In this document: piece by piece, positions 1 through 64,000 of the stretch | How positions within the stretch are numbered: position 1 is the stretch's first letter | Layout of the letters: each line of letters opens with the position of its first letter | Origin: Treponema sp. | GTDB taxonomy: Bacteria; Spirochaetota; Spirochaetia; Treponematales; Treponemataceae | DNA length: 64,000 nt | NCBI GenBank assembly: GCA_017934745.1 | Contig: JAGBIY010000023.1 | Coordinates: 62,001-126,000, forward strand | Reading direction: 5' to 3' | Program-made: the position numbers and the translations under genes | The notes under the pieces: generated by a model | What the model saw: the letters and a program-made list of their open reading frames with translations, nothing else | The model's database searches: none | Told to the model about the DNA's origin: nothing

Positions 1-1
1 C

Positions 2-799
2 TCCGGGGAAAACATCGTGGAAGTCTCGGACGAAACAGCGTTCCTAGCGGAATTCTCACTAAAGGCGGCCGGGGAGACTGGAGGGGCTTTGAATCCGTGC
101 CTCTACCCGGTGACGAAGGCCTGGGGATTCACGACAGGAGAATACAGGGTTCCCGAAGACTCCGAAATCGAAAAACTTTTGGAATCCACCGATTTCAGGA
201 AAATCTCGGTCATCAGGAAACCGAAAGCGGAAATCAAAAAGGAAATCGGAATGATGCTCGACTTCGGCTCTGTCGGAAAAGGTTTCGCCTGCGACGAGGC
301 CGTGAAAATCCTCAAAAAGCGCGGTGTTGAGTCATCGATTGTCGACCTCGGCGGAAACGTCTACGTCCTCGGAGGCAAGATTGGGCAGGACGGCGAAAAA
401 AAGGACTGGGCGGTCGGAATACAGAATCCGTCCGGGGGAGAGCCGGTCGCGAAGCTCCTCCTTCAGGACAAGGCCGTCGTGACATCGGGCGGATACGAGA
501 GGTTCTTCACGGACAAAGACGGAAAAAGGCGGATTCACATCTTCGACACCAAGACAGGGAAACCCGTAGAGAACACGCTCGAATCCGTCACGGTCGTGTC
601 GGATTCAGCCCTTTACGCGGACGCTCTGTCGACATCGCTGTTCGTGATGGGCTTCGAGAAGGCGATTGATTTCTGGAGGGGAAAAAGGGACTTCGAGATG
701 GTACTTGTCACAGAGGATTTCGGACTCTACTACACGGAGGGGCTGAAGGGAAAATTCAGCGCGACAACGAAGCCGAAGAGCCTCGGAATCATCCGTTGA
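2..799 (+). CDS. apbE: FAD:protein FMN transferase (ApbE family), 5' end cut by window edge
   Basis: ApbE enzymes move FMN from FAD onto Thr/Ser of extracytosolic flavoproteins such as RnfG/NqrC-type subunits. The frame is open to the first base, so the N-terminus (signal peptide and first FAD-contact segment) lies outside the window; the GTG at 17 is probably internal. Family marks are visible: the NPCLYPVTKAWGF segment, the LDFGSVGKGFACDEA core that holds the FAD/Mg site, the VDLGGNVYVLGG strand, and a C-terminal ALYADALSTSLFVMG stretch that matches the usual metal-binding region. Its stop overlaps the convergent Gx-family gene by 11 bp. Together with the NusG-domain-II and Gx proteins on the other strand it suggests a flavin-based redox maturation locus. 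The family is clear; the target flavoprotein is not in the window. Confidence 0.93.
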   Translation, partial: SGENIVEVSDETAFLAEFSLKAAGETGGALNPCLYPVTKAWGFTTGEYRVPEDSEIEKLLESTDFRKISVIRKPKAEIKKEIGMMLDFGSVGKGFACDEAVKILKKRGVESSIVDLGGNVYVLGGKIGQDGEKKDWAVGIQNPSGGEPVAKLLLQDKAVVTSGGYERFFTDKDGKRRIHIFDTKTGKPVENTLESVTVVSDSALYADALSTSLFVMGFEKAIDFWRGKRDFEMVLVTEDFGLYYTEGLKGKFSATTKPKSLGIIR

Positions 800-1775
800 C
801 GACGAAGCGGAGCCTTTCGACAAAGTTCCTTCCCTTCATTCCGCCGCTTTCGAATCTGGCGGTCATCGCATGGAAGTGGGCGATTGAAAGGGAGACGACG
901 GAATTTTTTGGAAGCGGCACGGAAGAGGCGAACCGGGAAAGGCAAATCGAAGACGAAAGCCTGACGCATTTTTCGGCCGCAAGGAGAAGCGCGCCGTCGG
1001 TCACGGAGAATTTCCATATTCTGAAAACGACTTTTCCGTCGGGGACGAACACTGACGACAGGAAAACGAAAACCCACATGGCGAAGTGCGGAACAAAAAG
1101 GAACCTGCGCCCCGACATTTTCTGCAGCGCGGCCGCCACGGCGAAAACGGATACGAGAAGCGAAATCCTGTCCGTTGAAAAGACAATCACGGAAAGGAAA
1201 AAAACGACCGGCAAAAGCAAAACCGAACGCGCAAAAGTTCCGCATTCCGTCTTTTGAGGTTCCACGAGCGGTGAACCCCCTGCCGGAGAAAGTCCCCCAT
1301 CCCGTATTTTCAGGGCGGAACAGACGAAAGCCGTAGAAAAACCGGAGAAAACTGAAAAAACGAGCATGGGACCGAAGAACACGAAAGTCCCGCTTCCCAA
1401 ATAGAGAGAGCAGAGGAAAACCTGGACGGCGGATGAAACAGCCGCGCCCGACACGGAAATACCGTAAACGGAAATCCGATTTCCGAATATTCTCGGCAAA
1501 GCGAACATGAAAGAGCCGGAAACGACCGACTGCGCAATGGAAACAATGAAAAACGGAGAGAACAGCGTCCCCGAAACGAGCGAAGAAGAAGCCGACTTCA
1601 CAACGCAGAGGGCGAGGAACAAGGGAAAGTCCAAAGAGAGGGAGGAAAGGACGGCGACATTGGAAAGCCCCAGCCTGAAAAACGGCGCGAACCTTGGAAG
1701 CATGGACTCCGCATACGAAAAAAGCAGAGCCAACGCTCCAAGGTACGCCATTCTTTCCTTCCGAGATTCCGTCAC
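789..1775 (-). CDS. Gx transporter / heptaprenyl-diphosphate-synthase-component-I-like membrane protein
   Basis: Integral membrane protein of 328 residues. The first ~190 residues hold several hydrophobic segments with the ESMLPRFAPFFRLGLSNVAV signature of the family annotated as Gx transporter or Hpre_diP_synt_I. The remaining ~140 residues are an extra hydrophobic then soluble tail longer than the usual family length. It starts with GTG inside the stop of the upstream LolA-like gene (GTGA overlap), suggesting translational coupling; an ATG at 1751 with a better GGAAGGA site is an alternative. Members are often found near NusG-domain-II, ApbE and FMN-binding proteins, so a role in quinone or flavin supply to an extracytosolic electron chain is plausible. 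The substrate is unknown. Confidence 0.75.
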   Translation of the reverse strand: MTESRKERMAYLGALALLFSYAESMLPRFAPFFRLGLSNVAVLSSLSLDFPLFLALCVVKSASSSLVSGTLFSPFFIVSIAQSVVSGSFMFALPRIFGNRISVYGISVSGAAVSSAVQVFLCSLYLGSGTFVFFGPMLVFSVFSGFSTAFVCSALKIRDGGLSPAGGSPLVEPQKTECGTFARSVLLLPVVFFLSVIVFSTDRISLLVSVFAVAAALQKMSGRRFLFVPHFAMWVFVFLSSVFVPDGKVVFRIWKFSVTDGALLLAAEKCVRLSSSICLSRFASSVPLPKNSVVSLSIAHFHAMTARFESGGMKGRNFVERLRFVVNG

Positions 1776-2578
1776 CTTGCCTTTCCAGTCGTAAGCCAGT
1801 TCTGGGTGAAATATCCGTCGGAAATCTTCTTGTCGAAGACATACTCCTTCACGGTCACCCGCGTCTTTCTTCCGGTCTCTATGTTCGTGACGAGATTCTG
1901 CCTTCTGAGCCAGTATGTCATTCCAGTGGCACCCTTCACCTGCTCAAGCTTTTCGACCTCGTAAGTCTTTATCAACTTTGACGCGTTTTTCTTGTCGTAG
2001 AATTCGATTCTGACAGGGATGTAGGATTTCTTGTCGAACCAGCTGATTCTGTAGCCGTACTCGACGGTGTTCTTTTTGACGGGAACGGACTTCATCTTCC
2101 AGCAGTCGTATGTCACGCCGTTCACGGTGACTGATTCAGACTGCGAGATTATCTCGTTCTTGTCGTCGTGCTCCTTCCTGAGCGACAAGTCGTTGTATGT
2201 AAGCTCGGTTCCCACGAACGGCTTTCCCTTGTCGCCGGGGGCGATTCGCCTCGTCGTCCTCAAAGCAGGCATGAAAACCCACTGGTCGTCCTCTTTCGAT
2301 ATCTTCTCGGCCTGAAGGATTCTCGTGTCCTTTACGGTAGAAGGGCTTTTGAACGCGAAAACAGTGTTTTTGAGGCCGTTCGCTCCGCCTCCGAACTGCT
2401 CCACCTCCATGTGCTCCACAGAGCCGTTCTTCGAAATGTTGTCGATTGCAATCGACGAGTAGTTGTAGTCTGGAACCCTGTCCAAATCGCAGTACACTTT
2501 CAGGATTTCATCGACCGTCTCTGAAAAGAACAAGCTTCCGGAAACGAAAAAAGCGGCGGCAAAAAAAATTTTTTTCAT
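1772..2578 (-). CDS. Outer-membrane lipoprotein-sorting (LolA-like) periplasmic protein
   Basis: 268-residue exported protein. The ATG at 2578 is chosen because it follows a GGAG site and begins a good signal peptide (MKKIFFAAAFFVSGSLFFS); the open frame further upstream has no such features. The mature part shows the DQWVFMPALRTTRRIAPGDKGKPF pattern split around the conserved arginine pair, then EYGYRISWFDKKSYIPVRIE and a C-terminal FTQNWLTTG, as in the LolA-like proteins annotated as outer membrane lipoprotein-sorting proteins. These bind acyl chains in a half-barrel fold; whether this one carries lipoproteins or another lipid is not known. It overlaps the Gx-family gene by 4 bp and follows the NusG-domain-II gene after ~185 bp that holds an AT-rich promoter-like stretch (TATAAT at 2674-2669 on the minus strand). 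Confidence 0.8.
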   Translation of the reverse strand: MKKIFFAAAFFVSGSLFFSETVDEILKVYCDLDRVPDYNYSSIAIDNISKNGSVEHMEVEQFGGGANGLKNTVFAFKSPSTVKDTRILQAEKISKEDDQWVFMPALRTTRRIAPGDKGKPFVGTELTYNDLSLRKEHDDKNEIISQSESVTVNGVTYDCWKMKSVPVKKNTVEYGYRISWFDKKSYIPVRIEFYDKKNASKLIKTYEVEKLEQVKGATGMTYWLRRQNLVTNIETGRKTRVTVKEYVFDKKISDGYFTQNWLTTGKAR

Positions 2579-2763
2579 TTTTGTTTCTCCATGATGCTCG
2601 AATCCCAACTTGACCTGCCCGGAAACTGAAGATTCCGAACAGTTTTGAATCGGAAAGTTTATTTTAGGATTATACAGTTTCGGCGCATTTTTTTTCACAA
2701 AAAACGATGTGAAATTTGAGATTTTTGAGATTTTTGAGATTTTTTTCACCCAAAAAATCCCAC

Positions 2764-3165
2764 TCACCTGGATATTGCGTCGAATTCCTCACTGGAACTT
2801 TCATGGGACTCAGGATTTTTTCCCTCCACGACGCGTATCGAAACCTTGTTCGGAAGGCAGACGACCGCATTTGAAAAGCCCTGGGCCACGCACGTCTTGT
2901 TCGGACACGGAGAGTCCAAGACACGAACCTTCCCGTTCCGCACCTCGAACACGGTTTTTCCAAGCTTCCCATCGACTTCGTGCAGACCGTCCTCCAAAAG
3001 GGCGAACTCGTACTCGTTCTCCGCCGCATTGACGAGAACGGTCCCCGAAGAAGAGAGCGACGAGGGAAAAAAGCGAACCGAAAGGAAAATCCCCGAAGAG
3101 AGGACAAGCGCGGCAAAGGCGAAGTCGAGGATTTTCAAGTCGGAAAAGCTATTCCTCCACGGCAT
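2764..3165 (-). CDS. NusG domain II protein, single-TM, extracytosolic
   Basis: About 133 residues. One N-terminal membrane segment (LDFAFAALVLSSGIFLSV) is followed by a small beta-rich domain with the NusG_II signature VLDSPCPNKTCVAQG and VVCLPNKVSIRV. The Cys pair in the CPNKTC loop and the downstream Cys are typical. This is the stand-alone insert domain of NusG, not the transcription factor. It recurs near Rnf, FMN-binding, Gx and ApbE genes, suggesting a part in extracytosolic redox assembly (inference). The start is uncertain: in-frame TTG (3174), GTG (3171) and ATG (3165) all lie inside the 3' end of addA; ATG was chosen. The overlap with addA suggests co-translation. Confidence 0.82.
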   Translation of the reverse strand: MPWRNSFSDLKILDFAFAALVLSSGIFLSVRFFPSSLSSSGTVLVNAAENEYEFALLEDGLHEVDGKLGKTVFEVRNGKVRVLDSPCPNKTCVAQGFSNAVVCLPNKVSIRVVEGKNPESHESSSEEFDAISR

Positions 3166-6100
3166 CTTCACCAAAAAGCTCCCTCTCCTCGTCCGCGCTC
3201 AGGCTGTCCAAGTCCGTCTCGAACGAAATGAGAAAATCATCGTCGTCTCCGTCGTCGCGCTCGGCATCCCTTGCGTAAGGATTGTCCTCGCCCTTCCTTT
3301 CGTCGTATCGGGCGAAATCGGCCGCGAGGAAATCGTCCACGGACGAGCGGAGAGCGTCTTCGCCCGCGAATCCGGTCACGTCCACCACCGCCGAGTCTTC
3401 GTCGAAGCGGAGGAAATAGAGGACGCAGCGCACCTTCTCCACAGGCACGCCCTTCATCTGCGAAATGGCAAGGCGGTAGCTTGCGAGCTGGGCGTAGTAT
3501 TTTTCAGGACGCTGCTCACGGTCGGTCTTGTAGTCCACAATCGTGTACTCGTAGCCGGAAGAGCCGCCGCCCTTGAAAACCAAGTCCATCATTCCGCTGA
3601 CGATGGAATCCCTGCCGAACGCTCCGAGGGAAAGCCTGAACTGGTACTCTGTCCTTTTCCACGGAGAAGCGCAGATTTCGGAGAAAAGAGCCGTCTTGGA
3701 GAAATTCTCAGCCATTTTCATGCAGATTGCCTTCACTTCCGCGACGTTGCTCTCGTACATGTCGATTCTCTCTCCGTCGTCGCGCCTTACGTCGACATCG
3801 AGTCCGAGCAGGTACTTTCCGGGAATCTGGAAGTCGGCCTCGCGCCCCTCGACTACGGAATCGACCTTCTCTTGCATGAACAAGTGCGCGATGGAACCGA
3901 AGTCGGCATGGCTGAACCTCGCGCGCATGGATTTGGGCTTTTTGATGTCGTCGGGATGCTCCTCGTTCCACTTCCTGTATTTTTCCAAAACCCAATCCTT
4001 TCCTGGAATTGTGCTCTCGACAATCTCGTCGATTCTGCGCATCGGAACAAGCTCCGGATTCAGCCTCAAGCCCGGAACCTTTTTCTCAAGGACGCTCGGA
4101 CTCAAATGGACGGGCTTTATGTAGTCCTTCTCCACTACGGAAGCGTTCTCGAACGAAGAAGCAAGCTCCTCCGCGAACTCGATTTTGCAGAGCGCGTTGT
4201 TTTCCTTTGAGCCGGAAGAATCGTCCTCGTAGTCGAATTTGTTGGAGAATTCCTCGAAATCGAACGGAGCGTCGTCAGCCGCCTTCCGCACGAAATCCAC
4301 AGTCCCGGAATCCCCGGATCTTTCCTCGACCAATGTAGTGTACCTGTCGATGACGTTCTCCACGGAAGCGAACATCGAGGCGGGATTTGTCGGGACGACT
4401 TCCGAGTTCAGCTCGCCCTTGTAGTGCTGGTCGTACTTTCCGACGATGAAAAGCTCGTCTATCGCGCGCGTGAACGCCACGTAGGTCAATCTCCGAAGCT
4501 CCGCCGAATTCTCGCCCTCCACGAGAATCTTGTCGGCTTCGAGGAAATAGTTCACGTTCGTTTTTTTGGCAGGGACATGGAATGGGTACTTGTCCTTAGT
4601 CTTCACATTTCCGAACAAGGAGCTCTGAGGCGTTTTGAGGACAGGCCCGAAATTCTTCGTGAACGTGAGCGCGTCCCTTTTTTCCGAAGTCTTGGACTCG
4701 ACCGCGCAGACGAAGACGACCTTGTACTCAAGCCCCTTGCTTTTGTGGACAGTGATGAATTTCACGCTGTCCGTAGTCTCGAACGGAATGTTCAGGTTCT
4801 CTATTTTCGTCGTGCTTGAGTTGTACTCCTCGATTTCGTCCAGAAAGCCCGCTATGCTCTGCGTGTTCCCCTCGGCCTTCCGCGCAAGCTCGAAGAGGAT
4901 GTCGTAGAGGCCGGAGAACATCTGCACGTCGGAATTCCACAGAGTCTCGTATCTGTAGCCGAATTCGTACCAAAGGCGCGAGACTATGGAAGATATCTTC
5001 TCCTTGTGGAGCAGCTCCTTTATCTCGTCGAACCTTTCCTTGGCGCGCGAGAGTGTCGAGAACGGACCGCTTTCCACGCCGAAGACATTGGCGGCAGCAA
5101 TCATGAAAAACTCGTCGAACGGATAGACGCGAGGAACGCTCCCGTCGTCCCTGAGCAGCCGGAGACTGGACAAAAAGACCTCCATCTCCTCTTTTGAAAG
5201 CCCCACGAACGGAGAGCGGAGAAGGACCGAGAGAGAATTCATGTCGCCGGGATAGACCGAGACCTTGAGGAACGAAACGATGTCGTTGATAGGCCCGTCG
5301 GAGAAGAATCCCTTGTAGATTTCAGTCGAGTACGGAATCCGTGCCTTGAGAAATTCGCTTTCCAATTCTCCAAGGACTGACGATGACCGGAAGAGAACGG
5401 CCATGTCGCTGTACTTGTAGCCGGACTTTTTCAGCTCCTTTATCTTGTGCGCGATGTACGACGCCTCGAATTCCGCCCCCGACTCGTTCGCTTCGTTTAC
5501 AGTCTCGTCGGTTTTCTTGAAGAACGCGAAGTGGGTGCGTTTCCTGTCTTCGTCGTCCACTTTCTTCCTGTCCCATTCGACTTTGAGATATTCCGCCTCG
5601 TAGTTCGGAATGGGAAGCCCGTCCTCCCTCTTCATCAACGCGGACTTCTCGCCCTTCGTGTTGTTTCCCCCAAAAATCGTGTTGAACGAACGGACGAGGT
5701 TCGGCATCGAGCGGAAATTCGTCTCAAGATAGATGAAGTTCCTGCCGTCGTCGAATTTATCGCCGCGGAGATGCGTCTGAAGGTTCCTGAACACGCTCAC
5801 GTCCGCGCCACGGAACCTGTATATGCCCTGCTTCTCGTCGCCCACGAAGAAGAGCTTTTCCGGGTTCAGCCTCTTTTGTATGTAGTCGTCGGAGTCCGGC
5901 TCGAAATTCGGCACTATGTATGAGCCGTCCGAATCGAACCGCTCCACATCGTCGCTCAGCATGAAAAGGGCGTCGCACTGCATGGCGTTGTTGTCCTGGA
6001 ATTCGTCGATCATTATCTTGTCGAACCGCTGCTGCTCTATGTGCCTGATTTCACCGCGGTTTTTGAGTATGTCGAAAGCCAAGTCGGAAACATCCTTGAA

Positions 6101-7135
6101 GGTGAGGATGCCGGAAGTCCGCTTCGTCTCCTGGACTTCCGAATCGAACAAATCGAGCAGCCGCATGATTTCGAGAGTGATGTCGAACGTCAAGAGCGAC
6201 TCCGAGACATAGACGAGCTTGTTCACAGACTCGTAGAGCGTGTCGAAGCAAGGGAGGATTTCCTCCACATCCTTCCCCCTCGGCTTTGTCATTTCCGTCC
6301 ATTTTCCAAGATAGAGAAGATAATCCTCGACTTTTTCCTTCACACCGGCAAAGTCTGTCTCGACCGTCTCCCAAAAGCTATTCCTGAGGACACCGGACGA
6401 AAGCGGATTCTCCAACGCATCGAGCGCCGACAGTTCCTTTATTTTTCCGACGCTGGCGGACTTTCCCTGAATTTCCGCGCCGCGGATTTTTGATATGGCG
6501 GAATCGGCGGAATCGGCGCATTCTGTCCAGATTCGCTCGATTTCCGCCTTCTGCTTGTCCAAGGCTCCGAAGAACGACATTCCGTCCTTTTTCAGAATCG
6601 AAGAATTTTTGATGACCGGCTTCGCGAAAACATTCTCCGCAATCTCGCTGAACTTCATCGACCGGGTAAGAGCCTGCACCGCGCTATTCTCGTTCCGCGC
6701 GAGTATGAACTGCAGAGCCTTCACACCAACGAGCGATTCGATTTTCTCGTCGTCTATCCTGAAACTGGGCGATATTCCGTAGAAATGCGCGCCCGCGCGG
6801 ACAATCTCAGAAAAATAGCTGTCGAGAGTCTGGATGTGCACTTTGTCGAAAGAAGAGAGCGCGTTTTTTGCGTTCCTGCGCCGCTCCTCCGAAATGCCCA
6901 TGTCGCACGAGTCGGCGGAAAGCTGGCTGAAAATCCTACCCTTCATCTCCACGGCAGCCTTGTTCATGAACGTCAGCGTCAAAATCCTGTCGGCAGTCGT
7001 GTCTCCAGATTCGACCAAATCGGCGAACCGCATGGAAAGCACCTTCGTCTTCCCGGAACCGGCACCCGCGCTCACGACAACATTTTTCCTCTCGCCGACA
7101 GCCCTTCTCTGGTTCTCTGTCAAAACATCAGCCAT
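3149..7135 (-). CDS. addA: AddA/RecB-type helicase-nuclease subunit
   Basis: 1328-residue UvrD-family (SF1) helicase fused to a C-terminal RecB nuclease. Walker A GAGSGKT is at residues 24-30. Walker B IMIDEFQDN, the FRGADVSVF motif, motif V TVHKSKGLEYKVVFVC and motif VI YVAFTRAIDELF follow in the expected order. The last ~300 residues hold the PD-(D/E)XK nuclease with IVDYKTD and a downstream Gln/Tyr-rich YYAQLASYR helix. With the AddB partner upstream (3 bp gap) it forms the heterodimer that resects double-strand ends and loads RecA at Chi-like sites. Both subunits keep a nuclease domain, as in AddAB rather than RecBCD. The stop lies inside the next gene (NusG domain II). Confidence 0.93.
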   Translation of the reverse strand: MADVLTENQRRAVGERKNVVVSAGAGSGKTKVLSMRFADLVESGDTTADRILTLTFMNKAAVEMKGRIFSQLSADSCDMGISEERRRNAKNALSSFDKVHIQTLDSYFSEIVRAGAHFYGISPSFRIDDEKIESLVGVKALQFILARNENSAVQALTRSMKFSEIAENVFAKPVIKNSSILKKDGMSFFGALDKQKAEIERIWTECADSADSAISKIRGAEIQGKSASVGKIKELSALDALENPLSSGVLRNSFWETVETDFAGVKEKVEDYLLYLGKWTEMTKPRGKDVEEILPCFDTLYESVNKLVYVSESLLTFDITLEIMRLLDLFDSEVQETKRTSGILTFKDVSDLAFDILKNRGEIRHIEQQRFDKIMIDEFQDNNAMQCDALFMLSDDVERFDSDGSYIVPNFEPDSDDYIQKRLNPEKLFFVGDEKQGIYRFRGADVSVFRNLQTHLRGDKFDDGRNFIYLETNFRSMPNLVRSFNTIFGGNNTKGEKSALMKREDGLPIPNYEAEYLKVEWDRKKVDDEDRKRTHFAFFKKTDETVNEANESGAEFEASYIAHKIKELKKSGYKYSDMAVLFRSSSVLGELESEFLKARIPYSTEIYKGFFSDGPINDIVSFLKVSVYPGDMNSLSVLLRSPFVGLSKEEMEVFLSSLRLLRDDGSVPRVYPFDEFFMIAAANVFGVESGPFSTLSRAKERFDEIKELLHKEKISSIVSRLWYEFGYRYETLWNSDVQMFSGLYDILFELARKAEGNTQSIAGFLDEIEEYNSSTTKIENLNIPFETTDSVKFITVHKSKGLEYKVVFVCAVESKTSEKRDALTFTKNFGPVLKTPQSSLFGNVKTKDKYPFHVPAKKTNVNYFLEADKILVEGENSAELRRLTYVAFTRAIDELFIVGKYDQHYKGELNSEVVPTNPASMFASVENVIDRYTTLVEERSGDSGTVDFVRKAADDAPFDFEEFSNKFDYEDDSSGSKENNALCKIEFAEELASSFENASVVEKDYIKPVHLSPSVLEKKVPGLRLNPELVPMRRIDEIVESTIPGKDWVLEKYRKWNEEHPDDIKKPKSMRARFSHADFGSIAHLFMQEKVDSVVEGREADFQIPGKYLLGLDVDVRRDDGERIDMYESNVAEVKAICMKMAENFSKTALFSEICASPWKRTEYQFRLSLGAFGRDSIVSGMMDLVFKGGGSSGYEYTIVDYKTDREQRPEKYYAQLASYRLAISQMKGVPVEKVRCVLYFLRFDEDSAVVDVTGFAGEDALRSSVDDFLAADFARYDERKGEDNPYARDAERDDGDDDDFLISFETDLDSLSADEERELFGEDAVEE

Positions 7136-7138
7136 AAA

Positions 7139-10100
7139 TCATTCCCCCGAAACAGTGAAAAACCTTCTGCAAACGCTCTGGTAGTCTTTGCAGTTCGCGC
7201 CGACACCCTTGTTCGTGCACAAATCCTTTTTCTGGACGCGCTCGTCTATCGAAAAATCCAGATTCTTTACGCGCTCGACGAATTTCTCTATAAACTCGCC
7301 GCATTTTTCGCACGTCCTGTCGAACTCATCCTTGCCGAGCGACGCGCTTTCCACGCTAGTCTTGCCGTTCAGCGTCCTGTCGCGTATCGAAAAGAAAAAA
7401 TACCCGTCCGGCTCTATGCTCTTTCCGTTCCTGAATTTTTCGCCATCGGAGAAGATTTTTCTGTAGACAGGCATCTGGAAGTCGGGGACCTCGTATTCCT
7501 TCGCGTCGTCGTACAATATCGGACTCGGAACGGAGCCTGACTTGAAATCTATTATGAAGAATTTCGTCTCCGAATCGTCCGCGCTGTCGCAATAGAGAAT
7601 GCAGTCGATTCTTCCGTCGAAATAGTATTCCTTGGGATTTCCGTCCTCGTCTTTCGGATGCGAGACGTACTGCTCCTCAAGCTTGAAGACTTTCATGTCG
7701 CAAAAATACTGCGAGAACTTCTCCACGCTCGGAAGGAGTTTCGTGAACAGCTCCGCTTTCTGGGAATTGACGATTGTCTTCGTCATCTCGCTCAGGGTCT
7801 CCCCGAATTCGTCGTCGTCGTCAGGCTCCGTGAAGCGGGTGTTCGCCTTCTCTATGCTCTCTTCGAGTATCTTCCTGTATTCGGAATTGAGCGTTGTATA
7901 TCTGAAATCTCCCGTCTTCTTGTCCACAGTCTTGTCGAGCGTGTCTGAAAAACGCACGCCCCTGTCCTTCAAAACTCCAAGGTACACCTCGAAGACCGCG
8001 TGGTTTATGCGCCCCACGACGAAATCGTCCATCAAGTCGGCTTCGTTGTTCAAAGGCTTCAGGGAAAGAACGCGCTCGAAAAGCCACTGCCTAGGGCATT
8101 TGTAGAAAGCCTTCACATTCGAGGGGCTTATCTTGTATTTTCCGTTCGCCTTGTTCAGATACTTCTTTTCTATTATCGATTTGATTTTTTCCTTCGACTC
8201 TTCCCATCTGAAGCTTCCACCACCTCGGCCGCTCGTCATAGTCTGCTCTTTCCAGACACCGAATCCGTTTCTCTGCGTCCTCATTATGAAATTCGGGAAG
8301 CGCACATCCTTGTCCACGAAAGAGCTCTTCTCCTGTGAAAAAACGTTTCCGCTTCCGTCAGGCTCGGTTTCAGCATCCTTCTTGAGGAATCCGTGCGGGA
8401 ATCCGTACTTCCCGGCAGAGTGCTCCGCGGACGTGAAATAGGACGCGCTTCCAGAGGAAAGCTGGTACAGAGAGATGAAGCTCTCGCTGGGGTCGAAATC
8501 GGTGAACTTGAAGAATTTGTCGTTCGTCGAAGGGTCGATTTTGAGAATCACATCCCGCTTCGTCTCGTTCAAGAAATCGAGCTGCTTGAAAAGAGAGCCG
8601 ACGGAAAGGGAGTCCTGCGTCGCATCCACAACGACGTGCACCTTGAACGGAGCCGCCGCCGCCGCGCGGTACGGATAGACCTGTATTCCGCGCTTCTCCG
8701 TCTGGTCGAGGTACTGCGTCTGCTCCAGATGCGAGACGAAAAAGCCGAAGACGTTCGATATTTTGTAGGCGGTCTTTCCGTCGACGCGCACGCCGCTCCC
8801 TTTTTTCTCCTCCGTGCAGAATTTCCCCTCAAGCTCCACAAGCCCTGTCAATTCCGTGATGCAGCGGCTCAGAATCAGGTCGCTCTGCTTCATGTCCTTG
8901 AAGCCGCGCCTGTCGATGAAGAGCTTCCTGAACGTCCTGTACGCGCGGAGAAGAGCCTTGAACGACTTCGCCCCAACCATTTTCGTCGTGGACGCGCGGA
9001 GATAACCGTAGAAGCGGCGGAGTTCAGCTATCGATTCTTCCATTTTCCGCTTCCGCTCCGGGATTTTGTCGTCCGAAAGTCTCCTTACAGGATTGTCGAA
9101 CGAGGAAGTCCAGATGTCCACTTTTTTTCCGGTCGCCTCGTCGATGTAGGAGCACACGCAGTTGTTCTCTTTTCCGAACTGTATGAATTTGTCTATCAGG
9201 AACTTGTTCTTCCACGGAATGTCGTCGTTCAAAAGAAGCTCTTTCACGCTCGCGAAGGAGAAATCCGACCTGACGCATTCCTGAATCTGCGAGAAGATTT
9301 TTCCGGAACCGTGCTCGGAAAGCATCCGGCTGAACCTCGTCACGTTCGGAATCTCAAAAAGGTTCAGCTCGCGCTCAAGGTAGGAACCGTATGTGTCCAT
9401 GTTTGGGACGCTCACGGCCATGTCGGTCCAGGCGATTTTCTCCTCGTCGTGCATTCTACGCAAGAACGACGCGACATTGTGCAGTTCCTCAACGGACGTG
9501 TCGAAATGGCACCAGGAAGTGTTCCCCACGTCGATTTCGCGCGGAACCTCGACGAACGAGAGCGCCTTCTCCTGTTCCGCCATTCTCAGGAGGAATTCAT
9601 ACTGCGTCCAGTCCTCCAGAATCTGCGGATAGACAATCACATAGCGGGTCTTGTCGTCCGCACCCTTGAACGGAGGCTGCTCCCATGCGGGGTCGAACAG
9701 GTCGTTCTCGTCGAGGAATTTCTTGTACTCGCTGTAGAGCGTCTCGTAGTCCTCGTCCTCGGAGTCGTTGGCGGAAAGCGAAAAATCCTTGCCGGAATCC
9801 AACGCCCGCTTTTTCATTTCTTCGATTATGTCTTTGTACGACTGGGTGTCGTGGTAAGTCTTCCAGATTTTCAGGGACGGGAGTATTTTTGAAATCCAAT
9901 CGGAAAAGGAAGACGCGCTCTCGGCGAATTCCTTGGTGATGAGGGATTTGAACAGAAGCGGTTCGTTTTTTCCGTTTGCGATGTTGCTCTTTTTGATTCC
10001 AGCGTTCTTCTCAATCAAATACGAAGCGAATATCTTTCTCATCAACGATGGAACAGTCGTCTTGTCTTCCTGCTTCGTCCTGATGCAGTCGCCCTTGAAT

Positions 10101-10276
10101 TTGTCCCAAGCGATGAACCGTTCCATGGAAACGGCGGCGACACCTGTGATGCCGCTGTTCTCGACAGTCCAATCGGCCCAGCTTTTGCAGGAAACTTCGG
10201 TTGGGAAGACAAAAACGACGTTCTCGTCCCGAATATTCCGCACGATGCATTCTTCGATAGATTTCTCTTTTGTCAT
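7139..10276 (-). CDS. addB: AddB-type nuclease subunit with Fe-S cluster motif
   Basis: 1045 residues. The N-terminal two thirds are divergent and resemble an inactivated helicase: no Walker A is visible near the start, unlike Bacillus AddB. The C-terminal third is a PD-(D/E)XK nuclease (FIIDFKSG) preceded by SPSNVKAFYKCPRQWLFE. The final ~35 residues carry CTNKGVGANCKDYQSVC; together with the earlier Cys in YKCPRQW these match the four Cys that bind the 4Fe-4S staple in AddB and Cas4 nucleases. It sits directly upstream of addA with a 3 bp gap, so the two are surely co-translated. The start ATG at 10276 has only a weak ribosome site. The low N-terminal similarity makes it a diverged AddB/RexB rather than a textbook one. 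Confidence 0.88.
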   Translation of the reverse strand: MTKEKSIEECIVRNIRDENVVFVFPTEVSCKSWADWTVENSGITGVAAVSMERFIAWDKFKGDCIRTKQEDKTTVPSLMRKIFASYLIEKNAGIKKSNIANGKNEPLLFKSLITKEFAESASSFSDWISKILPSLKIWKTYHDTQSYKDIIEEMKKRALDSGKDFSLSANDSEDEDYETLYSEYKKFLDENDLFDPAWEQPPFKGADDKTRYVIVYPQILEDWTQYEFLLRMAEQEKALSFVEVPREIDVGNTSWCHFDTSVEELHNVASFLRRMHDEEKIAWTDMAVSVPNMDTYGSYLERELNLFEIPNVTRFSRMLSEHGSGKIFSQIQECVRSDFSFASVKELLLNDDIPWKNKFLIDKFIQFGKENNCVCSYIDEATGKKVDIWTSSFDNPVRRLSDDKIPERKRKMEESIAELRRFYGYLRASTTKMVGAKSFKALLRAYRTFRKLFIDRRGFKDMKQSDLILSRCITELTGLVELEGKFCTEEKKGSGVRVDGKTAYKISNVFGFFVSHLEQTQYLDQTEKRGIQVYPYRAAAAAPFKVHVVVDATQDSLSVGSLFKQLDFLNETKRDVILKIDPSTNDKFFKFTDFDPSESFISLYQLSSGSASYFTSAEHSAGKYGFPHGFLKKDAETEPDGSGNVFSQEKSSFVDKDVRFPNFIMRTQRNGFGVWKEQTMTSGRGGGSFRWEESKEKIKSIIEKKYLNKANGKYKISPSNVKAFYKCPRQWLFERVLSLKPLNNEADLMDDFVVGRINHAVFEVYLGVLKDRGVRFSDTLDKTVDKKTGDFRYTTLNSEYRKILEESIEKANTRFTEPDDDDEFGETLSEMTKTIVNSQKAELFTKLLPSVEKFSQYFCDMKVFKLEEQYVSHPKDEDGNPKEYYFDGRIDCILYCDSADDSETKFFIIDFKSGSVPSPILYDDAKEYEVPDFQMPVYRKIFSDGEKFRNGKSIEPDGYFFFSIRDRTLNGKTSVESASLGKDEFDRTCEKCGEFIEKFVERVKNLDFSIDERVQKKDLCTNKGVGANCKDYQSVCRRFFTVSGE

Positions 10277-10328
10277 GCAGAAATTATTCGGGGATTTTTT
10301 CCGTTCGTCAATTTATTTTAAAAAACAA

Positions 10329-11693
10329 TCAACCGAGCCTTATTCGGGCGGCTTTCGCGTGTCCGGCCAAGCCCTCGGCGTCGCCAAGGTTGCCGGCGGC
10401 TACGGCGGAAGCCACGGCACCTTTCGAGCCGGGAACGGTGCGGAGCGTCGTGACGGTCTTGAGGAAAACCCTCACGCTCAGGCCGCCAGTGAACCTTGCG
10501 CTCCCGGACGTGGGCAGGGTGTGGTTCAAGCCGGCCGCATAGTCGCCGAAGACTTCCGCGCTTCCGTGGCCGATGAAGAGGGAGCCGTAGTTGTGGCAGA
10601 GTTCAGCAATTCTGTCGCGCTCCTCCCCTTCGTCCATCGCAAGCTCCAAGTGCTCCGGAGCCTTCCTGTTCGCAGCCTCGGCCGCCTGTTCAAGGTTATC
10701 GCAGACGATGATTCTTCCGCAGTTCTTTATTGACTGTTCGGCAGTGGCCCTCGTCTCAAGCACGGCAAGCTGTTTCTCGATTTCCTCGGCGACCTTCTTG
10801 GCGAGCTCCTCTGAATCCGTGGCCATGACGGGCTGCGCCACAACGTCGTGCTCCGCCTGCGCGAGCAAGTCGGCGGCGACCCAAGACGGGTTTGCGGATT
10901 TGTCGGCGATGATGAAGACCTCGGTGGGGCCCGCCACCATGTCGATTCCGACTGTTCCGTAGACGAGCTTCTTCGCCTCAGCCACGAATTTGTTGCCCGG
11001 CCCAACAATCACGTCGGTTCTCGGAACGGACTGGGTACCGAAAGCGAGCGCGCCGATTGCCTGGCTTCCACCGCACGCGAACGCCTTTGTGACTCCGCAG
11101 ATGTGGGCGGCCGCCATGATGTTCTCGTCGGCGTAGGCTTTTCCGCCCACGAACGTTTTTCCGGGAACGCCAAGCCCTTTCTTCTCCGCCTCGGCCTTGT
11201 CGTCCGGGTGGACGCGAGGCGGAGTGCAGAGGATTATCTCCTTCACGCCAGCGGCCACCGCAGGGGTCACGGTCATGACGACTGTGGAGACGAGCGGAAA
11301 GCGGCCCGCGGGAACGTAGACGCCAGCCCTGTCGACTGGAATGTTCTTCTGCCCTGTGAAAACGCCAGGCTCAAGCTCCATCTCGAAATTGTCGAAAGAC
11401 TCCGCCTGCTTCTTCGCGAAGCGGAGAGCCAAGTCGTGGCTGTAGCAAAGCGCGTCGTACAGCTTGGGATTCTCCCTCTTCATCTTCTCGGCCGCGGCCT
11501 CAAGCTCCGAACGCGGAATCTCGATTGAAGCGGGCGCGGAAACGTCGAATTTCGCGCCGTATTCCGCCAAAGCCTCGTCACCGCGGTTTTTCACATCGTT
11601 CAGGACATCCTTCACGACATCGATTGAACCGCCGAAATCCCGGCCGTTGAAGAAGGAATCCTCGACTTCTGAATATTTCTGAATCTTTATCAT
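10329..11693 (-). CDS. hisD: Histidinol dehydrogenase
   Basis: 454 residues, the usual length. HisD performs the last two oxidations of histidine synthesis (L-histidinol to L-histidine, NAD+, Zn2+). Visible marks are VDRAGVYVPAGRFPLVSTVVM, VGPGNKFVAEAK, GPTEVFIIAD, LLAQAEHD and the catalytic HTLPTSGSARFTGGLSVRVF block. The ATG at 11693 is preceded by AGAGG at correct spacing; the frame extends upstream but lacks a signal. It is not in a his operon: the neighbour downstream is addB, and the other his gene of the window, the hisA-hisI-hisE fusion, is 6 kb away. Scattered his genes are plausible in spirochaetes. Confidence 0.96.
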   Translation of the reverse strand: MIKIQKYSEVEDSFFNGRDFGGSIDVVKDVLNDVKNRGDEALAEYGAKFDVSAPASIEIPRSELEAAAEKMKRENPKLYDALCYSHDLALRFAKKQAESFDNFEMELEPGVFTGQKNIPVDRAGVYVPAGRFPLVSTVVMTVTPAVAAGVKEIILCTPPRVHPDDKAEAEKKGLGVPGKTFVGGKAYADENIMAAAHICGVTKAFACGGSQAIGALAFGTQSVPRTDVIVGPGNKFVAEAKKLVYGTVGIDMVAGPTEVFIIADKSANPSWVAADLLAQAEHDVVAQPVMATDSEELAKKVAEEIEKQLAVLETRATAEQSIKNCGRIIVCDNLEQAAEAANRKAPEHLELAMDEGEERDRIAELCHNYGSLFIGHGSAEVFGDYAAGLNHTLPTSGSARFTGGLSVRVFLKTVTTLRTVPGSKGAVASAVAAGNLGDAEGLAGHAKAARIRLG

Positions 11694-11800
11694 ACAAACC
11701 TCTGTTTTTTCTGTGTCCCTTTTTTGCAAATCAAAATTACCACAAAACGAAATCTGTTTCATTAAAGCGAAGATTGGAATAAACTTTTCAAATCAATTAT

Positions 11801-11970
11801 TAGGTCGAAAGTCGAGTTTATGCATACCGTAGTTGCAGAAACAAGCTCCCAGCGGGAACCCGCCCATCAAAACGGCAGTACCGCTTCGCGGTGGCTGAGT
11901 GTTTTGATGGGCGGACCCCCGCTTCCGCTCGTTTCTGCCATTGCACTGTGAAAACTCGACTTTCGACCTA
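11801..11970. repeat. Structured repeat element, copy 1 (about 170 nt, nested inverted repeats)
   Basis: Bounded by a perfect 19-bp inverted repeat (11801-11819 with 11952-11970). Inside are nested stems: 11835-11842 with 11931-11938, a perfect 14-bp stem 11860-11873 with 11901-11914, and a small central hairpin 11880-11892 (ACCGC-TTC-GCGGT). The single-stranded parts between stems (for example GCTCCCAGCGGGAACC and CATTGCACTGTG) are conserved in copy 2 at 17590-17769, whereas the stem bases differ but stay paired. It lies just before the ribosome site of the secreted protein at 11989. It could be a non-coding RNA, a cis-regulator or a MITE-like element. No ORF of note is inside. Confidence 0.85.
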
Positions 11971-11988
11971 TTAATCAAGGAGAAAACA

Positions 11989-13050
11989 ATGAAGAAATTC
12001 CTCGCCGCTGTTTCTGCGGCATTACTTGCAGCCGCCGTTTTCGCAAACGACATTTTCGCCGGCAAATCGTTCGATGGAATAGACCAGTCCGTCTACTACA
12101 AATTCAACAACGACAACACGGCGGAACTCATCTCCGGGAACACAGTGGGAGCCGTATTGAACTACAAGCTCGACGAAAGGAAAAAGACAATCAAGTTTTT
12201 CCCCAAAAAAGTCGAATCGACATCCCTCGGAATCATAGGATTCGAAAACAGGCTCTGCGAGAAAAAAGAAATCCTCGACTTCATCAACAAAAAAGATTTC
12301 GAGCGCGACACACTCAACAAAATGCTCGAAGAAGAATGCGGCTTCGACCCGAAAATCGAACTCGGAGGCAAGGACGAAGTAGAGCAGATTTTGAACTGCA
12401 TAGTCTTCGTGAACTACAGGGAGGAGGCAAAGACGGAGGAAGCCTACGACAAGAGCGTGGACTACACGGAAAAACTCAGGGAGGAGCTCAAGAAGAACGA
12501 GGACCAGGAGCAGGCGAATGAACAGATAAAAGAAGTTGAAGAATTCCTCGCGTCCATAAGGGCGGAACTCGAATCCACCACGATTCCCCAGGTCAAATCG
12601 ATGAAGAAGAAAATCGAAGCCCGGCTCGACACGATTTTCGACACCGAGATAATCTTCAACTACAAGGAGAACGAAGACGGCAGCATTCTACTCACGGAGG
12701 AAGCGGAGAACGTCAGCGCGAACGTGGTCTTCCTCTCGATGAATTCGGCGAACGAAGAGAAGCACGTCTACATCAACTCCAGCATCCTCGCCACAGCGGA
12801 CGTGGACGAGTCAGGGAACCCTATCGCAATAAAATTCTTCACGACAAGCGACAAGTGCAAAAAAGATTCGGGCAAAGTCACCTTCGTGAACTCCGACGAC
12901 AAGAAGGACAAGCTCAAGGCGGCCTATTCAATCAGCAGAAGCGAGAACGAGATAGAGATAACGCTCAAAATCACGTCAGGAAACTTGAAGGGCACCGAAC
13001 TCAAAAGCACATACAAGACATCCACGGAAACGCTCACGCCACGCGAATAG
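11989..13050 (+). CDS. Secreted hypothetical protein (paralogue A)
   Basis: 353 residues with an N-terminal signal peptide (MKKFLAAVSAALLAAAVFA) and a strong AAGGAG site. No recognised domain. The mature protein starts with NDIFAGKSFDGIDQSVYYKF, has a charged helical middle (about residues 150-215, Glu/Lys-rich, coiled-coil-like) and a C-terminal beta-rich part ending KGTELKSTYKTSTETL. The next gene, 9 bp downstream, is a clear paralogue with the same layout (IFKGNTFSVEDDEVFYKF near the start, FTIRGLYHTSKSTL at the end), so the pair arose by tandem duplication. The upstream region is occupied by structured repeat copy 1, which could influence expression. Function unknown; probably periplasmic or surface. 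Confidence 0.85.
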   Translation: MKKFLAAVSAALLAAAVFANDIFAGKSFDGIDQSVYYKFNNDNTAELISGNTVGAVLNYKLDERKKTIKFFPKKVESTSLGIIGFENRLCEKKEILDFINKKDFERDTLNKMLEEECGFDPKIELGGKDEVEQILNCIVFVNYREEAKTEEAYDKSVDYTEKLREELKKNEDQEQANEQIKEVEEFLASIRAELESTTIPQVKSMKKKIEARLDTIFDTEIIFNYKENEDGSILLTEEAENVSANVVFLSMNSANEEKHVYINSSILATADVDESGNPIAIKFFTTSDKCKKDSGKVTFVNSDDKKDKLKAAYSISRSENEIEITLKITSGNLKGTELKSTYKTSTETLTPRE

Positions 13051-13059
13051 GAGAAAGAC

Positions 13060-14106
13060 ATGAGAAAAACGCTCGCAATCGCGGCAGCCTTCCTGCTCAC
13101 GGCGGCGCTTTCTGCGGAGAACATATTCAAGGGGAACACGTTCTCTGTGGAAGACGACGAAGTATTCTACAAGTTCACCGACGACACGAACGCGAAAATC
13201 TTCTCCAACGACACGGACGAAGGCGAGACTACGCACATGGAGCTGGAATACGTTCTCGACGAGAAGAACAGGACGATAAAGCTCAGCCCGAAAAAAATCA
13301 GGACGGCCCTTTTCGGAATCCCCGGAATCGAAGACAGGCTTGTGACCAAAAAAGAGCTGCTAGACACGATAAAAGCGGAAGGCTTCAAGGAGGACGTGTT
13401 CAACAAGCAGTTCGAGGAGCTCACGGGCTTCAATCCGCACATAAAGCTCGGCAAGAAAGACGCAGTAGACAAAGTTATGAACGTGTTCCTGTACAACGAA
13501 TTCTTCGGCGACAGCGAATACGACGAGAGCGTGGACTACAAGGCGAAGGTTCTGGAAATGGACACAGACGAGGAAGAGATGCCAAAGGAGGACGTGGAGA
13601 AGGAAATCGAACTTCTCACACGAGCCATGAAGGCGACGCTCGCAAACATAGACATGGAATTGAAGATTCTTTCGGCATCCGTCTCGCTCACGTTCGACTT
13701 TTCCATGACGTTCAACTACGAGCAAGAAGAAGACGGCAGCGTAAAATTCACGGAATCGCCACAAAGCGTGGACGCGCAGACCGTCTTTCTGCAGATGAAA
13801 GCGGACGGAACAACCCGCAGCGTCTACATCACGAAAGGCATCCTCTCGATTGTGAGGGAGGGAGAAGACGGCAGGACTCCAGAAATAGACCGCTACGCGA
13901 CGAACGACAACCTCAAAAAGCCCGCAGGAAGAATCACATTCTTGAAGGCCGGCAATCCGAGGGAGAAAATCAAGGCGGCGTACAAAATCGACAACAGCCA
14001 GGACCCTGTAACAATGGAAATCACTTTCAAATCAGGCGCCCTCAATGGATTTACGATAAGGGGACTCTACCACACGTCAAAATCAACGCTGATTCCAATC
14101 AAGTAG
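13060..14106 (+). CDS. Secreted hypothetical protein (paralogue B)
   Basis: 348 residues with signal peptide MRKTLAIAAAFLLTAALSA. It is a tandem paralogue of the preceding gene: the order IFKG-TF, VFYKF, LDEKNRTIKLSPKKI, FGIPGIEDRL, DAVDKVMN, a charged helix, FNYEQEEDGSVKFTE and a final LNGFTIRGLYHTSKSTLIP mirrors paralogue A block by block. The 9-bp gap and a ribosome site (GGAGAAAG) in it indicate one transcript. Divergence is high, so the copies may have separate ligands or partners. No domain is recognised and no lipobox Cys is present, so it should be soluble in the periplasm or exported. Confidence 0.85.
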   Translation: MRKTLAIAAAFLLTAALSAENIFKGNTFSVEDDEVFYKFTDDTNAKIFSNDTDEGETTHMELEYVLDEKNRTIKLSPKKIRTALFGIPGIEDRLVTKKELLDTIKAEGFKEDVFNKQFEELTGFNPHIKLGKKDAVDKVMNVFLYNEFFGDSEYDESVDYKAKVLEMDTDEEEMPKEDVEKEIELLTRAMKATLANIDMELKILSASVSLTFDFSMTFNYEQEEDGSVKFTESPQSVDAQTVFLQMKADGTTRSVYITKGILSIVREGEDGRTPEIDRYATNDNLKKPAGRITFLKAGNPREKIKAAYKIDNSQDPVTMEITFKSGALNGFTIRGLYHTSKSTLIPIK

Positions 14107-14126
14107 AGAGGCAGGCATTTCGAATC

Positions 14127-15668
14127 CTACAAGATGATTCTGATTCCCGCTCCGTGGGAAGCCGTGTTGTATGCGCGGACGCTTCCGCCGAGCGACTCCA
14201 CGATGACCTTGGCGATTGAAAGCCCAAGCCCGCTTCCACCGACAGAGCGTGTGTGCGCCTCGTCGCCCCTGAAGAAACGCTCGAAGACGTGCGGAAGAAT
14301 CGATTCTGCAAAGCCGCTTCCGTCGTCCTCGATTTCTATTGTGGTCTTGTCGGATTTTTTCGCCTTCAGTTCTATTCGGCAGGAATCCCCCGCATATTTC
14401 ACGGAATTCGAAAGCACGACAGTCAAAACCTGATGCAGCAGTTCCGAATCCGAGTCGAAAGAGAAATCGCTCTCTTCGCATGAAAAATCGATGCGGACTG
14501 CCGGAGCCACAGCCGAGAATTCCTCTTTCAAGCGCAGGAACATCTCCTTCATGTTCACCTTTTCCACGTTCGGCTTGATTTTCCCCCTCTCAAGACGCGA
14601 AATCTGCAGGAGATTCGTGATTATCGCCTCCATCGACTTCGTTTCCTTCTTTATGGAATTGAGCGACTTCTCAAGCTGGGCGGCGTCTTCCCTGCCCCAG
14701 CGCAAAAGCAGGTTCGTCTGTCCGAGAATGACGGCTATCGGTGTTTTCAGCTCATGGGAGACATCGCTCGTGAACTGTTTCTCCCGGTCGAAGTCGACTT
14801 TGAGCCTGTCGAAGAGATTGTTGAACGTCATCACAAGGTCGTTTATCTCGTCGTTGTGCCGAGGACGCTCAAGCCTCTCGGTTCCGAGATTGGAGCTCGA
14901 AATCTTGGACGCGGCCCTCGTGACCTTGACGACAGGCTTCATTGTCCTGGACGTTATCAAGTACGAGATGAAGAACGAAATGACGAGAATCGGGATTATC
15001 GCCATCAAGACGGATTTTGGAAGCGTCTGGTAGAGCTGGTACGACACTTCCCTCGTCATGTCCATCGACGTTGCGATGTTGAGCTTTTTCTCGCCGACAT
15101 CGACCTCCTTCGAATAATAGAGGATGTTCAAGTCGCCATCGATGTAGTAGTTCTTCTTTATGAGCCTTTTTGTCTCTCCCGCAGTGTTCGAGACAGCTGG
15201 AAGGAACGGGTCGTTGGTGAAGAGTACATTCCCCTCGCTGTTCGTGACGACGAACGAAATGTAATACGGAATCATCGGGAACGGGGACGGACGGGAGTCG
15301 AACGCGTTTTTCGCCTCCTTCGACTCCTTCACAAGCTCGTGCTTCGAATCGTCCTTCTTCAAGGAATTGTCGTCCTCGAAAGGCTCCCCCTCCGGCTCGA
15401 GCTCGACCCCCTTCTCACTTTTCGCTCCAGGCTCGGCCTTCTTCGAGGCGACAGCCAACCTGGACTTGAGCCGTTTGCTCGCGGGGAACGACTTTATCTC
15501 TTTCTCAATCGACTCGGCAGCGCGCATCAATTCCCAATCCTGTCCGTCGCGGACGAATGAATTTATGAGCCAAACGAAAGCGAGGGAGAGTAAAAGAACC
15601 GCCACGGTGAGCACCACGGTGAACCTGAACGCCAACCGGACGGAAATGGATTTGAAAATGTTCTTCAT
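14127..15668 (-). CDS. Sensor histidine kinase
   Basis: 513 residues. TM1 is near residues 12-33, followed by a periplasmic part of ~180 residues with an unusually charged Lys/Glu/Asp-rich segment (about residues 60-120). TM2 (SVLMAIIPILVISFFISYLI) leads into HAMP, then a HisKA domain with SDVSHELKTPIAV (phospho-His near residue 304). The HATPase domain has N, G1 (IEDDGSGFAE), F and G2 (GGSGLGLSIAKVI) boxes, so it should be active. It lies 20 bp downstream of the OmpR-type response regulator and is surely its partner. The neighbours on both sides encode small secreted proteins, suggesting the system monitors or modifies the envelope (inference). Confidence 0.92.
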   Translation of the reverse strand: MKNIFKSISVRLAFRFTVVLTVAVLLLSLAFVWLINSFVRDGQDWELMRAAESIEKEIKSFPASKRLKSRLAVASKKAEPGAKSEKGVELEPEGEPFEDDNSLKKDDSKHELVKESKEAKNAFDSRPSPFPMIPYYISFVVTNSEGNVLFTNDPFLPAVSNTAGETKRLIKKNYYIDGDLNILYYSKEVDVGEKKLNIATSMDMTREVSYQLYQTLPKSVLMAIIPILVISFFISYLITSRTMKPVVKVTRAASKISSSNLGTERLERPRHNDEINDLVMTFNNLFDRLKVDFDREKQFTSDVSHELKTPIAVILGQTNLLLRWGREDAAQLEKSLNSIKKETKSMEAIITNLLQISRLERGKIKPNVEKVNMKEMFLRLKEEFSAVAPAVRIDFSCEESDFSFDSDSELLHQVLTVVLSNSVKYAGDSCRIELKAKKSDKTTIEIEDDGSGFAESILPHVFERFFRGDEAHTRSVGGSGLGLSIAKVIVESLGGSVRAYNTASHGAGIRIIL

Positions 15669-15688
15669 CTTGCTAGGCTTTCGGAAAT

Positions 15689-16354
15689 TTATTTCTCAAC
15701 GAATTTGTAGCCTGAACCGCGGACGGTCTTTATGTAGTCGGCTCCGATTTTGCTCCTGATGTAGCCGACGTACACGTCCACCGTATTCACGTCGATGTAG
15801 TGGTCCTTGCCCCATATCGAATCGATTATGTCGTCGCGGCTCATCACCTTGTCAGGATTCTCCATGAAGAGCTTGAGCATGAGGAATTCCGTTTTGGAAA
15901 CGCTCTCCGGCTTCCCGTTCACGGTCACGCTCATGCTGTCTATGTTCATCTCCAAATCGCGTATCTTTATGATTTTTCCGCCGACTTTTGGAGCGTTGGC
16001 GCGCCTCAGGACCGCGTTCATCCTCGCCAGAAGCTCCTCTATTTCGAACGGCTTTGAAATGTAGTCGTCGGCACCGGAATTCAAGCCGTTTATCTTGTCT
16101 ATCGTCTCGCCCCTCGCGGTCTCAAGGATTACGGGAACGTTCGATTTCGAGCGTATGCGCCTGAGCACCTCAAGCCCGTTCATTTCGGGGAGCATGACAT
16201 CGAGCAAAACCATGTCGGGATTCTCGCTCTCGAATTTCTCAAGCCCCTCCCTGCCGCTCTTTGCGAGCACGGTCTCGTACCCCTCGTGCTTAAGCTCAAG
16301 CTCGACGAATTCGCTGATTCCCTCGTCGTCCTCGACAATCAAAACCTTTGCCAT
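15689..16354 (-). CDS. OmpR/PhoB-family response regulator
   Basis: 221 residues. The receiver domain has the acidic pocket VEDDEG (residues 8-11), phospho-acceptor Asp52 in VLLDVMLPEMNG, and the conserved Lys in YISKPFEIEEL. A C-terminal winged helix follows (SKTEFLMLKLFMENPDKVMSRDDIIDSIWG, then VYVGYIRSKIG and VRGSGYKF). It is first in a two-gene operon with the downstream histidine kinase. A likely target is the divergent secreted-protein pair at 16391-17579, whose shared upstream region carries inverted repeats; this is inferred from position only. Confidence 0.95.
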   Translation of the reverse strand: MAKVLIVEDDEGISEFVELELKHEGYETVLAKSGREGLEKFESENPDMVLLDVMLPEMNGLEVLRRIRSKSNVPVILETARGETIDKINGLNSGADDYISKPFEIEELLARMNAVLRRANAPKVGGKIIKIRDLEMNIDSMSVTVNGKPESVSKTEFLMLKLFMENPDKVMSRDDIIDSIWGKDHYIDVNTVDVYVGYIRSKIGADYIKTVRGSGYKFVEK

Positions 16355-16390
16355 AAAAATCCTCCTGAAAAATAGACCTGAATTGGAACT

Positions 16391-16804
16391 CTAAAACTGA
16401 ATCTCGACTTTTTTTAGGGAGACACCCGAAAAAGAAACAATGTCCTCAAGCGTCACAGAAAAACTTCCGCCCTTCACGGGCATGGAAAGCCGCATCGTCT
16501 TGCCGTCCTTGCTGAAAAGGAACTTCGTGTCGTCCATCGGCAGGACTCCGTTGTTCAGTTTCACCGTCTTTCCGTTCACAGAGCGGGGATCCACTCCTTG
16601 ATCGAACAGGAAATCTATCTGGACTTTTCCCTCCCCGACCCTTTCCATTTTCGTAGAGACTAGATTGAATTCCACAGAGTCGTTCGCGACGCGCATACCG
16701 TGATACCCCATCGACTGCTTCGGCTCAGAATACGCTGAAACGCAAAAAGAGAAAAATAGAATCGCTAAAATTGAAAATGATATTTTGGTTCTCATGGTCT
16801 TCAT
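16391..16804 (-). CDS. Small secreted protein next to the two-component system
   Basis: About 137 residues. It begins with a signal peptide (ISFSILAILFFSFCVSAYS); the start could be ATG 16804 (GAGG only 2 nt upstream) or ATG 16795. The mature protein is beta-rich with a final repeat-like part: VQIDFLFDQGVDPRSVNGKTVKLNNGVLP, then DDTKFLFSKDGKTMRLS and VEIQF. The layout resembles a small Ig-like domain of the kind that compares values with an ideal strand pattern (SbsA/Big-like), but no family is assigned firmly. It is encoded 36 bp upstream of the response regulator on the same strand and so may be the first gene of that transcript. Confidence 0.75.
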   Translation of the reverse strand: MKTMRTKISFSILAILFFSFCVSAYSEPKQSMGYHGMRVANDSVEFNLVSTKMERVGEGKVQIDFLFDQGVDPRSVNGKTVKLNNGVLPMDDTKFLFSKDGKTMRLSMPVKGGSFSVTLEDIVSFSGVSLKKVEIQF

Positions 16805-16882
16805 GGCCTCAATTCTAATGGAAAATCGCAAGATTAATTTCAAAAAATGAGCTTTCTGAACAAAGACTTACGAACAAGCGAC

Positions 16883-16962
16883 TTTCATGAATGAAAACTT
16901 ATATATATTTTATCGTCATTTTATGATTGAAACTCCCGTCTCCATTACATTCTCAATCATAA
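16883..16962. promoter_or_regulatory. Divergent regulatory region with two inverted repeats
   Basis: The AT-rich 205 bp between the divergent secreted-protein genes (starts 16804 and 17010) holds TTTCAT-GA-ATGAAA at 16883-16896 and a perfect 10-bp inverted repeat TTATGATTGA (16921-16930) with TCAATCATAA (16953-16962). The second could form a stem-loop in the leader of the plus-strand gene. Possible operators for the adjacent response regulator; inference from position and symmetry. Confidence 0.4.
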
Positions 16963-17009
16963 AAAGTCAAAAATCAATCGAAATGAAAAAGATTGAAAGG
17001 AGCATACAC

Positions 17010-17579
17010 ATGACAAAATCTACAAAGACACTTGCGGCATTCACAATGGCGGCGATTCTCGCGGGCGGCTCCATCTTCGCCCAGTCATCGCAGAGCAAAA
17101 ACGAAGACAACGACAAGCAGAAGGCGGAATTCCGCCGCATGGAGCCGAGACGCGGCAAAATCCCGACAGACCAGACAGTCATAATCGGCCAGGTGAAGAA
17201 AGTCGACACCAAGGAATCTTCCATCACGATAACGAACACGGACGGAAAGGACGTTTCAGTCAAAGTCACGCCGTTCACTGATGTGGACATCGTGCCCGCC
17301 ACACGCCCGAATCCAAGCGACATGAAAGAGATGAAGGGGAAAAGGGCCGAAAAAGACTCCGACGAAGCCCGCGCCACAGACGGAAAAAGCTCCGACGGCA
17401 AGGAAAAAGGCAAAATGCAGCCTCCTCCGATGAGGCGCGACAATTCAATAAATGAAATCAGGAAAGGCTCGTGGATTCTTGCGGCCACCTACAAGACCGA
17501 CACGAAAGTCCCCGCCGCCTCGCAAATCGTGGTGAAGCAGGACAGGCTGGAAAAATCCGACACAATCGACGCGAAATAA
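17010..17579 (+). CDS. Secreted protein with OB-fold-like (DUF5666-like) segment
   Basis: 189 residues. Start ATG 17010 follows GAAAGGAGC; a long AT-rich frame upstream is not used. Signal peptide MTKSTKTLAAFTMAAILAGGSIFA. The mature part opens with an Arg/Met/Pro-rich stretch (RRMEPRRGKIP), then TVIIGQVKKVDTKESSITITNTDGKDVSVKV in a small beta-barrel-like pattern similar to DUF5666 domains. A charged low-complexity insert with MKEMKGKRAEKDSDE follows, and the barrel closes with IRKGSWILAATYKTDTKVPAASQIVV. Divergent from the two-component-system side, sharing a regulatory region. Metal or polyanion binding is possible but unproven. Confidence 0.75.
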   Translation: MTKSTKTLAAFTMAAILAGGSIFAQSSQSKNEDNDKQKAEFRRMEPRRGKIPTDQTVIIGQVKKVDTKESSITITNTDGKDVSVKVTPFTDVDIVPATRPNPSDMKEMKGKRAEKDSDEARATDGKSSDGKEKGKMQPPPMRRDNSINEIRKGSWILAATYKTDTKVPAASQIVVKQDRLEKSDTIDAK

Positions 17580-17589
17580 AAGCACATGT

Positions 17590-17769
17590 CAAACGCAGAG
17601 TTTGAACATATCGTAGTTGCTGAAACAAGCTCCCAGCGGGAACCCTGTTCAAAAAACGGCTGTACCGCTTCGCGGTGGCGTTAACATCGCTTGCGATGTT
17701 TAGTGTTTTTTGAACAGGAACCCCGCTTCCGCCTGTTTCAGCCATTGCACTGTGAAAACTCCGCATTTG
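17590..17769. repeat. Structured repeat element, copy 2 (about 180 nt)
   Basis: Same organisation as the element at 11801-11970. Outer stem 17590-17603 with 17756-17769 contains two C/A mismatches on the plus strand that become G-U pairs on the minus strand, so any RNA should be minus-sense. Stem GCTGAAAC/GTTTCAGC has a compensatory A-T to T-A change against copy 1. The 14-bp stem 17644-17657 with 17704-17717 is perfect but of different sequence from copy 1. An extra hairpin (AACATCGC-TT-GCGATGTT) is inserted near the apex. Located between a secreted-protein gene and the his fusion gene. Confidence 0.85.
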
Positions 17770-17783
17770 CCCTGCCATAATTG

Positions 17784-17837
17784 AAAAAAAATGAAGTGTA
17801 CCCAAAAAAGTTGGAGACAATTTTTGAAGGTACACTT
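17784..17837 (-). terminator. Terminator-like hairpin downstream of the his fusion gene
   Basis: Arms AAGTGTACC (17794-17802) and GGTACACTT (17829-17837), with a T-run on the minus strand at 17790-17784. The loop (CAAAAAAGTTGGAGACAA) also resembles the terminal inverted repeat of IS3-type elements, so it may be a recruited IS end. Confidence 0.6.
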
Positions 17838-17850
17838 TTTTATTCAAAAA

Positions 17851-19152
17851 TTATTTTTCCTTGTGGCGGCGGTCAAGTTCGTTGTAGACGTCCTGCCATG
17901 AAACGCCTTCCTTGTACATGAGGACGCTCACGAAATAGAGCAAGTCCGCGGCTTCCCAGATTACCTCGTCCTTAGTCTCGGCATCGTCGGTAAGCTCCTC
18001 GGCCTCCTCCATCACCTTCTCCCTCACGCGCTTGTCGTCCAGTGTCGCGGTGTAGCTTCCCGGGCGCGGATTGGCGAAACGCTCGGAAATCACGTCGTAG
18101 AGACGCTCCATGTTTGATTTTGCGTCAGGGTCGCTTTCGAAGCAGGTGAAGCTTCCGGTATGGCAGGCTCCACCGTTCGGCTTCACTGTCGCGAGCACGG
18201 TGTCCCTATCGCAGTCGGCGCGCATCTTCACAAGCTCAAGGAAGTGGCCGCTTGTCTCTCCCTTCGTCCACAAAGTGTTTCTTGTGCGGGAGAAGAACGT
18301 GAGCTTTCCGGTCTCGAACGACTTCTCGAACGCTTCCTTGTTCGCGTAGCCCATCATGAGGACCTCGCCCGCCACCGACTGCGCAATCACAGGAATCATC
18401 CCGCCGACCTTCTGGAAATCAAGGCAGTTGATGAAAGCGTCCTTCAAATTCACGACGCCCGTGTACAAAGCCATTCCGAGCTGAACATCGCAGCCGAGCC
18501 TCTCAAGTTCCACCACCTGCTCAAGCGAATTCACGCCGCCTGCGGCGACGACGCGGCACTTCACTGCGGAGCGCAAAGCCTTCACGGCCTCCATGTCGGT
18601 GCCCTGCATACAGCCTTCTTTCTCCACGCAGGTGAAAAGAAGCTCGGAGCAGTACTTCTCCGCCTCTTTCGCGCCGTCAATCAAAGAAACGTCTATCGTC
18701 TCGGTCCAGCCGCGGACCGCTATCTTTCCGTTTATCGCATCCACGGAGATTATCACGCGCTGCTTTCCAATCGCCTTGCACAAGTCCTCAAGGAACTGCA
18801 CGTTCAGGATGGACTCCCCCGCTTTCGGATTCGGGTTCCACGCCGCGCTTCCGACGATGACCTTCTCCGCTCCGAGCGAAATCAACTCGCGCGCCTTCTT
18901 CACATCGCGGATTCCACCACCAACACGAACATTTCCCTTCCTGAGAAGGCTCTTCAAAAGCTCCGTGTTCTTGGTGTTCCCCTTCGCGTCGGTGTTCCGC
19001 AAAGCCTGATCCAAATCGATGATTGCGACCTCGCCGAATTTATTGAAATCGCCAATGAGACTGTCGGCATCGTCCCTCTGCAGAACCAAATCCTTTCCGT
19101 TTTTGAGCTGGACGACGTGTCCGTCCTTCATGTCAATACTTGCAATAACCAT
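17851..19152 (-). CDS. Trifunctional HisA-HisI-HisE fusion (histidine biosynthesis)
   Basis: 433 residues in three parts. Residues ~1-235 are HisA, the ProFAR isomerase TIM barrel, with ASIDMKDGHVVQL, GGGIRD, VSVDAING-like catalytic Asp strands and VVAAGGVNSLEQV. Residues ~240-340 are HisI (PR-AMP cyclohydrolase): EVLMMGYANKEA, TLWTKGETSGH and the Cys-bearing DCDRDTVL and GGACHTGSFTCF, which bind Zn. Residues ~350-433 are HisE (PR-ATP pyrophosphatase): EEAEELTDDAETKDEVIWEAADLLYF. It thus carries steps 2, 3 and 4 of the pathway in one chain. HisIE fusions are common; HisA in front is unusual. Start ATG 19152 fits the HisA N-terminus although the ribosome site is weak. Confidence 0.93.
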   Translation of the reverse strand: MVIASIDMKDGHVVQLKNGKDLVLQRDDADSLIGDFNKFGEVAIIDLDQALRNTDAKGNTKNTELLKSLLRKGNVRVGGGIRDVKKARELISLGAEKVIVGSAAWNPNPKAGESILNVQFLEDLCKAIGKQRVIISVDAINGKIAVRGWTETIDVSLIDGAKEAEKYCSELLFTCVEKEGCMQGTDMEAVKALRSAVKCRVVAAGGVNSLEQVVELERLGCDVQLGMALYTGVVNLKDAFINCLDFQKVGGMIPVIAQSVAGEVLMMGYANKEAFEKSFETGKLTFFSRTRNTLWTKGETSGHFLELVKMRADCDRDTVLATVKPNGGACHTGSFTCFESDPDAKSNMERLYDVISERFANPRPGSYTATLDDKRVREKVMEEAEELTDDAETKDEVIWEAADLLYFVSVLMYKEGVSWQDVYNELDRRHKEK

Positions 19153-19302
19153 AATGGAATCGAGTATATCAAAATTACGCGATATGCTCTTCTTTTTTAT
19201 CGAAATTTCAAATTTCCGTTTTATAATGATTCTTATGCGCGTCTCCAAAAACTCCAATTTTTGAGAAATACGCTGCGTCAAATTTTTTTTAAGGAGGAAA
19301 AC

Positions 19303-19611
19303 ATGACTTTATCAATCGGCTCATCCGTCGTTCTCAGGACTGAAAAAATCGTATCGCTCATCGCCTACGGAGACTCCAACGTCGAAATCGTATTGAACCC
19401 GATATCAATCTGCTTCGAATTCACCGACACCGCCTCGCAGCAGCAGTTCATCGAGTTGATGAAAATCGCCATGACTGCGGAGGGAGAGCAGGCGAAAATC
19501 ATATCCGACGGATTGAAGAACATTCCGTTCAACAACTTTACGACCTACTCCAACAGGAACTTGGACTCAAGGCTCAGGGACATCGCGACAGACATCGCGA
19601 CAACAAAATAA
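19303..19611 (+). CDS. Small hypothetical cytosolic protein
   Basis: 102 residues behind a very strong AAGGAGG site. No signal peptide or membrane segment. The sequence begins MTLSIGSSVVLRTEKIVSLIAYGDSNVEIVL and continues with a helical ISICFEFTDTASQQQFIELMKIAM, then LKNIPFNNFTTYSNRNLDSRLRDIA. The beta-rich N-terminus and amphipathic helices suggest a compact folded protein. It is divergent from the his fusion gene with ~150 bp between them. No family recognised. Confidence 0.8.
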   Translation: MTLSIGSSVVLRTEKIVSLIAYGDSNVEIVLNPISICFEFTDTASQQQFIELMKIAMTAEGEQAKIISDGLKNIPFNNFTTYSNRNLDSRLRDIATDIATTK

Positions 19612-19748
19612 GACACGAGTAAGCATTCTGTTTGAATACGACAACGTAAAATTCAAAAAACACGAATGATTTTTATTTTCCAGTCAGCATATACTGTGTC
19701 AACAATAAACACATACGCTGATTTGGAATTGGCACGGAGGAACAAACA

Positions 19749-20249
19749 ATGAAAAAAATCATAGCGACAATCGTACTTGCGGCATCTTTGGTGGCGGGAG
19801 CGTTCGCCGCCGGAACAATCACCTCGGACGACTTCAATCTTGGAGAAATCGCTCCAGGAAAGACAGTCGCGGCAAAGGGCTTCGTCCTGAACGGAGCGCA
19901 GAAGGGAGCCACAATCGAGGACAAGTCAAAAGAGCCTGTAAAAATCGGAGACAAGTCTTTCGCCAAGAGAATCAAGATGAAGGGAGCCGACGCGTACATC
20001 GAATTCGACGTGAAGGCAGGCGACATCATCAGCGTGGTGGCGACAAGCTCTTCAAAGGAAAGCCCACGCGCAATCAGAATCCTCAACGATGGAAAGAAGC
20101 TCGGAGACATCACGGCGCCTGCATGGAACATGAAGAACATTTCCGTCACACAGGGTTCCGTCACAGCGTTGAAAGACGGCAAATGCCAGGTGAAGGGCTT
20201 CGGCGGCGGAGTCTACATCTTTGAAGTCGACATCAAGAGCGGAAACTAA
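19749..20249 (+). CDS. Secreted beta-sandwich protein, pectate-lyase accessory-domain-like
   Basis: 166 residues: signal peptide MKKIIATIVLAASLVAGAFA, then a single domain with YIEFDVKAGDIISVVATSSSKESPRAIRIL and a closing GGGVYIFEVDIKSG. The core (polar-rich strand, Ser-Ser-Ser-x-Arg-x-hydrophobic turn, final G-x-x-Y-I-F/Y-x-V strand) is the pattern of the small beta-sandwich commonly attached N-terminally to PL1/PL9 polysaccharide lyases. Here it stands alone. The gene 234 bp downstream encodes a second stand-alone copy and the next a PL9-like lyase, so a carbohydrate-binding role in pectin breakdown is a reasonable inference. Confidence 0.75.
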   Translation: MKKIIATIVLAASLVAGAFAAGTITSDDFNLGEIAPGKTVAAKGFVLNGAQKGATIEDKSKEPVKIGDKSFAKRIKMKGADAYIEFDVKAGDIISVVATSSSKESPRAIRILNDGKKLGDITAPAWNMKNISVTQGSVTALKDGKCQVKGFGGGVYIFEVDIKSGN

Positions 20250-20314
20250 ATCGCACAAGAAAGAACCGAAAGCGGCTCAGGCAGATTGGGCCGCGCCAAT
20301 TTTCGTTTTCATTA

Positions 20315-20345
20315 ACCTGTTTGATGATGAAGTTATCAAACAGGT
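20315..20345 (+). terminator. Hairpin after the first accessory-domain gene
   Basis: Perfect 11-bp stem ACCTGTTTGAT (20315-20325) with ATCAAACAGGT (20335-20345). No U-run follows directly, so it is either a weak terminator or an RNA-stabilising hairpin. Confidence 0.45.
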
Positions 20346-20419
20346 CCATTCTCGAAAGCCTGTCCGGTGAATTTTTTTATCGGATGGGTTTATTTTTTTA
20401 TCAGGAACTATTTCAACAA

Positions 20420-20448
20420 CTGACATAAAGCACGAAATGTTTTATATT
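20420..20448 (+). promoter_or_regulatory. Sigma70-type promoter of the lipoprotein gene
   Basis: -35 CTGACA (20420-20425), 17-nt spacer, -10 TATATT (20443-20448), about 36 bp before the ATG at 20484. Confidence 0.5.
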
Positions 20449-20483
20449 AAAGGCAATTTCACTATTTTATAGAGGTTTTTGAA

Positions 20484-21149
20484 ATGAAAAAAATCACACT
20501 CTCAATCGCTGCTTTGGCAATGGCCGCAGCCTTCACGACAGGTTTCGTATCTTGCAACGACAAGAAAGCTGACAACAACGCTCCAGCGGCAGACGCCGCA
20601 GCCACAACAGAGACAGTGGCAGAACCTGCAGCGACAGAAGCAGCGGCTCCGGCCGAGAATCCGCTCATCTCAAGGAAAATCGAAGGAATCTACATCAACG
20701 CGAACGACCTCGAAAAGGCGGTCCTCACAGCTCCTCTCGTGGACGAAGTTTCAGGATTCACGCTCAACGCCTCAGAAGAGAAGTCTTTGGAAGTGAAGAG
20801 CTGCGACCCACGCCAGATTGGAGAGGACCTCTTCACACAGGCAATCTCCACAAAGGGCTCTGGAAAGTACACAGTCGGAGAGGGCGCTGTCAACTACAGG
20901 ACAATCTCTTTCCCAGCGAAAGCCGGAGACTCAATCATCGTATACGCGACAACTTCTTCAAAGACTGACGAGAGACCTCTCCACGTCGTCAACATGGTCA
21001 CAGCCGAGGAAATCGGAACAATCACGATGATGGCAGACAATGGAAAGGACATGACAGTCGCCGAAGTCGTCGTCAAAGAGGACGGAAACTACTGCGTATA
21101 CTCAACATCCGGAACTGGATACATCTACCAGATCAAGGTCGGAAAGTAA
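20484..21149 (+). CDS. Lipoprotein with lyase-accessory beta-sandwich domain
   Basis: 221 residues. The lipobox is AAFTTGFVSCNDKK (acylated Cys near residue 26), followed by an Ala/Thr/Glu-rich linker to about residue 60. One beta-sandwich domain then contains SKGSGKY, a SFPAKAGDSIIVYATTSSKTDERPLHVV run and a final GNYCVYSTSGTGYIYQIKVG. It is paralogous to the secreted protein at 19749 and matches the accessory domain of pectate lyases. Anchored in a membrane, it could hold oligogalacturonide near the enzyme encoded next. Own promoter and terminator bracket the gene, so it is a monocistron. Confidence 0.8.
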   Translation: MKKITLSIAALAMAAAFTTGFVSCNDKKADNNAPAADAAATTETVAEPAATEAAAPAENPLISRKIEGIYINANDLEKAVLTAPLVDEVSGFTLNASEEKSLEVKSCDPRQIGEDLFTQAISTKGSGKYTVGEGAVNYRTISFPAKAGDSIIVYATTSSKTDERPLHVVNMVTAEEIGTITMMADNGKDMTVAEVVVKEDGNYCVYSTSGTGYIYQIKVGK

Positions 21150-21231
21150 TTTTCGCCTCCGAACATCGCAAATTGCATGATTGAAAACGGTTTTTAACAT
21201 TGTTTTCGATTTGCGATTCAAATAAAATCTG

Positions 21232-21266
21232 AAGACGTAGGTTTTCTGTAAACTTACGTCTTTTTT
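21232..21266 (+). terminator. Rho-independent terminator after the lipoprotein gene
   Basis: Stem AAGACGTAGGTTT (21232-21244) with AAACTTACGTCTT (21250-21262), one G-T pair, followed by TTTT. A second nested hairpin (ATCGCAAAT with ATTTGCGAT) lies just before. Confidence 0.8.
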
Positions 21267-21335
21267 GTATTTTCACGACTTTTCGATTAAAGAATCGCTT
21301 TGATTTAAAAAATCGGGAAAAAATAGGAGAAATCG

Positions 21336-24300
21336 ATGAAAAAATCGTTCATCACACTGGGAATGACGCTGGCTATGTCGTTCCTGGCGGCTGTGGGCGT
21401 TTCCGCGCAGGACCGAAAAGCCTGGGCTGATGTCGCCGCACCAGTAATCACAAAGGTGGAGCAGACTGGCGACAACCAGGTCACAGTCAACTTCAAGGTA
21501 CTTACGGGAACGGACGGAGCGGATTCCGGCAGCGTCACCATGAGTTCCGACACGGGAGCGTCTGGAAAAGTCGCTTTCGGAAAGACCAGAAAAGAAGACA
21601 AAGTAGCAGTCTTCGAGATGAAGCAGTCTGGACTTTACAAGTTCACGGTCAACGCGGAAAGAAAAGGGGAATCTCCGAAATCGTCCGAACCAAAGGAATT
21701 CTCGTACAAGCTCCCCCTCGTTTCTCCGACAGTCTCATTGCTGAACATCGGCGACTCGACTGTCTATGTTGAATGGGACCCGGTCCGCGAAGCCGAGGGC
21801 TACATAGTCTCCTACACGGACGACAGCGGAAAGCTCGCCTCACTCGAACAGACAAAAGACCTCTCCGCAAAAGTGAAGCTCCCTGCGGGAACAGTGTCGT
21901 TCTTCACAGTCACAGCCGTGAGAGGCTCGGACAAGGCCTCTTCAAAGCCGCAGAAGAAGACGGTCAAAGCCGATGCCGAAAGAATCTGGACGTTCACTGA
22001 ATTCGGAACATCAACGAAGGCGACCAGAAACAACATGGAGATGATTGACTCCGACGACCTCAAGTTCAGGCTCAACTCCTGCATCGTAGGCTCTGACGGA
22101 AAGACAATCGTGGAGAAGGGTGGAAAATTCGAATCGTTCTTCGACGGACTTTCTTTCTACTACACTGAAATCGACCCCAAAAAAGAGAACTGGGAACTCA
22201 CGGCGACTGTCACGGTCGACTATCAGAACCCGATGCCAGACGGCCAGGAAGGATTCGGCCTCATCGCCATGGACAAGCTCGGAATCGACGGCGAGCCGAT
22301 GGTCGTCGCCTACACGAACTCGGCAGGAATCATCTCCAAGAAATTCACGACGCACGTCAACGGCACGAAGAAGGAAATCAAGAACGGCCTCGGAGCCAGG
22401 TTCGTCACGGGACTTACGGACGAAGTCATCCAGCTCGGCGACGCTGGAATCTCCAAGCTCGGAAAATCAGAGCAGATGGCGTTCAGCTACGACCAGTCGT
22501 CGGACGCGATAAAGACGGGCGACGTCTACAGAATCACGCTCAAGAAGGACAACACCGGATACCACGCAATCTACAAGCGGGCTATCGCTTCCGAGGACAC
22601 AATCGAAGAGTACATCCTCTACGACCCGAACAACGACAAGCTCCTCCAGCTCGACAAGGAAAAAATCTACGTCGGATTCGCTGTAGCCCGCGGCGTGAAC
22701 GCCACATTCAGCGACATCGTGTTCAACACGTCAGACCCGAAGACGGACCCGCCGGCACAGGAAGAGCCACCTGAACTCATTCCTCTCGCGACTTTGATCG
22801 ACTGCCCGACTTCATGGTACGACGGAAACTATCCGTTCGTGTTCACGGCGAACGCAAAGGGAAAAATCACGGTCAAGGCGAAGGACGGAACAGTACTCGT
22901 AAACAACGAGGATGTCGAAGCAAACATCGACTTCAAGAAGACGCTCAAGCTTCCTCTTACGAAGGGAATCAACGACCTCACTGTCACGTTCGACATCGAA
23001 GACGACTGGAGACCGGCAGAGAAGCAGGTCATCGCGCAGTACAACAGGGAACTCAAGGCCTACGAGAAGAACTACAGCCCTGTGACATACACGCACACTG
23101 TCATCACGAACACTTACGAGGGCAAGACACTCTACGTCTCTTCCGAAGGAAACGCTTTCGGAGACGGCTCGAAAGAGAAGCCTCTCGATTTGACGACGGC
23201 AATCAGCTACTGCAAACCGGGACAGGAAATCGTCCTCCTCGGAGACAGAATCTATCCGACAAGTGGAATCCTCATCGAACGCGGGAATGACGGAACTCCA
23301 TCAAAGAGAAAAGTCCTCCGCTCGGAAGAGGGAAAACGCACGGTCATCGACTTCAGCGCGACAAAGGTCACTGTAACCGCATTCAACCTCTATGGAAGCT
23401 ACTGGGACATCAAGAACATCGACATCACGAAGACTCCGGACAACGTGAAGGCTTTGCAGGTCGCAGGAAACAACAACAGAATCCTCCTCGTGGACACATA
23501 CGAGAACGGAGACACCGGAATCCAGATTTCGGGACGCGCTTCGGAGCCGTTCGATAAGTGGCCTAGCAACAACCTCGTCTACGGATGCGAATCGTTCGGA
23601 AACGCCGACCCTGCCCAGAACAACGCAGACGGATTCGCCGCCAAGCTCACGACAGGAAACGGAAACGTCTTCAGGAACTGCATCTCGCACCACAACGTCG
23701 ACGACGGATGGGACTTGTACGCGAAGGTCGAGACCGGCCCGATTGGAGCCGTTTTGATTGACAACTGCGTCACATACGCCAACGGAACGAAGCTCGACGG
23801 AAGCGGAAAGGGAGACGGAAACGGATTCAAGCTCGGAGGAGACGGAATCAACGTCGGCCACCTGCTCTTGAACTCAATCTCATGGGGCAACGGCGTGAAC
23901 GGAGTAACATGCAACTCGAACCCAGGCCTCAAGCTCAAGAACGTCACTTCGTTCGGAAACGGAGCGTACAACATCGCCCTCTACGGAAAAGGAAACGCTG
24001 AAGCCTACAAGCGCACGTTCGAGACGTCTGGAATCATCTCGCTCGACAGCGGAACGGGAGACCAGATTTCCGAGCTCAAGCAGCACTGCGCCGACCAGAT
24101 AACGGACAGCACATACTTCAACGGCTCGAACGCCAGCGGAAAGACATTGAAGAAGGACGTGTTCGTCAGCACAGACACAGCGAAATACCAGAAGGGATTC
24201 AACGCGGACAAGACATTCAACAGGATTCCGAGAAGCGCGGACGGAGTGTTCGACCTCGGAGACTTGTTCAAGAAGTCGTCGGTCGCGCCTTCAGACGCAG

Positions 24301-24461
24301 GAGCCGACTACAACTCAACGTCTTTCAACATCGACTCGTTCAAGGATGTGTCCGGCAACACGATAAAGGCAGCCGGTCCATCTTCTCCAATCATCCCGAT
24401 TGTGGCGATTGTCGTAATCATCCTCGGAGCAGGCATCGTCCTCAAGAAAAGAAGAGGCTGA
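21336..24461 (+). CDS. Large anchored pectate lyase, right-handed beta-helix (PL9-like)
   Basis: 1041 residues. A signal peptide (cleavage near VSAQ) is followed by two fibronectin-III-like domains (~30-210), a jelly-roll-like region (~215-470, WTFTEFGTSTKATRN to FSDIVFNTS), an Ig/cadherin-like region (~480-590) and a parallel beta-helix (~595-960). The helix opens with GKTLYVSSEGNAFGDGSKEKP and includes NADGFAAK, NCISHHNVDDGWDLYAK, NGFKLGGDG and NSISWGNGVNG, as in family 9 pectate/exopolygalacturonate lyases; the Asp-rich DDGWDL region is where Ca2+ binds in that family. The C-terminus is a TM helix (IIPIVAIVVIILGAGIVL) plus KKRRG, so the enzyme should be surface- or membrane-tethered. Role: beta-elimination of polygalacturonate. 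Family membership is strong by pattern; exact mode (endo/exo) unknown. Confidence 0.87.
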   Translation: MKKSFITLGMTLAMSFLAAVGVSAQDRKAWADVAAPVITKVEQTGDNQVTVNFKVLTGTDGADSGSVTMSSDTGASGKVAFGKTRKEDKVAVFEMKQSGLYKFTVNAERKGESPKSSEPKEFSYKLPLVSPTVSLLNIGDSTVYVEWDPVREAEGYIVSYTDDSGKLASLEQTKDLSAKVKLPAGTVSFFTVTAVRGSDKASSKPQKKTVKADAERIWTFTEFGTSTKATRNNMEMIDSDDLKFRLNSCIVGSDGKTIVEKGGKFESFFDGLSFYYTEIDPKKENWELTATVTVDYQNPMPDGQEGFGLIAMDKLGIDGEPMVVAYTNSAGIISKKFTTHVNGTKKEIKNGLGARFVTGLTDEVIQLGDAGISKLGKSEQMAFSYDQSSDAIKTGDVYRITLKKDNTGYHAIYKRAIASEDTIEEYILYDPNNDKLLQLDKEKIYVGFAVARGVNATFSDIVFNTSDPKTDPPAQEEPPELIPLATLIDCPTSWYDGNYPFVFTANAKGKITVKAKDGTVLVNNEDVEANIDFKKTLKLPLTKGINDLTVTFDIEDDWRPAEKQVIAQYNRELKAYEKNYSPVTYTHTVITNTYEGKTLYVSSEGNAFGDGSKEKPLDLTTAISYCKPGQEIVLLGDRIYPTSGILIERGNDGTPSKRKVLRSEEGKRTVIDFSATKVTVTAFNLYGSYWDIKNIDITKTPDNVKALQVAGNNNRILLVDTYENGDTGIQISGRASEPFDKWPSNNLVYGCESFGNADPAQNNADGFAAKLTTGNGNVFRNCISHHNVDDGWDLYAKVETGPIGAVLIDNCVTYANGTKLDGSGKGDGNGFKLGGDGINVGHLLLNSISWGNGVNGVTCNSNPGLKLKNVTSFGNGAYNIALYGKGNAEAYKRTFETSGIISLDSGTGDQISELKQHCADQITDSTYFNGSNASGKTLKKDVFVSTDTAKYQKGFNADKTFNRIPRSADGVFDLGDLFKKSSVAPSDAGADYNSTSFNIDSFKDVSGNTIKAAGPSSPIIPIVAIVVIILGAGIVLKKRRG

Positions 24462-24518
24462 TTTTAATTGAAAGTTGAGAATTGAAAGTTGAAAAACAAG
24501 ATTCAATGAACTTTCATT

Positions 24519-24565
24519 TCGCTCGCGGAATTTTCCGAAAGGGATTTTCCGCGAGCGATTTTTTT
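24519..24565 (+). terminator. Strong rho-independent terminator after the pectate lyase
   Basis: 12-bp GC-rich stem TCGCTCGCGGAA (24519-24530) with TTCCGCGAGCGA (24547-24558), followed by a T-run to 24565. A 14-nt direct repeat (AATTGAAAGTTGA) precedes it. Confidence 0.9.
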
Positions 24566-24647
24566 CGACCTTGCTTAGCATTATGAGTTCAATTTTATAA
24601 ATTCTTTTGTCTGCACCCCGGCTGGACATCTACATAACAACAACTAA

Positions 24648-24670
24648 AATGGCGGGCATAGCCCGCCATT
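24648..24670 (-). terminator. Terminator of the AT-rich lipoprotein gene
   Basis: Perfect 10-bp stem AATGGCGGGC-ATA-GCCCGCCATT; on the minus strand it is followed by TTTTAG, 27 bp past the stop at 24697. Confidence 0.7.
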
Positions 24671-24696
24671 CAAAACTGCCCTCATTTTTCATTGGA

Positions 24697-25995
24697 CTAT
24701 TCTTCAATGCTTGAAAAATCGTTTTTGTAGTTTTGTATATACGATTCGATGTCAGGTTCATATTCTCCCGAATCTGACAAATTGAATGTAAGCACCAGAT
24801 ATTTCGTGTGCAAAATGGAGGTCTCTTCATCCAGAACAGGGGCGGTAATTGTAATCGCTGCCGGATATTCCTTTTCTCCGATTGTTTTTTTAGTGTCGGA
24901 AAAAGCGACGTATTTGAAATCAAAATCTGTAAGAGAATATGATTCAGTTTTATCACTCGTCGTTGTAGTGCCGTCCGTATCATAAACTCTTTCCCGAATC
25001 TTTAATGAATCAATTGAGCCGCTCTCCGAATTTGTAATGTCGTAGCGGACAGTCAGCACATCGTTGACTTTCGAGGTAAACTTGAGAGAAATTGCATCTG
25101 TTGACAAACTCGTGATTCTTGCTATTCCGTCAAAATCCGAGGTCGATGTGGAACCATTGATTTTTCCATCTCCAGCAGCCTGCAAGTCATACTTGTAGGT
25201 GTAGTTTTCACTGTTCGTGTACTCTTTTACAGAAGCAAAGCCTGAACTAGACTCGTTTCCTGGATTTTGAAGACAATAAGTAATTGAGCCTTTTGCATAC
25301 TCTTCTGTTCGCCAAACCGATTTTTCTTTGCCGGAAAAATTCAGTGCATAGTCCTTCCATGTTTTTACGCACTTCAACGCATCGAGATTTACTGATTTGT
25401 CATCATTTCGGTCATAGTCAAATTCATAGTTATAGTGCTTTGACAAATCATTCCCATACAAAGACTTTTTTGCTTCAATGTATATCTTATCGGGGTCGTA
25501 TTCTCGAAGTTCTTCCTCGGAAAGAGCGTTGAACGCGGCATTTTTCTCACTTGTCGTCAAAGACGGAAACAATCCAGATTGAGACCATTCCTGCTTCGCC
25601 GTAGCTATTGTATTGCCTTCTGAATCCAATTCAACATACTTGTCCGTCAACGATGCTAGACCTTTCGCGGAAGTTTCCTTGCGCGTCGTCAAATCGAAAA
25701 GCTCAATGCACTTTTCAATACCCAACTTTTCTGACAATAGCGAAGCTCTGTAGCTTCCGTCTGCAAAAACCTCAGAAGCCCTGCTTCCTGCCGATATGAA
25801 ATCGTTCCTAATGACTTTGTAGGCTATATCCTCATATGTCACCGTACTTCCCACAACATATTGGCTAGCAACAGTCTCTACTTCAACATTTTCAGTAGAT
25901 GATTTTTCGTTGAGGTCATCATTCGCACAAGAATAAAAAGCAAACGACGTAAAGGCAAAGGCTCCCAACACCAACAAGTTCGAAACTCTTTTCAT
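24697..25995 (-). CDS. Lipoprotein of unknown function, low G+C
   Basis: 432 residues. ATG 25995 is chosen because GGAG lies 6 nt before it. The lipobox is FTSFAFYSCANDD (Cys near residue 22). Mature part: acidic linker (NEKSSTENVEVE), then VVGSTVTYEDIAYKVIRNDFISAGSRASEVF, which reads like a small Treponema-type leader domain, and long polar beta-rich regions ending with KYLVLTFNLSDSGEYEPDIE. No enzymatic motif is seen. Base composition and codon choice (many AAT, TTT, AAA) differ from the GC-rich genes around it, suggesting recent acquisition. It is bounded by its own promoter-like AT-rich leader and terminator. Confidence 0.82.
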   Translation of the reverse strand: MKRVSNLLVLGAFAFTSFAFYSCANDDLNEKSSTENVEVETVASQYVVGSTVTYEDIAYKVIRNDFISAGSRASEVFADGSYRASLLSEKLGIEKCIELFDLTTRKETSAKGLASLTDKYVELDSEGNTIATAKQEWSQSGLFPSLTTSEKNAAFNALSEEELREYDPDKIYIEAKKSLYGNDLSKHYNYEFDYDRNDDKSVNLDALKCVKTWKDYALNFSGKEKSVWRTEEYAKGSITYCLQNPGNESSSGFASVKEYTNSENYTYKYDLQAAGDGKINGSTSTSDFDGIARITSLSTDAISLKFTSKVNDVLTVRYDITNSESGSIDSLKIRERVYDTDGTTTTSDKTESYSLTDFDFKYVAFSDTKKTIGEKEYPAAITITAPVLDEETSILHTKYLVLTFNLSDSGEYEPDIESYIQNYKNDFSSIEE

Positions 25996-26134
25996 GGTAA
26001 ACTCCATATTCATTTTAATAGGAAATCAGTCTGAAGATTTGTATCGCTAACGGTAATCAGACAATGTATAATCAAGTATAACATATTTTAACTTAAAATA
26101 AAGAAAAAAAGGAGATGTTCCCAAAGCGTTGGAA

Positions 26135-26254
26135 ATGGCAACCGCCTTTAAGGACAAAGCGAATGATAACGCTACAAAAGAAGCGGCTTCAAAAATCATA
26201 GAAATTCTTACATTCGCAAAAGAGCATGGTTCTTTGGTGGAATTCTGGTTTTAG
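26135..26254 (+). CDS. 39-codon ORF, possible gene remnant
   Basis: The frame reads MATAFKDKANDNATKEAASK and then IIEILTFAKEHGSLVEFWF before TAG. An in-frame open stretch continues upstream (ending DVPKALE) but has no good start, and the GGAG at 26111 is too far from this ATG. It is amphipathic and protein-like rather than random, so it may be the tail of a lost gene. It sits directly before the half repeat element at 26265. Whether it is translated is doubtful. Confidence 0.25.
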   Translation: MATAFKDKANDNATKEAASKIIEILTFAKEHGSLVEFWF

Positions 26255-26264
26255 AGGAGGTCCC

Positions 26265-26312
26265 TAGGAGCTTGTTTCGGCAACCACAATACGCACAAAC
26301 TCGACATTCGGC
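26265..26312 (+). repeat. Half copy of the structured repeat element
   Basis: TAGGAGCTTGTTTCGGCAAC and the following CACAAACTCGAC are the reverse complement of one arm of the elements at 11801 and 17590 (their AGTTGC-GAAACAAGCTCCC side), with scattered changes. The opposite arm is missing, so the outer stem cannot form. It lies ~45 bp upstream of the DTW-domain gene. Confidence 0.7.
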
Positions 26313-26354
26313 ACAATGAGCGATTTTTTTTGGCAGATTTTGTAGAATCTCATC

Positions 26355-27038
26355 ATGAGAGAAATTTGCTACAAATGTTTTCACCCTAAGGACACCTGCT
26401 TCTGCAAATATCTGGAGCCGTTCGACCCCGGCGTGAAATTCGTATTCTTGATGCACCCGAAAGAGGCGAAGCGGCAGCGCACGGGAACAGGAAGAATCGC
26501 CCACGCGGGACTTTTGGATTCCGAAATCCTCGTCGGAATCGACTTCACACAGAACAAGCGGCTCTGCGAACTTTTGGCGGACCCAAAATACTACCCGGTC
26601 CTCATGTACCCCGGCGACGACGCATGGAACGCCAAAAAAGAGGGATTCAAGGAAGAAATCGGAGAGAGGAAGCTGCTCGCCATCATCATCGACTCCACAT
26701 GGTTCTGCTCCAAAAAGATGCTCAAGCTCAGCACCAACGTGACGAGCCTTCCCAAAGTGAGCTTCTACGGGAACTACCGCTCGATTTTCACGTTCAAGAG
26801 GGAACCGCAGCCGGAATACATCTCCACAATCGAGACCTGCTACTACCTCGTCAAGGAACTCCAGTCCACGAGCATAATCGACCCGAACACGAACCCGGAA
26901 TGCCTCATGACGGCGTTCAAGGAACTCATCAAGCTCCAGATTCAAAAAGAGAACGACAGAATCGAAGGGAAGATTCCGAACTCGCACGCGACGGACTTCA
27001 AATACAAGCGGCTGAAAGAGATGCCGAAATTCGACTGA
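26355..27038 (+). CDS. DTW-domain tRNA-uridine aminocarboxypropyltransferase
   Basis: 227 residues. The family (TapT/TuaA-like) uses S-adenosylmethionine to put the acp3 group on tRNA uridine. The N-terminus has a Cys cluster, CYKCFHPKDTCFCKYL, typical of the zinc-knuckle part. The domain follows with FLMHPKEAKRQRTGTGRIAHAGL, a YPGDDAW strand and the D-x-T-W signature as IIDSTWFCSKKML, then FKREPQPEYISTIET. Length is normal. The start is ATG 26355; no strong ribosome site is visible, only an AT-rich leader. It is followed after ~180 bp by an independent Nudix gene. Confidence 0.92.
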   Translation: MREICYKCFHPKDTCFCKYLEPFDPGVKFVFLMHPKEAKRQRTGTGRIAHAGLLDSEILVGIDFTQNKRLCELLADPKYYPVLMYPGDDAWNAKKEGFKEEIGERKLLAIIIDSTWFCSKKMLKLSTNVTSLPKVSFYGNYRSIFTFKREPQPEYISTIETCYYLVKELQSTSIIDPNTNPECLMTAFKELIKLQIQKENDRIEGKIPNSHATDFKYKRLKEMPKFD

Positions 27039-27083
27039 AAAAAATCGAGGAAGTGCTATAAAAAGGGATGCTTTTGTCGTTCG

Positions 27084-27141
27084 TTGAGCGAAGTCGAAAC
27101 GAACAAAATAACAATTTCTCGCGCATTTCGACTGCGCTCAA
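27084..27141. repeat. Inverted repeat of the TTGAGCGAAGTCGAAA type
   Basis: TTGAGCGAAGTCGAAA at 27084-27099 pairs with TTTCGACTGCGCTCAA at 27126-27141, one mismatch. The same word recurs within the array at 30001 (TTCGACTTCGCTCA). Probably a dispersed intergenic repeat. Confidence 0.7.
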
Positions 27142-27221
27142 TGAGCGAAAAATAACTTTCAGCATACTTTCTGTAACACCACCAAAATCGAAATTGCAAC
27201 TGAAAAATGGAGAAAACAAAA

Positions 27222-27758
27222 ATGGAATTCAAATACTGCCCGAACTGCGGAAAGCGGCTGGACGAAGGAGACATGGCGGAATACAAACGCGTCTGGAAAT
27301 GCGACTGCGGAATGGAACTTTTCAACAACGTGGCGACGGCCGTGGGGCTTCTGATAAAAATGCCGGACGGAAAAATCCTGTTCGAGCGAAGGGCGAAAGA
27401 GCCGAGGAAAGGATTCCTCGCCTTCCCCGGAGGCTTCTGCGACCCCGACGAAACGGCCGAGGAGGCCTGCGAGCGCGAGTGCATGGAGGAGATTGGAGTG
27501 AAGCCCGGCTCCCTCAAGTACATCGCGTCGTTCCCGAACACGTACACGTTCCGGGGAATCCAGTACAAGACCTGCGACCTCTTCTTCGAGGCGAAGATTC
27601 CCGAAGGCGCGAAGCTCAAGGCGCAGGAGAGCGAAGTCGAAAGCTTCGAGCCGAGGTTCGTCAGGAACGCGGAGGAACTTGAGAAACTGCCGCTCGCTTT
27701 CGAGTCCGCCAGAAAAACGCTTGAAAAATACATAGAAAAAAACGAGGAAATAAAATGA
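27222..27758 (+). CDS. Nudix hydrolase with N-terminal zinc ribbon
   Basis: 178 residues. The start at ATG 27222 has GGAG 9 nt upstream; an ATG at 27207 is also possible. Residues ~4-33 form a zinc ribbon (CPNCG ... CDCG), as in NADH pyrophosphatase-like Nudix proteins. The Nudix box is intact: GGFCDPDETAEEACERECMEEIGV, here split as G-x5-E-x7-REC-x-EEIG. It should hydrolyse a nucleoside diphosphate linked to X; the substrate cannot be told. Its stop overlaps the next gene by 4 bp (ATGA), so the two are translationally coupled. Confidence 0.92.
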   Translation: MEFKYCPNCGKRLDEGDMAEYKRVWKCDCGMELFNNVATAVGLLIKMPDGKILFERRAKEPRKGFLAFPGGFCDPDETAEEACERECMEEIGVKPGSLKYIASFPNTYTFRGIQYKTCDLFFEAKIPEGAKLKAQESEVESFEPRFVRNAEELEKLPLAFESARKTLEKYIEKNEEIK

Positions 27759-28300
27759 CAGAAAAGACAATCACGATTTTGATAGTCGCATTGGGCGCGG
27801 CGGCATACTTGGGAATCCTGCTTTCGATTCCATTCAGGACAAAAAAGGCGATGGCGGACGCGGGAAAAATGCTCCTTCCGCTCAAAAACGGAATTCCCTT
27901 CAAAGTGGTGTGCCTCTTTTTGCTCGCCGCCCTCATAATCGCGGTGATTCCGATGCGCAACTTCGCATTCTACCTGCAAGTCGTTTTCGCGCTCGTCGCC
28001 CTCATGGCGGCGAGGATGGGAGCGCAGGAAGCGGCGGGAATCGGGCACGCAGGAATCTACGAGAACACGATAATCTCGGGCACATACGTCGTGCGCTTCG
28101 ACGACATTCTCGCAATCCCCACCCTCGCCTACGAGGACGACCCCGACACGGTGAACGTGGACAAGACGACAATCGAAATCATCAGGAAGACGGACGCGCA
28201 GACCGTGCTCCTCCTTTTCGACAGCGAAGAGAAAAGACAGGAGGCGGTGCAGGTGATTTTGAAGATACGCCCGGACTTGAAACAGGAGAACGAGGAATAA
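27755..28300 (+). CDS. Hypothetical membrane protein coupled to the Nudix gene
   Basis: 181 residues. Membrane segments near residues 6-24 (ITILIVALGAAAYLGILL), 48-66 (VCLFLLAALIIAVIP) and 70-87 (FAFYLQVVFALVALMAA). A soluble C-terminal domain starts after GIGHAGIYENTIISGTYVVRFDDI and continues with beta strands (TIEIIRKTDAQTVLLLF), as in DUF5673-like PH-type domains. The 4-bp overlap with the Nudix gene suggests a shared job, but none is known. Confidence 0.8.
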   Translation: MTEKTITILIVALGAAAYLGILLSIPFRTKKAMADAGKMLLPLKNGIPFKVVCLFLLAALIIAVIPMRNFAFYLQVVFALVALMAARMGAQEAAGIGHAGIYENTIISGTYVVRFDDILAIPTLAYEDDPDTVNVDKTTIEIIRKTDAQTVLLLFDSEEKRQEAVQVILKIRPDLKQENEE

Positions 28301-28317
28301 TAAAGCGAAGCGATTTT

Positions 28318-29106
28318 TCAAGAATCCAAAATCTCTGAATAAATCTCAAAATCCTTGTCCCCGAACACGTTGAAAACCACTTTCCGCACGGAAGAATCCG
28401 GATTTTCCGAAAGCCACTTTTCTACAGTCTCCACCGCAATTCTGGCGGCAAGGTCGGGCGGGAACCTGAAGACGCCGGTCGAGATGCAGCAGAATGCGAC
28501 GGATTCAAGCCGTTTTTCAGCGGCAGCCGCGAGGCAGCTTTTGTAGCACGAAGCGAGCAGGAGTTTTTCGCGGGGGCTGACGCTTGTGTAGATGATGGGG
28601 CCGACAGTGTGCAAAACATAGCGGCTTGGAAGATTGAACGCCGGTGTGATTTTGCAAAGTCCGGTTCCTTCTTCGTGTCCCTGTTTCTGCATCAGCTCGT
28701 TGCAGGAAAGCCTGAGCAGAATGCCCGCGAACGTGTGAATGCAGTTGTCGATGCAAGAATGGAGCGGAGAGAAACAGCCGAGCATAGCAGAGTTCGCCGC
28801 GTTCACGATTGCGTCGACTTTGAGCGTGGTGATGTCGCCCTGCCAGAGACAGAGTTTTGGATTGTGCTTCGCCGCTCTCAAGTCCGCAATATCCGTAATC
28901 CCCCGCTCTTTATTGACCTGCTGCAGGTACTCGTCCTGGATTTTCAAAAACTCGTCTGAAATCGGCAGAGGCTCACGCAGATTCATCAACGCCCTGAGTA
29001 AATCACGCTGCCCCCTTTCGTCAGCTGGAATCGCCACATCCGCATAATCGGATTTTTCTTTGAGGAGTTCAGTTATCAAATATTCTCTGCGCTCTTTTTG
29101 TGTCAT
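28318..29106 (-). CDS. Zn-type macrodomain protein, ADP-ribosyl hydrolase
   Basis: 262 residues. An N-terminal helical arm (~80 residues) is followed by a macrodomain: LWQGDITTLKVDAIVNAANSAMLGC, HSCIDNCIHTFAG, GTGLCKITPAFNLPSRYVLHTVGP and AFCCISTGVFRFPPDLAARIAVETV. The GDIT, NAAN and STGVF loops bind ADP-ribose. The Cys/His residues after NSAMLGC fit the zinc-binding macrodomains encoded with SirTM, which remove ADP-ribose from target proteins. Its start overlaps the stop of the SirTM gene by 4 bp, so it is the second gene of that unit. Confidence 0.92.
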   Translation of the reverse strand: MTQKERREYLITELLKEKSDYADVAIPADERGQRDLLRALMNLREPLPISDEFLKIQDEYLQQVNKERGITDIADLRAAKHNPKLCLWQGDITTLKVDAIVNAANSAMLGCFSPLHSCIDNCIHTFAGILLRLSCNELMQKQGHEEGTGLCKITPAFNLPSRYVLHTVGPIIYTSVSPREKLLLASCYKSCLAAAAEKRLESVAFCCISTGVFRFPPDLAARIAVETVEKWLSENPDSSVRKVVFNVFGDKDFEIYSEILDS

Positions 29107-29975
29107 AAGCTTTTCATCACCTCATAAATGTCACTGTCCACGCAAACGCTCTGATTTTCAATCTCCCGGGGAACAACTGCCTCGCCTTTGTTTATGCAGA
29201 CGTATTTTGCATTCGGATTAGCATAAGTCATATTCCAGAAAGGATATTTGATGATTCCCGGAGTGTTTCCGCCAACGCCGAGTTCCAGAAAAACAATGCG
29301 CCCGTCTTTGTTTTTTTTCAGAAAATCTTCGTAGCGGTAAGCGGCTCTTTTCCAGCCTTCATCTTCCACAAAAGTATCGTCGCAGCGGAGATTCATCGTC
29401 ATGGGCTTTCCGCAAACAGGACAGCGGGGAACCAGTTCAGACGGAACAGTCATTTTGATTCCTTCAAAGCCATTTTCCGGAAGTTCAAGACTGCCATCAT
29501 CATGAATCACAAACCCCTGGGTCAAAAGCATCTTTTCAACCGCAGCTTGATTGTCGTAAGTTTTCTTGTGGCAGGCTTCAGAACACTGCCAGAGTCCGTA
29601 ATCGCCCTGGGTGTAGAAGAGCCTTGATTTATCAAAACCGGCCTTCTGAAAGCAGTGGTCAACATTGGTCGTAAGGACAAAATAGTTTTTTTCCTTCACA
29701 AGCTCAAAAAGTTTTTCATAGACAGGCAAAGGGGCTTTTACAAAACGGTTCAGATAAATCTGCCGGCTCCAGTAGGCCCAGTTCTCTTCAAGACTTTCAA
29801 AAGCCGTAAAGCCGCCGGAATACATGTCGTGGAAACCGTACTTCTTTTCAAAGTCAGCAAAATATTTTTTGAACCGCTCACCGCTGTAGGTAAAGCCCGC
29901 AGAAGTTGAAAGCCCGGCTCCGGCACCGATGAGGATTGAGTCTGCATTTTGCAGAAGAGTTTTGATATTTTCCAT
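29103..29975 (-). CDS. SirTM-class sirtuin, protein ADP-ribosyltransferase
   Basis: 290 residues. ATG 29975 has AAGGA 6-7 nt before it. The NAD site GAGAGLSTSAGFTYSGERF is clear. TTNVDHCFQKAGF replaces the usual N-x-D-xLH motif: the catalytic His of deacylating sirtuins is absent, as in class M sirtuins, which transfer ADP-ribose instead. Two Cys pairs (WQCSEACH and CPVCGKPM) make the zinc site. In Gram-positive bacteria SirTM modifies lipoylated GcvH-L and is encoded with LplA2 and a macrodomain protein; here the macrodomain is present but no GcvH-L or LplA is in the window. A tandem-repeat array lies immediately upstream. Confidence 0.9.
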   Translation of the reverse strand: MENIKTLLQNADSILIGAGAGLSTSAGFTYSGERFKKYFADFEKKYGFHDMYSGGFTAFESLEENWAYWSRQIYLNRFVKAPLPVYEKLFELVKEKNYFVLTTNVDHCFQKAGFDKSRLFYTQGDYGLWQCSEACHKKTYDNQAAVEKMLLTQGFVIHDDGSLELPENGFEGIKMTVPSELVPRCPVCGKPMTMNLRCDDTFVEDEGWKRAAYRYEDFLKKNKDGRIVFLELGVGGNTPGIIKYPFWNMTYANPNAKYVCINKGEAVVPREIENQSVCVDSDIYEVMKSL

Positions 29976-30000
29976 AAAAGTTCCTTGTTTTTGACCGCCG

Positions 30001-30196
30001 ATTGGTTCGACTTCGCTCACCAACCGACGGAAATGTCACGACTTCGCTCTCCAACCGACGGAAACGTCACGACTTCGCTCTCCAACCGACGGAAACGCCC
30101 GAATTCGCTCTCCAACCGACGGAAACGCCCGAATTCGCTCTCCAACCGACGGAAACGCCCGAATTCGCTCTCCAACCGACGGAAAAGCCCGAATTC
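30001..30196. repeat. Tandem array of a 30-31 nt unit upstream of SirTM
   Basis: Six occurrences of CCAACCGACGGAAA spaced 31, 31, 30, 30 and 30 nt apart (GACGG at 30026, 30057, 30088, 30118, 30148, 30178). The first two internal units carry GTCACGACTTCGCTC, the later ones GCCCGAATTCGCTC. The array starts with a hairpin (GATTGGT with ACCAACC). Spacers are not unique, so this is not a CRISPR. Confidence 0.9.
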
Positions 30197-30204
30197 AAAT
30201 CATG

Positions 30205-31008
30205 CTATTTTCCAGGGAAGAACATTCTGGCCGACATGTCGAGGTAGTTCAGCCCTGAATATTTTGGATAAGCCGACTGGACAGCAGCCTTGAACGCAGC
30301 CGCGTCGGCGTTCTTGATTGCGATGTTCTTCAGCCCCTTGAGGTACTCAATCTTCGTTTTCACATCGTCCAGATTCTCCACGACATAATGGCTCGTCAAG
30401 ACAAGCCCGACGTTTTTCTTGATGTAAGATTCCAGTACGGAAATGAGCGCGTCGGCGTGTGCTTTTCCCGCGACAATCGAATGAACATCGTGGCCAAGCA
30501 TGTGGGTGTAGACAACATTGATTTCAGGAATGAAGATGTCGAAGGCTTCCTGAATGCGGGTGATTTTCATTTCCACACCGCAGAGATTGAGACTGTCGCC
30601 TTCGATAAAATCCGTTGTCGTGTAGATTGATTTGTCGAAGGCCTCCCCGAACGCGCCAGCAAAATTCGAGACGAGCCCTGCCCCTCCGCCGTTGTGGTTG
30701 TAGTCGTCGGCGTTTTTTGTCGAGTAGACCTTGCTTCCTTTCATGAAAGAAGCGCCCGCTCCGTGATAGGCGATGACGGCTCCTTCATACTTCAAGCCGT
30801 TGTCGGAGATGTATTTTTCCAGCTCCTTGATGTTGTCGAAAAAGCACGGCGACTCAATCATGAAGCAGCGGCCGTCTTTCTCCACCAGAAAACATTCGTC
30901 CGAAATCAAGTCGTTCGTCTTGAACGCATGGAGTTTGACCGAACCAAAATCATAGATTTCCATTACGCCCTTCGATAGCTGAACCGATGTGAACTGTGTC
31001 TTTTCCAT
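30205..31008 (-). CDS. Metallo-beta-lactamase-fold-like protein under Rrf2-type control
   Basis: 267 residues, ATG 31008 behind AGAGG. The layout (beta-rich start with ECFLVEKDGRCFMIESP, then AVIAYHGAGASFMKGSKVY, IYTTTDFIEGDSLNLCG, EINVVYTHMLGHDVHS and LTSHYVV) resembles MBL-fold hydrolases. The usual H-x-H-x-D-H metal motif is not visible; YHGAGASF stands in its place, so metal binding is uncertain. Divergent from an Rrf2-family regulator with two symmetric sites between them, suggesting it is the regulated target. No signal peptide. Confidence 0.6.
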   Translation of the reverse strand: MEKTQFTSVQLSKGVMEIYDFGSVKLHAFKTNDLISDECFLVEKDGRCFMIESPCFFDNIKELEKYISDNGLKYEGAVIAYHGAGASFMKGSKVYSTKNADDYNHNGGGAGLVSNFAGAFGEAFDKSIYTTTDFIEGDSLNLCGVEMKITRIQEAFDIFIPEINVVYTHMLGHDVHSIVAGKAHADALISVLESYIKKNVGLVLTSHYVVENLDDVKTKIEYLKGLKNIAIKNADAAAFKAAVQSAYPKYSGLNYLDMSARMFFPGK

Positions 31009-31045
31009 AAAATTACCTCTTTGAGTTTTGTTCTTTTGTTTCCAA

Positions 31046-31129
31046 GTTGTAATTTAATATTTACAACCTAAAAACAACTCTATCGCTGTAATTTATAAAT
31101 GTCAATAGTTGTATTTTATTTTTTACAAC
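31046..31129. promoter_or_regulatory. Paired putative Rrf2-type operator in the divergent promoter
   Basis: Two 22-bp sites with the form GTTGTA-N10-TACAAC: 31046-31067 (GTTGTAA ... TTACAAC) and 31108-31129 (GTTGTAT ... TTACAAC), 62 bp apart, both in the AT-rich gap between the MBL-like gene and the rrf2 gene. Symmetry and place suggest repressor binding; not tested. Confidence 0.6.
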
Positions 31130-31175
31130 AAAAATGTGCTATATTTAGTGCAGTTTTATATTTGGGACAGGAAAA

Positions 31176-31619
31176 ATGAAAATAAACACGTACCTCACAG
31201 TCGCAATCCACACAATTCTCTGCATTGCCTATTTTGAAAAAGACTACAAAGTCACTTCCGATTTCATCGCGGGAAGCACAGGAATGAACCCGGTGATTAT
31301 CAGAAAGATTTTGCGAAAACTCCAGACAGCGGGAATGGTGGAAACAAAAGCAGGGGTCGGAGGCTCCACCCTTTCAAAGAAAGCCGAGGAAATCACCCTT
31401 TTGGACATCTACAAGACCGTGAGCGAAAAAAAGGAAGGCGAGCGCACTGTCTTCAATTTTCATGCGAATCCAAATCCGAAATGCCCTGTGGGGAGCAAAA
31501 TCCACGCCGTTTTGGAAGAGCCGTTTAACGGTGCCCAAAAAGCACTGGAAGAGGAACTCAAGAAAACGACAATCATGGATTTGATGAAGGGGCTGTGGAA
31601 GAATGAAACTGTCCAATAG
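31176..31619 (+). CDS. Rrf2-family transcriptional regulator
   Basis: 147 residues, normal length. The winged helix includes TYLTVAIHTILCIAYF, DFIAGSTGMNPVIIRKILRKLQTAGMVETKAG and GGSTLSKKAEEITLLDIYKTV. It lacks the three-Cys iron-sulfur motif of IscR/NsrR; only single Cys residues remain (near residues 15 and 104, PKCPVGS), which points to the redox/thiol-sensing or ligand-sensing YwnA-like branch. It starts 46 bp after a symmetric site and probably represses itself and the divergent MBL-like gene. Confidence 0.9.
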   Translation: MKINTYLTVAIHTILCIAYFEKDYKVTSDFIAGSTGMNPVIIRKILRKLQTAGMVETKAGVGGSTLSKKAEEITLLDIYKTVSEKKEGERTVFNFHANPNPKCPVGSKIHAVLEEPFNGAQKALEEELKKTTIMDLMKGLWKNETVQ

Positions 31620-31651
31620 AATCATGAACAATCTGAATCTTTAAAAAAAAA

Positions 31652-31679
31652 TTGAATTTGCACATTTCAGTGATACAAT
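31652..31679 (+). promoter_or_regulatory. Promoter of dctP
   Basis: -35 TTGAAT (31652-31657), 16-nt spacer, -10 TACAAT (31674-31679), followed by AAGGAG at 31701 and ATG at 31715. Confidence 0.5.
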
Positions 31680-31714
31680 ATTAGATAAATTCAACTACGC
31701 AAGGAGTGATAATT

Positions 31715-32428
31715 ATGAAGAAAATCATTGCATCATTGGCTTTTGCATCGATGGTAGCCGTTTCGGCTTTCAGCGCGACGACAATCAAGCTGGGGTATTC
31801 AACAAATTCCTCAGACCCGCGCGGTGTCGCTTCAAAGCTCTTCAAGGAAGAAGTCGAGAAGAATTCGAAAGGCAACATCAAGGTCGAGATTTACGACAGC
31901 GCGAAACTCGGAAGCGACACGCAGCTCATCGAGGGCGTCATCAACGGAACCGTTGACATGACAGTCTCAAGCGCGGGAAACTTCGGCGTCTACGCCACCA
32001 ACATCGGAGTCTCAGCCCTTCCGTTCCTCTTCACAGACTTCAACAAGGCATGGAAATTCATGGACAGCCAGATTGTCGCGGACGTCAACAAGGAGCTTGA
32101 AGCGACAAACATCGTCGTCCTCGCCCACTACGACAACGGCTTCCGCTGCGTCACGACGACAAACAAGCCTGTGAACAAAGTCGCGGACATGAAAGGACTC
32201 CACATCCGAACCCCGGCGAACCAGATTGTCATGGAGACTATGATGGCCCTTGGCGCGAAACCGGAGCCGCTCGACTTCGGAAAACTTCCAGCGGCGCTCA
32301 AGGCCGGCCAGTTCGACTCGCAGGAGAACCCGATTCCCGTCATCTACAACAACAAGCTCTATGAAGTCCAGAAGTATCTTTCTGTTACGAACCACAGCTA
32401 CGACGCCATGCCGCTCGTAATCTCCTGA
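31715..32428 (+). pseudogene. TRAP transporter substrate-binding protein DctP, C-terminally truncated
   Basis: 237 residues against ~330 for the family. Signal peptide MKKIIASLAFASMVAVSAFS. The ligand-binding lobes are recognisable: TIKLGYSTNSSDPRGVASKLFKEEVEK, FNFGVYATNIGV-like strands, the conserved RTPANQIVMETMMALGAKP with the carboxylate-binding Arg, and [32 protein letters not shown]. The chain ends abruptly at LVIS in the hinge-closing region, so the last ~95 residues are gone. The small and large permease genes (dctQ, dctM) are missing too. The end overlaps by 31 bp the truncated end of a convergent mcp, marking a rearrangement. Promoter and ribosome site are intact, so a fragment may still be made. 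Confidence 0.85.
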
Positions 32429-34164
32429 ATGATTATGCTCGTCGAGTCCAGCTGGGTCACAATCTCGGAGAACGCCGACTGGGAATCCTTCGAAAGCGTC
32501 ACGACATCGTCTATGGACTCGGAGATTTTTTTCAGCTCGCCCGAAATGGTCTTCGACTGCTTGCTTGAATTCTCCGCGAGTTTTCGGATTTCATCGGCGA
32601 CAACGCTGAATCCTTTTCCCGTCTCGCCCGCATGGGCCGCTTCGATTGCGGCATTCATCGCAAGCAGGTTCGTCTCCGACGCAATTTGAGAGATTATCTG
32701 GTTCGCGCTTATCAGCATCTTTGACTGCTCGGCAATCTGCTGCACTTTCTGGTCCACGCTGCCGAGTTTTTCCTGGCCGTTGTCTACGGTCTCGCTCAGC
32801 TGCGTGTACTTGCCGGACATCTTCTTCACGGACTCCGTTACGGAAGAGATGTTTCCTATCATCTCTTCTATCGCCGCCGACGACTCGCTTATGATGGCGC
32901 TCTGAGCGTTTATGAGGTTCGTGAGGGAAGCAATCGACTCCGCGGAATCTCCAAGAACTCTGTTGGTGTTCTGGACGGCCGACGACTGGTTCTCGGACTG
33001 GTGCCGGACACTCTCTATGTTCGCGAGAATCTGCGCAGTCGCGCTTGCTGATTCCTGCGCGTTTATTCCAAGATTCTGGCTCACATCGTTCAGGGCACTC
33101 TGCGACGCGCTCAAATCCCTCATCAGCCCCTGGAGTTTCTCGATGAATTTGTTCACATCGTCGGAGAGCATCCCGAATTCATCTTTCGAGCGGATTTTCA
33201 GGCGCACCGTAAGGTCAGCGTCTCCAGAAGACAGGTTCGCCACGGCATCGTTGACTTCCACAAGCGGCTTTATCATCTTCCTGTAAAACAGGACGAACAG
33301 AAATACAAGAAGCGCAATGGTAAAGAAAACGATGATGATTACAAGCGGCTTGAAAATGTTGTACGTGACGGAATTCGCAATCTCAAAATCCTTTCCAATG
33401 AATATCGTGCACAGGAAATTCCCCTCCTGGTCCTTGAACGGAAAATAATACGAGATGTACTGGTGGTCATTGAAGACGGTGTTTGTGATTGTCTCTTCCC
33501 CGGCTTCCGCACGCTCGATTATCGAAGGGTCCTGTATCGTTGTGCCCGCCATTCCCTCGAAACTCGTCACGAAGAATTCTTCGCCGTTGAAAATCGTGGC
33601 ATCGCAGTTCGTGTACGAAGCAACGGTGTCAATCAGCTCCTGGGTGGCCACTTCCGAACGAATTTCGACGACTCCGAAAATCTCGTCGTTGCACTTGAGG
33701 GGAAGGATTACAGTCCCGAAGATTTTTGCATCGGTCTTGTCGAACCGCACAGTCTCCTTGCCCTTCAATGTCTCGGAAATTATGCTGGTCTTCGGAACGA
33801 CTCCGTATTTTGGACTGGACAGCTGCATTCCCCATTTGTTGAAGAACACGATGTTCTCCGCCTTGAAAAATTCCCTGGAGGCTTCAGCCAGCTTGTTCAT
33901 GACAGCGCGGTCGTACCCTTTCTCCGGATACTCCATCTCAAATTCCGACTGGACCCAGCGGGCCGTTTGTTCGGCGACCCTGAGGGAATTCGCCATTCCA
34001 TCGGTGATGACCACCGACTGAAGCTTTATCTCGTCGGTGAAATGATTGACGAGTCCCTCTCGAAGTCTTCTGCTTACGACGAAGCAGATTGCCAATGAAA
34101 AAAGAATAATTCCGACGGCTATCACCGCAAGAATCAGCTTTGAGACAGACTGTTTTTTTCTCAT
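32398..34164 (-). pseudogene. Methyl-accepting chemotaxis protein, C-terminally truncated
   Basis: 588 residues. TM1 ([21 protein letters not shown]), a dCache-like extracytosolic region (~45-280), TM2 ([19 protein letters not shown]), HAMP and the signalling coiled coil follow. The conserved hairpin tip [25 protein letters not shown] is complete, so CheW/CheA contacts are present. The descending helix stops early at QEITSGMAS; a typical MCP continues ~60-100 residues with methylation sites. The break coincides with that of the convergent dctP. Signalling might be impaired or locked; adaptation sites on the descending arm are missing. Confidence 0.8.
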
Positions 34165-34241
34165 AAAGAACCTCGAACAACGATAGTAGTTTTTACTTTT
34201 ACTATAATTTTAAGTATAACACACGACACCCATATTCGGGC

Positions 34242-34270
34242 AAAAAAAAAAGCCCGGCAAAAACCGGACT
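34242..34270 (-). terminator. Rho-independent terminator after tRNA-Cys
   Basis: On the minus strand AGTCCGG-TTTTT-GCCGGGCT (one G-T pair) followed by nine T, directly 3' of the tRNA. Confidence 0.9.
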
Positions 34271-34276
34271 TTCAAA

Positions 34277-34347
34277 GGCGTCTAACAGAATTGAACTGTT
34301 GCATAATGGTTTTGCAGACCACTTCCTTACCACTTGGATAAGACGCC
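34277..34347 (-). tRNA. tRNA-Cys (anticodon GCA)
   Basis: 71 nt on the minus strand, GGCGTCT acceptor pairing with AGACGCC, anticodon loop CTGCAAA giving GCA, T-loop TTCAATT, discriminator U typical of tRNA-Cys. CCA is not encoded. Confidence 0.95.
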
Positions 34348-34415
34348 ATAGATGAATGCTACTCTATCCGATTTCTGTTTTCGTGTCTAGTGTTTTTTGA
34401 TATATTTTGTGTTCT

Positions 34416-36167
34416 ATGATTACAAAAATTAAAAAAAACTTCCGCAAGAACGGATTCTCAAATAGATTGAAATCAATTTTGGCAAAATCGATATCCCTCC
34501 TGTTCCTTTCGACATTCGCGGCACATTCCGTAAACGCGCAGGTTCCCGACGGCGCCGACTTCTGGAGCGACTACCCGAACGGAGAACTCGCCGACTTCCT
34601 CGTGTCCAAGATGAGCGACGACGAGCTTTTGGCGCAGATTCTGATGTTCGGATGGGCGGGAGAGGAGCCGAGCGCTCTCTTGAACAGGTGGATTTCGGAG
34701 AGGGGGCTGGGAAGCGTCAAAGTCTTCGGCTGGAACACCGACAACACCGACAACGTGGCGAAATCCGTGGACGAAGTGCAGACGAGGGCGCAGAAACGCA
34801 GGCTCAAGATTCCGCTTTTCGTGGCGACCGACCAGGAAGGCGGCTGGATTCGACACGTCAAAGGCGACACATCCGAGACTCCCGGCAACATGGCAATCGG
34901 AGCGACAAGGCTTCCCTACGACGCGTACAAATCCTCGTACTACATTTCGCGCGAGATAAACGCCCTCGGAATCAACATGAACTTCGCGCCCACGGTGGAC
35001 GCATACACGAACATCCACTCTTCCGTAATAGGCTCTCGCTCGTTCGGGGAGGAGCCGGACTTCGTGGGCAAGCTCGGAATCGCGTACATGAAAGGCTCAA
35101 TCGACGCGGGAGTGATTCCGACCGCGAAGCACTTTCCAGGTCACGGCGACACTTCGCTCGACTCGCACGGAAAACTCCCGGAAATCAACGTGGACTACGA
35201 GACTCTCAAAAGCCGCGAACTCGTCCCGTTCAAGTACCTCATCGAGGAAAAAATTCCTGCGATAATGAGCGGCCACCTGAGTTTCCCGAAAATCATCGCG
35301 AACGGAGAGCCGGCTTCTCTTTCGAAGAAATTCCTCACCGACATTTTGAGGAACGAGATGAAATACGAGGGACTCATAATCACCGATGACATGATGATGA
35401 ACGGCGCCACAATGTACGCGGGTTCCCTTTCGTCCGCCGTCACGATGGCGATTGAGGCGGGAAACGACATAATCTTGAGTTCCACGACGGCGGAATTGAA
35501 CGAGCAGCTTTGGACAAAGAACATCAACAAGATGAGGAGCGACAGCGTCTTCAAAGAGACAGTGAAAAACGCCGCGCGCAGGGTCGTCTTCGAAAAACTC
35601 GTGTACTTCAAATCGGGGAACGCCGCCCCACTCCACCCGGACTTGAAGACCGTGCACGAGAGGGTGCCCGACAAAGAGGGCGAGAAATTCTTCCTTTCGC
35701 AGGCGTGCAGGGCCGTGACTGCGTACAAGAAAGGGGATTTTCCATACAAACGGAAGGAGGGCGAGAAGGTTCTCTTGGCCGGGCAGATGGAATTCGAGCC
35801 GTTCTTCGAGGAAGCGAAAAAGCGTTACGGCGACTGCGCCCATTTCAAATTCAACTATGAGCTGGGGCCAATCCAGACCGACTGGATGGGAAACCAAATC
35901 GAAAAGCTTGCGCTGAACTACGACACGATAATCTTCTGCGTGGCGAACGAACGAAGCTCGGAAATCGCGCTCCGGCTCAAGAAGCTCAAGGGCAAGAAAG
36001 TCATCATCCTCTCGGTGCTCACGCCCGTCCCCGTCCTCGACTTCGACTGGGCGGACACGATTCTCTTCGGCTACAGCTTCTCGAAATACTCGTTCAAGGC
36101 ACTTTTCGGCGCGTTGAACGGCGAATACGAGCCGAAGGGCAGGCTCCCGCTGAATCTGAAAAAGTGA
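34416..36167 (+). CDS. Glycoside hydrolase family 3 protein (NagZ-like)
   Basis: 583 residues. ATG 34416 starts a long n-region and hydrophobic stretch ending AAHSVNAQ, so it is exported. The GH3 N-terminal barrel is clear: LLAQILMFGWAGEEPS, FVATDQEGGWIRHVKG, NMAIGAT, the signature AKHFPGHGDTSLDSH (His-Asp pair as in NagZ) and catalytic nucleophile Asp in GLIITDDMMM. The ~200 C-terminal residues look like the second GH3 domain (EKVLLAGQMEFEPFF, VIILSVLTPVPVLDF). The KHFPGHGDT-H motif points to beta-N-acetylglucosaminidase activity on peptidoglycan or chitin oligomers. Downstream lies a long hairpin at 36194. Confidence 0.92.
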   Translation: MITKIKKNFRKNGFSNRLKSILAKSISLLFLSTFAAHSVNAQVPDGADFWSDYPNGELADFLVSKMSDDELLAQILMFGWAGEEPSALLNRWISERGLGSVKVFGWNTDNTDNVAKSVDEVQTRAQKRRLKIPLFVATDQEGGWIRHVKGDTSETPGNMAIGATRLPYDAYKSSYYISREINALGINMNFAPTVDAYTNIHSSVIGSRSFGEEPDFVGKLGIAYMKGSIDAGVIPTAKHFPGHGDTSLDSHGKLPEINVDYETLKSRELVPFKYLIEEKIPAIMSGHLSFPKIIANGEPASLSKKFLTDILRNEMKYEGLIITDDMMMNGATMYAGSLSSAVTMAIEAGNDIILSSTTAELNEQLWTKNINKMRSDSVFKETVKNAARRVVFEKLVYFKSGNAAPLHPDLKTVHERVPDKEGEKFFLSQACRAVTAYKKGDFPYKRKEGEKVLLAGQMEFEPFFEEAKKRYGDCAHFKFNYELGPIQTDWMGNQIEKLALNYDTIIFCVANERSSEIALRLKKLKGKKVIILSVLTPVPVLDFDWADTILFGYSFSKYSFKALFGALNGEYEPKGRLPLNLKK

Positions 36168-36193
36168 AAACACTGAAAGACGACCGAAAAAAC

Positions 36194-36251
36194 TTTCCAC
36201 CATACCTGAAACTTTTGTTGTTTTTGCGAAAAGTTTCGGGTACAGTGGAAA
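36194..36251 (+). terminator. Long hairpin after the GH3 gene
   Basis: TTTCCAC, a 2-nt bulge and TACCTGAAACTTTT pair with AAAAGTTTCGGGTA, a bulge and GTGGAAA; the one T-G pair works only on the plus strand. No terminal U-run follows, so this may be an RNA-stability element as well as a terminator. Confidence 0.5.
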
Positions 36252-36297
36252 CAAATGAAAGAAAAACTCTACGAAAGAATCGGAATTGATGAAATCA

Positions 36298-37173
36298 TCA
36301 ATAGTAACTGATTTTGAATTTGCCGAAATTCGAGAAGCCGCAGCGTTTGTACAATGTGACGGCGGCGACGTTCTTGGGCTTCACGAACAGGACAATCCCC
36401 TTTCCAACGGCGTTTTTCTCGGCGACGATTTTCTTTATGAGGAATTCGGCGAACCCGAGTTTTCTATAATTGGGCAATGTGAAGACGCCGCCCAACTGCA
36501 CGCAGTTCTTGCCGGAAGCGTTCACGGCCGCCTTGGCGACGATTTTGTCCTCAAGGAATGCCGCGTACAGGTTCTTCTCGGAGATGCTCTTCTTCAAGAC
36601 ATACTTGCTCATCAGCGGGTTGAACTCCTGTTCGATAGTCAGGACCTCCTCCCTCTCGTACGCTTCCTGAATCGGAACGAGCGCGTCCAAAAGCTTCATC
36701 GAACAGTTCGCGGCGTAGATTCCGCCCTCCCTCGCAGGGCGCACCTTCAGGCCGTTTGTCGAGGACTCGCGGTGGGGAACGTACTCCATCAGATTGAACG
36801 TCTGGTTGCTTTCCGGGATTTTTTTTGTCGCGAGGTAGACGGCGGAGAGAATCAAATTGGTTCCGGTCTCCTCCCCAATCACGCTGAAAAGGTTCTCCAA
36901 ATTCAAATTTGAAAAATAAATCCTGAATATGACGAGGTATTCGTCGTAGCGTTCAAGCGCGTCCGGTATGCAGTGCAGAATCTGACCGCCCTGCGAGTAC
37001 GAAAAGACGCCCCTTATCTCGTGCCTCTCGCCAAGAATGCAGTAGACAGAGACTTCATGGCGGCAAATTCTGTCCAAGAGAGAGACGCAACTTTTTTCAT
37101 GTCTTACAAGAAAACTCTCGACGGCCGAAAACTTTTTCGCATCGAAGAGTTTTCCGAGGGAAAGCACGAGCAT
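36298..37173 (-). CDS. GNAT-family N-acetyltransferase
   Basis: 291 residues. The N-terminal ~150 residues are a divergent arm (VYCILGERHEIRGVFSYSQGG), the C-terminal ~140 residues the GNAT fold: LYAAFLEDKIVAKAAVNASGKN, then VQLGGVFTLPNYRKLGFAEFLIKKIVAE (the V-x-T-xP-xx-R-xx-G acetyl-CoA loop, with Lys-Leu in place of the usual Arg-x-Gly-x-Gly) and ALTLYKRCGF-like end KNVAAVTLYKRCGFSNFG. Double-domain GNAT proteins of this type acetylate small molecules; the substrate is unknown. ATG 37173 has GGAAG upstream. Convergent with the GH3 gene. Confidence 0.88.
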   Translation of the reverse strand: MLVLSLGKLFDAKKFSAVESFLVRHEKSCVSLLDRICRHEVSVYCILGERHEIRGVFSYSQGGQILHCIPDALERYDEYLVIFRIYFSNLNLENLFSVIGEETGTNLILSAVYLATKKIPESNQTFNLMEYVPHRESSTNGLKVRPAREGGIYAANCSMKLLDALVPIQEAYEREEVLTIEQEFNPLMSKYVLKKSISEKNLYAAFLEDKIVAKAAVNASGKNCVQLGGVFTLPNYRKLGFAEFLIKKIVAEKNAVGKGIVLFVKPKNVAAVTLYKRCGFSNFGKFKISYY

Positions 37174-37285
37174 ACTTCCATTATCGGTATGTTTGGAGAA
37201 TTTCGGGGACGCAGGCCAAAAAATTCGCGCCCCCGAATCTCAAAAACTTTTCGAGGAAAAATCCGCGCGCCTCAAAGAGCGAACG

Positions 37286-38647
37286 TCAGTTCCTGAAAGA
37301 GTGGATTGGAGCCGGAATCCTTCCGCCCCTGTTGATGAAGTCGGCGCAGCCGAAGCGGCTCATAGGCATGACAGGGCAGCCGCCAAGGAGTCCGCCGAAT
37401 TCCACCCAGTCCCCGGCTTTCTTTCCTGGAGCCGGAATGAGGCGCACGGCGGTAGTCTTGTTGTTCACCATGCCGATGGCGAATTCGTCCGCCATTATGC
37501 CGGAAATCGTCGTGGCGGGAGTGTCCCCCGGAATCGCTATCATGTCGAGTCCTACCGAACAGACAGTCGTCATGGCCTCAAGCTTCTCAAGGCAGATTGA
37601 ACCTTGCTTGACAGCGTTTATCATGCCCTCGTCCTCGGACACGGGGATGAACGCGCCTGAAAGCCCTCCTACGTTCGTCGAAGCCATCACGCCGCCCTTC
37701 TTCACCATGTCGGTGAGCATCGCTAGTGCGGCCGTGGTTCCGGGCGCGCCGGCTCCGTCCAAACCGATTTCTTCGAGGATGCGCGCGACCGAATCTCCCA
37801 CGGAAGGTGTCGGAGCCAAAGACAAATCGAGGATGCCGAAGTCAACTCCAAGACGGCGGGCGGCCTCCGTTCCGACAAGCTGGCCAAGGCGGGTTATCTT
37901 GAACGCCATCTTCTTGATGCCCTCCGCAAGCTCGTTTATCGGCCGCCCCTTGTACTCGCGGGCCGCAGCCAGAATTACGCCAGGACCAGAAACGCCCACG
38001 TTTATGACGGAATCGGCCTCCCCAGGCCCGTGGAACGCGCCCGCCATGAACGGATTGTCCTCGGGAGCGTTGCAGAAGACGACGAGCTTCGCGCATCCGT
38101 TTATCGGCAGAGTTTTTGAAGCGTCGGCCGTCTTCGCAATCGTCTCGCCCATAAGCTTCACAGCGTCCATGTTGATTCCAGACTTTGTGGAACCGACGTT
38201 CACCGAAGAGCAGACGAAATCCGTCGTGGAAAGGGCTTCCGGTATGGAATCGATGAGAATCCTGTCCGCGGGGGTGATTCCCTTCTGGACAAGAGCGGAG
38301 AATCCGCCTATGAAGTTGACGCCCAGCTCCTTCGCGCACTTGTCGAGCGTTTTGCAGTAGGAGACATACGACTTTTCCCCGCTGGAACCAGCCACAAGGG
38401 CAATCGGAGTGACGGAGATGCGCTTGTTGATGATTGGGACTCCAAGCTCCTTCTCGATGTCCTGACCGACACGGACGAGGTTCCCGGCCTTGCGCATTAT
38501 CTTGTCGTAGATTTTCTGGTTGGCCTTCTTGTAATCTGAATCGGCGCAGTCCAAAAGCGAGATTCCCATCGTCACGCACCTGACGTCAAGGTTCTGGCGC
38601 ATGAACATGTTCACGGTTTCTTCTATTTCATGTGGTGAAAAAAGCAT
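37286..38647 (-). CDS. UPF0210 (DUF711) family protein, PFL-like fold
   Basis: 453 residues, normal length. Start ATG 38647 follows AGAGG. Signature parts: [126 protein letters not shown] and the Cys-containing [14 protein letters not shown]. Proteins of this family have a glycyl-radical-enzyme-like barrel but no known radical. Often paired with an ACT-domain gene (UPF0237), which is not found here. Function unproven, possibly one-carbon or nucleotide-linked metabolism. Confidence 0.94.
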
Positions 38648-38710
38648 AATTACCTCTTTATAAATCCAATAATATGTCAGAATCGTTCATTTTTCTATCG
38701 AGTGCGAATC

Positions 38711-38739
38711 TTGACTGTTAAAATACCACAGTTTATTAT
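38711..38739 (+). promoter_or_regulatory. Sigma70 promoter of the small membrane protein gene
   Basis: -35 TTGACT (38711-38716), 17-nt spacer, -10 TATTAT (38734-38739), 41 bp before the ATG at 38780. Confidence 0.65.
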
Positions 38740-38779
38740 TGAATCCATATATTCTTCCATCAAAAAAAGGAGCTACAAA

Positions 38780-38998
38780 ATGGCAGACTCAGCTATCAAA
38801 CTCAATAAAAAAGATGCAATCCAGGCTCAGAAAGGTTTCGACGCGCTTCCAGTGTTCGTCCAGTTCATAATCGGAGTATTGGCTCTCTTGGCAATCGTAG
38901 CCGTAGGATTCGCAGTTTTCTACGCATTGGACATCCTCCTCTTGGATTTCGACCCAATCGGGAAAATCGCAGGCCTCATCGCTGGAGCCGCGAAATAA
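38780..38998 (+). CDS. Small single-TM hypothetical protein
   Basis: 72 residues with a strong AAAGGAGC site. N-terminal polar helix (MADSAIKLNKKDAIQAQKGF), one long hydrophobic helix (VQFIIGVLALLAIVAVGFAVFYALDILLL) and a short tail FDPIGKIAGLIAGAAK that looks amphipathic. It has its own near-consensus promoter and a strong terminator, so it is probably an abundant monocistronic product. No family recognised; a membrane-adaptor or structural role is possible. Confidence 0.85.
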   Translation: MADSAIKLNKKDAIQAQKGFDALPVFVQFIIGVLALLAIVAVGFAVFYALDILLLDFDPIGKIAGLIAGAAK

Positions 38999-39034
38999 AA
39001 TCTTTGGAAGCGAGAGTCGTTTCCAAATCACAAA

Positions 39035-39095
39035 ACCCGCCAGAAAATCGGAAAATCCCGTTTTGCGAGAGTTCCGTCTGGCGGGTCTTTTTTTT
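39035..39095 (+). terminator. Rho-independent terminator
   Basis: Stem ACCCGCCAGA (39035-39044) with TCTGGCGGGT (39077-39086) followed by C and nine T, ending the small membrane protein transcript. Confidence 0.85.
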
Positions 39096-39107
39096 GCGCA
39101 ACGACCT

Positions 39108-40673
39108 TCACTTCTCCACGATTTCGTACATCGGTTCCGAATCGGGCTTCAGTTGGAGAATGTGCTTCTCGCAGGGAAGAACCTCGGAAACATCGTGCGT
39201 GACATGAAGAAGCGTCGTGGTGCCGGTCTCGGCTATCTTCTCAAGCAAATCGAGGATTTTCTGCCTGTAGCTTTCGTCGAGTCCGTGGCAAGGCTCGTCG
39301 AGAATCATGATTTTCGGGGACTTCACGGCGGCGCGGATTATGAGAATCGCTCGCTGCTCTCCGTAGCTCAAATTCCCGAACGACTCGCTCTCACGCCCCT
39401 CGAATCCAGCAAGTTTTAGCCACTTCCTAGCGGCGGCGACTTCCACGTCAGTCCTTTGCTCGTACAAGCCGATTGAATCCCTGAAGCCGGAGATGATAAC
39501 GCCCTCAAGGTCGGTTCCGGCGACCATGCGGTACTCGACGTGCAGGCGGTAGCTCACGATTCCGAGATTCTTCTTTATGTCCCAAATCGACTCGCCGCTG
39601 CCCCTCTTGTTCCCGAAAAGCCAGACATCGTTGCAGAAGACCTGCTTGTTGTCGCCCGTAATCAGCTCAAGCAAAGTCGTCTTTCCGCTTCCGTTCGGGC
39701 CTTGAATCAGCCAGTGCTCGCCCGGCATGACAGTCCAGTCGAAATGGCGGAGCACCCTCTTGTCGCCCCAGCCCACGTTTACGTCGTTCATCTGAATCAA
39801 AGTCTCTTTACCGTCGACCTTCTCGTTCTGCAGAAACCTGGTCGATTCGGAAATCTCGTTCAACTCGCTCAGGAAAGCGGACTTCTCGGAATCCCTCACC
39901 TTCTCCTTCTCTCTTCTGCGCTCTTCAAGGATTTTCTCGTATTCGGCTTTCGTTCCAGAAAAGCTCACCTTTCCGCCAGCGAATTCAACAACGTTCGTTA
40001 TCGTCTGCGGAATCTCAAAATATCGTTCCATCGAAAGAATGATTTTCGGAGAGGAATTCATTTTTCCGGCTATCGTCTGGAAAAATTCGAGGAGAATCGA
40101 GCGGCTCTTCACGTCGAGGCCGGCGAAGGGGTCGCTCAAAATCAAAAGGCGTTTTTTGGAAAGGAGGGCGCGCGCGAGGAGAGTGCGCCTGATTTCTCCC
40201 GTGGACATCAAGCGAAGCCCCCGGTCAAGGATTTTTTCAATTCCGCAGAGTTTTATTTCGGGGAGCGCCTCAAGCTTGGAGGCGATTGGAGGAAGAGGGA
40301 CGTGCCTGTGCTTAGCGTCGGGACCGCCCAGGACCTCGCAGATGAATCTTCGGCCGGTGCGCCCTTCGTCGAGCCTGTCCATGTACTCGGTCTCGTCCAG
40401 CTCCCGCTCCTGTTCGATGAGTTTCGCGGCGACCTCAAGAGAGACGGTCTCCACTGAGCCTACAAAGTCGTTCTCGTAGACGGAATCGCTTCCGTTCATG
40501 ACGATGCGCTTCTCGCCGGACAGCGCCTTTACGAACTCGGCTTTTCCGCCCCCGTTCGGGCCAATCACAAGCCAAGCCTCGTTCTCTTTCATTTCGAAAT
40601 CGAACTCTTCTATTGAAACACGTTTTGAATCTTCGATTCGGCAGTTTTTTATTTTTATAGAATTATTTGACAT
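39108..40673 (-). CDS. Double-ATPase ABC protein, ModF-like
   Basis: 521 residues with two nucleotide-binding domains and no membrane domain, as in ModF/PhrA. The ATG at 40673 begins MSNNSIKIKNCRIED. NBD1 has Walker A GPNGGGKAEF (Ala replaces the Ser/Thr), signature LMSTGEIRRTLLARAL and LLILSDPFAGLD with Asp in place of the catalytic Glu. NBD2 is canonical: GPNGSGKTTLLELITG, SYGEQRAILIIRA, IMILDEPCHGLDE and HVTHDVSEVLP. A charged coiled-coil linker (EKILEERRREKEKVRDSEKS) separates them. NBD1 may therefore bind but not hydrolyse ATP. Role assigned in E. coli: molybdate-linked, unproven. Confidence 0.85.
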   Translation of the reverse strand: MSNNSIKIKNCRIEDSKRVSIEEFDFEMKENEAWLVIGPNGGGKAEFVKALSGEKRIVMNGSDSVYENDFVGSVETVSLEVAAKLIEQERELDETEYMDRLDEGRTGRRFICEVLGGPDAKHRHVPLPPIASKLEALPEIKLCGIEKILDRGLRLMSTGEIRRTLLARALLSKKRLLILSDPFAGLDVKSRSILLEFFQTIAGKMNSSPKIILSMERYFEIPQTITNVVEFAGGKVSFSGTKAEYEKILEERRREKEKVRDSEKSAFLSELNEISESTRFLQNEKVDGKETLIQMNDVNVGWGDKRVLRHFDWTVMPGEHWLIQGPNGSGKTTLLELITGDNKQVFCNDVWLFGNKRGSGESIWDIKKNLGIVSYRLHVEYRMVAGTDLEGVIISGFRDSIGLYEQRTDVEVAAARKWLKLAGFEGRESESFGNLSYGEQRAILIIRAAVKSPKIMILDEPCHGLDESYRQKILDLLEKIAETGTTTLLHVTHDVSEVLPCEKHILQLKPDSEPMYEIVEK

Positions 40674-40760
40674 GATTTTTTGATTATAGAACTTTGAAAA
40701 ATGAAATTCAGTAAGCGAACTTGTGATAAGATATGTGAAAACCAAAAAAAGAGGTGAAAC

Positions 40761-41972
40761 ATGAAAAGAATAATTGCTGCGCTGTTTTTGGCAGCTTCGT
40801 TGTCGGCTTTCGCCGAGTCTGAGTACGTCACGACAGAAATCACGTCGAAGGACAGGGCGATGCCTACTTTCTACGAGTCGCTCAAGAACAAGATGGCATT
40901 CTCGCTCGGCTGGAAGGACGGCTCCAACCCGAAAAAGTGGAAGAAGGCTGGACTCGCCAAAGCCCGCGAGCTGATGATTCAATACGAGGACAAGACACCG
41001 TTCGACATGAAGGTTCTCGAAGAGGAGAAGAGGGACGGCTACACGGCACAGAAAATCGCGTTCAACATTTCCGAGGAAAGCCGCGTCTCGGCATACCTTC
41101 TCATTCCGGACAACGCGAAATCGGCTCCGGCCGCCCTCATGCTCCACGCGCACGGCTCGGAATTCAGGATTGGAAAGGAGCAGATGGTGCGCCCGATAAA
41201 CGCAATCGACTTCGAGGATTTGCCGGACGACGCCACCGAAGAACAGACGAGAGAATCAAAGAAATTGAACGTGGCTCTTTCATGGGCCTCGAAATACTAC
41301 GACGACGATGACCACGAAGCGGTGTTCCCAGGCGACGAGCTTGCGAAGAGGGGCTACGTCGTCCTCGCTACGGACGCGCTCGGCTGGGGAGACCGCTCTG
41401 TCGAGGGATTCAAGACGGACAGCCAGCAGGCGTTGGCATCGAACCTCTTCAACATGGGTTCAAGCTTCGCGGGAATCATAGCGCAGGAGGACTGCAGGGC
41501 GGCCAAATTCCTCGCTTCGCTCAAGCAGGTGGACAAGAAGAGAGTCGCCGCTGTGGGATTCAGTATGGGCGCGTTCAGGGCATGGCAGGTCGCGGCATTG
41601 AGCGACGACATCACGGCGGGAATCGCGCAGAGCTGGTTCGGCACGATGAAGGGCTTGATGGTCATCGGCAACAACCAGCTCAAAGGGCAGAGCGCGTTCG
41701 CGATGCTCCACCCGTACATCGCCCGCTACCTCGACTACCCGGACGTGGCAGGACTCGCCGCCCCAAAATCCATGCTCTTCTACAACGGCTCGGAAGACCC
41801 GCTCTTCCCGGTCGAGTGCGTGAACGAAGGATACGGGAAGATGCACAAAATCTGGACGGCGAACAAGGCGGATTCAAAGCTCCACACGGAGATAATCGAC
41901 GGAATGGGTCACGAGTTCAGATACGCCCAGCAGAAGAGCGCATTCGACTGGCTTGACGCGCAGTTCAAATAA
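40761..41972 (+). CDS. Secreted alpha/beta hydrolase, possible carbohydrate esterase
   Basis: 403 residues with signal peptide MKRIIAALFLAASLSAFA. Alpha/beta-hydrolase order: oxyanion region ALMLHAHGSEFRIGKEQM, ATDALGWGDRS, the nucleophile elbow AVGFSMGAFRAW (Ser in G-x-S-x-G), Asp in NGSEDPLFP and His in DGMGHEFRY. The layout resembles acetyl-xylan/glucuronoyl-type esterases or the Abhydrolase_7 group. In this pectin- and glycan-oriented genome, removal of acetyl or methyl groups from plant polysaccharide is plausible. No lipobox, so periplasmic or secreted. A hairpin terminator follows. Confidence 0.85.
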   Translation: MKRIIAALFLAASLSAFAESEYVTTEITSKDRAMPTFYESLKNKMAFSLGWKDGSNPKKWKKAGLAKARELMIQYEDKTPFDMKVLEEEKRDGYTAQKIAFNISEESRVSAYLLIPDNAKSAPAALMLHAHGSEFRIGKEQMVRPINAIDFEDLPDDATEEQTRESKKLNVALSWASKYYDDDDHEAVFPGDELAKRGYVVLATDALGWGDRSVEGFKTDSQQALASNLFNMGSSFAGIIAQEDCRAAKFLASLKQVDKKRVAAVGFSMGAFRAWQVAALSDDITAGIAQSWFGTMKGLMVIGNNQLKGQSAFAMLHPYIARYLDYPDVAGLAAPKSMLFYNGSEDPLFPVECVNEGYGKMHKIWTANKADSKLHTEIIDGMGHEFRYAQQKSAFDWLDAQFK

Positions 41973-41992
41973 AAAGCGGATGCTCGAAGGCG

Positions 41993-42028
41993 AAACCTGT
42001 TCGGAAGAAATATTTTCTGAACAGGTTT
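41993..42028 (+). terminator. Terminator hairpin after the hydrolase gene
   Basis: AAACCTGTTC (41993-42002) pairs with GAACAGGTTT (42019-42028); a weak T-containing tail follows. The GTTCGGAA core also occurs in hairpins near 2620 and 55870. Confidence 0.6.
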
Positions 42029-42097
42029 ATTCAGCGTTTTCATAAATATTGCCGATAATCACAAAGATACTTCATGTAAATTATTCGGAGGAAATAA

Positions 42098-43015
42098 ATG
42101 AAAAAGGCAGTCCTTGCTCTTTCAATAGCGGCAATCGCCGCAAGTGTGTACGCGTTCGATTCGGAAGCTTCCATAACGACAAAAGGAACGGTCGGCTCCT
42201 ACACAAAGACGGAATACTCGGTGACGCAGAAATTCGGCGACTACTACCGCTCCCCAAAAGCAAAATTCACGCACAACTTCGCTTCGAACGGAAAAGAGAC
42301 GGACTCGACGGAACTGACTAGCAGAGACTCGGTCGTCGACACCGTTTCATACGCCTACACTTCCGACGGAAAATTGGCTTCAAAAATCTGCACCGACGCC
42401 GACGGAAAAGTGCAGTGGAAGTTCACATACGCATACGACGTGACGGGAAACCTCATCGACGAGTCCGCATACAACGCCAGCGACATCCTCACAGACAGGA
42501 CAATCTGGAAGTACAACGGAAAGCAGGTCGACGAGTCGTACTACAACGCTGACGGCGCGCTTCTCGGAAAAATCATAACGAAGAAGGACGACGCAGGAAG
42601 GACATCAGAGGTCGCGAAATACGACGAAAGCGGCTGGCTCGAAGTCAAGCAGGTCTACACATACAACGACGCTGGAAAACTTTCGGAAGTAGCGCATCTC
42701 GACTACGCCGGAAACCAGATAAAGAGGGTCGTCTACAGGTTCGACTCATCCTACTCGATTACTGAAAAACAGACGTACAACATGGAGAACAAACTTTACC
42801 TCCGCGAAATCTACAAATACGATTCAACCGGCAACGTCACGAAAGCGACGACATACTCGGTCGCGGACAAATTCGGCACGACAGTGAACGAGCTTGTCGC
42901 AATCAACGAATACGCCTACAAATACGGAGCGGGGTCAGGAACTCTGAAGACAGTGTCGGAGAACAAGGCGGCAACGACATCGGCGGCTTCCGAGTCGACT
43001 GTGGACGCGAAATAA
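42098..43015 (+). CDS. Secreted YD/RHS-like repeat protein
   Basis: 305 residues with signal peptide MKKAVLALSIAAIAASVYA. The mature protein is built of short beta repeats with YAYTSDGKLASK, YAYDVTGNLIDES, YTYNDAGKLSEVAHLD and YKYDSTGNVTKATTY, the YD pattern of RHS/antigen-type proteins, ~20 residues each, about eight units. Many Treponema surface proteins use such repeats to form an extended beta structure. No enzyme motif. The ribosome site is CGGAGG about 8 nt from the ATG. It lies 33 bp upstream of the LysM-fusion gene and could be co-transcribed. Confidence 0.82.
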   Translation: MKKAVLALSIAAIAASVYAFDSEASITTKGTVGSYTKTEYSVTQKFGDYYRSPKAKFTHNFASNGKETDSTELTSRDSVVDTVSYAYTSDGKLASKICTDADGKVQWKFTYAYDVTGNLIDESAYNASDILTDRTIWKYNGKQVDESYYNADGALLGKIITKKDDAGRTSEVAKYDESGWLEVKQVYTYNDAGKLSEVAHLDYAGNQIKRVVYRFDSSYSITEKQTYNMENKLYLREIYKYDSTGNVTKATTYSVADKFGTTVNELVAINEYAYKYGAGSGTLKTVSENKAATTSAASESTVDAK

Positions 43016-43048
43016 GTTCTATTTTCTTGCAACGGATGAGGAAAATTG

Positions 43049-45163
43049 ATGAAAACTATCGGAATTAAACTTGCAGACGGATCGTTCTATCCTATTATTG
43101 AGGAAGGCGACTCGAAAAAACGAATCCTCGACTTGACGACGGCGAAGGACAACCAGGACGAAGTTCACATTGACTTGTACCGTTTCGACCAATCCGAAGA
43201 CGGAGAGATAACGAACGAAGAGTATGTGGACACTCTGACCGTCCCCAACCTCAACCCGCACCCGAACGGAGAACCGAACCTCCATCTCTCAATCGGACTC
43301 GACGAGAACAACAACCTTTCGGCGGAAGTTGTCGACGGAGAGACGGGAACGAAGAGGGAAACAGCGGTCAAGCTTGAGTCCCTTCCACAAGGGGAATCGA
43401 CAGGCTCATCCGAATTCTCGATTTCAGAGCCTGAGGAAAACGACGACGCAAGCGAACTTTCCGACCAACTTTCATCAAACGACATGACTCTCAATCCGTT
43501 GGAGGAACCGACAGTCGACGACGCAATAATCGAAGACGATGCGACATCCGACGATACGCTCACGGACTCTACGCTCGACGCGCTCGACAGCTTCGACGCG
43601 GATTCACTTTCCGACACGACATCAAGCAACGAGCCGCTCTCCGACTCTCTTGCGGACGATTCACTCGACGACGGCGCAGGCGACTCTATAGCGGACGAGA
43701 CTGTCTCCGACGATTCGCTCTCAGACTCGACATTCGACGCTCTCGACAATTTCGACGCGGATTCGCTTTCCGACACGGCACCAAGCGACGAGCCGACAAC
43801 CGACACATTCGCGGATGACTCCATCGCGGACGAGACCGTCCCAGACGAGCCGCTCTCGGACTCTACGCTCGACGCGCTCGACAGCTTCGACGCGGATTCG
43901 CTTTCCGACACGACACCAAGCGACGAGCCGACAAACGACACATTCGCGGATGACTCCATCGCAGACGGCGCAGACAACTCCATCGCGGACGAGACTGTCC
44001 CTGACGAGCCGCTCTCGGACTCTACACTCGACGCGCTCGACAACTTCGACGCGGATTCGCTTTCCGACACGGCACAAAACGACAGCGGCGAAAAGGATGA
44101 ATTCGACTCGAACAACGAGGAAATCAGCATGGATGTCGATTTCGAAGACGACAAGAAAGACGACATCTCGTTCGACGACATGCCGAGCGAAGAAAAGACG
44201 GCAGACGCAGAGACAGAGGACACGTTCTCAATCAACGACTTGGACGGACTGGACTTCGACGAAAAGAAGGAAGATTCCAACGACGACTTGTTCGCCGATT
44301 TGCCGGATTTCGACGCACCACAGCCAGCTCCAGCGGAAAAGAGCGTTGACGACCCGTTCGGAGCGGACGGATTCTCGGACTTGTACGACAACAACGACGA
44401 CGACATCACGAATTCGGAGACGCTCACGTTCGGAGAGACGGACGACGACTTCGACGATGAAGACGACGACGAAAAACGTTCTGGCGTTCCTCTCATCCTT
44501 TGCATTCTCTGCGTGATAATCTGCGTTCTTCTCACGCTCTTCCTGCTCTTCATCTATCCATCGAAGTACAACCTTCTCGGAAAGACTTCAAGCGAAAAAA
44601 TCCAGAAGACAGAAAAAACGGAGAAAATCGAAAAAACAGAGACTTCAACAACGGTCAACAAGGCAGCAAACGATGATGCCGCAAAAAAAGCCGCCGACGC
44701 TGAACTCCTGAAAAAAGCCCAGGAAGAAAAGGCAAAGCAGGAAGCCGAAGCAAAGGCGAAGGCCGACGCTGAAAAACTCGCAGCCGACGAAAAGGCTAAG
44801 GCAGAAGCCGAAAAAGCGAGGGCCGATGCCGAAAAGCTCGCAAATGACGAAAAAGCAAAAGCCGCCGCAGAAGCGGAAGCGAAATCAGAAGCCGACGCCG
44901 ACGCAAAAGAGGCTCCTTCTTCACAGGAAGACAAAATTGTCATAGCCCCAGACGCGAGCAAAGTCGTGCCGGTCTCGAAGTCCGAACTGACAGACAGGAA
45001 AGAGGACATCAGGCATTCAGTGAAATGGGGAGACACTCTTTGGGATCTCTCCGAGACGTACTACAAGAATCCTTGGAAGTATCCGGTAATCTCCGATTAC
45101 AACAAGATTCCGAATCCTGACTACATACAGGCAGGAAAGGACTTGCTGATTCCGTTCAAGTGA
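43049..45163 (+). CDS. Hsp70-substrate-domain-like, acidic, single-TM, LysM protein
   Basis: 704 residues. Residues ~25-115 (KRILDLTTAKDNQDEVHIDLYRF ... LHLSIGLDENNNLSAEVVD, split here) resemble the beta-sandwich substrate-binding domain of DnaK (TTAxDNQ, PxGxPxxxxxFxxDxNGxLxV pattern). Residues ~130-470 are highly acidic Ser/Asp-rich repeats with about four copies of the unit PLSDSTLDALDSFDADSLSD. A TM helix (LILCILCVIICVLLTLFLLFI) is near 480-505. Then an Ala/Lys/Glu-rich coiled coil and a C-terminal LysM (~653-703, HSVKWGDTLWDLSETYYKNP). With Lys/Arg after the TM, the N-terminus should be cytosolic and LysM periplasmic, a mirror of FimV. Role unknown. ATG 43049 follows GAGGA. Confidence 0.85.
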   Translation: MKTIGIKLADGSFYPIIEEGDSKKRILDLTTAKDNQDEVHIDLYRFDQSEDGEITNEEYVDTLTVPNLNPHPNGEPNLHLSIGLDENNNLSAEVVDGETGTKRETAVKLESLPQGESTGSSEFSISEPEENDDASELSDQLSSNDMTLNPLEEPTVDDAIIEDDATSDDTLTDSTLDALDSFDADSLSDTTSSNEPLSDSLADDSLDDGAGDSIADETVSDDSLSDSTFDALDNFDADSLSDTAPSDEPTTDTFADDSIADETVPDEPLSDSTLDALDSFDADSLSDTTPSDEPTNDTFADDSIADGADNSIADETVPDEPLSDSTLDALDNFDADSLSDTAQNDSGEKDEFDSNNEEISMDVDFEDDKKDDISFDDMPSEEKTADAETEDTFSINDLDGLDFDEKKEDSNDDLFADLPDFDAPQPAPAEKSVDDPFGADGFSDLYDNNDDDITNSETLTFGETDDDFDDEDDDEKRSGVPLILCILCVIICVLLTLFLLFIYPSKYNLLGKTSSEKIQKTEKTEKIEKTETSTTVNKAANDDAAKKAADAELLKKAQEEKAKQEAEAKAKADAEKLAADEKAKAEAEKARADAEKLANDEKAKAAAEAEAKSEADADAKEAPSSQEDKIVIAPDASKVVPVSKSELTDRKEDIRHSVKWGDTLWDLSETYYKNPWKYPVISDYNKIPNPDYIQAGKDLLIPFK

Positions 45164-45170
45164 TTTTTGA

Positions 45171-47522
45171 ATGAAAAGAGCAATCACATCGATTATTCTG
45201 GCAACGCAGCTCCTCTTTTCGTGCAAAGTCTCCAACGCAAGCCCTCTCCAGCAGGAGTTCAAAGACGACGCCTACTTCTTCATGGCGTTGCAGGCCGCGG
45301 ACGAGGAAGACGACGAAAAAGCGATGAGGTACTTCAAGATTTCGCGGGACAGCGAAACCTCAAGCCCCATCATTGCCAGGAGAAGCGCGGAAAGCCTTAC
45401 GATGCTCGGAAACGTGCTCGAACGTAACGAAGCGTCGACATTCCTCGCGGAGAAATACAAAGACGACAGCGCACTTTTGATTTCCGCGAGGGAATTCTTC
45501 AAGCAAAACGAATTCGCCACGATTCTCAAAATAACGGAGCACATAGATTTGGCGACCGCGCCGAACGAGCTTGTAAAACTCAGGTTCGACTCTATGCTCG
45601 AAAAGCGCGACAGCCGTTTCGACCAGGACTTCTACACATGGTGCGTGTCCCGCCCCCTTTCAATCGAGCATTTGCAGATTTACGAAAAGTACATCGCGCC
45701 GAAGAAAGAAGCGTTCGAGAGTGAAAAGCAGGCTCTCCAGGACGAATACGACCACGAAATCCTCGTCCGGCAGGAGGCGTGGAAGAAGGAATGGGCGGAA
45801 AAGAATCCGGGAAAGGAGCTTGACGAAAGCAAGGTTCCGACGAAATTCGACGGACTCAAACTGGAGGAAATCGAATACGTTCCAAGCGACGAGCAGACGG
45901 TCATCGACTTCAGAATACTCATCTACCACAAGAAATACGACAGGGCTTTTTCCGCATACAAAAAAATAGTCGAAATATACGAGAAAAATGCGACCTCTTC
46001 GGACGGCAAGCAGGAGAACCTGGCAATAGAAGACCATGTGATTTCCGACATAGGCAAGGCGCTTCTATACGGAACGGACGACTACTACTATTCCGCCAGA
46101 CAGTTGGACAAGCTCGCGAAAAAACTGGACAAGGAGAAATCATACTACGCGTACTTCTATTGCGCGAGGTTGTACGACAAGGGCGGACGGTACCAGAAGA
46201 CAGCCGCCGACAGGTTCAAATCCGCCCTGGATGCGACAGAGGATCCTGAAAAATTCGACAACGGACTTTGGTATCTCCTGAATTTCCAGCTCCGCACATC
46301 TACGAACGACATAATCGACACACTAAAGTCATACGGCTCAAAGATAAACGACCCGGAGTATTTCGACGACTTTTTCGAGTCGCTGTCCGTCCTTCTGCTC
46401 TCGGCTCAGAAATGGCAGGACTTCTACCAAGTCTGGAAGGAGACCGATTCGAATTTCTCGGAGAGGACCGCGGGCAAATACGCGTACATATCGGGAAGGC
46501 TGATAGAGGAAGGACTTGCGAAAGGCGCGCAGGGGCTAAAGACACGGCAGTCCGTGGACGCATTCATGAAAGTCCTGTCGGGGAAAGGCGACACCTACTA
46601 TAAAGTCTGCGCGCTCGAACGGCTGAACATCACGGACAGGGAGATAGTCGAATCCGTCATGCTCAACGCAAAGAAAGACGAGTCGGAGACGGAAGACGGA
46701 AAAGAAGACAAAAAGGCGGAAGAGGAAATCGAAGAGAACAGCGGTGCCGACATACTGATGAGAGGCTACGCCGCTTTCGGCTTTCCCCAAAGGGTCTACG
46801 CGGAATGGATAATGAACAGGAAGGACATATCCACGGACGTTTCCCTCCTGGCCAGCGATTTCCTTTTCGAATGCGGACTCCACGACTCGACATACAACGT
46901 GCAAAGCCTCCGCATAGCGAGCAGGGCGAAGCAGTCCGCTAAAGGCAAAATATCGAAAGACTTGATGAAGAGAGTCTACCCGACCTTCTACAGCGACCTC
47001 ATAAAAAAAGCATGCGAAGAGAACGAGCTTCCAGAGTACATTTTCTACGCACTCGTCAGAACAGAGAGCTTTTTCGACCCGTCAATATCGAGCGTGGCGG
47101 GAGCGTCCGGGCTTTCGCAGCTCATGGAGGCGACCGCGAAGGACGAGGCCAGGAAACTCAAGATGGACGAAGACTTCGACATACTCGACCCGGAAACGAA
47201 TTTGCGGATGGGGAGCCACTACTTGAAGTCGCTCATAACGCGCGTGGACGAAAACATCCCGATTCTCGCGCTTTTCGCGTACAACGGGGGGCTGACGAAC
47301 GTAAGGAAATGGATAAGGTCGGCGAAAAACGACTGGTCGACGCTCGGAAAAGCGGCGCACAAACCGGCGGGAATAAGCATGGACCTGTTCCTTGAGACGC
47401 TGCCGTTCACGGAGACGCGGGACTACGGCCGGCAACTTGTGGCTTCGTCAGCCATGTACGCGTGGCTCTACTACGGAAAAACGCCGTCAGCCACGGTCAG
47501 GGAAATTCTCTACGCCGACTGA
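45171..47522 (+). CDS. Soluble-type lytic transglycosylase (GH23), lipoprotein-like
   Basis: 783 residues, 7 bp after the LysM gene. Signal peptide with TQLLFSCKVSN, a possible lipobox. The first ~600 residues are helical repeats resembling the TPR-like superhelix of Slt70 (DDAYFFMALQAADEEDDEKAM). The C-terminal GH23 domain has the catalytic Glu in YALVRTESFFDPSISSVAGASGLSQLM, then NLRMGSHYL, FAYNGG and ETRDYGRQLVASSAMY. It cleaves the MurNAc-GlcNAc bond with anhydro-ring formation. The linkage to a LysM protein indicates peptidoglycan remodelling. The end overlaps convergent aroK by 13 bp. Confidence 0.93.
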   Translation: MKRAITSIILATQLLFSCKVSNASPLQQEFKDDAYFFMALQAADEEDDEKAMRYFKISRDSETSSPIIARRSAESLTMLGNVLERNEASTFLAEKYKDDSALLISAREFFKQNEFATILKITEHIDLATAPNELVKLRFDSMLEKRDSRFDQDFYTWCVSRPLSIEHLQIYEKYIAPKKEAFESEKQALQDEYDHEILVRQEAWKKEWAEKNPGKELDESKVPTKFDGLKLEEIEYVPSDEQTVIDFRILIYHKKYDRAFSAYKKIVEIYEKNATSSDGKQENLAIEDHVISDIGKALLYGTDDYYYSARQLDKLAKKLDKEKSYYAYFYCARLYDKGGRYQKTAADRFKSALDATEDPEKFDNGLWYLLNFQLRTSTNDIIDTLKSYGSKINDPEYFDDFFESLSVLLLSAQKWQDFYQVWKETDSNFSERTAGKYAYISGRLIEEGLAKGAQGLKTRQSVDAFMKVLSGKGDTYYKVCALERLNITDREIVESVMLNAKKDESETEDGKEDKKAEEEIEENSGADILMRGYAAFGFPQRVYAEWIMNRKDISTDVSLLASDFLFECGLHDSTYNVQSLRIASRAKQSAKGKISKDLMKRVYPTFYSDLIKKACEENELPEYIFYALVRTESFFDPSISSVAGASGLSQLMEATAKDEARKLKMDEDFDILDPETNLRMGSHYLKSLITRVDENIPILALFAYNGGLTNVRKWIRSAKNDWSTLGKAAHKPAGISMDLFLETLPFTETRDYGRQLVASSAMYAWLYYGKTPSATVREILYAD

Positions 47523-48112
47523 ACAGCCGAGACAATCCGCTCCATGTTCTCGGATTTCGAGACGTGCATCATCTCAACTTCAATGTCGCAAATCGACTTG
47601 TAGATTTTCTGCCTCTCGACATAGAAATTGTGGAAGGACTTTCTCACATCGTCTATCGATTTCGGATTCTCCTTCGCTATGTAGGCGGGAAGATTGGAAA
47701 GTTCCCCGTTCTCAAGAATCTTCACCTCTTTTATGATTCTGTCGCAGGCGGTGTCCTCGTCCGAATTCAGGAACACGAAAAGGCCTATTTTCTTCAATTC
47801 TGCCACGGCGGCATCGTTGTTGCATATTCCACCGCCCGTGGAAACGACGAAAACGCCTTTTTTGGAGACTAACGAGGCGCACGCCTCCGCCTCAGCCTTC
47901 ATGAACGCGCCCCTCCCCTCCTCCGAATAGATTTCCCTCGGTGATTTTCCGGTAATCTCCGTCACGAGGTCGTCTGTGTCGAAAAAATCACAACCGAAAA
48001 AAGACGACAGAAGTTTTCCCTGCGTCGTCTTCCCGCAGTGCTTTATTCCGGTCAGGACAAGCGTTTTCCGCAATTGATTGAGATTGTTTGGATTCTTATC
48101 AGCTTTTTTCAT
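47510..48112 (-). CDS. aroK: Shikimate kinase
   Basis: 200 residues, slightly long. P-loop GIKHCGKTTQGK near residue 22, substrate-binding FFDTDDLVTEITGKSPREIYSEEG with the conserved Asp-x-Asp, and VVSTGGGICNN for shikimate. Converts shikimate to shikimate-3-phosphate with ATP. The C-terminal lid region is present but the family lid Arg context differs. Single gene, divergent from the PrsW-like gene by 34 bp and convergent with slt. Confidence 0.92.
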   Translation of the reverse strand: MKKADKNPNNLNQLRKTLVLTGIKHCGKTTQGKLLSSFFGCDFFDTDDLVTEITGKSPREIYSEEGRGAFMKAEAEACASLVSKKGVFVVSTGGGICNNDAAVAELKKIGLFVFLNSDEDTACDRIIKEVKILENGELSNLPAYIAKENPKSIDDVRKSFHNFYVERQKIYKSICDIEVEMMHVSKSENMERIVSAVQSA

Positions 48113-48146
48113 AGAATCGATTATAAATTTTTTATATGATTTTTAC

Positions 48147-48872
48147 ATGAACATAACGTCCCTGTTCGCACTCTGTTTTCTTCCGGTAATCACGGTGTTC
48201 GCGTTCGTTTCGTTCCTGCCGAAGGACAAGCGAATTTTGAAGTACCTGGTTTCCTGCCTGTTCGGCATCATGACAGTCATTCCGGCCTCGTTCATACAGT
48301 TCTTCGTGCTGAAGATTCCACTTTTCAGTTCGAATTCGTTCGTGTCGATTCTCATAACGTCGATAATCTTCAACGGACTTATAGAGGAAGCGTTCAAATT
48401 CCTCTTCATAACGCTCGTGCCGAAGAAAAAACAGCCTCTCCCCACTTTCTTCATCTGCTCGATTCTTCTCGGAATGTCTTCGGGCGCAGTGGAAACGATG
48501 ATTTATGTCCTGGGAGCGTTGCAGAAATCCGCGTCGTTTTCGGACACGAACGAAATCCTGAAGTTGATATTGATGAGAATCTTCTCGGCACAGGCCATCC
48601 ACGCTTTCTGCGCAGGGCTGTCGGGCATTTTCATCTGGAGGATGAGGAACGGAAGCAGGAACATCCCGCCGCTCGTCTACTCGGTCGTCCTGCACGGATT
48701 CTACAATTTTTTCATAGCGTTCAGCTCAGGCTTCCACTGGTTCGCGGTGATTTCAATATTGATGGCTGCGGTCGAATGCAGAATCTGGTATCAAACCGCA
48801 AAAAATTCAAAAAATTCACAACAAATTCAAAATATGCAGTTGACACAATCAGAAGAAAATAGTACTTTATAA
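48147..48872 (+). CDS. PrsW-family intramembrane metalloprotease
   Basis: 241 residues, about seven membrane segments. ATG 48147 is chosen since it begins a hydrophobic N-terminus (MNITSLFALCFLPVITVFAF); no ribosome site is visible and the upstream gap is only 34 bp, so a leaderless mRNA is possible. Family motifs: NGLIEEAFKFLFI (Glu-Glu motif), SAQAIHAFCAG and VLHGFYNFF supply the metal ligands. Such proteases cut anti-sigma factors or act as prenyl-binding CAAX-like enzymes; the target is unknown. A polar tail of ~30 residues is Gln/Ser/Asn-rich. Confidence 0.82.
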   Translation: MNITSLFALCFLPVITVFAFVSFLPKDKRILKYLVSCLFGIMTVIPASFIQFFVLKIPLFSSNSFVSILITSIIFNGLIEEAFKFLFITLVPKKKQPLPTFFICSILLGMSSGAVETMIYVLGALQKSASFSDTNEILKLILMRIFSAQAIHAFCAGLSGIFIWRMRNGSRNIPPLVYSVVLHGFYNFFIAFSSGFHWFAVISILMAAVECRIWYQTAKNSKNSQQIQNMQLTQSEENSTL

Positions 48873-48883
48873 AAACATTACGA

Positions 48884-48956
48884 CGCTGGGTAGAGCAGTT
48901 GGCAGCTCGTCGGGCTCATAACCCGGAGGCCGGAGGTTCGAGTCCTTCCCCAGCTA
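48884..48956 (+). tRNA. tRNA-fMet (initiator, anticodon CAT)
   Basis: 73 nt. Initiator marks: mismatched pair at 1-72 (C against U), anticodon stem with three consecutive G-C pairs (GGG ... CCC), anticodon CAT and T-arm GGAGG/CCTTC. Discriminator A, no encoded CCA. Confidence 0.94.
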
Positions 48957-48994
48957 TAGCCTGAAGCCAACAGGTTTTACATTTTTATCATTTT

Positions 48995-49079
48995 GGAGCG
49001 ATGGCAGAGCGGCTGAATGCACCGGTCTTGAAAACCGACGTACCGCAAGGTACCGGGGGTTCAAATCCCTCTCGCTCCG
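48995..49079 (+). tRNA. tRNA-Ser (anticodon TGA)
   Basis: 85 nt with GGAGCGA acceptor, anticodon loop CTTGAAA giving TGA, a long variable arm (GTACCGCAAGGTAC) and discriminator G as in serine tRNAs. Confidence 0.96.
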
Positions 49080-49092
49080 TTTTTTTTTGTAT

Positions 49093-49167
49093 GAGATTGT
49101 AGCTCAGCTGGATTAGAGCACCACCCTGCGGAGGTGGGGGTCGCACGTTCGAATCGTGTCAGTCTCA
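49093..49167 (+). tRNA. tRNA-Arg (anticodon GCG)
   Basis: 75 nt. Acceptor GAGATTG with CAGTCTC, A20 in the D-loop as required for Arg identity, anticodon loop CTGCGGA giving GCG. Most bacteria read CGU/CGC with ACG edited to inosine, so a GCG tRNA is notable. Confidence 0.88.
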
Positions 49168-49171
49168 CTTT

Positions 49172-49270
49172 GAGTTCGGGAACTTCACAAATCATGCTTC
49201 AAAACCCCGCGAGAGCCGGAAGGCAGCAACGGTATGAAGATTTTGATTGTGCTGGAGTATTCCTGGGCTC
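49172..49270 (+). ncRNA. ffs: Small signal recognition particle RNA (4.5S type)
   Basis: 99 nt. The helix-8 core GCCGGAAGGCAGCAACGGT has the GGAA tetraloop and A-rich bulge that bind Ffh. The ends pair over 11 bp (GAGTTCGGGAA with TTCCTGGGCTC), followed by eight T as terminator. It sits 4 bp after tRNA-Arg, an arrangement suggesting a shared stable-RNA transcript. Confidence 0.93.
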
Positions 49271-49432
49271 TTTTTTTTGCCCATCCGATTTTTCTGCGTC
49301 CAAGGAAAGCCCGAATACCAGTCGGAGCCGGAGTCAAACATTCAAGGAAAGGACATTTTCCGAACTGCATTTCTCAAAAAATTTAGTGAGAATTTTTAAT
49401 CACATCTTGCACAATCATCTAAAAAAAAATTA

Positions 49433-49446
49433 TATTGTATACAATA
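49433..49446. promoter_or_regulatory. 14-bp palindrome upstream of the Fur-like gene
   Basis: TATTGTATACAATA is a perfect palindrome ending 28 bp before ATG 49475. Its place and symmetry fit an autoregulatory operator. Confidence 0.45.
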
Positions 49447-49474
49447 CATTTTTACTTCAACGGAGACTTGAGCA

Positions 49475-49744
49475 ATGGGCAACTGCAAAACAACATACTG
49501 CTTCATCTTGAACAAACTGAGGGCTGCCGGACACAGAATCACGGAACAGCAGCGCATAGTCGTGAGGGAAATCCTCTCGAACCAGAACGTGAGCACGAAG
49601 GAGCTTTTCTATCTTGTGAGGGAAAAGAATTCCAACGTCAGCCAAGCATCGGTGTACAGGACGGTCAGAAAGCTTGAGAACCTGGGGCTTCTGCAGAGGA
49701 AAAGCATCCTTTCGATAGACGCGAGCCAGTTTCAGGCGAGCTGA
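49475..49744 (+). CDS. Short Fur-family DNA-binding-domain protein
   Basis: 89 residues against ~140-150 for Fur/PerR/Zur. It contains only the N-terminal winged helix: LRAAGHRITEQQRIVVREILSN, KELFYLVREKNSNVSQASVYRTVRKLENLGLLQRKS. The C-terminal dimerisation and metal-sensing domain (HHHxH and CxxC motifs) is absent; the last 14 residues (ILSIDASQFQAS) are unrelated. The nearby sequence offers no shifted frame that restores it. It could be a natural mini-regulator, an antagonist of a full-length Fur, or a shortened remnant. A 14-bp palindrome upstream hints at real regulatory use. Confidence 0.82.
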   Translation: MGNCKTTYCFILNKLRAAGHRITEQQRIVVREILSNQNVSTKELFYLVREKNSNVSQASVYRTVRKLENLGLLQRKSILSIDASQFQAS

Positions 49745-49875
49745 GAGAAGAAAGCCAAAATCACAGTGGAGATTACAAATCAATTAGAACTTTCTTATTT
49801 TGGCGGACGCAAGGTTATAAAGCTGTTGCCATTGTGATAAAATCAAGTGAAAATAGATACAAGAGAGGTAATTCT

Positions 49876-50319
49876 ATGAAGAAGATTTTTTCGATACTTT
49901 TGATAGCGATGATTGGCGCATCGGTTTTCGCCGCTAAATTCAAGAACGGACAGACGGTCTACGTCTCAAAGAACGGGACAATCACGGAGACAGAGAAGTC
50001 GTCGTCGAAGACAGTTTCCGACATCTCCAAGGGAGACAAGGGCATCGTCATCGAATCCACGTCGAAGAGGGTGAACGTGAAGTTCGCAGACCTGGGAGTC
50101 TCAGGCTGGATAGACAGCTCGGACTTGTCGAAGAAGAAGGTCCTCAAGGAATCGGTTACGACATCGGTCGACAACATCGCGTTGGCAGGAAAGGGAAAGG
50201 CCTCGGCAACCGTCAAGGAAGAGAAAAAGGAAGAGGAGAAAAAAGCCGAGACCGCAGAAGTCAAGGCTGAGACAGTTTCCGATAAGGCGGAAGTTCCAGC
50301 CGAAAAAGCCGCCAACTAA
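49876..50319 (+). CDS. Secreted SH3-like protein with charged tail
   Basis: 147 residues. ATG 49876 follows GAGAGG; signal peptide MKKIFSILLIAMIGASVFA. The mature domain (KFKNGQTVYVSKNGTITETEK ... GDKGIVIESTSKRVNVKFADLGVSGWIDSSDL, split here) is a bacterial SH3-like barrel. The tail (from about residue 100) is Lys/Glu/Ala-rich (VKEEKKEEEKKAETAEVKAE). SH3-like secreted proteins bind peptidoglycan peptides or other wall ligands. Followed by a strong terminator, so a single-gene unit. Confidence 0.8.
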   Translation: MKKIFSILLIAMIGASVFAAKFKNGQTVYVSKNGTITETEKSSSKTVSDISKGDKGIVIESTSKRVNVKFADLGVSGWIDSSDLSKKKVLKESVTTSVDNIALAGKGKASATVKEEKKEEEKKAETAEVKAETVSDKAEVPAEKAAN

Positions 50320-50342
50320 AAAAAAGCGGACGCATGTGATAG

Positions 50343-50380
50343 AATTGGACCGTGGAAAAACCACGGTCCAATTTTTTTTT
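50343..50380 (+). terminator. Strong rho-independent terminator
   Basis: Perfect 13-bp stem AATTGGACCGTGG (50343-50355) with CCACGGTCCAATT (50361-50373), loop AAAAA, then T-run. Confidence 0.93.
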
Positions 50381-50423
50381 AATCCAATTTTCAAATCGGT
50401 GAAATTCAAATATGGAGGAGTTC

Positions 50424-52778
50424 ATGATTGACAAAATAAGAAAGCGGGTCAAGAAGTACACGATTATCAGCATAATCGGAGCGGCCATCATGGCTGTGGC
50501 TCTCGCTATGCACTTCACAGGCTCGCTCAAATGGATGGAATACAAGTCCTACGACAGCAGGATAAAGCAGACGGCGAAATACCTGACACGCGACGACAAC
50601 GTTGTCGTGGTGATTCTGAACCAGGAGAGCCTTGACTGGGCGAAGGAGGAGCTTGGCTGGAGCTATCCGTGGCCGAGGGAAAGCTACGGAAAGATGGTCA
50701 AATTCTTCAACAGGGGAAACGCCGCTTCCATGGCCTTCGATATGGTCTACACGGAGCCTTCGATTTACGGAGACGAGGACGACATGAAATTCGCGGAGGC
50801 CGACGAGGAATTCGGAAAGACGATTCAGGCGGTGTTCTACGCGTCGAACACGTCCCCGAAAGGCGTTCTCCCGATAGACAGCATCAAGGACACGGCGGCG
50901 AAAATCGCCACAGTGCAGAGCCTTCTTGACGAGGACGGAGTCGCGAGAAGGGCCAGGTTCCATTCGTCGGCGCAGGACGAGGCGCAGCGGCTGAACGAGC
51001 CGTCGCTCGCGGTGGCGAGCCTTGAGCTTTCAGACGAGATGCCCGACATCGACACGATTCCGAAAGCGAAAAGCGGAAAGAAGGGAGAGAGCGAAAGCGG
51101 AATGTACGTCAGGTTCTACGTCTCCAACGACGAGAACGCAGACCCGAACAGTTTGGACGCGTACCTTCCATACAGCGCGAAGACGATTCTCATGAGCGAA
51201 TTCCTCATGGAATACGACGAGATGAAGAGCGGAGAAAGGACGGCGGACGACCTGTCGCTTTTCGAACCGCTCGTGGGCAAGCTCGACACTGACGCTGACT
51301 ACTTCCACAAGCACTTCGAAAAAGACGGAAAGACGCTCGAAGAGAACATCATCACGAAAGAGGACGTTGAGGGCGGAATGTTCGAGGACACGCACGTTTT
51401 CTTCGCCCTGTTCGCACCGGGACTCTTCGATATTTGCGCGACTCCAATCGGAACGAACTATCCGGGTGTCGGAGTGCACATCGCCATGATAAACACGATT
51501 CTGCAGGAGGACTACCTGAGGGACATACCGGACTACGCGGCGAGCCTAATCATCATATTCGCGGTTCTGCTCGGCATTCTCATAGCGGCCGCGTTCCCGC
51601 AGAAATCGAGAATCCTTTCGGTCAAAATCATAATCTTCGTGGTAACCGCCTGCATCTACGTTGGAATCTCCTACCCTCTCTTCTACAAGGGCCTGATTCT
51701 CCCCGTCGTCACGCCGACGCTGGCGTTCATCCTGGCGTTCGCTTCGACAATCACCGAGAACTACGTCATGGAAGGAAGGCAGAGACGGTTCCTGAAGAAC
51801 GCTTTCAGCCAGTGCCTCGCTCCGGCCGTCGTCGACCAGCTCTGCGAGAACCCTGAGACGTTCAAACTCGGCGGAGAGAAAATCGACATGTCGGCGATAT
51901 TCACAGACATCCAGAAATTCTCCTCTTTCAGCGAACTTCTGACGGCCGCGCAGCTTGTCGCCCTCCTCAACTACTATCTCACGAGGATGTCGGACATCAT
52001 CATCGACGAGCAGGGCAACGTGGACAAGTACGAGGGAGACGCGATAATCGCCCTCGTGGGAGCGCCGAACAAGATGAAGGACCACGCCGCCCACGCCTGC
52101 GCGGCTGCAATCCAGATGAAGAAAGCCGAAATCGTCATGAACAAGGAGATTGCGGAATACGCTGCGAATCCGAAACCGGAGGACATGGAGGACGACCTCT
52201 ACGACGCTTTCACAATCATGGTGAAGAACAAGAAGACGATTTTCACGAGAATCGGAATCAACTCGGGAGAGATGATTGCCGGATACATGGGAAGCACGAA
52301 GAAGAAGAACTACACGATGATGGGAAACAACGTGAACCTGGCTTCAAGGCTTGAGGGCGTGAACAAGCAGTATTCGACCGGCGGAATCCTGATTTCCGAG
52401 CACACAAGGAAGATGATTGGAGACAGGTTTGTCGTCAGAAGCCTTGACAGGGTGCAGGTCGTGAACGTAAAGACCCCGCTCAGGCTCTACGAACTCGTGG
52501 AGGAAAAAAAGGACGCGGACGAGAATCTCTTGAAGTACATGGCGGACTGGGAAGTCTTCATGAAGACGTTCGAGGAAAGGGACTACGAGAAGGCGCTCGG
52601 CCTCGTGCGGACTCTCTCGCAGACAAAACTTGAGCAGTATCCTGAGGACAAGGTGGCGAAATACTACACGAAGCTTCTGGAGAATTTCTTCACGAAAGGA
52701 ACGTACCCGACAGAGAACGACAACGTGGGCGTCGCATATAATCCGGAGAACGGAGTGTTCACGTTGCTTCAAAAGTAG
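50424..52778 (+). CDS. CHASE2-domain class III adenylate cyclase
   Basis: 784 residues; ATG 50424 follows GGAGGAG. One N-terminal TM (~12-35), a CHASE2 extracytosolic domain (~40-365) with MEYKSYDSRIKQ and PWPRESYGKMVKFF, three TMs (~372-455), then a cyclase domain (~488-690). Metal Asp residues are in IFTDIQKFSSF and YEGDAII. The purine-selecting pair is Lys (DKYEGD) and Thr (YTMMGNNVN), as in class IIIb, so cAMP is the predicted product. Transition-state Asn and Arg are in NLASRLEG. A ~35-residue insert (AANPKPEDMEDDLYDAFTIM) lengthens the domain. CHASE2 senses an unknown extracellular signal. Confidence 0.92.
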   Translation: MIDKIRKRVKKYTIISIIGAAIMAVALAMHFTGSLKWMEYKSYDSRIKQTAKYLTRDDNVVVVILNQESLDWAKEELGWSYPWPRESYGKMVKFFNRGNAASMAFDMVYTEPSIYGDEDDMKFAEADEEFGKTIQAVFYASNTSPKGVLPIDSIKDTAAKIATVQSLLDEDGVARRARFHSSAQDEAQRLNEPSLAVASLELSDEMPDIDTIPKAKSGKKGESESGMYVRFYVSNDENADPNSLDAYLPYSAKTILMSEFLMEYDEMKSGERTADDLSLFEPLVGKLDTDADYFHKHFEKDGKTLEENIITKEDVEGGMFEDTHVFFALFAPGLFDICATPIGTNYPGVGVHIAMINTILQEDYLRDIPDYAASLIIIFAVLLGILIAAAFPQKSRILSVKIIIFVVTACIYVGISYPLFYKGLILPVVTPTLAFILAFASTITENYVMEGRQRRFLKNAFSQCLAPAVVDQLCENPETFKLGGEKIDMSAIFTDIQKFSSFSELLTAAQLVALLNYYLTRMSDIIIDEQGNVDKYEGDAIIALVGAPNKMKDHAAHACAAAIQMKKAEIVMNKEIAEYAANPKPEDMEDDLYDAFTIMVKNKKTIFTRIGINSGEMIAGYMGSTKKKNYTMMGNNVNLASRLEGVNKQYSTGGILISEHTRKMIGDRFVVRSLDRVQVVNVKTPLRLYELVEEKKDADENLLKYMADWEVFMKTFEERDYEKALGLVRTLSQTKLEQYPEDKVAKYYTKLLENFFTKGTYPTENDNVGVAYNPENGVFTLLQK

Positions 52779-52782
52779 GTTG

Positions 52783-53290
52783 ACCGTTGTCCAGTTGAAA
52801 AAAACATTTGCCACATGGATGTCAACCTCGCAAAGAATCGCCGAAGGCGATTCTTTCGCATAAGGTGGTAGAGGTTGTCCAGTTGGAAAAAGCATTTTCC
52901 ACATGTGAGGCAACCTCGCCAAGAATTGCGGTGCAATTCTTGCGCATTGGTGGGAGCGTTTTACAGTTGGAAAAAGCATTGCCACATGTGAGGCAACCTC
53001 GCAAAGAATCGGGACGCTGCTGGGAGCCGAATGTGTCCTAAACGTTGCGAGTTGGCGGCAGCGTCGCCAAGAATTGCGAGACAATTCTTGCGCATTGGTA
53101 GGTTGCCTTTTTGCAGCTGAAAAAAGCATTGCCACATGTGAGGCAACCTCGCAAAGAATCGGGACGCTGCTGGGAACCGAATGTGTCCTAAGCATTGCGA
53201 GTTGGCGGCAGCAGTCGCCAAGAATTTCGAGGCAATTCTTGCGCATGGGGGCGGTTGTCCAGCTGGAAAAAGGCATTGCCAGTGGGCATT
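52783..53290. repeat. Cluster of ~100-nt intergenic repeats with hairpins
   Basis: At least four related units in 500 bp. Each has CAGTTGGAAAAAGCATTGCC or a variant, CACATGTGAGGCAACCTCGC, and a hairpin AAGAAT ... ATTCTT whose loop-side bases differ but stay paired (AAGAATCGCC-GAA-GGCGATTCTT; AAGAATTGC-GGT-GCAATTCTT). Two units carry an extra block GACGCTGCTGGGA ... GGCAGC. A 310-codon minus-strand frame runs through it but is only a translation of the repeats. No gene is seen in 52779-53424. Confidence 0.85.
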
Positions 53291-53367
53291 GTTTTGAAAA
53301 ACGCAGACAACACGAACTGTTCCGTTTTACATTGAAATCCTAAAATAGCAAGAATAACCGGCAAACA

Positions 53368-53421
53368 AAAAAGCGGGAGGAAATCCAAGAACAGCGTTTT
53401 CTCGGGTTCCTCCCGCTTTTT
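53368..53421. terminator. Bidirectional terminator between the repeat cluster and slyD
   Basis: AAAAAGCGGGAGGAA (53368-53382) pairs with TTCCTCCCGCTTTTT (53407-53421), giving a U-run on either strand. Confidence 0.9.
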
Positions 53422-53424
53422 CGT

Positions 53425-53961
53425 TTACTCGCAGCCTCCACAGCCGCAACTGCCGTCTCCACAACCGCCGTCGCCGCAGTCGCCTCCACAGCCGCCGCAA
53501 CCGCCTCCGCAGCCGCCGGACATCAGAGGCTCAAGCTCTTCCTCGGTGGGGTCGCGGACGTCCACAATCTCCACGTCGAAGTGCAGTTCCTTTCCGGCAA
53601 GCTCGTGGTTGCCGTCCACGGTGATTTCGTCGTCGGCGACCGCTGTCACGCGGACAGTGGTCGGACCTGCCTGGAACATCTGGCCGACCTCGATTGGCAT
53701 CTCCGCATCGAACCTGTCGCGGGGAACTTTCGCCACAAGCTCCTCGTTGAATTCGCCGTATCCGTCAGCCGGGGAGACGACGAAACTCTTCTTCTCGCCA
53801 ACCTCAAGGCCGGAAATCTCGCGCTCGAAGCCGGGAATCATCCTGCCGACACCGTGCATCACCTCAAGAGGCTCTCCGCCGTCCGTGGAATCGATGACGA
53901 CGCCATCCTTGTCCTTGAGGGTGTAGTTGATTTTGACCATTTTTGTAGCCGCTACCTGCAT
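53425..53961 (-). CDS. slyD: SlyD-type FKBP peptidyl-prolyl isomerase with Cys/Gly metal tail
   Basis: 178 residues; ATG 53961 follows AGGAG. FKBP core: NYTLKDKDGVVIDSTDGGEPLEVMHGVGRMIPGFE, with the insert-in-flap domain VPRDRFDAEMPIEVGQMFQAG. The last ~35 residues are a run of Gly and ten-odd Cys (SGGCGGGCGGCGG and onwards), a metal-binding tail as in SlyD, which here uses Cys rather than His. SlyD acts as prolyl isomerase, chaperone and nickel carrier. The gene starts 1 bp after the stop of the GGDEF gene, so they share a transcript. Confidence 0.93.
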   Translation of the reverse strand: MQVAATKMVKINYTLKDKDGVVIDSTDGGEPLEVMHGVGRMIPGFEREISGLEVGEKKSFVVSPADGYGEFNEELVAKVPRDRFDAEMPIEVGQMFQAGPTTVRVTAVADDEITVDGNHELAGKELHFDVEIVDVRDPTEEELEPLMSGGCGGGCGGCGGDCGDGGCGDGSCGCGGCE

Positions 53962-53962
53962 T

Positions 53963-55768
53963 TTATTCTCCTAGATTTTTCAGTTTGCTGTAGAGCGCGA
54001 AGTCCACTTTTATCGCTTCGGGAAGCAGATTGTAGCTCGACGCGAACATCACAGCGCAATTCACCTCGTATTCGGCCCACTGGGAAGAAGAGCCGAGCCT
54101 GTCGAACGTGACAAGCCCCTTTATCTCCTCAGGAGAGCCGAGAATGTATTGTATCGTGGAACGGACATTGCGTCTGAGGAATTCGTCCCGAATTTCCGGG
54201 GAATCCTTCAAGTCCTCCGGGAAGTCCATGCGGACGAAACGCTTGTTGGTATCCAGAAGCTTCTTGAATTCGCTTCCGAGAACGTACCTGGCGTTGTCCT
54301 GCAGAGGAGACTCCTCTCCGACACAGTAGATTCTGTTCAAATTCTCTCCGTAATATATCGAAACGTCGCTCAAGTTGTAAGTCTCCCTCATGTGCTCAAG
54401 CACGTCCTTTATCGCCTTGTACGGCGTCCAGCCAAGGTTCTGCATGAAGGCGGCCATGTACTTCAGCTCAAGAATCTCCCTCCCCTGGTACTTCACCCCG
54501 GCAGTGTCCTCGACAGACTGCTGGTAGAGCTTCATGTGGAGGTCGTCGCGGAAGAAGACGTAGCGGTTCCGCCCCTTGTCCTTCGCGCGGTAGAGGCAGA
54601 AGTCGGCCTTCTTGAAAAGCTCATCGTATGTCGTTCCGTTGTCCGGGAACACGGATGCGCCAATGGAGGTCGTGATTTTTATGTCGTCGAACGAGTCCGC
54701 GAAGTTGTTCCTGACAGTCTCAAGGATGGCCTGGAGAGTTCCACGGAGAAGGACCTCGCTCTCCACGTTGTTGAGCACGATGAAGAATTCGTCGCCGCCG
54801 TAGCGTCCGACAAAGCCGTTGTTACCGACGATGTTGTTGAGGATTTCGCCCGACTGTTCTAGAACCTTGTCGCCCGCCAAGTGTCCGTAAGCGTCGTTCA
54901 CCGGCTTGAAGTGGTCGAGGTCGACTATGACGAAAGCGACTCGCTCCTTCCCTTTCGCCTCGTTCAGCCGCTTGACAGCAATCTCGGAAATGGTCTTCTT
55001 GTTGTACGTCTTCGTGAGCGAATCAATCTGCAGCTCCCCCAAAAGGTTCTTCGCCGCCAGAGACTGCTTCGCCCTGGTGCTGCTGGCGATGATTCCGGTC
55101 ATTGAAATTTTCCCGTCGACCTCGACCCGCGTCCCGATGAAATCAAGGGATTCGATTATCTTTCCCGAAGTCCTGAAGGCGCACTTGAGCGTGGAATATA
55201 TTTTCGACGGGCACGACTTCATGTTGTCCACGAGCGTCCTGAATTCCTCGAACTGGTTTTCCGGGAGCATGGAATTCTGAATCATCAAGTCCCGCCACAA
55301 GTCTATGTCCTGGTCGAAAATCGAGACCCGCTTCCCGTTCGAATACTTCAAAACCTGGATGACGTTCGTTTTCCTCTCGTACGAGAAGAAAGTCTCCCCC
55401 GTCAGGCTCAGCGCGCTCAGGAGTTTTACAGTCTCGTTGTCGATGAACGAAACGTAGCCGAACATATCCTCGATTTCGATGAGGCGCAGGCACTTGATTC
55501 TCTCGGTGCCCTTCTCCTCTTCGAAAACCTGCACGATGTTCAGCTTGAACTCGTCCGTGTGTTTTCTGAATTTGAAGACCTCGAATTCCTTCTCGTCGGC
55601 AGAATTCCTGACGAATTCAAGGAAATCCGCTTTCTGGTCTGGATGGATTATCTCCTCAAGTCTGGAAAACCTGTGGCCGATCCGCTCAAAATAGATGTAA
55701 TACTCGCGGTTTCCGTCCACAATGTCGAGCTTGTCGTTCAGCTTGATGATTTTCGTGTTTATCGCCAT
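53963..55768 (-). CDS. Diguanylate cyclase (GGDEF) with flanking sensor domains
   Basis: 601 residues, no TM. The N-terminus (~1-100) looks like a PAS domain (NREYYIYFERIGHRFSRLEEIIHPDQ), then a second, PAS-like stretch to ~240. GGDEF domain at ~250-415 has DSLTKTYNKKTI, IVDLDHFKPVNDAYGHLAGDKVL and GRYGGDEFFIVL, so it should make c-di-GMP. The RxxD inhibitory site is absent before GGDEF. The last ~170 residues resemble a GAF domain (SDVSIYYGENLNRIYCVGEE, KGLVTFDRLG). Cytosolic, so it reads an internal signal. Unusual neighbour: slyD on the same transcript. Confidence 0.92.
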   Translation of the reverse strand: MAINTKIIKLNDKLDIVDGNREYYIYFERIGHRFSRLEEIIHPDQKADFLEFVRNSADEKEFEVFKFRKHTDEFKLNIVQVFEEEKGTERIKCLRLIEIEDMFGYVSFIDNETVKLLSALSLTGETFFSYERKTNVIQVLKYSNGKRVSIFDQDIDLWRDLMIQNSMLPENQFEEFRTLVDNMKSCPSKIYSTLKCAFRTSGKIIESLDFIGTRVEVDGKISMTGIIASSTRAKQSLAAKNLLGELQIDSLTKTYNKKTISEIAVKRLNEAKGKERVAFVIVDLDHFKPVNDAYGHLAGDKVLEQSGEILNNIVGNNGFVGRYGGDEFFIVLNNVESEVLLRGTLQAILETVRNNFADSFDDIKITTSIGASVFPDNGTTYDELFKKADFCLYRAKDKGRNRYVFFRDDLHMKLYQQSVEDTAGVKYQGREILELKYMAAFMQNLGWTPYKAIKDVLEHMRETYNLSDVSIYYGENLNRIYCVGEESPLQDNARYVLGSEFKKLLDTNKRFVRMDFPEDLKDSPEIRDEFLRRNVRSTIQYILGSPEEIKGLVTFDRLGSSSQWAEYEVNCAVMFASSYNLLPEAIKVDFALYSKLKNLGE

Positions 55769-55866
55769 GTTTCTCTCGTCCTTGATTTTGCGAAATTGTT
55801 CTAGTTTACCACAAATTTACATCAGAACAGTGAAAAAACGGAACAAAACGAAAAAAAAACGTCATT

Positions 55867-55902
55867 AGAACTGTTCGGAAACTGAAGCTGTCGAACAGTT
55901 CT
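55867..55902 (-). terminator. Hairpin after the YgiQ gene
   Basis: AGAACTGTTCG pairs with CGAACAGTTCT; on the minus strand nine T follow at 55857-55849. The stop codon lies inside the stem. Confidence 0.75.
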
Positions 55903-57727
55903 ATTTGCCCAAAAGCACGCCTATCAAATCCTTCCGTCCGATTTTTATCAGAGCCTCCTTCACAAGCGGAGCGTTCTCGCGCCTGTTGAACTGCAGAAGC
56001 GCGCGCTGCAGCCTCCTCTCGTGCGCGCCGCGGGCGACGTAGACTTCCTCGAACGAGCCGTCGGCGTTGGTCTGCCTAGGGTTCAAGCCCGTCCAGTACA
56101 TGCAGGTGGAGAGGCTTCCGGGGGTCGGATAGAAATCCTGCACCTGGTCCGGCACGAAGCCCGTCTTCTTCAAATAGAGGGCGACCTCCACGGCCTCGGA
56201 AAGCCCGGCTCCGGGATGGGCGCAGATGTAGTAAGGAACGAGGTACTGCTTCTTGCCTGCCTTGCGGTTCATCTCCGCGTATTCCGCCGCGAACGACTCG
56301 TACACTTCGTGGGTGCTCTTCCGCATGAGGCGGAGAACCTTGTTCGAGACGTGCTCTGGAGCGACTTTGAGCTGGCCCGATATGTGGTGCTCCACAAGCT
56401 CCTTGAAGAACGTCCTGTCCTTGTCCATCATCAGATAGTCGAAACGGATTCCAGAGCGGACGAAGACTTTCTTCACGCCCGGAAGGTTTCTGAGTTTTCT
56501 GAGCAGCTCCACGTATTCCGAATGGTCGACCTTCACGTTCTTGCACGGATTCGTCCCCATGCAGTCCTTGTTCTGGCAGGCTCCCCTCTTCTTCTGAAAC
56601 TCGCACGCGTCGTGCCTGAAATTCGCGCTCGGTCCGCCGACATCGTGGATGTAGCCCTTGAAGTCCGGGTCCTTCGTAATCTGCACGGCCTCGCGGATGA
56701 GGCTCTCGTGGCTCCGCGCCTGAATCCGCCGCCCCTGGTGGAACGTTATGGCGCAGAAGGAGCACGCCCCGAAACAGCCGCGGCACGAAGTGAGCGAGAA
56801 CTTGACCTCGCTCAGTGCCGGCACACCCGTCTTTCCGTTCTCAGCCGGCTTGTCGTACATCGGATGCCATTTTCTCTGGAACGGAAGCTCGTAGATAGCG
56901 TCGAACTCCTCAGTTGTGAGCGGAAGCGCGGCAGGCTCCTGCACGATGAAGCGGGAATCCACCGGCTCGACGAGCACCTTTCCGTTCAACGCGTCCGTGT
57001 TCCGCTCCTGGACTAGATAGGACTCCGCGAACTTCCGCTTGCATTCCGGGGTGTCCTTGGAGATTTCCGCGTACGAGGGAAGCCTGATTGCGTCGCTCGG
57101 AAGCTCGTCCTCGTGACTCGTGTACCAGACCGTTCCACGAACACCGCGGATTTGCTTCGCAGGAAGCCCCAACCTAAGCTGTTCTGCGATTTCGACAATC
57201 GAATGCTCGCCCATTCCGTACATGAGGAGATCGGCCTTGGAATCGAGGAGAATCGAACGGCGGACGGTGTTCGACCAGTAGTCGTAGTGGGAAGTGCGCC
57301 TGAGGCTGGCCTCTATTCCTCCGATGAGGACGTTCACGCCCTTGTAGGCCTGCCGTATGGCGGTGCAGTACGTTATGAGGGCGCGGTCCGGCCTGTGTCC
57401 GGCGACACCGCCGTGGGCGTACACGTCCTCCGAGCGGGGTTTGTTGTTGGCCGTGTAGTTGGAGACCATCGAGTCCATCGCGCCGGCGGAGACGAGGAAG
57501 CCCAGTTTCGGACGGCCGAAGACCTTGAAGCTCTCCGCGTTTTTCCAGTCTGGCTGGCAAATCAAGCCGACGGAAAAGCCCTTGGAGACCAAGAGCCGAC
57601 CGAGCAGAGCCGAAGCGAAAGAGGCGTGGTCGACGTATGCGTCGCCCGATACGAAAACGAAATCCACCTCGTCGATGCCCAAGTCGTCGAGGTCCTTTTT
57701 GCAAACAGGAAGAAATTTTGAAGACAT
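55901..57727 (-). CDS. YgiQ-family radical SAM protein
   Basis: 608 residues, usual length. An N-terminal UPF0313 domain (~1-290) has FVSGDAYVDHASFASALLGRLL and AHGGVAGHRPDRALITYC; the radical SAM centre CFGACSFCAI near residue 317 holds the three Cys for the 4Fe-4S cluster. Then comes HDVGGPSANFRHDACEF, extra Cys CQNKDC, and a late domain with KVAPEHVSNKVLRLMRK and QDFYPTPGSLSTCMYWTGL. The protein is widespread but its substrate is not established. Start: ATG at 57727. Confidence 0.95.
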   Translation of the reverse strand: MSSKFLPVCKKDLDDLGIDEVDFVFVSGDAYVDHASFASALLGRLLVSKGFSVGLICQPDWKNAESFKVFGRPKLGFLVSAGAMDSMVSNYTANNKPRSEDVYAHGGVAGHRPDRALITYCTAIRQAYKGVNVLIGGIEASLRRTSHYDYWSNTVRRSILLDSKADLLMYGMGEHSIVEIAEQLRLGLPAKQIRGVRGTVWYTSHEDELPSDAIRLPSYAEISKDTPECKRKFAESYLVQERNTDALNGKVLVEPVDSRFIVQEPAALPLTTEEFDAIYELPFQRKWHPMYDKPAENGKTGVPALSEVKFSLTSCRGCFGACSFCAITFHQGRRIQARSHESLIREAVQITKDPDFKGYIHDVGGPSANFRHDACEFQKKRGACQNKDCMGTNPCKNVKVDHSEYVELLRKLRNLPGVKKVFVRSGIRFDYLMMDKDRTFFKELVEHHISGQLKVAPEHVSNKVLRLMRKSTHEVYESFAAEYAEMNRKAGKKQYLVPYYICAHPGAGLSEAVEVALYLKKTGFVPDQVQDFYPTPGSLSTCMYWTGLNPRQTNADGSFEEVYVARGAHERRLQRALLQFNRRENAPLVKEALIKIGRKDLIGVLLGK

Positions 57728-57911
57728 TTTGACATTCTACACCGAAACGATTTTTATCATCAGAGGATTCCAAGAAATTCTTACGAAAACGCAATGAAAC
57801 TCTTCGGAAACGCTCAAGCGCAGAGCGCGCCTGGAAAATAAAATTAGACTTGTTCTGAGACCGAAGTTTCCGAACTCTCTTGTTTGTTTTATTGAAGAAA
57901 AGGAGGCGCGC

Positions 57912-57971
57912 ATGACGACCGTGATACTTTCGATTCTGGTGATAGGGGCGTTCTTTCTAGGTTCTATATGA
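57912..57971 (+). CDS. 19-residue hydrophobic peptide gene
   Basis: A near-perfect AAGGAGG site sits 6 nt before ATG, and the frame reads MTTVILSILVIGAFFLGSI then TGA. The peptide is one short TM helix without charges. A strong terminator (57991-58036) ends the region and no larger gene is between. Its form, small hydrophobic peptide with a strong ribosome site and own terminator, is like type I toxins or small membrane regulators. No antisense RNA is evident by eye. Confidence 0.55.
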   Translation: MTTVILSILVIGAFFLGSI

Positions 57972-57990
57972 AGAAGAAATCCCCAGCGCA

Positions 57991-58036
57991 AAAAAAATCC
58001 GGCGTTCCACAGACTTTGCGAACGCCGGATTTTTTT
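57991..58036. terminator. Bidirectional rho-independent terminator
   Basis: AATCCGGCGTTC pairs with GAACGCCGGATT, with A-run before and T-run after (57991-57997 and 58031-58036), serving both the small peptide gene and the NFU gene. Confidence 0.9.
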
Positions 58037-58053
58037 CCCGATAGAACATTTTC

Positions 58054-58347
58054 CTAGTACATCTGCATCGAATTTTCCTGAACCACAGAGTTCACGTCCG
58101 GGCAGGCGTCCTTCAGGTACTGCTCCACGCCCATCTTAAGCGTCATCGTGGCCATCGGGCAGCTTCCGCACGCACCGGTCAGACGCAAATGCACGTTCAG
58201 CTCGTCGTCGATGGAGATGAACTCCATGTCGCCGCCGTCCGCCTGCAGGTTCGGCCTGTAGGCTTCAAGAATCTCCTTCACGAGCGGCTCTATCTCCTCC
58301 GGCCTCTTCTTCGGCGCGTTCTCCATTTCTGTGCTCTCTTCTGCCAT
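58054..58347 (-). CDS. NFU-type Fe-S scaffold (NifU C-terminal domain)
   Basis: 97 residues. After a charged 20-residue lead, the NFU domain: LVKEILEAYRPNLQADGGDMEFISID, then LRLTGACGSCPMATMTLKMGVEQYL. The CxxC (CGSC) holds a transient 4Fe-4S cluster for transfer to apoproteins. A stand-alone NFU of this kind functions as carrier, without the NifU N-terminal scaffold. ATG 58347 lies behind AAGGAG. Single gene ending at the terminator 58036. Confidence 0.94.
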   Translation of the reverse strand: MAEESTEMENAPKKRPEEIEPLVKEILEAYRPNLQADGGDMEFISIDDELNVHLRLTGACGSCPMATMTLKMGVEQYLKDACPDVNSVVQENSMQMY

Positions 58348-58467
58348 TTTTCACTCCTTGCAGTTCGATTTTTCTTCTTTCCGATATTGAACGAATTTCA
58401 CAAATAAAAATGAATTCGTCCACTCCGTTTTTGCCTATCTTTTCTCATCTTTTCTCATCATTGAATT

Positions 58468-59070
58468 TCAAGAACGGGAAATCGTTATTCCATCCACGCA
58501 GAGATTCACGACATCGAAAATCTCCTTCACGTCGAACTTGTCCATGATGGCGATTCGGTACATCGTCGTCTCTATCATGCTGTAGAACATGTCGTTCACG
58601 ACCTTGATGGGCACCTTCTTGAAGACGCCCGCGTTCTGGCCGTTGATGATTATCATGTTCAGAAAGTGCTTTATCCTGATGACGCGCCGCCTGACCCTCT
58701 CGCCGGGGTTGATTCCGCTCTTCTCTATCGAAAGCAGGTACGGGAGGAGCACCTTGAACAGCCTGTAGTGCGCCCCGCACTCCGAGACGATGCAACAGAC
58801 GACCTTCTTCAGGCACTCGTCCGGCGGAATCGTCTCGTCCTCGATTATCTCCAGAAGCTCCTTCTCGATTCTGTTCGTCAAATGCCTGATGCTCCAGACG
58901 AAAATCTCCTGCTTGTTCTTGAAGTAGATGTAGAGCGTCGTCCTGGTGACACCGCACGCGTCGGCTATCTTCTGGAAAGTCACGTCGTCGAAGCCCTCGC
59001 TGCAGAAAAGCTCCAGCGACTTCTCCAGAATCTCCGACTTCCGCTTGTCATGCTCAACTACGATGGCCAT
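58468..59070 (-). CDS. TetR-family transcriptional regulator
   Basis: 200 residues; ATG 59070, 2 bp after the stop of the upstream methyltransferase. N-terminal HTH: SEILEKSLELFCSEGFDDVTFQKIADACGVTRTTLYIYFKNKQEIF, the standard TetR pattern. The ligand domain (~65-200) includes DECLKKVVCCIVSECGAHYRLFKVLLPYLLSIEK with several Cys and MIIINGQNAGVFKKV. The ligand is unknown. An upstream open frame adds residues antisense to the methyltransferase end and is rejected. Confidence 0.92.
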   Translation of the reverse strand: MAIVVEHDKRKSEILEKSLELFCSEGFDDVTFQKIADACGVTRTTLYIYFKNKQEIFVWSIRHLTNRIEKELLEIIEDETIPPDECLKKVVCCIVSECGAHYRLFKVLLPYLLSIEKSGINPGERVRRRVIRIKHFLNMIIINGQNAGVFKKVPIKVVNDMFYSMIETTMYRIAIMDKFDVKEIFDVVNLCVDGITISRS

Positions 59071-59072
59071 GG

Positions 59073-60347
59073 TCAGAACTCGTCCCCGCCGAATCTGCGT
59101 CCATCGAACCGACCGCGGCCGCCCTTCTGCCTCGGCTTCGAGGGTGCGGCCTTTCTCGGCTGGCGGCTCTTCTCCTTTTCGCTTCCGTCGTAGATGTAGA
59201 AAGTGGTGTCGAGGTTTCCCGACTTGAGGCTCTTCAACACGGATGCGTAGCGGCCGATGCACTCCTGGAACCTCTTGTGCGCCGTTATCACGCCAATCTG
59301 CCAGCCCTTGAAGTCGGTGAACAGCGAAGACATCGAGCGGTACAGCTCCTCCGCCTGAGCCTCGTCGCCGAGCCTCTCTCCGTAGGGCGGGTTGCAGACG
59401 ATGATTCCGCTCTCGTACGGCGCCTGAATGTCCTTGAAGTCGGCGACGTCGAAGTCAGGGCGCGGAAGATGGGCGTCACTTCCGAGCATCTGCAGGGCGC
59501 GGCCGGCCGTCACGAGGGCGTGCTCCGCGTTCGACTTGGCGCGCTGCACGGCGGCCGGGTCGATGTCGGTGCCCGTGATGCGGACCTCCACGTCCGTGCG
59601 GATTTTCTCAGCCTCGCTCCTTCGGATTTCCCTCGCCCTCTCGGCGTTGAAAATCGGGAGGCTCTCAAGAGCGAACCTGCGCCCGAAGCCCGGCGCGACG
59701 TTGAACGCGTAGAGCGCGGCCTCGATTGCCAAAGTTCCCGAGCCGCAGAAGGGGTCGTGCAGAGGAGTCTTCCTCCTCCACATCATCATCTGCAGCATGG
59801 CGGAGGCTGTCGTTTCCCTAAGGGGCGCCATTCCTCCGTCCGTCCTGTAGCCGCGCTTGTGGAGCGGAAGCCCGCTCAAGTCCAGGAGGACCACGGCCTC
59901 GTCCTCGTCGATGTAGACGCGCACGTCGAAGCTCTCTCCGCTCTCAGGCAGCGTGTGCATGTTCCACACGTCCCCAAGCTTCTTGTAGATGGCCTTGAGG
60001 CACATTCCCTGAACGGCGTGCTCGGAATTGAGCGCGGATTTGTATGTGCGAACCTTATCCACGACTACCTTGGAATCCTTCCTGAAAAAATCCTGCCAGT
60101 CCACATTGTACACGCCGTCGAAAAGCTGGTCGAAGTCCTCGGCGTGGAAGCGCGCCATCCGCAAATAAACTCTGTCGGCAGTGCGGAGGCAGAGGTTCGT
60201 CCTGAAAAGCGCGTCGTCGTCGCCCGTGAAGAAGACCCTGCCCGGCTTGTTCGGCACGTCAGAGTCCAGACTGTAGCCCAGCCGCTTTATCTCGTTGCCG
60301 AGTATCTTTTCCGCGCCCACGGCACAGAGCGCAACCAAATTGTTCAT
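59073..60347 (-). CDS. THUMP-domain 23S rRNA methyltransferase (RlmL-like)
   Basis: 424 residues; ATG 60347 with GGAG 8 nt before it. The N-terminal ~150 residues are ferredoxin-like/THUMP (ALCAVGAEKILGNEIKRLGY, VDKVRTYKSALNSEHAVQG). The methyltransferase part has APLRETTASAMLQMM, DPFCGSGTLAIEAAL (SAM site), GTDIDPAAV and the catalytic NPPYGERLG for N2-methylguanine. It matches the RlmL/YpsC group methylating a guanine in 23S rRNA (G2445 in E. coli). The last ~40 residues are a basic Arg/Gly/Lys tail (QKGGRGRFDGRRFGG) probably contacting RNA. Confidence 0.92.
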   Translation of the reverse strand: MNNLVALCAVGAEKILGNEIKRLGYSLDSDVPNKPGRVFFTGDDDALFRTNLCLRTADRVYLRMARFHAEDFDQLFDGVYNVDWQDFFRKDSKVVVDKVRTYKSALNSEHAVQGMCLKAIYKKLGDVWNMHTLPESGESFDVRVYIDEDEAVVLLDLSGLPLHKRGYRTDGGMAPLRETTASAMLQMMMWRRKTPLHDPFCGSGTLAIEAALYAFNVAPGFGRRFALESLPIFNAERAREIRRSEAEKIRTDVEVRITGTDIDPAAVQRAKSNAEHALVTAGRALQMLGSDAHLPRPDFDVADFKDIQAPYESGIIVCNPPYGERLGDEAQAEELYRSMSSLFTDFKGWQIGVITAHKRFQECIGRYASVLKSLKSGNLDTTFYIYDGSEKEKSRQPRKAAPSKPRQKGGRGRFDGRRFGGDEF

Positions 60348-60567
60348 CAATATTTCTCCAAAAATAGATTGTCTTTCATGTCCCTGATTTTATTTTGACA
60401 TTTTAGCAATTTTTGTCATATTGAAGAATAGGAGCCGACTTTTTATATAAAAAAAGAGCCGAATTAAACCGAAACTTTAAAGTAATTATAGTAAAAAATG
60501 TGTTTTTCACTCTAAAATACTCTAAAATAGGGATCGCAAATCATATAAATTATGTAAGTCATGAACA

Positions 60568-62499
60568 ATGAAACGCTTTGTGTTTTTTTTTGTCATATCG
60601 CTAATCTTCTCACTGATGGGCTTGCCTGCAAGGGAATTGACGTTCAAGGTTTCCGCAAGTCCAATGCTGCCTTTTTTGTCCAGCGGCAACGGAAGATACG
60701 GCTCCATTGGAGTGACAGGAGATTTCCAAGGCGGAATCATGTTCTTCGACTGGCTCAACATAGGCCCGGAATTCCGCTACATGATGCTGCCAAAGAACAA
60801 CGCGTCTGAACTTCCAGAAACAGCATCCCAGTACGTAAACTTTTTTGCGGGGGGATTCCACTTTGGCGCGCTTCTGTACCCGGCATCACGAATCGAGTTG
60901 GAACTTGGAGGCTCATTCGGTCCCTACTTTTCCATATCGGGAAGCTACGAACATTCGGCTCCGTACTACAAAGCGTTCGCGGACGTGGCTTTCAGGCTCA
61001 CGCCAAACTGGACAATCGGAGCGGAAGCGGCCTGGCTGGACCACCAGTACGACACCTACTGGGGAGAACCGGGCGCGGCCGGAATCGCCATCGGAGTTTC
61101 AGTACGCTACAAGTTCGACACGGAGGAATCGACACAAAATGTACTCGGAACAGTGGCGCAGGACGACAGCGTCTTCCCGATTCTCTACACGCTCTACAAG
61201 GAGGCTCCGTTCGCAACAATAACGCTCACAAACGACGAGACAGCGGAAATCAGGAACGTGCAGGTCTTGTTCCGGGCTGGAAAATACACAGGCTCCGAGT
61301 TGGAATGCGGAAGAATCGGGGTCCTGAAAAAGCACAAGAGCGCAGAAATCCCGCTCACCGCCGACTTCACGAAAGAGATTCTGAACTTCACGGAAGAGGG
61401 AAAGATTCCGGGCGAAATCGTCGTGAACTACGAGCTGCTCGGCCAGAAAAGAGTCTCGGTCTCGCAGGTCATCATTCCAGTCTACAACAGAAACCAACTA
61501 AGGTGGACGGATTCGGCATCGCTGGCAAGCTTCATCTCCCCGACAGCCCCGGAAATATTGGAATACTCAAAAGTGCTCGTCGGTCTCGCGCGGAGCCACC
61601 AACGCTCGGGTCTCAACAGGAACCTCCAGTACGCAATCTACGTCTTCGAAGGAATGCGCCTTTCTGGAATCGCGTACAAGGAAGACGAAACGACGCCTTA
61701 TGATGCGACGCACATGGACTACGAGGCAATCGACTACATCCAGTACCCGTACCAGACAATGATGTACAAAGCGGGAGACAAGGACGACCTGGGAGTTCTC
61801 TTCATGTCGCTGCTGCAGTCGACTGGAATCGATGCGGCGTTCATTCCTGCGGAAGACGATTTCATCGTCGCCTTCAACCTGAAGCTGGACTCGTCAAAGG
61901 TGAACTCTTTCTTCGACGGAAGGGACCGAGTGCTCGACATAAACGACGAAATTTGGATTCCGGTGTCCATGTCTGGAATAAAAGAGGGGTTCGTGAACAG
62001 CTGGTACAAGGCAATCGAAAAGCTGAACGACATGCAGGCAAACGAAGAGACTATCGAATTCGTGAACATCAGCGAATCTTGGCAGACATACCCTTCCGTC
62101 GGCTACTCAGGCGCGGACGACATCAACATTCTTCCACTGGAAAGCGCGCTCATAGCGTCTGCGGAGACGAACATCTCAAGATACATAACGGCGGAATTCG
62201 GACCGCAGATAGCGGCCCTGCAGGAGAGGATAAAGGCGGAAGGCATCAGCGTGAAACTCTTGAATCAGCTCGGAATGCTTTATCTGAGGGCTGGAATGTA
62301 CTCAAGCGCGATAACGGTGTATGAGCGTTCCGCGAAGATGGGCTCGGCCACGGCCATGGTCAACCTTGGAAACATCGCCTCGATTCAGAAAAGATTCAAT
62401 GACGCGAAGATTTGGTTCGAGAAGGCGCTGGAAACAGATCCGAAGAACAAATCGGCGAAGACGAACTTGGAAAGAATCCAAAGGGAGTTCGATGAGTAA
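60568..62499 (+). CDS. Outer-membrane barrel/inactive transglutaminase-like/TPR protein
   Basis: 643 residues with signal peptide ending GLPAREL. Residues ~25-190 form beta strands of an outer-membrane-like barrel (GSIGVTGDFQGGIMFFDWLNIGPEFRYMM, ending IAIGVSVRYKF). A middle beta domain (~215-320) leads to a transglutaminase-like domain (~325-480) with AIDYIQYPYQTMMYKAGDKDDLGVLF. Here Lys405 stands for the catalytic Cys and Asp431 for the catalytic His (next gene: Cys408, His434), so it is inactive. TPR-like helices (~560-643) end it. The next gene starts within its stop (TAATG). Surface or periplasmic assembly role is likely. Confidence 0.83.
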   Translation: MKRFVFFFVISLIFSLMGLPARELTFKVSASPMLPFLSSGNGRYGSIGVTGDFQGGIMFFDWLNIGPEFRYMMLPKNNASELPETASQYVNFFAGGFHFGALLYPASRIELELGGSFGPYFSISGSYEHSAPYYKAFADVAFRLTPNWTIGAEAAWLDHQYDTYWGEPGAAGIAIGVSVRYKFDTEESTQNVLGTVAQDDSVFPILYTLYKEAPFATITLTNDETAEIRNVQVLFRAGKYTGSELECGRIGVLKKHKSAEIPLTADFTKEILNFTEEGKIPGEIVVNYELLGQKRVSVSQVIIPVYNRNQLRWTDSASLASFISPTAPEILEYSKVLVGLARSHQRSGLNRNLQYAIYVFEGMRLSGIAYKEDETTPYDATHMDYEAIDYIQYPYQTMMYKAGDKDDLGVLFMSLLQSTGIDAAFIPAEDDFIVAFNLKLDSSKVNSFFDGRDRVLDINDEIWIPVSMSGIKEGFVNSWYKAIEKLNDMQANEETIEFVNISESWQTYPSVGYSGADDINILPLESALIASAETNISRYITAEFGPQIAALQERIKAEGISVKLLNQLGMLYLRAGMYSSAITVYERSAKMGSATAMVNLGNIASIQKRFNDAKIWFEKALETDPKNKSAKTNLERIQREFDE

Positions 62500-64000
62500 T
62501 GTCAGGAACAAGAGCGAAAAAACGAAGAAAACTGACAAGCATTCTCACAAAAAAAGTGGCCATTCCGATCGCCATCTGCGGGCTTTCTTGCATTCCGATG
62601 AGGGCGAACGCGGACATCATATTCAGCGTCTTCCCGCATTACGTACAGCCGCTTCCTGTCGGCGACACCCACTCAATCCAGAGCGGAATGGGAGCGGGCG
62701 GACGCATCACATACAGACCCAACGAGCACTTCAACCTGTTTCTGCAGGGCGACTACCTCTCCCTCTCACTCCCGAACGTGGACCCAATCTCAGTCGTAGA
62801 CGGAATGGCGGGCGTGGGCTACCACATCCCGCTTGGAGAACGACTCTCCCTCAACATGAACATGGCCATGGGCGGCTACTGGGCACAGTACAAAGACAAG
62901 ATGACCAGCATCTCAGGCGAAATCTCACTCTCGCTTGAATACAAGCTGAACACGATTGTATCGGGCGAAGTGAACGCGGCAATCAACCACTACAACGCAG
63001 GGAACACGAACCTCTTGACGGGGGCGCAGATTTCACCTGGAATCAGCTTGAACATAACGCAGCTCCTGTCAAAGAATCCGAAAGTGAATGTGGAGACGAA
63101 ACGGATCGACCCGATTTTTCCAGTTCTCTATTCATGGTACGAGAAGAATCCGTTCGGAAAAATCTCAATCGAAAACAAGGAAGACAACGAAATCAAGAAC
63201 GTGAGCGTGAAATTCTTCCAGCCGCAGTACATGTCTCAGCCGAACGAGTGTGCGAAAATCGACACAATAAAAAAGAACGAGTCCGTGGACGTTGATTTGA
63301 CGGCCTTCTTCAACGAGCGAATGCTCGACCTGCTAGAAATGACCGACACCCAATCGACAGTGACAATCGAATATGAAATTCTCGGCATGAAAAAGAGCAA
63401 GACAGAAGTTCTCACGGTGCCGGTCTGCGGACGAAATTCGATGTCGTGGGAGGACGACAGACGGGCAGCCGTCTTTGTATCGTCAAAGGACCCTGCGGCG
63501 ATGTGGTATTCAAAGCTCGTTTCCAGCATTGTCAGAACAGAGCTCAGGAGCGGCGTTCCAGAAAGCATCCAGTACGCGATGGGCATATTCGACACACTCG
63601 ATGAGTTCGGCATCAACTATGTCATCGACCCGACCTCCGCCTACGCAGACAACATCGGAACCGCCGCGATAGACTTTCTCCAGTTCCCTTACCAGACGCT
63701 CATGTACCGTGGCGGAGACTGCGACGACCTTTCGATTCTCACCTGCTCGCTTTTTGAGGCAGTAGGAATCCACACGGCGTTCATCACGATTCCCGGGCAC
63801 ATTTTCATCGCATTCGACTCAGGACTCTCTTACGAGGAGACGAAATTCATCTTCAGCGAGAACGACTACTTCATCAATCACGAAGGCGAGGCATGGATTC
63901 CCGTTGAAATCACACTGACGGACGAAGGGTTCTCAAAGGCGTGGAGAACAGGCGCGAGAGAATGGAAGACGGCGGCGGCACAAGGAAACGCCGCAATTTT
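62499..64000 (+). CDS. Paralogous transglutaminase-like envelope protein, 3' end cut by window
   Basis: The ATG at 62499 overlaps the preceding stop (TAATG), and the frame stays open to the last base (500 codons seen). Signal peptide: a basic MSGTRAKKRRKLTS, then KKVAIPIAICGLSCIPMRANA. A barrel-like part (GGRITYRPNEHFNLFLQGDYLSL) and a beta domain with PIFPVLYSWYEKNPFGKISIENKEDNEIKNV align with the previous gene. The transglutaminase/peptidase core is intact: GGDCDDLSILTCSLFEAVG with Cys408 and IPGHIFIAFD with His434; the third member may be in AWIPVEIT. The C-terminus is missing. Predicted cysteine protease or crosslinking enzyme in the envelope. Confidence 0.85.
   Translation, partial: MSGTRAKKRRKLTSILTKKVAIPIAICGLSCIPMRANADIIFSVFPHYVQPLPVGDTHSIQSGMGAGGRITYRPNEHFNLFLQGDYLSLSLPNVDPISVVDGMAGVGYHIPLGERLSLNMNMAMGGYWAQYKDKMTSISGEISLSLEYKLNTIVSGEVNAAINHYNAGNTNLLTGAQISPGISLNITQLLSKNPKVNVETKRIDPIFPVLYSWYEKNPFGKISIENKEDNEIKNVSVKFFQPQYMSQPNECAKIDTIKKNESVDVDLTAFFNERMLDLLEMTDTQSTVTIEYEILGMKKSKTEVLTVPVCGRNSMSWEDDRRAAVFVSSKDPAAMWYSKLVSSIVRTELRSGVPESIQYAMGIFDTLDEFGINYVIDPTSAYADNIGTAAIDFLQFPYQTLMYRGGDCDDLSILTCSLFEAVGIHTAFITIPGHIFIAFDSGLSYEETKFIFSENDYFINHEGEAWIPVEITLTDEGFSKAWRTGAREWKTAAAQGNAAI

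Follow-up and report, generated by a model that had tools for sequence, protein, structure and literature searches.

The window, by which we mean the whole 64,000-nucleotide stretch of Treponema DNA that was analysed, holds three members of a family of hairpin elements of 166-203 bases, which has an estimated 100 or so copies in its own Treponema genome and relatives in many others. The family falls into size classes of 166, 186 and 203 bp, carries no coding gene, and is dispersed, its insertions being located mostly between genes. The features are listed below.

10311-10335, no strand: site without the element; the orthologous gap in a relative (genome G172, locus L110) is occupied
11798-11802, no strand: target-site duplication TATTA, left of copy 1 (from the sequence)
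11803-11968, minus strand: copy 1, a complete 166-bp element; minus fold favoured by G-U pairs, covariance model match at 11818-11955
11803-11819, plus strand: terminal inverted repeat GGTCGAAAGTCGAGTTT, left end of copy 1 (end-motif search)
11861-11873, no strand: variable inner stem P2 of copy 1, arm CGCCCATCAAAAC (sequence and alignment)
11874-11895, minus strand: conserved apical hairpin of copy 1, with a GAA triloop in the minus sense (motif search and triloop census)
11901-11913, no strand: P2 of copy 1, other arm GTTTTGATGGGCG (sequence and alignment)
11952-11968, minus strand: terminal inverted repeat, right end of copy 1 (end-motif search)
11969-11973, no strand: target-site duplication TATTA, right of copy 1 (from the sequence); TATTA is also found at the orthologous locus L186
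17587-17772, minus strand: copy 2, of the 186-bp class, with diverged ends; covariance model match at 17602-17759
17645-17657, no strand: inner stem of copy 2, arm CTGTTCAAAAAAC (from the sequence)
17680-17704, no strand: added apical hairpin module GTTAACATCGCTTGCGATGTTTAGT of copy 2 (from the sequence)
17705-17717, no strand: inner stem of copy 2, arm GTTTTTTGAACAG (from the sequence)
26264-26313, minus strand: truncated copy that retains just its left end and left arm

A preliminary description of this DNA had reported two structured copies and a half element near 26265. Both copies were found, as part of a larger family, and the half element is a real truncated member, lying within stretches whose complementarity to the left halves of copies 1 and 2 is 76-78%. 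The finer details are likewise present in the sequence: the GCAGAAAC/GCTGAAAC exchange in a stem between copies 1 and 2, inner stems that differ in sequence between the two, mismatches in the outer stem of copy 2 that become G-U pairs in the minus sense only, and a hairpin added at the apex of copy 2. We depart from that description over the outer stem, in which the mismatches do occur in copy 2 but the outermost 17 bp are, in our reading, transposon ends kept as sequence in this genome and not a covarying stem.

The draft genome (3.58 Mb) contains 118 exact matches to the apical motif and 197 matches to the 17-bp end motif at up to 2 mismatches, and the reversed-pattern controls gave 0 for the latter. 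Many of its contigs terminate within a copy; given these contig ends, the family also breaks assemblies. Extraction of elements yielded 116 places, of which 3 with 4 mismatches were dropped as chance, leaving 113 elements. Of these, 72 from 8 genomes were aligned; those left out were 33 with an added apical module, the rows with a right-arm insert from genome G250, and duplicates.

The body of the element is one long hairpin. Folding of copy 1 gave z scores of -14.2 (plus) and -13.5 (minus), and folding of copy 2 gave -7.5 (plus) and -9.1 (minus); in each case 0 of 200 shuffles per strand folded equally well. Among the 72 aligned copies, 28 of 42 pairs showed changes on both sides, and 8 column pairs beat a tree-aware null, all 8 of them within the structure. 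The preliminary description had named further copies with uncompensated stem changes, or no further copies at all, as the outcome that would count against it, and the opposite was observed in that 97.4% of 3,023 cells are paired across the 72 copies. Outside the training set, both-side changes were seen at 36 of 42 pairs in 34 rows whose alignment was fitted to the model. Once 4 rows on the opposite strand and 4 of the 5 orthologous ones had been removed, the remaining 26 rows again showed such changes at 36 of 42 pairs, and in this same model-fitted set 91.7% of cells were paired as against about 45% when the rows were slid by one.

Imperfect pairs on the minus strand are mainly G-U, with 33 G-U arrivals on the tree against 12 A-C (p=0.0025). 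Among unique inner stems the G-U to A-C ratio was 12:2 in this genome and 12:0 in other genomes. The bias is weak in the 26 remote members, where 28 G-U against 17 A-C cells were counted with two conserved G-U pairs set aside. The higher score of the covariance model on the minus strand is not independent evidence, because the model was built in that sense. Taken together, the covariation beyond the tree-aware null and the minus-strand G-U bias support the structural selection proposed in the preliminary description.

A central U-U mismatch is retained in 67 of the 72 copies and each of its two G-U neighbours in 68, while a purine internal loop varies little, reading GGA or GTA in 69 of 72. 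At the apex, 96 of the 113 extracted elements carry a GNA triloop in the minus sense, and in 33 of 113 a GTTAACATCGCTTGCGATGTTTAGT-type module opens the 3' side. Orthologous copies whose outer parts agree carry different inner stems, so gene conversion probably transfers the inner stem as a whole from one copy to another.

A covariance-model search, as the preliminary description had proposed, found relatives in 96 of 201 genomes of the genus at E<=0.001 and in 52 of 391 sampled genomes of the order at E<=1e-5, the latter all within the host's own taxonomic family. Up to 16 candidates per genome were scored in the genus search and up to 8 in the order search, so that copy numbers are lower bounds and E-values are rough. 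Among the 79 stretches listed, 61 are titled Treponema and 1 Spirochaetaceae, and 17 are scattered single matches in other bacteria, which we took as chance; the titles thus agree with the genus named in the preliminary description. An exact GGNCGAANGTCGAGTTT end occurs in 28 of the 201 genomes of the genus and an exact apical motif in 8 of the 275 from the taxonomic family; related hairpin cores also occur with different end repeats, or with none visible. Phage and plasmid records gave no match, and viral contigs gave none to the inner-core pattern and 3 stretches with an exact 17-mer end. No Rfam 15 family reached its gathering threshold in the window or at 8 remote loci, the best sub-threshold match at copy 1 being a microRNA model (E=0.044). 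Passages of PMC10132070, PMC1590033, PMC12306157, PMC8040213 and PMC10969869 contain no description of this hairpin family, and searches of open-licence PubMed Central papers brought none to light, although some overlap with elements already published may exist.

Identical 5-bp TAWTA-like duplications stand beside the 17-bp ends at 25 of 52 loci assessed in this genome (null mean 1.72, maximum 6) and at 7 of 26 loci in other genomes (null mean 0.72). Another 24 of the 52 loci lack any duplication of 3-10 bp, and none is visible at the ends of copy 2. The gap at locus L110 of G172, orthologous to the unoccupied site in the window, contains an element together with a second hairpin of a related kind. 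Between relatives, orthologous loci vary in the presence of a copy, in its type, and once in its orientation. The family thus has the marks of a MITE, being short and gene-free with many dispersed copies, conserved inverted ends and a fixed 5-bp target duplication. Judged by sequence, the copies are transposed, MITE-like elements, because the 5-bp duplications adjoin conserved 17-bp ends far more often than the null. The mobile palindromic element of the preliminary description therefore finds support in these ends and duplications, in the empty and occupied site, and in the dispersal of the copies.

The search for a mobilising enzyme covered four transposase families. DDE_Tnp_1 had one match in genome G000, with ends unrelated to those of the element, and none in G249, G172, G250 or G217; DDE_Tnp_1_4 was matched in 0 of the 21 genomes searched and the Tn3 transposase (DDE_Tnp_Tn3) in 0 of 12. 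Y1_Tnp was present in 6 of 21 genomes, and in none of the five with the most apical matches (G000, G249, G172, G250, G217). No autonomous partner with the same ends was found among these four families, the genome being a draft, and no long element bearing these ends was seen at the loci inspected. With no Tn3 transposase found in the 12 genomes, a TIME (a Tn3-derived MITE) is not supported, and neither is a REP/REPIN-RAYT system, given that no Y1 tyrosine transposase was matched in the five genomes.

We also considered a role as promoter or terminator, and rejected it at copies 1 and 2 since the signal was not above chance: copy 1 has no promoter- or terminator-like site, and copy 2 has one of each, near the shuffled expectation.

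We think it fairly probable that these gene-less elements owe their movement to a transposase encoded outside them and that their body is a hairpin selected as minus-strand RNA; each would then be a non-autonomous transposon whose hairpin is selected on one strand, probably as RNA. The preliminary description had offered an RNA family and a mobile element as alternatives, and the evidence favours both, as complementary aspects of a single element. A DDE-type transposase would recognise the 17-bp ends. Read-through transcription in the minus sense would yield a hairpin of about 140 nt whose tip is capped by GAA and whose internal loops are rich in purines, and a host or element protein may bind this RNA, or the hairpin may be cut as double-stranded RNA. 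Binding or cutting might in turn allow insertions to be tolerated or promote the spread of the element. Several results count against this reading: the failure to find a transposase or autonomous relative, the 24 of 52 loci that lack a duplication, promoter- and terminator-like sites no more frequent than chance at copies 1 and 2, the lack of orientation preference in this genome, the 12 A-C arrivals with the weak G-U excess of remote members, and the two copies (L075, L191) in which one arm has become the complement of the other.

It is unlikely, in our estimate, that the folded minus strand of a mobile element acts instead as single-stranded DNA read by the mobilising enzyme, as in attC or the ends of IS200/IS605. 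The strand would fold during replication or transposition, and the one-strand bias fits equally well, G-T pairs occurring in DNA too; the GNA triloops of 96 of 113 elements are of a kind exceptionally stable in DNA mini-hairpins, and copies in this genome are oriented without preference with respect to the gene upstream of them (22 of 48 copies). However, 5-bp target duplications imply a staggered double-strand cut rather than Y1 or integron chemistry, Y1_Tnp was not found in the five genomes richest in apical matches, and local GC skew gave no orientation preference among 106 elements (mean 0.0008, p=0.865), though the short flanks make this test a weak one. We regard as quite unlikely a purely mutational origin of the pairing, in which template switching would repair one palindrome arm from the other and the fold would be functionless. 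Most inferred pair changes (139) are indeed from Watson-Crick to Watson-Crick, two of the 72 copies (L075 in G000 and L191 in G249) carry the exact complement of the other arm in place of a conserved mismatch, as hairpin-templated repair would give, and copies with internal deletions exist (L054, L063, L083). The weak G-U excess of remote members (28 versus 17) shifts the balance slightly towards this account and away from selection on minus-strand RNA. Yet such repair should erase unpaired loops, and the U-U mismatch and purine loop persist in 67 and 69 of 72 copies; nor does it predict an excess of G-U over A-C on one strand.

A host cis-regulatory or small-RNA family, spread by transposon ends and retained for host regulation, has in our view little chance of being the right explanation. 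It draws on the gap between an ilvD-like and an ilvB-like gene (names read from translations), which holds a copy in five genomes (L344, L345, L347, L348, L351) with the folded sense being that of the operon, on the related cores with other ends or none visible, and on the 31 of 47 elements in other genomes that follow the direction of the upstream gene (p=0.04). Against it, copies in this genome occupy all four gene arrangements, and their presence, type and once their orientation vary between relatives. A selected minus-strand RNA could also belong to a wider scheme, which we consider doubtful: a family-wide mobile structured RNA, in which transposon ends of several kinds would have carried a single hairpin core, with a conserved tip and an exchangeable self-complementary inner stem, across the Treponema family. 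Its folded minus strand would itself contribute to the spreading, perhaps by serving some transposase as an RNA or single-strand partner.

Several known systems resemble the family in part. REP/REPIN are dispersed intergenic palindromes with RAYT tyrosine transposases; the Treponema elements are also dispersed intergenic palindromes, but they are several times longer and have 5-bp duplications, and Y1 was not found in the five top genomes. Integron attC sites are similar in that a single strand folds, its loops being conserved and its stems variable in sequence; the Treponema copies, by contrast, are scattered and have target duplications beside transposon-like ends. BOX elements are modular, dispersed and structured, with size classes that arise from added modules, as here; by description, the Treponema modules differ in consisting of apical hairpins and of an inner stem that can be exchanged. 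Correia and ERIC elements insert at TA, whereas the Treponema family has GGNCGAANGTCGAGTTT ends and TAWTA-like duplications of 5 bp. Passages of PMC10969869 name the BOX elements of Streptococcus pneumoniae and describe Correia elements, ERIC and the QMITEs of Coxiella as bacterial MITEs with stable hairpins, which are short, gene-free and intergenic, have inverted ends and direct repeats, and give stably folding transcripts, some Correia transcripts being cleaved by RNase III. As far as those passages go, the Treponema family shares with Correia, ERIC and QMITEs the short, gene-free, intergenic form, the inverted ends and the direct repeats. It differs from them in showing stem covariation that spans several species, together with a G-U bias on one strand, and in having related hairpin cores that carry other ends.

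The usual view of bacterial MITEs is that they are passive remnants and that their hairpins are a side effect of the inverted ends. In the Treponema family the ends mark transposition, while in many species the element body shows the evolutionary pattern of a structured RNA and a preference for one strand. The choice between a selected RNA and a selected single-stranded DNA fold in a selfish element thereby becomes testable.

The window contains three members of a dispersed repeat, two of them complete and one truncated; the repeat is a family of MITE-like elements of 166-203 bp with conserved 17-bp ends and a hairpin body.

Copy 1: 11803-11968, 166 bp, flanked on both sides by TATTA
Copy 2: 17587-17772, 186 bp, ends diverged, no duplication visible
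Half copy: 26264-26313, left end and left arm

We searched the draft genome that holds the window, 3.58 Mb in 73 contigs. Allowing 2 mismatches, the end motif (the 17-bp terminal inverted repeat) gave 197 matches; allowing 3, the right-end motif gave 86. The apical motif (the hairpin tip) matched exactly 118 times, and reversed control patterns gave no match in this genome. The copies interrupt the assembly; because many contigs terminate within a copy, some copies are counted double. Half of the end-motif matches gives an estimated family size of about a hundred. Relative to mechanically called genes, 48 of 54 elements in this genome and 47 of 50 in others are intergenic. Elsewhere in the window, a 30-bp unit (CGAATTCGCTCTCCAACCGACGGAAACGCC) is repeated head to tail about seven times at 30009-30219, and a single ORF at 17851-19281 encodes a 476-residue protein fusing HisA-like, HisI-like and HisE-like domains.

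Many of the elements are bordered by target-site duplications. Of 52 loci in the own genome at which both ends could be recognised, 25 had an identical 5-bp duplication, with the pattern TAWTA; 500 trials with reshuffled flanks averaged 1.72 such loci and never exceeded 6. A 2-bp duplication occurred at chance level, each remaining length at two loci at most, and 24 of the 52 loci had no duplication of 3-10 bp. Other genomes had the 5-bp duplication at 7 of 26 loci (null mean 0.72, maximum 4). The window is element-free at 10311-10335, where the related genome G172 has an element between the same genes. Window 52786-53253 holds several imperfect repeats of 46-104 bp, and G172 has a hairpin element in the corresponding stretch.

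A search for four transposase families found one unrelated copy of DDE_Tnp_1 in the own draft genome and none in four other genomes (G249, G172, G250 and G217). DDE_Tnp_1_4 was absent from 21 genomes and Tn3 from 12. Y1 was present in 6 of 21 genomes, yet in none of the five with the most apical matches.

Shared loci in the related genome G249 are about 85-97% identical to those of the own genome. At the copy 1 site, G249 has the same flanks and TATTA, the element is inverted and its inner stem is different. We compared nine locus pairs.

Outcome at nine locus pairs (eight with G249, one with G167, another related genome)
L192/L095: unchanged
L189/L063: internal deletion on the own-genome side
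L102/L011, L190/L170, L124/L077: flanks and outer parts agree, inside or one inner arm differs
L194/L008: differences in the inside and one near flank
L114/L004: different throughout
Copy 1 site pair: inverted
L191/L170: opposite orientation, near flanks different

The copy 2 intergenic site is also occupied in two related genomes, by L116 in G172 and by L267 in G249, which is in opposite orientation and has near flanks that could not be aligned. L028/L177 (G172) share a site and differ in their stems. Repeated insertion together with swapping of whole inner stems fits this turnover best, and the exchange probably proceeds via gene conversion.

We aligned 72 elements from eight genomes in the minus sense of copy 1. 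RNAalifold returned one 42-pair stem with double-sided changes at 28 pairs and with 97.4% of cells paired. The covariation score was 0.447, versus 0.125 for shuffled alignments and 0.05-0.06 for slid structures. Against a tree-aware null, in which substitutions were re-dealt along the tree in 60 simulations, eight column pairs were significant and all eight are stem pairs; the 34 stem pairs short of significance include 7 that are invariant. Well-paired copies carry 56 distinct pairs of inner-stem arms. The unpaired positions are mostly retained: 96 of 113 elements have a GNA apical triloop, the central U-U mismatch persists in 67 of 72 copies, and the purine loop is GGA or GTA in 69 of 72. 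In genome G250, 7 of 14 extracted copies (L115, L120, L125, L195, L197, L198, L201) carry in the inner stem's right arm an insert of ~77 nt with a recurrent motif, CACGAGTCGCT; these inserts are nested modules.

The main set has a strand bias. Inferred changes in the minus sense arrived at G-U 33 times versus 12 times at A-C (p=0.0025), a count that omits two conserved G-U pairs, and unique inner stems gave G-U:A-C counts of 12:2 for the own genome and of 12:0 for others. Covariance model scores were 153.9 and 108.8 bits in the minus sense versus 47.2 and 38.5 bits, for a model itself built in that sense. That the pairing is purely mutational is a less likely alternative, opposed by the retained mismatches and by the strand bias. 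Also less likely, the fold may act as single-stranded DNA; the bias fits this and RNA alike, and cannot tell them apart.

Of 275 genomes from the own taxonomic family, 8 contain the exact apical motif, and these all belong to one genus. Among the 79 apical-motif matches listed, at least 61 have Treponema titles (one isolate labelled sheep rumen) and at least one Spirochaetaceae; 17 single matches in other bacteria look like chance. With the covariance model, relatives were detected in 96 of the 201 genomes of the genus (E<=0.001) and in 52 of 391 order-sampled genomes (E<=1e-5), the latter in 5 of 91 genera, all of the own family. Many of the remote members examined keep this scaffold and carry a different tip, again frequently with a GNA loop. 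In their alignment, which was fitted to the covariance model, both-sided changes occurred in 36 of 42 pairs, and equally after opposite-strand and orthologous rows were dropped; their G-U excess (28 vs 17 cells, n=26) is unconvincing alone. In five genomes (L344, L345, L347, L348, L351) one remote member occupies the same position between an ilvD-like and an ilvB-like gene, its folded sense being the operon sense, and is possibly a domesticated copy.

In other genus genomes, similar 17-bp ends surround bodies of 81-273 bp at six loci (L215, L216, L218, L228, L235, L237), four of which have the 5-bp duplication. When the covariance model was run on L215, L218 and L228, the first and last were remote members and L218 a weak match; the bodies of L216, L235 and L237 appear dissimilar.

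Rfam gave no matching family, and the literature searched yielded no description of this one. The family fits the anatomical definition of a MITE, the partner excepted. We propose that it is mobilised in trans, with the transposase type, transcription, partner protein and benefit all presumed. Unlike known MITEs, it has a body that covaries with a one-strand bias and is found with differing end repeats, and the minus-strand fold of this body is probably under selection, most likely as a read-through RNA.
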